A DNA stretch of 14,526 nt from Falciphora oryzae (lineage: Eukaryota > Ascomycota > Sordariomycetes > Magnaporthales > Magnaporthaceae), in contig JNVV01000119.1 in NCBI GenBank assembly GCA_000733355.1, forward strand, positions 4,546 to 19,071, written 5' to 3'. The notes below the pieces were generated by a model. It searched no databases, was not told the DNA's origin, and saw nothing but the letters and a program-made list of their open reading frames with translations. Made by a program: the position numbers and the translations under genes. Below, in pieces: positions 1 through 14,526 of this stretch; position 1 is the stretch's first letter; each line of letters opens with the position of its first letter.

Positions 1-1073
1 GTACTCAAAGCAGAGGTATTCGATCCATGTCTCGAGCTTGCCCTGTTGTTTCGGGTCTTGGTTCAACTCAAAGGGCCGAGTGAATCCGTGTCGGGCCAGG
101 CGGCGTTTAGCTGCGTCGACGTAGTCGGAGAATGCAGGTCCGGTAACGCCCGATTCATAGCAGTAGTGTCGCTGCCACTGACGCCTCTTTTGCTTATCCT
201 CCCAGTGCTTTTTTAGACGTGACGGGTCGGCCTCGAGCTCGGCCAGCTCCTTTGCTGCGACACGCTCGCTGTGATCACGTTTCATGCGACGCTTCTCCGC
301 CCCAAGGTATGCTGGAAAGCCGCCGTCGTCGTCATCTTCCAAGTCGCGATTGTCCGTCTGCCATCTGCGGAACATCACCCATCTCTTCCATTGCTTTTGG
401 AATACCTCCCAGGGGTAATCTGAGCTGGTCCCGCCACCCCACCACCAACGAAAATAATGGCCCTTCCCAATGGCATCCAGCCAGGGCCGCAGCAGCTCCC
501 GATACTTGTCGGGATTCCCGGGGAAGTAGTAGGAGGCGTTGATTGGGCCCCTTGGGAAGGACGCGGAGACGTCGTCGAGGAGATCGATTGGGTAGAGCGG
601 GCGGCCGCCGTCCTTGACGAGTTTGTCGTATGCCTCCGCCTCGTCCTCTCTGCTCGACTGTAGAATGCTTTCTTCAAATCCTGGTCCCCCGGGGGTCGGT
701 GATCGAGATGGTAGTGATCGGGCGTTGGTGCCACCGGATGATGCTTCTCGCAGGCGGGCGTCGAGTTCGTGGAGATCAAGTGGTCGCGAGTGCGCTGCGG
801 GATTCTGGGCCAGGGTTCGTCTTCGAGCCCCCAAAGATCATTAGCGAACAAGAAACGATTCTAGGAAGCCGGAGCAGGGGAGGAAGCCTACGTAAATCTT
901 TCCGCGAGTTGGTCACGCTCATCCTTTGAAAGCTTGTCCCAACCGTCGACTGGAAGGTCGAAGTCGCCATCGGGATCACGGTTTTTCTGGATAAACGTGG
1001 CGAGGGCCGCATCGCTCATTGAGGCGATGTCGCCTACAGTCAGCGTTAGGGTATCCGGCTCGTGGGAGGCCAT
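1..1073 (-). CDS. Uncharacterised fungal protein, 3'-truncated by window edge (2 exons)
   Basis: Proposed model is complement(join(<1..820,892..1073)), with 334 codons visible. Exon 1 starts at ATG 1073-1071 and gives 60 residues, beginning MASHEPDTLTLTVGDIASMS. A 71-nt intron (GT at 891-890, AG at 822-821, with GCTAAT as a plausible branch site) joins in phase to an exon that stays open to base 1. That exon encodes PLDLHELDARLRE, then DGGRPLYPIDLLDD, a Trp-rich YFRWWWGG segment, LEDDDDGGFPAYL, a Lys/Arg/Trp-rich RRQWQRHYCYE stretch, RRLARHGFTRPFEL and WIEYLCFEY. From memory, these phrases mark a hypothetical family repeated many times in Fusarium- and Colletotrichum-type genomes. I know no assigned function and see no signal peptide or catalytic motif. 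The charged, Trp-rich sequence suggests a soluble intracellular protein. The C-terminus lies outside the window. A longer upstream open frame to 1235 exists, but its sequence does not look coding, so I chose MASHEP. Confidence 0.75.
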
Positions 1074-1290
1074 TCTGTCGTCGATGGCAATGCCACGGGA
1101 GGAGATGATTGATGCGGGCCAGAGACAGAGGCCTGAGCTTGTCGGGTTTGGACATGTGGGCAGTAGTGGGTCCACATCAAACCAAACTTGACCATTCCAG
1201 CTGTGACACAAACGCGACCCCTTGAGGCCTGCCAATTAAGTTGGGCGGATAGCCGCTGTTGCCCCTCCAAAAAAGCGAGGGGTTGGCTGC

Positions 1291-1357
1291 ACGGCGCACT
1301 AACATCGCCTACCAAAATGTCCAATGTTTCGGCGCGTGGTTGTTGTTAGTGCGTCGT
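1291..1357. repeat. Imperfect inverted repeat, 14-bp arms, 39-bp loop
   Basis: The left arm ACGGCGCACTAACA (1291-1304) pairs with the right arm TGTTAGTGCGTCGT (1344-1357). It matches at 13 of 14 positions, including a perfect 10-bp core. It lies in the divergent promoter region. It could be a pair of oppositely oriented protein-binding sites or chance; the sequence alone does not decide. Confidence 0.55.
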
Positions 1358-1454
1358 GCTCGTTTTGCTGTGCCGCAAGATGGTGTTGCCGAGAGGTATA
1401 TACGTGGAGGTTGGTCTGGCAGCAAGCCGTGCCAGGTGCTTGTGTTTAACCTAC

Positions 1455-1538
1455 CATCTTGTTTCCGTGCTTCTCGTCAGGCCGCCATCTTGTTTCCATT
1501 CTTCCCGTCAGACTAACATCTTATTTCCGTTCTTATCA
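1455..1538. repeat. 31-bp tandem repeat, about 2.7 copies, directly upstream of the kinase gene
   Basis: Copies start at 1455, 1486 and 1517 with an exact 31-bp spacing. Each begins CATCTT(G/A)TTTCC, continues with a CTTC/TTCT-rich stretch, and the first two contain CGTCAG. The third copy is partial and ends about 17 bp before ATG 1556. The repeat therefore sits in the core promoter or 5' leader. The pyrimidine-rich composition is typical of fungal leaders. Confidence 0.8.
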
Positions 1539-1555
1539 AACACGTAATGTTAGCC

Positions 1556-4500
1556 ATGGCAGACACGGATCTCATTGCTCGTGTGTACCCCTATGCAGAG
1601 AAGGACCCTGGGGAAGTGCCGGAAGCCACCCTAGACGCATTCAAGACCAGTCCGGGCTATCTTCCTCCACAGGTTCAGCTTTTCGAGCGGCGGTCTGCAT
1701 CTCGCCATGAGCGACAGTCGACAGAGCCACTCGGCACCCAAGACGTTCCGGTGCTCGACACCCTTCCATACGTCGAGCTGAGGCTCAGCGACACTCCCCG
1801 GTTCCGCTCTGGGTTCATTTTCGGCTACGGCCCAAACAGCGACGTCGTTCTCCCTAATAACCGGGGCGTCGGGTACCACCACTTTAGCCTGACTTTCGAC
1901 GATAAGAAACGGCCCATTGTGAAAGACTGGGGTTCTCTCAATGGCACCGAGGTCACATACAGTGACCAAGGACATGGAATGCGACACCGATTCCAGTGGA
2001 TCGTCGGCGGGCACCGCATGCCTCTGAAGATGCAGCCCATCGTTATTACCCCACGAGCCAAGCCCCCAGTCCGGCTGCAGATCGTCGTCGTTCCTCACAA
2101 CGTAGCGTCGCCGGCTTACATCGACAAAGTCGACCGGTTCCTTCAGAGCACACCAGCCACTGAAGATCTGCTCAGCAGTCTCGAGTTTCCGAGTCGTCCA
2201 GTCACCGAGCGGCCTACAGGAGCCCACACGCCGGGCACAGGCGCGATCCATCTCCGTAAACGGCTCGGCGAAGGGTCATTTGCGGTTGTAACCCACTATT
2301 GGAACGTCAGCACCGGAGAGGAGTATGCCCTCAAGAAGCCTTCTGAAAAGGCCGTTCGCATGCGCCGAGTCCGTGTTGAGAATTGGCAGAATGAGGCTCA
2401 CATCATGAACCTCATATCGCATGTCAGTATACCGCCGTCCCCGTCAGTATCCCGTGCTTTGCCCTGATATAAAATATACCTACAGCCTCACGTCGTGAAG
2501 CTTCTCGGGTCCGACTTTACGCAGGGCCAACCACGACTACGCCTGGAATATGTTCCCGGCGGATCCTTAGCCGATAAACGCAGAATCTCAAGTGCCGAAT
2601 GTTTATCAATTCTCCAGCAATGTCTATCGGCCCTGGAGTATCTGCACGGGAGCGACCCGCCGATTGTGCATCGAGATATCAAAGCAGAAAACATCCTGGT
2701 CCAATACCGAGACAGAGACGGCATCTACGTCAAGTTCGGTGATTTCGGGCTGGCGAGGGACTATGACAACATGTCCACCATCTGCGGCAATTTCCCGCAC
2801 CTTGCACCTGAGGTGTACCAGAACCACCAATATACCGAGGCTGGTGGCGAGGGCAGAGTCAGCTATACCGAGGCTGTCGATGTTTGGTCCCTTGGTGTCG
2901 TGGTGTATGAATTGCTCTGCCCTCTTCCACAGTTCAGAGACCAATACATATGCAGCGGGACTGCATGGGCCAGAAAGCTCATCAAGACGTTCAAGAAGGA
3001 CTTCGAGGAACGGCCTGACGAGCTGAGAAGATTTATTCTGGAAGCAATGGTGGTCTTACGGCCGGAGCAGCGGTGGCCGGCCAAAGACTGCCTCGCAAGA
3101 GCAGTGCTTCTACCTGTTCCAGCCATGGACCAGTCCGAGACCGCAGTGGCGGTTTCATACGCCAGCGATGATGAGCGGTCGACGATTCGCAACCAAGCAG
3201 AGCCAAGCATGGCCCAGGGCCTCGAGACACCTATATGGCAGCCGAGCTCGTCCGAGTACTCGACCCTGTCGATCGATGCCGGCAGATACGACAGATCAGG
3301 CGCACCCACCCCTCGGGCTTCCGTTCTAGCATCAGCGTCGAGCCGGAAGAGAGCAACGGTGTCAACACCTTCGTCGTCCGGAAGACACAGGAAGCGCCGA
3401 GGGCACGGCAGCAGCAGCAGCAGGGCCGATTCTACCTCCCTCCAGCAGCGAGGCCGCTTCCTCGGGAACCGTACGCAGGCATCGCTGCCTCCCAATGCAT
3501 TGGAGGACAACGACCACGACGAGGACGTTTGGGGCCAGGAAGAAGACGACAATGCCCGCGTCGAATTGCCTTACGCAGTCGACCATCTTTCGACTTCGCC
3601 TGTCGGCCAGGAGGTTGAAAATCAGATGCAGGCTCTCCTCCAACATCAGGTCGGCAACGGAGGGGCCGATCAAGAAGCAGTCGATGCAGCGGTAATGCTG
3701 CAGAGATTAAACCAACATGGAATTATGACTCCTTTCGAGTCTATGGCCAGAACTAGTGGGGAGGCGGCCGCGTCAACCGTTGCCAGCAGCTACGATGAGC
3801 AAGATGCGCAGGGTGACGGACTAGGCCACTTCCACGACAACTACGTCCTTGCGCCACCCGGGCAAGACAGCGGTGGCGGCTGGTATTGGGGACAAAACAA
3901 CAGCGCCGGCGTCGACCATTCTTGCGGTGAAGACCCTATCGAACCCGCAAGCCAAGTCGATTCCCAGCCAAGTGGACTTTTCAGCTCTGGAGATCCACTC
4001 AACCCTCTACTCGTAGGGTCTTCTGTTGCCGCATGGGGTGGGGTTGGACAAGAATCGACTGCCCGAGCTGCTCCCTCGCACGCCTCCGTCGTGGAGGAGG
4101 ATGATGATCTTCCCCCGCCATGGAGCCCAGCCCACCCGCCGTTGTATGCGCCTGATACGCAGTATCCCTGCTCCCCTAGCCACAGCCAGCACTCTAAGTT
4201 CCAGCTAGCAACATATTCTTCAAACGTCATGGCTCATACACATTCCCCCCACTCCCCGGCTGAGGAGGAAGTTGAGGATTGCGATGATCAATCATCAGGA
4301 CACTTCACCGAGCCAGCTCGTCGCGTCGGGCATCCCGATGTCGCATATGGATTGGGCGGCAACGTCCAGTCGCTGGATGACGACTCGCACGAGGGCACCG
4401 CCGAAGAGCACGAAGAAGCAGATTGTGGTGTCGGCCATCACACCCTACCTGAACCTCCCAGTGCGGGTGCCACGGCGAGCCCTGCGCCCCTACTCCCCGA

Positions 4501-4768
4501 AGGATACCGAACGTTCCATTTCGAGGGCAACTCGCATGCTGTAGTATACAGACCGAGCGAGAGAAAAGTCAACGCTCTGCAACTCGTCGGCATACGCAAA
4601 ATCTCACGAAATTCGCTCAAAATGTGCTTTGTTCGGCATCCAATGATACGGACCGAGAGGCACAGCCGACCACACGTCGCCGGGCCCTACGTGGACTTTG
4701 ACGACGCCCGGACCATCTGCAAGAGCTTTCACATATCCACGGCGGTGATAGATCAGATGGAGACAGCG

Positions 4769-4802
<34 letters not shown>

Positions 4803-5195
4803 CTGGTGGCGGTGGCGGATACGCTTTGCAAACCGAGAGTGGGGAGGCGGAAGCCGACCCGGCTCAGGCTGTCCAGCGCAGGAAACGAACCACGTATAGC
4901 GCTGCTGATAAAGCCATTCTTGAAGCCGCGTTTCACAACAACCCGAAGCCCGACAACCGGATATACTGCGAGCTTGCGGAGCAGATTTCGAAGGACTCGA
5001 GGCAGGTTCAGGTAAAGACAGCCCATCTGCTTCAGTTCACTTGTAGCCTCCCAGTCCCCCGAAGCTCCCCTCTCAGAGCGTGCACACCTCGCTATCTAAT
5101 CACAGTAGCGTTTCGCTGACTACCATGGCGACTTTTCCGCGCCATCTTAGGTCTGGTTCCAAAACCGTCGGGCCGAAGAAAAAAAAGAGAGATAG
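1556..5195 (+). CDS. FHA-like/Ser-Thr kinase/KilA-N-like/homeodomain fusion protein (3 exons)
   Basis: Model is join(1556..2422,2486..5011,5151..5195), about 1145 aa. The start is ATG 1556 (GCCATGG context); an in-frame ATG at 1547 adds three residues. An FHA-like domain spans about 72-150 (FGYGPNSDVVL, DWGSLNGT). The kinase spans about 231-500: glycine loop GEGSFAVV 238-245, Lys260 in YALK, Glu280, HRD 351-353, Lys355, Asn358, DFG 375-377, APE 396-398. All catalytic residues are present, so it should be active. A low-complexity, probably disordered region runs to about 960. Residues 962-1040 resemble KilA-N/APSES domains (RKVNALQLVGIRK ... YVDFDDARTICKSFHI). An Ala10/Gly tract follows. Residues 1088-1145 form a 58-residue homeodomain beginning RKRTTYS and ending VWFQNRRAEEKKER, with Leu16, Phe20, Trp48, Phe49, Asn51 and Arg53 kept. 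Intron 1 (63 nt) joins ISH to PHVVKLL in phase. Intron 2 (139 nt, GTAAAG...TTAG, CTGAC branch site) cuts between VQ and VWFQNR. A nuclear, Chk2/Rad53-like signalling regulator is inferred. Confidence 0.88.
4771..4800 (+). repeat. (TGC)10 microsatellite encoding a polyalanine tract
   Basis: Ten perfect TGC units, read as GCT (Ala) codons in the kinase-homeodomain frame, give ten consecutive alanines (nine GCT and one GCC) followed by a short glycine run. The tract links the KilA-N-like segment to the homeodomain. Its length is likely to vary between strains without breaking the frame. Confidence 0.9.
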
Positions 5196-6074
5196 GCTTT
5201 TTGAATGTTAAAACGTGGGAGAAGGATGAACTAGACGGAGAAGACGGTGGGTAGTAGGAGCGACCCCTCACGGACAATTTCACCAACAGATAAAGACACA
5301 GTGGAAGCACAATAAACAGGGGAGAAGGTGGCTGACGATAGTGACGGTCCAGGGACGAGAGCAGGAAACAGAACAGGAAACCTACGAAAACGCTGGCAGT
5401 CGGCTCCAGATAGTACTAGACCCGGCTCTCGGGACGGTGGTGGTCTTGGCCCAAATCACGGCAACCGCGTCATCATCACAGCCAACAAAGCCAAAAGGAC
5501 GGCCTATCCAAGGATCGTGCCATTAAGACCCAGCACACAGGCAGCGGCAGGAAAAGGCGGAGGACCACGTCGTCCAATTCGCAAACGCTGAGGTTATCGA
5601 CATCGGCATCCTGCTCCAGGCCAGGGTCTCAACTGGCATTGTGCCTCTGGGGAGCGCACGATTCTTCCCTTCCGAGAGCCACCGACATGTCAAATTGGCG
5701 TAATTGTCCGCTCTCAGGCAAATCGTCCACGGCTTCCTCCTTCGACCGGCCAGCAACAGGGCGTCTTTTGATGAACGTGAACGTCACGACTGGAATCTTC
5801 CTTAGGTCCGGCAAACTCGACAACCTTTTCTGCGAGCTTTCCAAGATGTACGCTTTCGGGAGATTACCATTCTGCAAATTTGCTCGCATCCTTGCCGTTC
5901 CCGCACATGGCGAACATTTCTGTATTCTGTGATATCGACGACTGATTGTCTATATTGGTGGAAGAAGCTGATGTAACTTGACGTGGCCCGCGCCGCAACC
6001 ACCTGCTTGCGCCAGATGTTCGCACGTTGACATCCCGCAGGCACCGCGACCTTGTCAAGTGATTAGAGCCATTT
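5196..6074. other. 3' flank of kinase gene; no assignable gene
   Basis: An AATAAA hexamer at 5311-5316, about 116 bp after the kinase stop, is a plausible poly(A) signal and suggests a short 3' UTR. One plus-strand frame from 5341 to 5699 is interrupted by a single TAA at 5527 and contains protein-like text (VIDIGILLQARVSTGIVPL), so it might be a gene remnant. A minus-strand frame at 5889-5629 is also open. None has a start context, intron structure or family resemblance that I can defend. Confidence 0.4.
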
Positions 6075-6507
6075 TCATCCCCACGCCTTGGCAGAGCAAC
6101 GGCAGCGTTCGCCGACGCTCCCCTCGGGCCGACGACGGAGAAAAAGCCCATAGCCACCCCAGTACTCGAAGACACACTGGCAGGTGTACCACCAGAGGGG
6201 GCAGCCGCCGGTGCGAGACGGCGGTCATGTGCTTCCAGCCGGGGCATTTGCGCGGGCCGTAATCAGCCTCGTAGATGCGCTGGGCCAGGCAGGTGTTGAC
6301 GTCGCTGTACTTAGTCTGGCAACCGCCCCCAGCCTGCCAGGTCTTCGACGCAATGATGGACATGCTGTCGTCACCGCCGCTGCTGGCGGCCAGGTTGGTG
6401 GCCTCGGCCGTCGCCTCGGGCGAGGCCGCCGACTCCTCGGCGGCCGGCGAGGGGAGTGCCCTGGCGGGGCGGTGGAGAGGGTTGCGAGGAGGGCCTTAAG
6501 TCTGCAT
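6075..6507 (-). pseudogene. Broken small secreted cysteine-rich protein gene (frameshifted)
   Basis: A leader-like CA/CT-rich sequence ends in a good start context (CCAACCATG, ATG 6507-6505), but that frame stops after three codons (TAA 6498-6496). One frame over, the same bases read LKALLATLSTA, a typical signal-peptide core. About 30 nt later a third frame takes over: PSPAAEESAASPEATAEATN, then WQAGGGCQTKYSDVNTC, then EADYGPRKCPGW near 6240, with strongly GC3-biased codons. From about 6210 the protein-like reading moves again, to WWYTCQCVFEYWGGYG, ending at TGA 6077-6075. The pieces together look like a secreted protein of about 130-140 residues with at least six cysteines (effector-like), broken by at least three frame changes. 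Too little space and no proper splice sites argue against introns. Assembly indels are the alternative explanation. I do not recognise the family. Confidence 0.45.
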
Positions 6508-7852
6508 GGTTGGTGCTGCTTGTAATGGCTTGGAAGCTGGACCGGTGGTGGCAGGAAACCTGTTGAGATCCTTGGAGCTTGGTTGGGAAAGCTTGAGTGA
6601 CGGTGGTGAAAAGAATTTTCCCACGGAAACACCCGCAACTGTAGGAGCCTTGCGGTCGACTTTGGCATTCCACGGCCACGATCCAACGTGTCCACAAGCG
6701 AGGCTGGCGGCGCTGGACTATCTGGGGCATTAGGTACGCCCATTGAAGACGATGCAAGATATACCGCCCCCAAGTGAGTATTCGTCGAAGTCGGGCTCCA
6801 CTTCCGCGTCCTCCAGCACATTTGCGGTCACCTCAGCGCACTCCATTTCTTGCCCTTCCACTTTATCGGAGCGGAGGGACCGAACTAACATCGGCCCACA
6901 CAACCAGCCCCTGCGCAGGTGGTAGCAATTCCCATCGGGTTCTGGACCCTCGCGGCAAAGTCGCCGCCGGATAGGAGCAGAAAGACGTATCCATTGCCAT
7001 ACCGAACGGAACGACGACCCCGGGTTGGAGAAGAGCTGGGAACAGCCGACGCTGCAGCTTGGATCCATTGTCCGTCTCCACAGGCCAAACTCGCCAGATG
7101 ACTCTGATCCTTGAGGGCCCGAACAGCGGGCTGGGCGACGCTGACAACACGGAACCAGAACCGCCAGAGCACCGGAGGCAGACGAGCCGGGAAAGGGCGT
7201 CTGAAGGGCAGGATACATGCTCTCGACCGAGGCGCCACTGCGCGAACCGCGCGAACCACCCGAACGAACATTTAAGGTGCTGCCGCGGTCGGGAGAACCG
7301 CGAGAAGAACCGACCTGGGCGCCGCGACCGAACGGCGGCCGCTCTCAGAACCGGAGAAGGCATGGTACCTGCGAGTCGCTTGCACCTACGGGTCGCTTGC
7401 ACCGAAAGGAGCCTTTCTGGTTCTCAGTGGCGTCAGGAATTTTAACCTGCTACAAAATTAGCATGCCTTGGAGAACAAGGCTTAGTGGGAGGGGGGGCGA
7501 CCTACCGACCGGGCAAGGAGGTCCAAGAAGGGCATGAAAAGGGACAGCTGGGGAAAAGGTAGCAGACAACCGGAAGGTACACTGCCAGCCAAATCCTGCC
7601 GAGGAGGATGCAGAACAGAATCCAGTGGGAGAGAAAAGCGGACGAGCCCAGGACATTCCTATGTGGTGCAGGGGAACGGGGAAGCGGAACAGTACCACCA
7701 CCAACTTACCCCTTACCGCAACGGTCACCGCATTGCGCTCGACTCCCCGCCCTCCGCGATTACTTCGCACCCGTGACAAAGCCTACAAGTACCCTGTTAA
7801 GGGCAAAGAGATTATTATTCGTTCATCGATAGACGTTGGAAGGCGCACAAGT
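6508..7852. other. Long stretch without an assignable gene
   Basis: Open frames occur on both strands, the longest on the minus strand at 6821-6225, 7218-6730 and 7402-6863. They overlap one another and none holds a consistent coding reading. Some minus-strand pieces look protein-like, for example EGQEMECAEVTANVLEDAEV around 6860-6800, which ends at a stop at 6732-6730, and GYVFLLLSGGDFAARVQ around 6980. They lie in different frames and could be an eroded gene. The bases directly before 7852 are the 3' flank of the NLR gene; the minus strand carries AATAATAA about 35 nt past its stop, a possible poly(A) signal. Confidence 0.4.
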
Positions 7853-10800
7853 TTAATCGCAAGCCTCAGCCGAGAACCCAAAGATCAGCACGCGTCCGGA
7901 CCGGCAGGCAAGAGCTAAGGCTAACCCCGACGGCGCTACAGCCGAACAAGCCGGGCGGTACTCGCGCGGCAGCCACAGCCAGTTCTGCGAATTCCGTGAG
8001 ATCCAGACCCCGTCGGAACTGACACCGTAGCCTCGGTACTGAGGCTTTTGCGGCTCCTGCGGCTTTTGAGCGTTTTGACGCCGTTGAGAATCCGGCGAGT
8101 CAAAAATAGTGACCATTCCAATATCCGTGAAAAGAGATGAGCCGGTAAGATCAAAAGAGAGATTGTAGATGATTCTGCCAATGTTGAGCGTTTGCAGGCA
8201 GGCGCCGTTATGCACGTCCCAGATTTTGACGGTTTCGTCGCGCGACCCGGAAGCGATGCGGCTATTGTCGTGCGAGAACGCTACCGACCTGACCAAGTCG
8301 CTATGGCCCTCGAATGTCTGCAGGCAGGCGCCGCTATGCGCGTCCCAGATTTTGACTGTTTCGTTGCGCGACCCGGAAGCGATGCGGCTGCTGTCGTGCG
8401 AGAACGCTACAAAAAAAACCCAGCCGTTATGGCCTTCGAGCGTTCGCAAGCGAGCGCCGCTATACGCGTCCCAAATTTTGACGGTTTCGTCGCGCGACCC
8501 GGAAGCGATGCGGCTGCTGTTGTGCGAAAACGCTACCGAAGAGACCCAGCCGTCATGGCCTTCGAGCGTTTGCATGCGGGCGCCGCTATGCGCGTCCCAG
8601 ATTTTGACGGTTTTATCGTCCGACCCGGAAGCGATGCGGCTGCTATCGTGCGAAAACGCTACCGAAGAAATCCGGCGTTTATGGCCCTCGAGCGTTTGTA
8701 AGCAGGCGCCGCTATACACGTTCCAAATTTTGACGGTTTTATCGTCCGACCCGGAAGCGATGCGGCTGCTGTCGTGCGAGAACGCTACTGATCTAACCCA
8801 GTCGCTATGGCCCTCGAGCGTTTGTAAGCAGGCGCTGCTATGCACGTCCCAAATTTTAACAGTTTCGTCGTTCGACCCGGAAGCGATGCGGCTGCTGTCG
8901 TGCGAAAACGCTATAGAGAAAGCCCAGCCGTCATGGCTTTCAAGCGTTTGCAGGAGGGTACCGCTATGCGCGTCCCAGATTTTGACGGTTCTATCATCCG
9001 ACCCGGAAGCGATACGGCTGCTATCGTGCGAAAACGCTACCGAGCTGACCGAGTCGTTATGGCCTTCGAGCGTCTGCAGGCAGGCGCCGCTATGCACGTC
9101 CCAAATCTTAATAGTTTTGTCGTCCGACCCGGAAGCGATGCGGTTGCTATCGTGCGAGATCGCTACCGAATTGACCGAGCCGCTATGGCCTTTAAGCGTT
9201 TGCAGGCACGCGCCGCTCGCCGCGTCCCAGATTTTGACGGTTTCGTCGCCCGACCCGGAAGCGATGCGGCTGCTGTCGTGTAAGATCGCTACCGAACCGA
9301 CCGAGCCGCTATGGCCCTTGAGCGTTTGCAGGCACACGCCGCTATGCGCGTCCCAGATTTTGATGGTTTTGTCGTCCGACCCGGAAGCGATACGGCTGCT
9401 GTCGTGCGAAATCGCTACCGAAAAGACCGAATCGCTATGGCCTTCGAGCGTCTGCAGGCAGGCGCCGCTATGCACGTCCCAAATCTTGATAGTTTTGTCG
9501 TCCGACCCGGAAGCGATGCGGCTGCTGTTGTGCGAAAACGCTACTGAAAAGACCCAGCCGTCATGGCCTTCGAGCGTCTGCATGCGGGCGCCGCTATGCG
9601 CGTCCCAGATTTTGACGGTTTTGTCGTCCGACCCGGAAGCGATGCGCCGGCTATCGGGCGAGTACGCTACTGACCGGACCCAGTTGCTATGGCCCTCGAG
9701 CGTCTGCAGGCACGCGCCGCTATGCGCGTCCCAATCATCTCCCATTACTGGCTCGGTCGTAATCCATTCTGGCACCTCGTGTTGGAATAGCCCCTTTACA
9801 ATACTGCGGGATGGGCTGAACACAAGCGCTGAACCGTATGTCTGGAGGGGGCTGTTTTCGATTGGTCCTTTGTGGTATAGGATGAATCGGCGCGCATCGC
9901 GGACTAAATCGTTCAATCCAGATGCGCCTGCTCGCCCCTGCAGTGGAGTTAGGACAGTATTTAGACGTAGTAGCAGCTAGAACGTACTTGTAGCAAGCGC
10001 TCGAGTTTCTGTACCGACACGATTCCCTTTGTCATGCTTCGGAGAAGGCTAAGTGCTTCGAGCCAGTAGAGATATCGGTCCTGCAGGAACGTATGGACGG
10101 CGCCGCCGTCCTGGAGGTCTTCGTGTAGTCCAGACGCCATTGCGCTCCCCTTACGATAATGTTAGAAACAGCGTAAAGGGGTATTATAAAGGGGCTTACC
10201 TGAGGTGAAGCGCCAAGTTTTGCAAACGGGGAAACTCCTAGGAAACCTAAGAGAAGGCTAAACGTCTGCAGCGAGAAAAAGTATAGCATTCGCAGAAAAA
10301 TTCCGACCTTGCCGCTCTCTTTCACGTGGTCCTTGCCGCTCTCCTCCAGGTGGTCTACCCAGTAGACACACGAATAATCTGCTGCCGCTAATGGATCTTG
10401 CTCAGGCTGCTTGGCCTGGTCGATGGGAGTTCCAGGGGCGCGCAGGCCGTAGATATCCCGTCGTAGCGTCTTTTCCATGACTTGCAGTGACTGCGTGAAG
10501 ATGCCGCGGTGGGCAGCTGCAGAACCAGAGGGGAAGATGGTTGAGGCGGCCTTTCCTACCAGGTAGTCCTTGGCAGACTGGTGCACGAAGTAGATAGTTT
10601 CGTCGCGAACTGTGAGGAAGGAGCCGCTCATCTCGACAATCTCCCGAATATCTTCGGCTCTGCTGAAAATCGCGTCTGGAAGTCCGGACACTGCGCCTAG
10701 CTCAAGCAGCCGAAGCGGGCGGTAGGCCAGCGTGGCCGCCGAGAGGACCAGCCGACAGTACTCTGTGTCTGTGTCTGTGCTCGCCGGCAGTTCAATCTGG

Positions 10801-11972
10801 TCTATCATCCGCGCATACAGATCATCAAGGCCTTTTGGTACGTCGTCGACCACCTGTCGCACCTTCCAGCGGGGAACTTTTTTGAGTTCCTGGACGACGA
10901 GGGCCACCCAAAGGAACGTTCCCTCGGCTTTCTTGCGGAGGACCTCTCGAACATGATCCTGCAGTGAAGGGTCGTTATGCAGAGATTGGAGTTGCGATGT
11001 CCTGTTGGCAATGTAAGCTTCCACAGCCTGAGATACGGAATCTGCGTTCTCCTGCTCTTCCAGGCTGAGGACCAATTGCGAAGGTTCTGGCAGTGTACGC
11101 GGTCCGATGTTATCCCGGCTAGAAATGATCCACTTGACGCGCGGCAAGTTCGCTTCCTCGAGAACGAACTTTAAGAGCTTGTCTTGGTCCTGCACGCATT
11201 CGTCGAGAGCGTCGATAATCACGATGATCTTCTCCAAGCTCGGATCACGCAGGATACTCAAGCAGATGTTGCACAATGCAGCCCATGCTTCCGTATCCCC
11301 AAAACGCGGCTCCCCGGTGTCCTTGAATTTGTCCCGCACGTGCGAGCAAAAGGACGGCTGCTGCCTCACGACCATGTAGATGAGACCGCGCAGGACAGCA
11401 TGAGCGTTACTGAGCTTGGGAACGGTGGCTTGGCAGAAGAAGAAGGACAGGAGCGTCTTGGCTCCGGTATCTGCGAGTTTCGTGGCAGGGCGTAGCTGGT
11501 CGATGATGCCGCAGAGCAGCATAGTTTTGCCCTTGCCCGGAGCGCCCTTGACCCAAAGCAGCTGGCTGTCTTCGTCGTCGCGCCAACGTTGGTAGTCGGG
11601 ATGGTCGAGGATCCAGCGGCACAACTCCTCGAGGGCGGCGCCTCTTGTTTGATGGATGCCCGTCCGGACGTCGTGCGGATCGGTCACTCCTAGGTAGTCG
11701 AGGAAGCGATCCTTGCTTTGTCCATCTTCGTGTTGGACGGTTCTACGTCAGATTGGAATTGCTAAAAGCGTAGGTTTGCGGTCAAACGTGCCTCCGGCAT
11801 GCTGATGCATGTGATAGGTTCTGGAATTATACTATGTTAATACCGCTTCTTGAAGTAATACAGTCGTCGACATGTATTCTTACGGATTATACGAGGGGCC
11901 AGCATGCATGGTCGTTGCTCGGACATCGTAATGCTGGCGATCCATGGCCGGGAATGCATCAGGCAACGCCAT
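7853..11972 (-). CDS. NLR protein: NACHT ATPase with WD40 repeats (HET-E/NWD type, 4 exons)
   Basis: Model is complement(join(7853..9937,9988..10149,10200..11742,11884..11972)), about 1292 aa. NACHT features: P-loop GAPGKGKT (96-103), Walker B IIDALDEC (205-212), sensor KWIISSRD (233-240), and a winged-helix-like part containing SGSFLTVRDETIYFVHQSAK. Two 50-nt phase-0 introns (GTAAGC/CTAAC/AAG and GTACGT/CTAAC/CAG) lie in the NACHT-WD40 linker and restore the family phrases DRYLYWLEALSLLRSM, then DLVRDARRF. Twelve near-identical 42-residue WD40 repeats and one degenerate repeat follow, then a tail ending FGFSAEACD. Such fungal NLRs oligomerise on ligand binding and trigger incompatibility or immune cell death. 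Exon 1 (29 codons) is the weak part: it has an AAAATGGC start context, a strong GTAAGA donor and an in-phase CGTAG acceptor, but it encodes no known domain. A larger N-terminal HET, Goodbye or lipase-like domain was not found upstream. The divergent HeLo gene is the likely effector partner. Confidence 0.88.
8087..9724 (-). repeat. 126-bp WD40-coding tandem repeats (12 near-identical plus 1 degenerate)
   Basis: On the minus strand, 42-codon units begin at 9724 and follow every 126 bp to 8213. The degenerate thirteenth unit is at 8212-8087. The consensus unit reads HSGACLQTLEGH, xxxVxSVAFSHDSSRIASGS, then xDxTVKIWDx. Differences concentrate at the three residues after GH, the residue after the next Val, the residues around GSxDxT, and the end of the unit. 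In HET-E-family NLRs these correspond to the known fast-evolving ligand-facing positions (about 10-12, 14, 30, 32 and 39 of the repeat). Because 126 is divisible by 3, the opposite strand also stays open over a long distance. Confidence 0.93.
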
Positions 11973-12617
11973 TTTTGGTCTGCTCTGTCATGGGGTCGAA
12001 GACATGCGACAATCGCTGTTCAAAGCGGCACCTTTAGCAAACCGGTTCGGTAGGTTGCTTAGTTGAGCGAGAGCCGTCGTCGTGAGGCAGAGCTAAGAGC
12101 TGTTTTGTTGCACCCTGCTCTTGATTTGGTAGGAATGAGAAATTCGGGTTTGTCGGGCTCAAAGCCGCCGCAAACGGGGGGCTGGCCCCGTGAAATGCGT
12201 GGCATAGTTATGCACGCCCTTTGGCGTTTTACTGCCTTTGGCAGCTGCTCACTGCCGCAGCAGCCGGGTGGGGGGGATTGGGCCTTCATGCATCTGACGA
12301 ATCGCCGTGTTGTCACGTCATGTCTCCACACTTGTACAAATTGCTGGCTGCCGTATGGCAGCTTTTCGGAGCACAAGCCCCGAAAGCGGGTTGCATGGGC
12401 GCAATTCAGCGGCATGTATGCAGCACGTCTGCATCCCTGGAGACTCCGCTTCTGCATTACCCAATATCTGCTGGGCGCATTTAGGCCCGGTTGGTTTTGG
12501 ACAAATACGTCCTTCACGCCCCGGGAGGTATGCGCTAAAGAGTCCGTCTCAAGCTCCTGCAACCCATAATCATCAGCCTGTCTTGAGATTCGTACATTGA
12601 CACACACACGAGTCGAG
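11973..12617. promoter_or_regulatory. Divergent intergenic region between NLR and HeLo genes
   Basis: About 645 bp separate the modelled NLR start (11972) from the HeLo start (12618). Long open frames on both strands at 12059-12676 show no domain or codon pattern that supports a gene. Two adjacent stem-loops occur at 12347-12387. The HeLo leader ends in a short CA run (12600-12609). Shared regulation of the two genes is plausible but inferred from the layout only. Confidence 0.5.
12347..12387. repeat. Two adjacent stem-loops in the NLR-HeLo intergenic region
   Basis: The first is GCTGCC-GTAT-GGCAGC at 12347-12362, a perfect 6-bp stem with a 4-nt loop. The second directly follows: GCTTTTCGG (12361-12369) pairs with CCGAAAGC (12380-12387) with one bulged T. 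They could be operator-like dyads or chance. Confidence 0.5.
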
Positions 12618-13424
12618 ATGACGGGCGTCGAAGCAGGAATTGGAGCGGCGTCTGGGCTAGCCAACCTCTTCAACACGGCTATAACCTGGTTCGACTACGT
12701 CCTTGTCGCCAAACAGGCGGCTCCGCGGCTGCAGTCGCTGCTTGTAAAACTTGACGATGCGCAGCTGAGGCTGACGCGCTGGGGCAAGGCGGCGGGCCTC
12801 ACAGGCCCGCGAATTGAAGACGAGGAGTCGCTGAAGAGCTCGGGCTCATTCCGGCTCGACGAGGAGCAGGAGAAGCAGGCGATCCGGACGTTCCAGACTG
12901 TCGCGACCATCTTCGAAGAGTGCCAGAAGCTCTGTCACGGCGAACGCAACGGCAAGAATGACAACGACCCCAGCGTTAAAGAGAACGAGATCCGCCCGTT
13001 CGGCCCGGTTGGCGTGAATTGGAACCCTATGCACCGCTATCTTCATGAGAAAATGCAGGACATCGTCGAGGGGCGTAGAAACAAGGTCTCAGTCCCGCAG
13101 CGCGTCAAGTTCGCCATCTACAAGGAGAGGCATCTCGAAACACTGATCCGGAAAATCAACGACCATATCGACGAGCTGTACAAGATCTACACCCCGCCTG
13201 CGAGCGAGCAGGACGTGCTCGGCAAGGCTGAGTTAGCGGAGCTCCTTCAGGTCGTGAAGGAGTTGGGCCTCGCTTCCGAGCGCGATCCCCTCATAAATTG
13301 TCACACGGAAGAACCCGTGGACCTAACTAGTCGGCATCACGAGTCGGCCTTACGGAGGTTCGGAGACCCGCATAGGCGGTCAACGGCCCCAAGGCCAAGC
13401 GGTGAAGGTTGGAAGGCAGTGTGA
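12618..13424 (+). CDS. HeLo-domain protein, HET-S-like putative cell-death executioner
   Basis: Single exon, 268 aa, start ATG 12618-12620. Residues 1-60 contain GLANLFNTAITWFDYV and LDDAQLRLTRWGKAAGL, the N-terminal pattern of HeLo (prion-inhibition-and-propagation) domains such as that of Podospora HET-S. Further features are PMHRYLHEKMQDIV (about 138-151) and RVKFAIYKERHLETLIRKIN (about 162-181), followed by HIDELYKIY. The all-helical HeLo fold thus covers about 1-220. In HET-S this domain becomes a membrane-inserting toxic form when templated by an amyloid C-terminus. Here the final 45 or so residues are basic and His/Arg-rich (SRHHESALRRFGDPHRRST) and show no recognisable HET-s-type repeat pair, Gly/Asn-rich amyloid motif or RHIM-like motif. 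The gene is divergent from the NACHT-WD40 NLR, as expected for an effector-receptor pair. A TIR element starts 75 bp after the stop, so the native C-terminus may have been altered. Confidence 0.85.
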   Translation: MTGVEAGIGAASGLANLFNTAITWFDYVLVAKQAAPRLQSLLVKLDDAQLRLTRWGKAAGLTGPRIEDEESLKSSGSFRLDEEQEKQAIRTFQTVATIFEECQKLCHGERNGKNDNDPSVKENEIRPFGPVGVNWNPMHRYLHEKMQDIVEGRRNKVSVPQRVKFAIYKERHLETLIRKINDHIDELYKIYTPPASEQDVLGKAELAELLQVVKELGLASERDPLINCHTEEPVDLTSRHHESALRRFGDPHRRSTAPRPSGEGWKAV

Positions 13425-13462
13425 ATCATGTACTCGATACTTCGCACGGATCACAAAGGGTC

Positions 13463-13470
13463 TATATAAA
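13463..13470 (+). promoter_or_regulatory. TATA-box-like TATATAAA followed by a CT-rich leader
   Basis: A perfect TATATAAA lies 38 bp after the HeLo stop and is followed by a pyrimidine-rich stretch (from about 13480) that looks like a fungal 5' leader. It may serve a transcript reading into the inverted-repeat element. Promoter activity is inferred. Confidence 0.3.
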
Positions 13471-13498
13471 CCCTGCCATCTCCTATGTCTTCCACGAG

Positions 13499-13593
13499 AG
13501 ATTCCTTCTTCCTCAAGCATCTCTTGAGCCCATAGAAAGATTATCTGCAATCTAGAGATTCTTTCTCCAAGCCGTCTTTGACCCCTTGTTACA
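13499..13593 (+). repeat. Left terminal inverted repeat (95 bp or more)
   Basis: It begins AGATTCCTTC and ends CCCCTTGTTACA, and pairs with 14432-14526. The only difference is T at 13509. Inside it lies a small palindrome, CTCAAG-CATCT-CTTGAG (13512-13528). The true outer edge may lie further left, towards the HeLo stop codon. Confidence 0.85.
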
Positions 13594-13709
13594 TAAATAC
13601 TGCGGTCCAGACTTTCTTTGAGTAAAAAGCAAGTGGAAGCCATCATCGTACCCCTTTGCCCTAATATTCACGTTAATGTTCGCATTGCTTACATACGCAG
13701 AATAACAAC

Positions 13710-13823
13710 ATGACCTTCAATACGACGGACGCCACCGTCATGAAGATGGGGCAAGATCAGCAGGCCCGCTACGAAATGACGATTGGGGCCGATAGAAGCA
13801 GCAGGAAGCTAGGCGGACAGTAA
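13710..13823 (+). CDS. Short ORF (37 aa) inside the inverted-repeat element
   Basis: ATG 13710 sits in a good context (AACAACATGACC) and is followed by 37 codons beginning MTFNTTDATVMKMGQDQQAR and ending at TAA 13821-13823. It lies about 240 bp after the TATATAAA. I recognise no family, and a chance ORF of this length is quite possible. It could also be a first exon, although no clear donor site was identified. Confidence 0.25.
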   Translation: MTFNTTDATVMKMGQDQQARYEMTIGADRSSRKLGGQ

Positions 13824-14431
13824 TTGTAAGCGGCACAAGATTGATCATCCTGTTTCGGTCAGTGCCTTGGCCTGGAGACATTGTAGGCCACTGCCGCGGT
13901 TGGGCACGTGCGGTCTGAAAACCAGGGCGGGTAGTATAGCTTTGTCGTACAGAGGCTGGGTAGGTGCGGGAATTTTGCAAAGAATCTGGGTCCTAGTGTC
14001 GCCGGGGTCAATCCCGTCTACGACCAATCGTCAAGCTCTTAGTTTAGGCCGTGACACCAGCAGTGGCAGCGTGACGCGACCCGATAGCGCCCGCCCGCCT
14101 GTCGCGCCCAGCCTCAAAGGGCCCTTGGAGGGAGTCGGCGCCTAGGACAGCCGCCAAGGAGGAGCAGCAACTGGGCGGCGGCGCGGACCAGGAAGCCAAG
14201 CCGGCGCTAAATTCTGCTCAAGGCGAGGCAGTAAGCCAAACTAGGGGCGCTCCCCCAGACCCCAAGGCACGACAGCCCCATCCAGGCAGGGCAGCGGGCA
14301 GCGTGGAGGGCGATTTCTCATGATCGAGCTTCCCATTTCCGGCCGCACATACTATACATCCCTAAACTGAGCGAATTCGCAGCAGTGCTAACGGCTGAGA
14401 ACTATCGAGGCGGTGGTTGCGTGGTAGTGAG

Positions 14432-14526
14432 TGTAACAAGGGGTCAAAGACGGCTTGGAGAAAGAATCTCTAGATTGCAGATAATCTTTCTATGGGCTCA
14501 AGAGATGCTTGAGGAGGAAGGAATCT
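14432..14526 (-). repeat. Right terminal inverted repeat (95 bp or more, cut by window end)
   Basis: This is the reverse complement of 13499-13593 with one mismatch. Similarity stops internally at 14432, where the next bases differ from the left arm. The outer edge is unknown because the match reaches the last base of the window. Confidence 0.85.

What the first reader, a model, noticed from the sequence alone, without database searches (positions are those of the whole stretch)
1556..5195. Kinase fused to two DNA-binding domains: FHA + Ser/Thr kinase + KilA-N-like + homeodomain
One continuous gene model carries a catalytically complete kinase at the N-terminal side and a canonical homeodomain at the very C-terminus, with a KilA-N/APSES-like segment between. 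The 842-codon central exon physically links kinase and homeodomain, so this is not an artefact of joining two genes. The last exon adds only 14 codons, and they supply helix 3 (WFQNRR). A protein that could phosphorylate targets and bind DNA itself would shorten a checkpoint pathway to one molecule. I know of no characterised protein with this order; I cannot exclude annotated relatives.
Basis: partly seen in the sequence, partly recalled or inferred. Interest (0 to 1): 0.85.

Follow-up and report, generated by a model that had tools for sequence, protein, structure and literature searches.

The report
Fungal kinase with DNA-binding tails
A fungal gene really does make one protein that joins an apparently intact protein kinase to two DNA-binding-type domains; the combination is rare and looks unstudied, but close relatives already sit unremarked in the databases.

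The parts
1556..2422 (+). Exon 1 (start ATG to codon 289): N-terminus, FHA, start of kinase
   Evidence: N-terminus shared with relatives
2423..2485 (+). Intron 1, 63 bases, GTCAGT...CTACAG, branch-like CTGAT
   Evidence: sites kept in the C104 copy
2486..5011 (+). Exon 2, 842 codons: rest of kinase, linker, KilA-N/APSES-like domain, homeodomain residues up to 46
   Evidence: kinase and homeodomain both over Pfam cut-off in this exon alone
5012..5150 (+). Intron 2, 139 bases, GTAAAG...TCTTAG, branch-like CTGAC, between homeodomain residues 46 and 47
   Evidence: kept in C104
5151..5195 (+). Exon 3: 14 codons VWFQNRRAEEKKER plus stop
1817..1954 (+). FHA domain (aa 88-133 matched); Arg of the GR motif is Tyr, Ser of SxxH is Gly, His and NGT kept
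2249..3100 (+). Ser/Thr protein kinase (aa 232-494; interrupted by intron 1); catalytic K, E, HRD, N and DFG present
3101..4489 (+). Linker (aa 495-957), with a bipartite NLS-like run RKRATVSTPSSSGRHRKRR (aa 576-594) at 3344-3400
   Evidence: the NLS is a pattern match only
4490..4774 (+). KilA-N/APSES-like domain (aa 958-1052; profile match 971-1044)
4877..5011 (+). Homeodomain, first part (Pfam positions 1-45)
   Evidence: Pfam, exon 2 alone, 28.5 bits
5151..5186 (+). Homeodomain, last part (recognition-helix residues W48 F49 Q50 N51 R53)
   Evidence: Pfam 60.2 bits over 57 of 57 positions on the spliced protein; residues

Best explanation
A single polypeptide in which an apparently active CAMK-type Ser/Thr kinase is carried by a C-terminal APSES/KilA-N-like domain plus homeodomain, so that the kinase is addressed to chosen DNA sites in the nucleus and phosphorylates proteins there (chromatin or transcription proteins, or itself). 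It belongs to a fungal FHA-kinase family in which some members carry one or two KilA-N-like domains; in this lineage a homeodomain stands where five aligned relatives end in a shared FTEANYENGSYLAP-type tail. Shown by computation: domain order, catalytic residues, domain homology and fold, a second intact copy, overall purifying constraint between the two copies. Inferred: nuclear location, DNA binding, kinase activity, targets.
For: Domains and physical linkage. Catalytic K, E, D, N, D kept in every row that has a letter there, 100 rows examined, while the FHA Arg is kept in only 24 of the 92 rows outside this group: the kinase is what stays conserved. KilA-N/APSES. Homeodomain contact positions R5, W48, F49, N51, R53 present (the positions are recalled) and WFQNRR in five of five homeodomain-bearing full proteins seen: window, C104, P0001-P0003. 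C104 copy: 1,165-aa frame (8 X from an N run), dN/dS 0.46 over 1,078 codons, kinase 0.38. NLS-like run. Tail comparison in alignment A2.
Confidence: 0.5

Rival explanations
1. DNA-damage checkpoint kinase of the Chk2/Rad53/Dun1 type whose DNA-binding domains shorten the pathway. FHA would read phosphothreonine and the kinase would act at the damaged or regulated site.
For: FHA then kinase in the same order as Rad53/Chk2; FHA model best matches Rad53 FHA1; some relatives carry automatic names RAD53, DUN1, checkpoint kinase.
Against: FHA Arg and Ser replaced (roles recalled); no SQ/TQ enrichment; kinase nearest DCLK1/MARK among solved structures; other FHA-kinase places at C7:212457-213416, C7:1029364-1030820, C70:17315-18274 and C21:450280-451924, none identified here as the checkpoint orthologue; several broken and partial copies, unlike a core checkpoint gene.
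Confidence: 0.1
2. The APSES-like domain and homeodomain serve mainly as protein-binding or complex-anchoring modules, so the protein is a kinase recruited to transcription or nuclear-envelope complexes and does not read DNA itself.
Against: Homeodomain keeps the residues that contact DNA (window, positions recalled; others read); Mbp1 and the DNA complex of PCG2 are the best and third-best fold matches.
Confidence: 0.2
3. An accessory, conflict-type gene (incompatibility, defence or selfish) that spreads horizontally and turns over; kinase plus exchangeable DNA-binding tail would act against or for mobile or foreign DNA or rival nuclei.
For: Two intact and several broken or partial copies in one genome; Chaetomium tenue P0006 nested in the Gaeumannomyces-type set, 4-row group 100/100, AU p 0.001; different C-terminal tails in P0004 and P0001; an NLR beside the window and C104 copies and a distant NACHT match (24% identity) about 4 kb from the C78 fragment.
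Against: No DUF3435 (Starship captain) match on C117, C104 or C17 (26 matches). The NLR beside both intact copies is explained by one segmental duplication; the closest NLR copies on C9, C40 and C12 are on contigs with no close copy of this gene; NACHT matches are common (80). No phenotype known.
Confidence: 0.15
4. Gene prediction or assembly artefact: kinase gene and homeodomain gene wrongly joined, or a decaying relic.
For: Copies with stops exist; no RNA tested; dN/dS of the N-terminal 64 codons above 1.
Against: One continuous exon holds both; second intact copy with both splice sites; three database proteins with the same main domains; overall dN/dS 0.46.
Confidence: 0.05

Closest known systems
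Gaeumannomyces hypothetical proteins P0001 (G. avenae RB594_008443), P0002 (G. hyphopodioides RB599_010271), P0003 (G. tritici RB598_000192)
   Same: FHA, kinase and C-terminal homeodomain over Pfam cut-offs in all three; 79, 72 and 68% identity over 99, 100 and 84%; KilA-N segment in P0001 and P0002
   Different: P0003 has no KilA-N match; named only as hypothetical proteins
FHA-kinase proteins with KilA-N-like domains, e.g. P0012 Tolypocladium paradoxum (named RAD53), P0014 Phialemonium, P0037 Beauveria, P0076 (source organism not shown)
   Same: FHA, kinase, linker, one or two KilA-N-like domains (P0076 over Pfam cut-off)
   Different: No homeodomain found in them; P0009, P0012, P0037, P0047 and P0078 end in a shared FTEANYENGSYLAP-type tail instead
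Rad53 / Chk2 / Dun1 / Mek1 checkpoint kinases
   Same: FHA before a CAMK-type kinase; FHA fold match to Rad53 and Mek1
   Different: FHA phosphate-contact residues replaced, no SQ/TQ cluster, extra DNA-binding-type C-terminus
APSES transcription factors (Mbp1, PCG2)
   Same: Fold and profile of the KilA-N/APSES segment
   Different: Divergent sequence (11% identity to 1bm8 in the structural alignment); attached to a kinase
Homeodomain transcription factors
   Same: Complete 57-position homeodomain with WFQNRR
   Different: Attached to a kinase; outside P0001-P0003 the listed matches cover 23-59% of the C-terminal query

Membership tests
Protein kinase (Ser/Thr, CAMK-like) | Pkinase profile and catalytic K, E, HRD, N, DFG | tested here: met
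   148.3 bits; residues; nearest solved DCLK1, MARK, Snf1
FHA domain | FHA profile and fold | tested here: met
FHA domain | Phosphothreonine pocket Arg and Ser (roles recalled) | tested here: not met
   Tyr and Gly in the window; Trp or Cys, and Gly, in the other seven rows of its group
KilA-N/APSES | Over Pfam KilA-N cut-off | tested here: not met
   No Pfam hit for the window segment; 8 of 19 aligned members match KilA-N at E up to 10; P0076 over cut-off
KilA-N/APSES | Homology by intermediate profile, and fold | tested here: met
KilA-N/APSES | DNA binding | not testable with these tools
   No binding data
Homeodomain | Full profile and WFxNxR helix | tested here: met
   60.2 bits, 57 of 57 positions; residues
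Chk2/Rad53 checkpoint kinases | SQ/TQ cluster N-terminal to FHA (recalled) | tested here: not met
   7 SQ/TQ in 1,145 aa, 7.9 expected; one, at aa 61, before the FHA match
Chk2/Rad53 checkpoint kinases | Activation by DNA damage | not testable with these tools
   Needs genetics
Fungal FHA-kinase proteins with KilA-N-like domains (grouped here) | FHA + kinase + at least one KilA-N-like segment | tested here: met
Starship cargo | DUF3435 captain on the same contig | tested here: inconclusive
   None of 26 matches on C117, C104 or C17, but C117 and C104 are only 19 and 46 kb and were not readable throughout

The most novel reading that the evidence does not exclude
A class of fungal kinases that carry their own DNA address: an active kinase core moves between species and copies while its C-terminal DNA-binding tails (first KilA-N, second KilA-N, homeodomain) are gained, lost or swapped, re-targeting kinase activity to new genomic sites.
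Probability: 0.3. Interest if true: 0.78.

Novelty: new variant of a known kind. Interest (0 to 1): 0.52.

Why it matters
Kinases normally reach DNA through partner proteins (general knowledge). A natural protein that fuses an intact kinase to two DNA-binding-type domains would make local, site-specific phosphorylation of chromatin directly testable, and the tail differences among relatives offer a natural series of re-targeted versions. It also brings out fungal FHA-kinases with KilA-N-like domains, filed under automatic names such as RAD53, on which the paper searches made here found nothing.

Tried and rejected
Two-gene cassette idea (kinase gene plus NLR): the C104 copy also has the NLR beside it, but window 1-11645 aligns to C104 in collinear pieces as one segmental duplicate, the C104 NLR match contains stops, and the closest other NLR copies on C9, C40 and C12 lie on contigs without a close copy of this gene. 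A distant NACHT match (24% identity) about 4 kb from the C78 fragment was not followed; with 80 matches in the genome it may be chance.

Starship cargo: 26 DUF3435 matches, none on C117, C104 or C17; inconclusive.

Donor of the homeodomain: compared by eye with other homeodomain places of the genome. C2:1818668 appears to have an intron inside the homeodomain about two codons away; C21:363511 shares RQVQVWFQNR but not the rest. No donor found. Searches with the C-terminal 188 residues gave 17 and 20 proteins; apart from P0001-P0003 the listed coverage is 23-59% and the listed Pfam domains include no kinase.

FHA by sequence against solved structures: the FHA part of P0014 matched MDC1 only weakly (E 0.0074).

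dN/dS per domain: FHA part, kinase, linker and whole protein have enough changes; dS is very uneven (0.09 in the first 64 codons, 0.35 in the FHA part, 0.17 kinase, 0.11 linker, 0.015 KilA-N, 0.06 homeodomain), which looks like gene conversion, so C-terminal values are not used.

Transfer test caveats: the group was named after seeing identities; the window's species is inferred, not known; P0007 is of unknown organism (test repeated with and without it); 26 of the 120 listed relatives went into the tree with the window and C104 copies. The long contig of P0006 (4.9 Mb) speaks against contamination but does not exclude it.

Papers: 10 searches used; searches returned none. PMC11905480 and PMC4102429 were seen as listings plus term passages only; all others as listings only. 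Tblastn of the C-terminal part against plasmids: no match.

Full report
What was claimed.

Is it there? Yes. The three exons splice to 1,145 codons ending in WFQNRRAEEKKER, with the stop at 5193-5195. Pfam finds Pkinase (148.3 bits), Homeodomain (60.2) and FHA (22.9, cut-off 20.7) in the spliced protein; in the unspliced 842-codon exon 2 alone it still finds Pkinase at 106 and Homeodomain at 28.5 bits, both over cut-off. Thus kinase and homeodomain share one open exon. The open frame around it is 883 codons; the longest in 200 simulated windows was 388. Both introns have GT/AG ends and branch-like motifs.

Relatives. The search with the whole protein returned 1,546 proteins, 120 listed (by the tool's description its search words come from the first 500 residues). 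Three of the 120 have a homeodomain in the precomputed list, and a Pfam scan of those three confirms FHA, kinase and homeodomain: G. avenae P0001 (79% over 99%), G. hyphopodioides P0002 and G. tritici P0003. P0003 has no KilA-N match. A separate search with the last 188 residues gave 17 proteins, of which only those three have a kinase domain listed; a second search aimed at shorter proteins gave 20, none with a kinase domain listed. P0004 of G. tritici has a different tail, with a KilA-N segment and no homeodomain. P0009, P0012, P0037, P0047 and P0078 end in a shared FTEANYENGSYLAP-type motif where the Gaeumannomyces-type proteins have the homeodomain (read from the alignment).

Copies in the same genome. 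The window is C117:4546-19071 of a 50-Mb assembly. C104 holds a second complete copy on a segmental duplicate that also takes in the NLR: both splice sites and WFQNRR are kept, 1,165 aa with 8 X from an N run. dN/dS between the two is 0.46 over 1,078 codons and 0.38 in the kinase, but 1.74 in the first 64 codons. dS is uneven, 0.35 in the FHA part against 0.015 in the KilA-N part, which suggests gene conversion; the C-terminal ratios rest on 4-5 changes and prove nothing. C17:363375-366532 is a copy with stops and LTR-like sequence within it; C4, C78, C17:119593 and C17:551218 are partial; the C4 homeodomain does not continue into helix 3 at the usual place (by eye).

Kinase against FHA. In 100 aligned rows (window, C104, P0001-P0098) every row with a letter keeps the catalytic Lys, Glu, both Asp and Asn. 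The FHA Arg is Tyr in the window, Trp in C104 and P0001-P0005 and Cys in P0006; among the 92 other rows 24 keep Arg and 80 keep the Ser that is Gly in this group. The roles of these FHA residues are recalled from Rad53 work. SQ/TQ motifs: 7, against 7.9 expected. The genome has further FHA-kinase places at C7 (two), C70 and C21 (FHA, kinase). So the kinase is conserved while the phosphopeptide pocket has been let go; a Chk2-like checkpoint role is unlikely.

Horizontal history. In a 28-row tree of the FHA-kinase part, Chaetomium tenue P0006 falls inside the Gaeumannomyces-type set (4-row group 100/100); holding the Gaeumannomyces-type rows together without it is rejected (AU p 0.001; 0.0009 with P0007 counted in; 0.0015 with P0007 removed). 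The path from P0006 to P0002 is 0.14 changes per column, from the window to P0002 0.24; P0006 and P0002 are 84% identical over 586 columns. Transfer between fungal orders is the simplest reading; contamination and old paralogy are not excluded. That the window comes from Gaeumannomyces or a near relative is inferred from these identities.

Mechanism. Best reading, 0.5: a nuclear accessory kinase brought to particular DNA sites by its APSES-like domain and homeodomain. Anatomy and catalytic residues are shown; DNA binding, activity, location and targets are inferred.

Novelty. No paper with this architecture was found, in an open-licence library only. The Gaeumannomyces genome paper PMC11905480 does not contain the words kinase or homeobox in its main text (term search only). 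Since annotated relatives and FHA-kinases with KilA-N-like domains exist, I rate it a new variant of a known kind.

Noticed in passing
window 7853-11747 (-): NACHT-WD40 NLR-type gene: NPHP3_N/NACHT part (10032-11747) and 12 WD40 stretches (7853-9976). The genome search lists 80 matches to the NACHT part; the C104 copy contains stops.
   Followed up: partly
window 12618-13421 (+): HeLo-domain ORF (Pfam 99.6 bits) whose last part overlaps a dispersed repeat of about 298 bases starting at 13298, so its C-terminus looks repeat-derived.
   Followed up: partly
window 13298-13596 and 14430-14526: LTR-like dispersed repeat: 41 matches listed out of 547 candidates, 40 of them 97-100% identical; a second partial copy in reverse orientation at the contig end; also found inside the C17 copy of the kinase gene that has stops.
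   Followed up: partly
window 1-11645 and C104 (L028, L029, L034): Segmental duplicate with very uneven divergence along the kinase gene, dS 0.35 in the FHA part, 0.015 in the KilA-N part: mosaic pattern suggesting gene conversion.
   Followed up: partly
P0006, Chaetomium tenue: FHA-kinase nested among Gaeumannomyces-type copies, an apparent transfer between fungal orders.
   Followed up: yes
window about 4770-4830: GCT-type microsatellite giving a poly-Ala then Gly-rich spacer between KilA-N and homeodomain; its length differs in the C104 copy.
   Followed up: no
L028, linker of the C104 copy: A stretch of the linker is duplicated locally beside a short run of N; may be an assembly joint.
   Followed up: no
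G000 C78:86520-87920 and C78:92193-92695: A distant NACHT match (24% identity) lies about 4 kb from a C-terminal fragment of this gene family.
   Followed up: no
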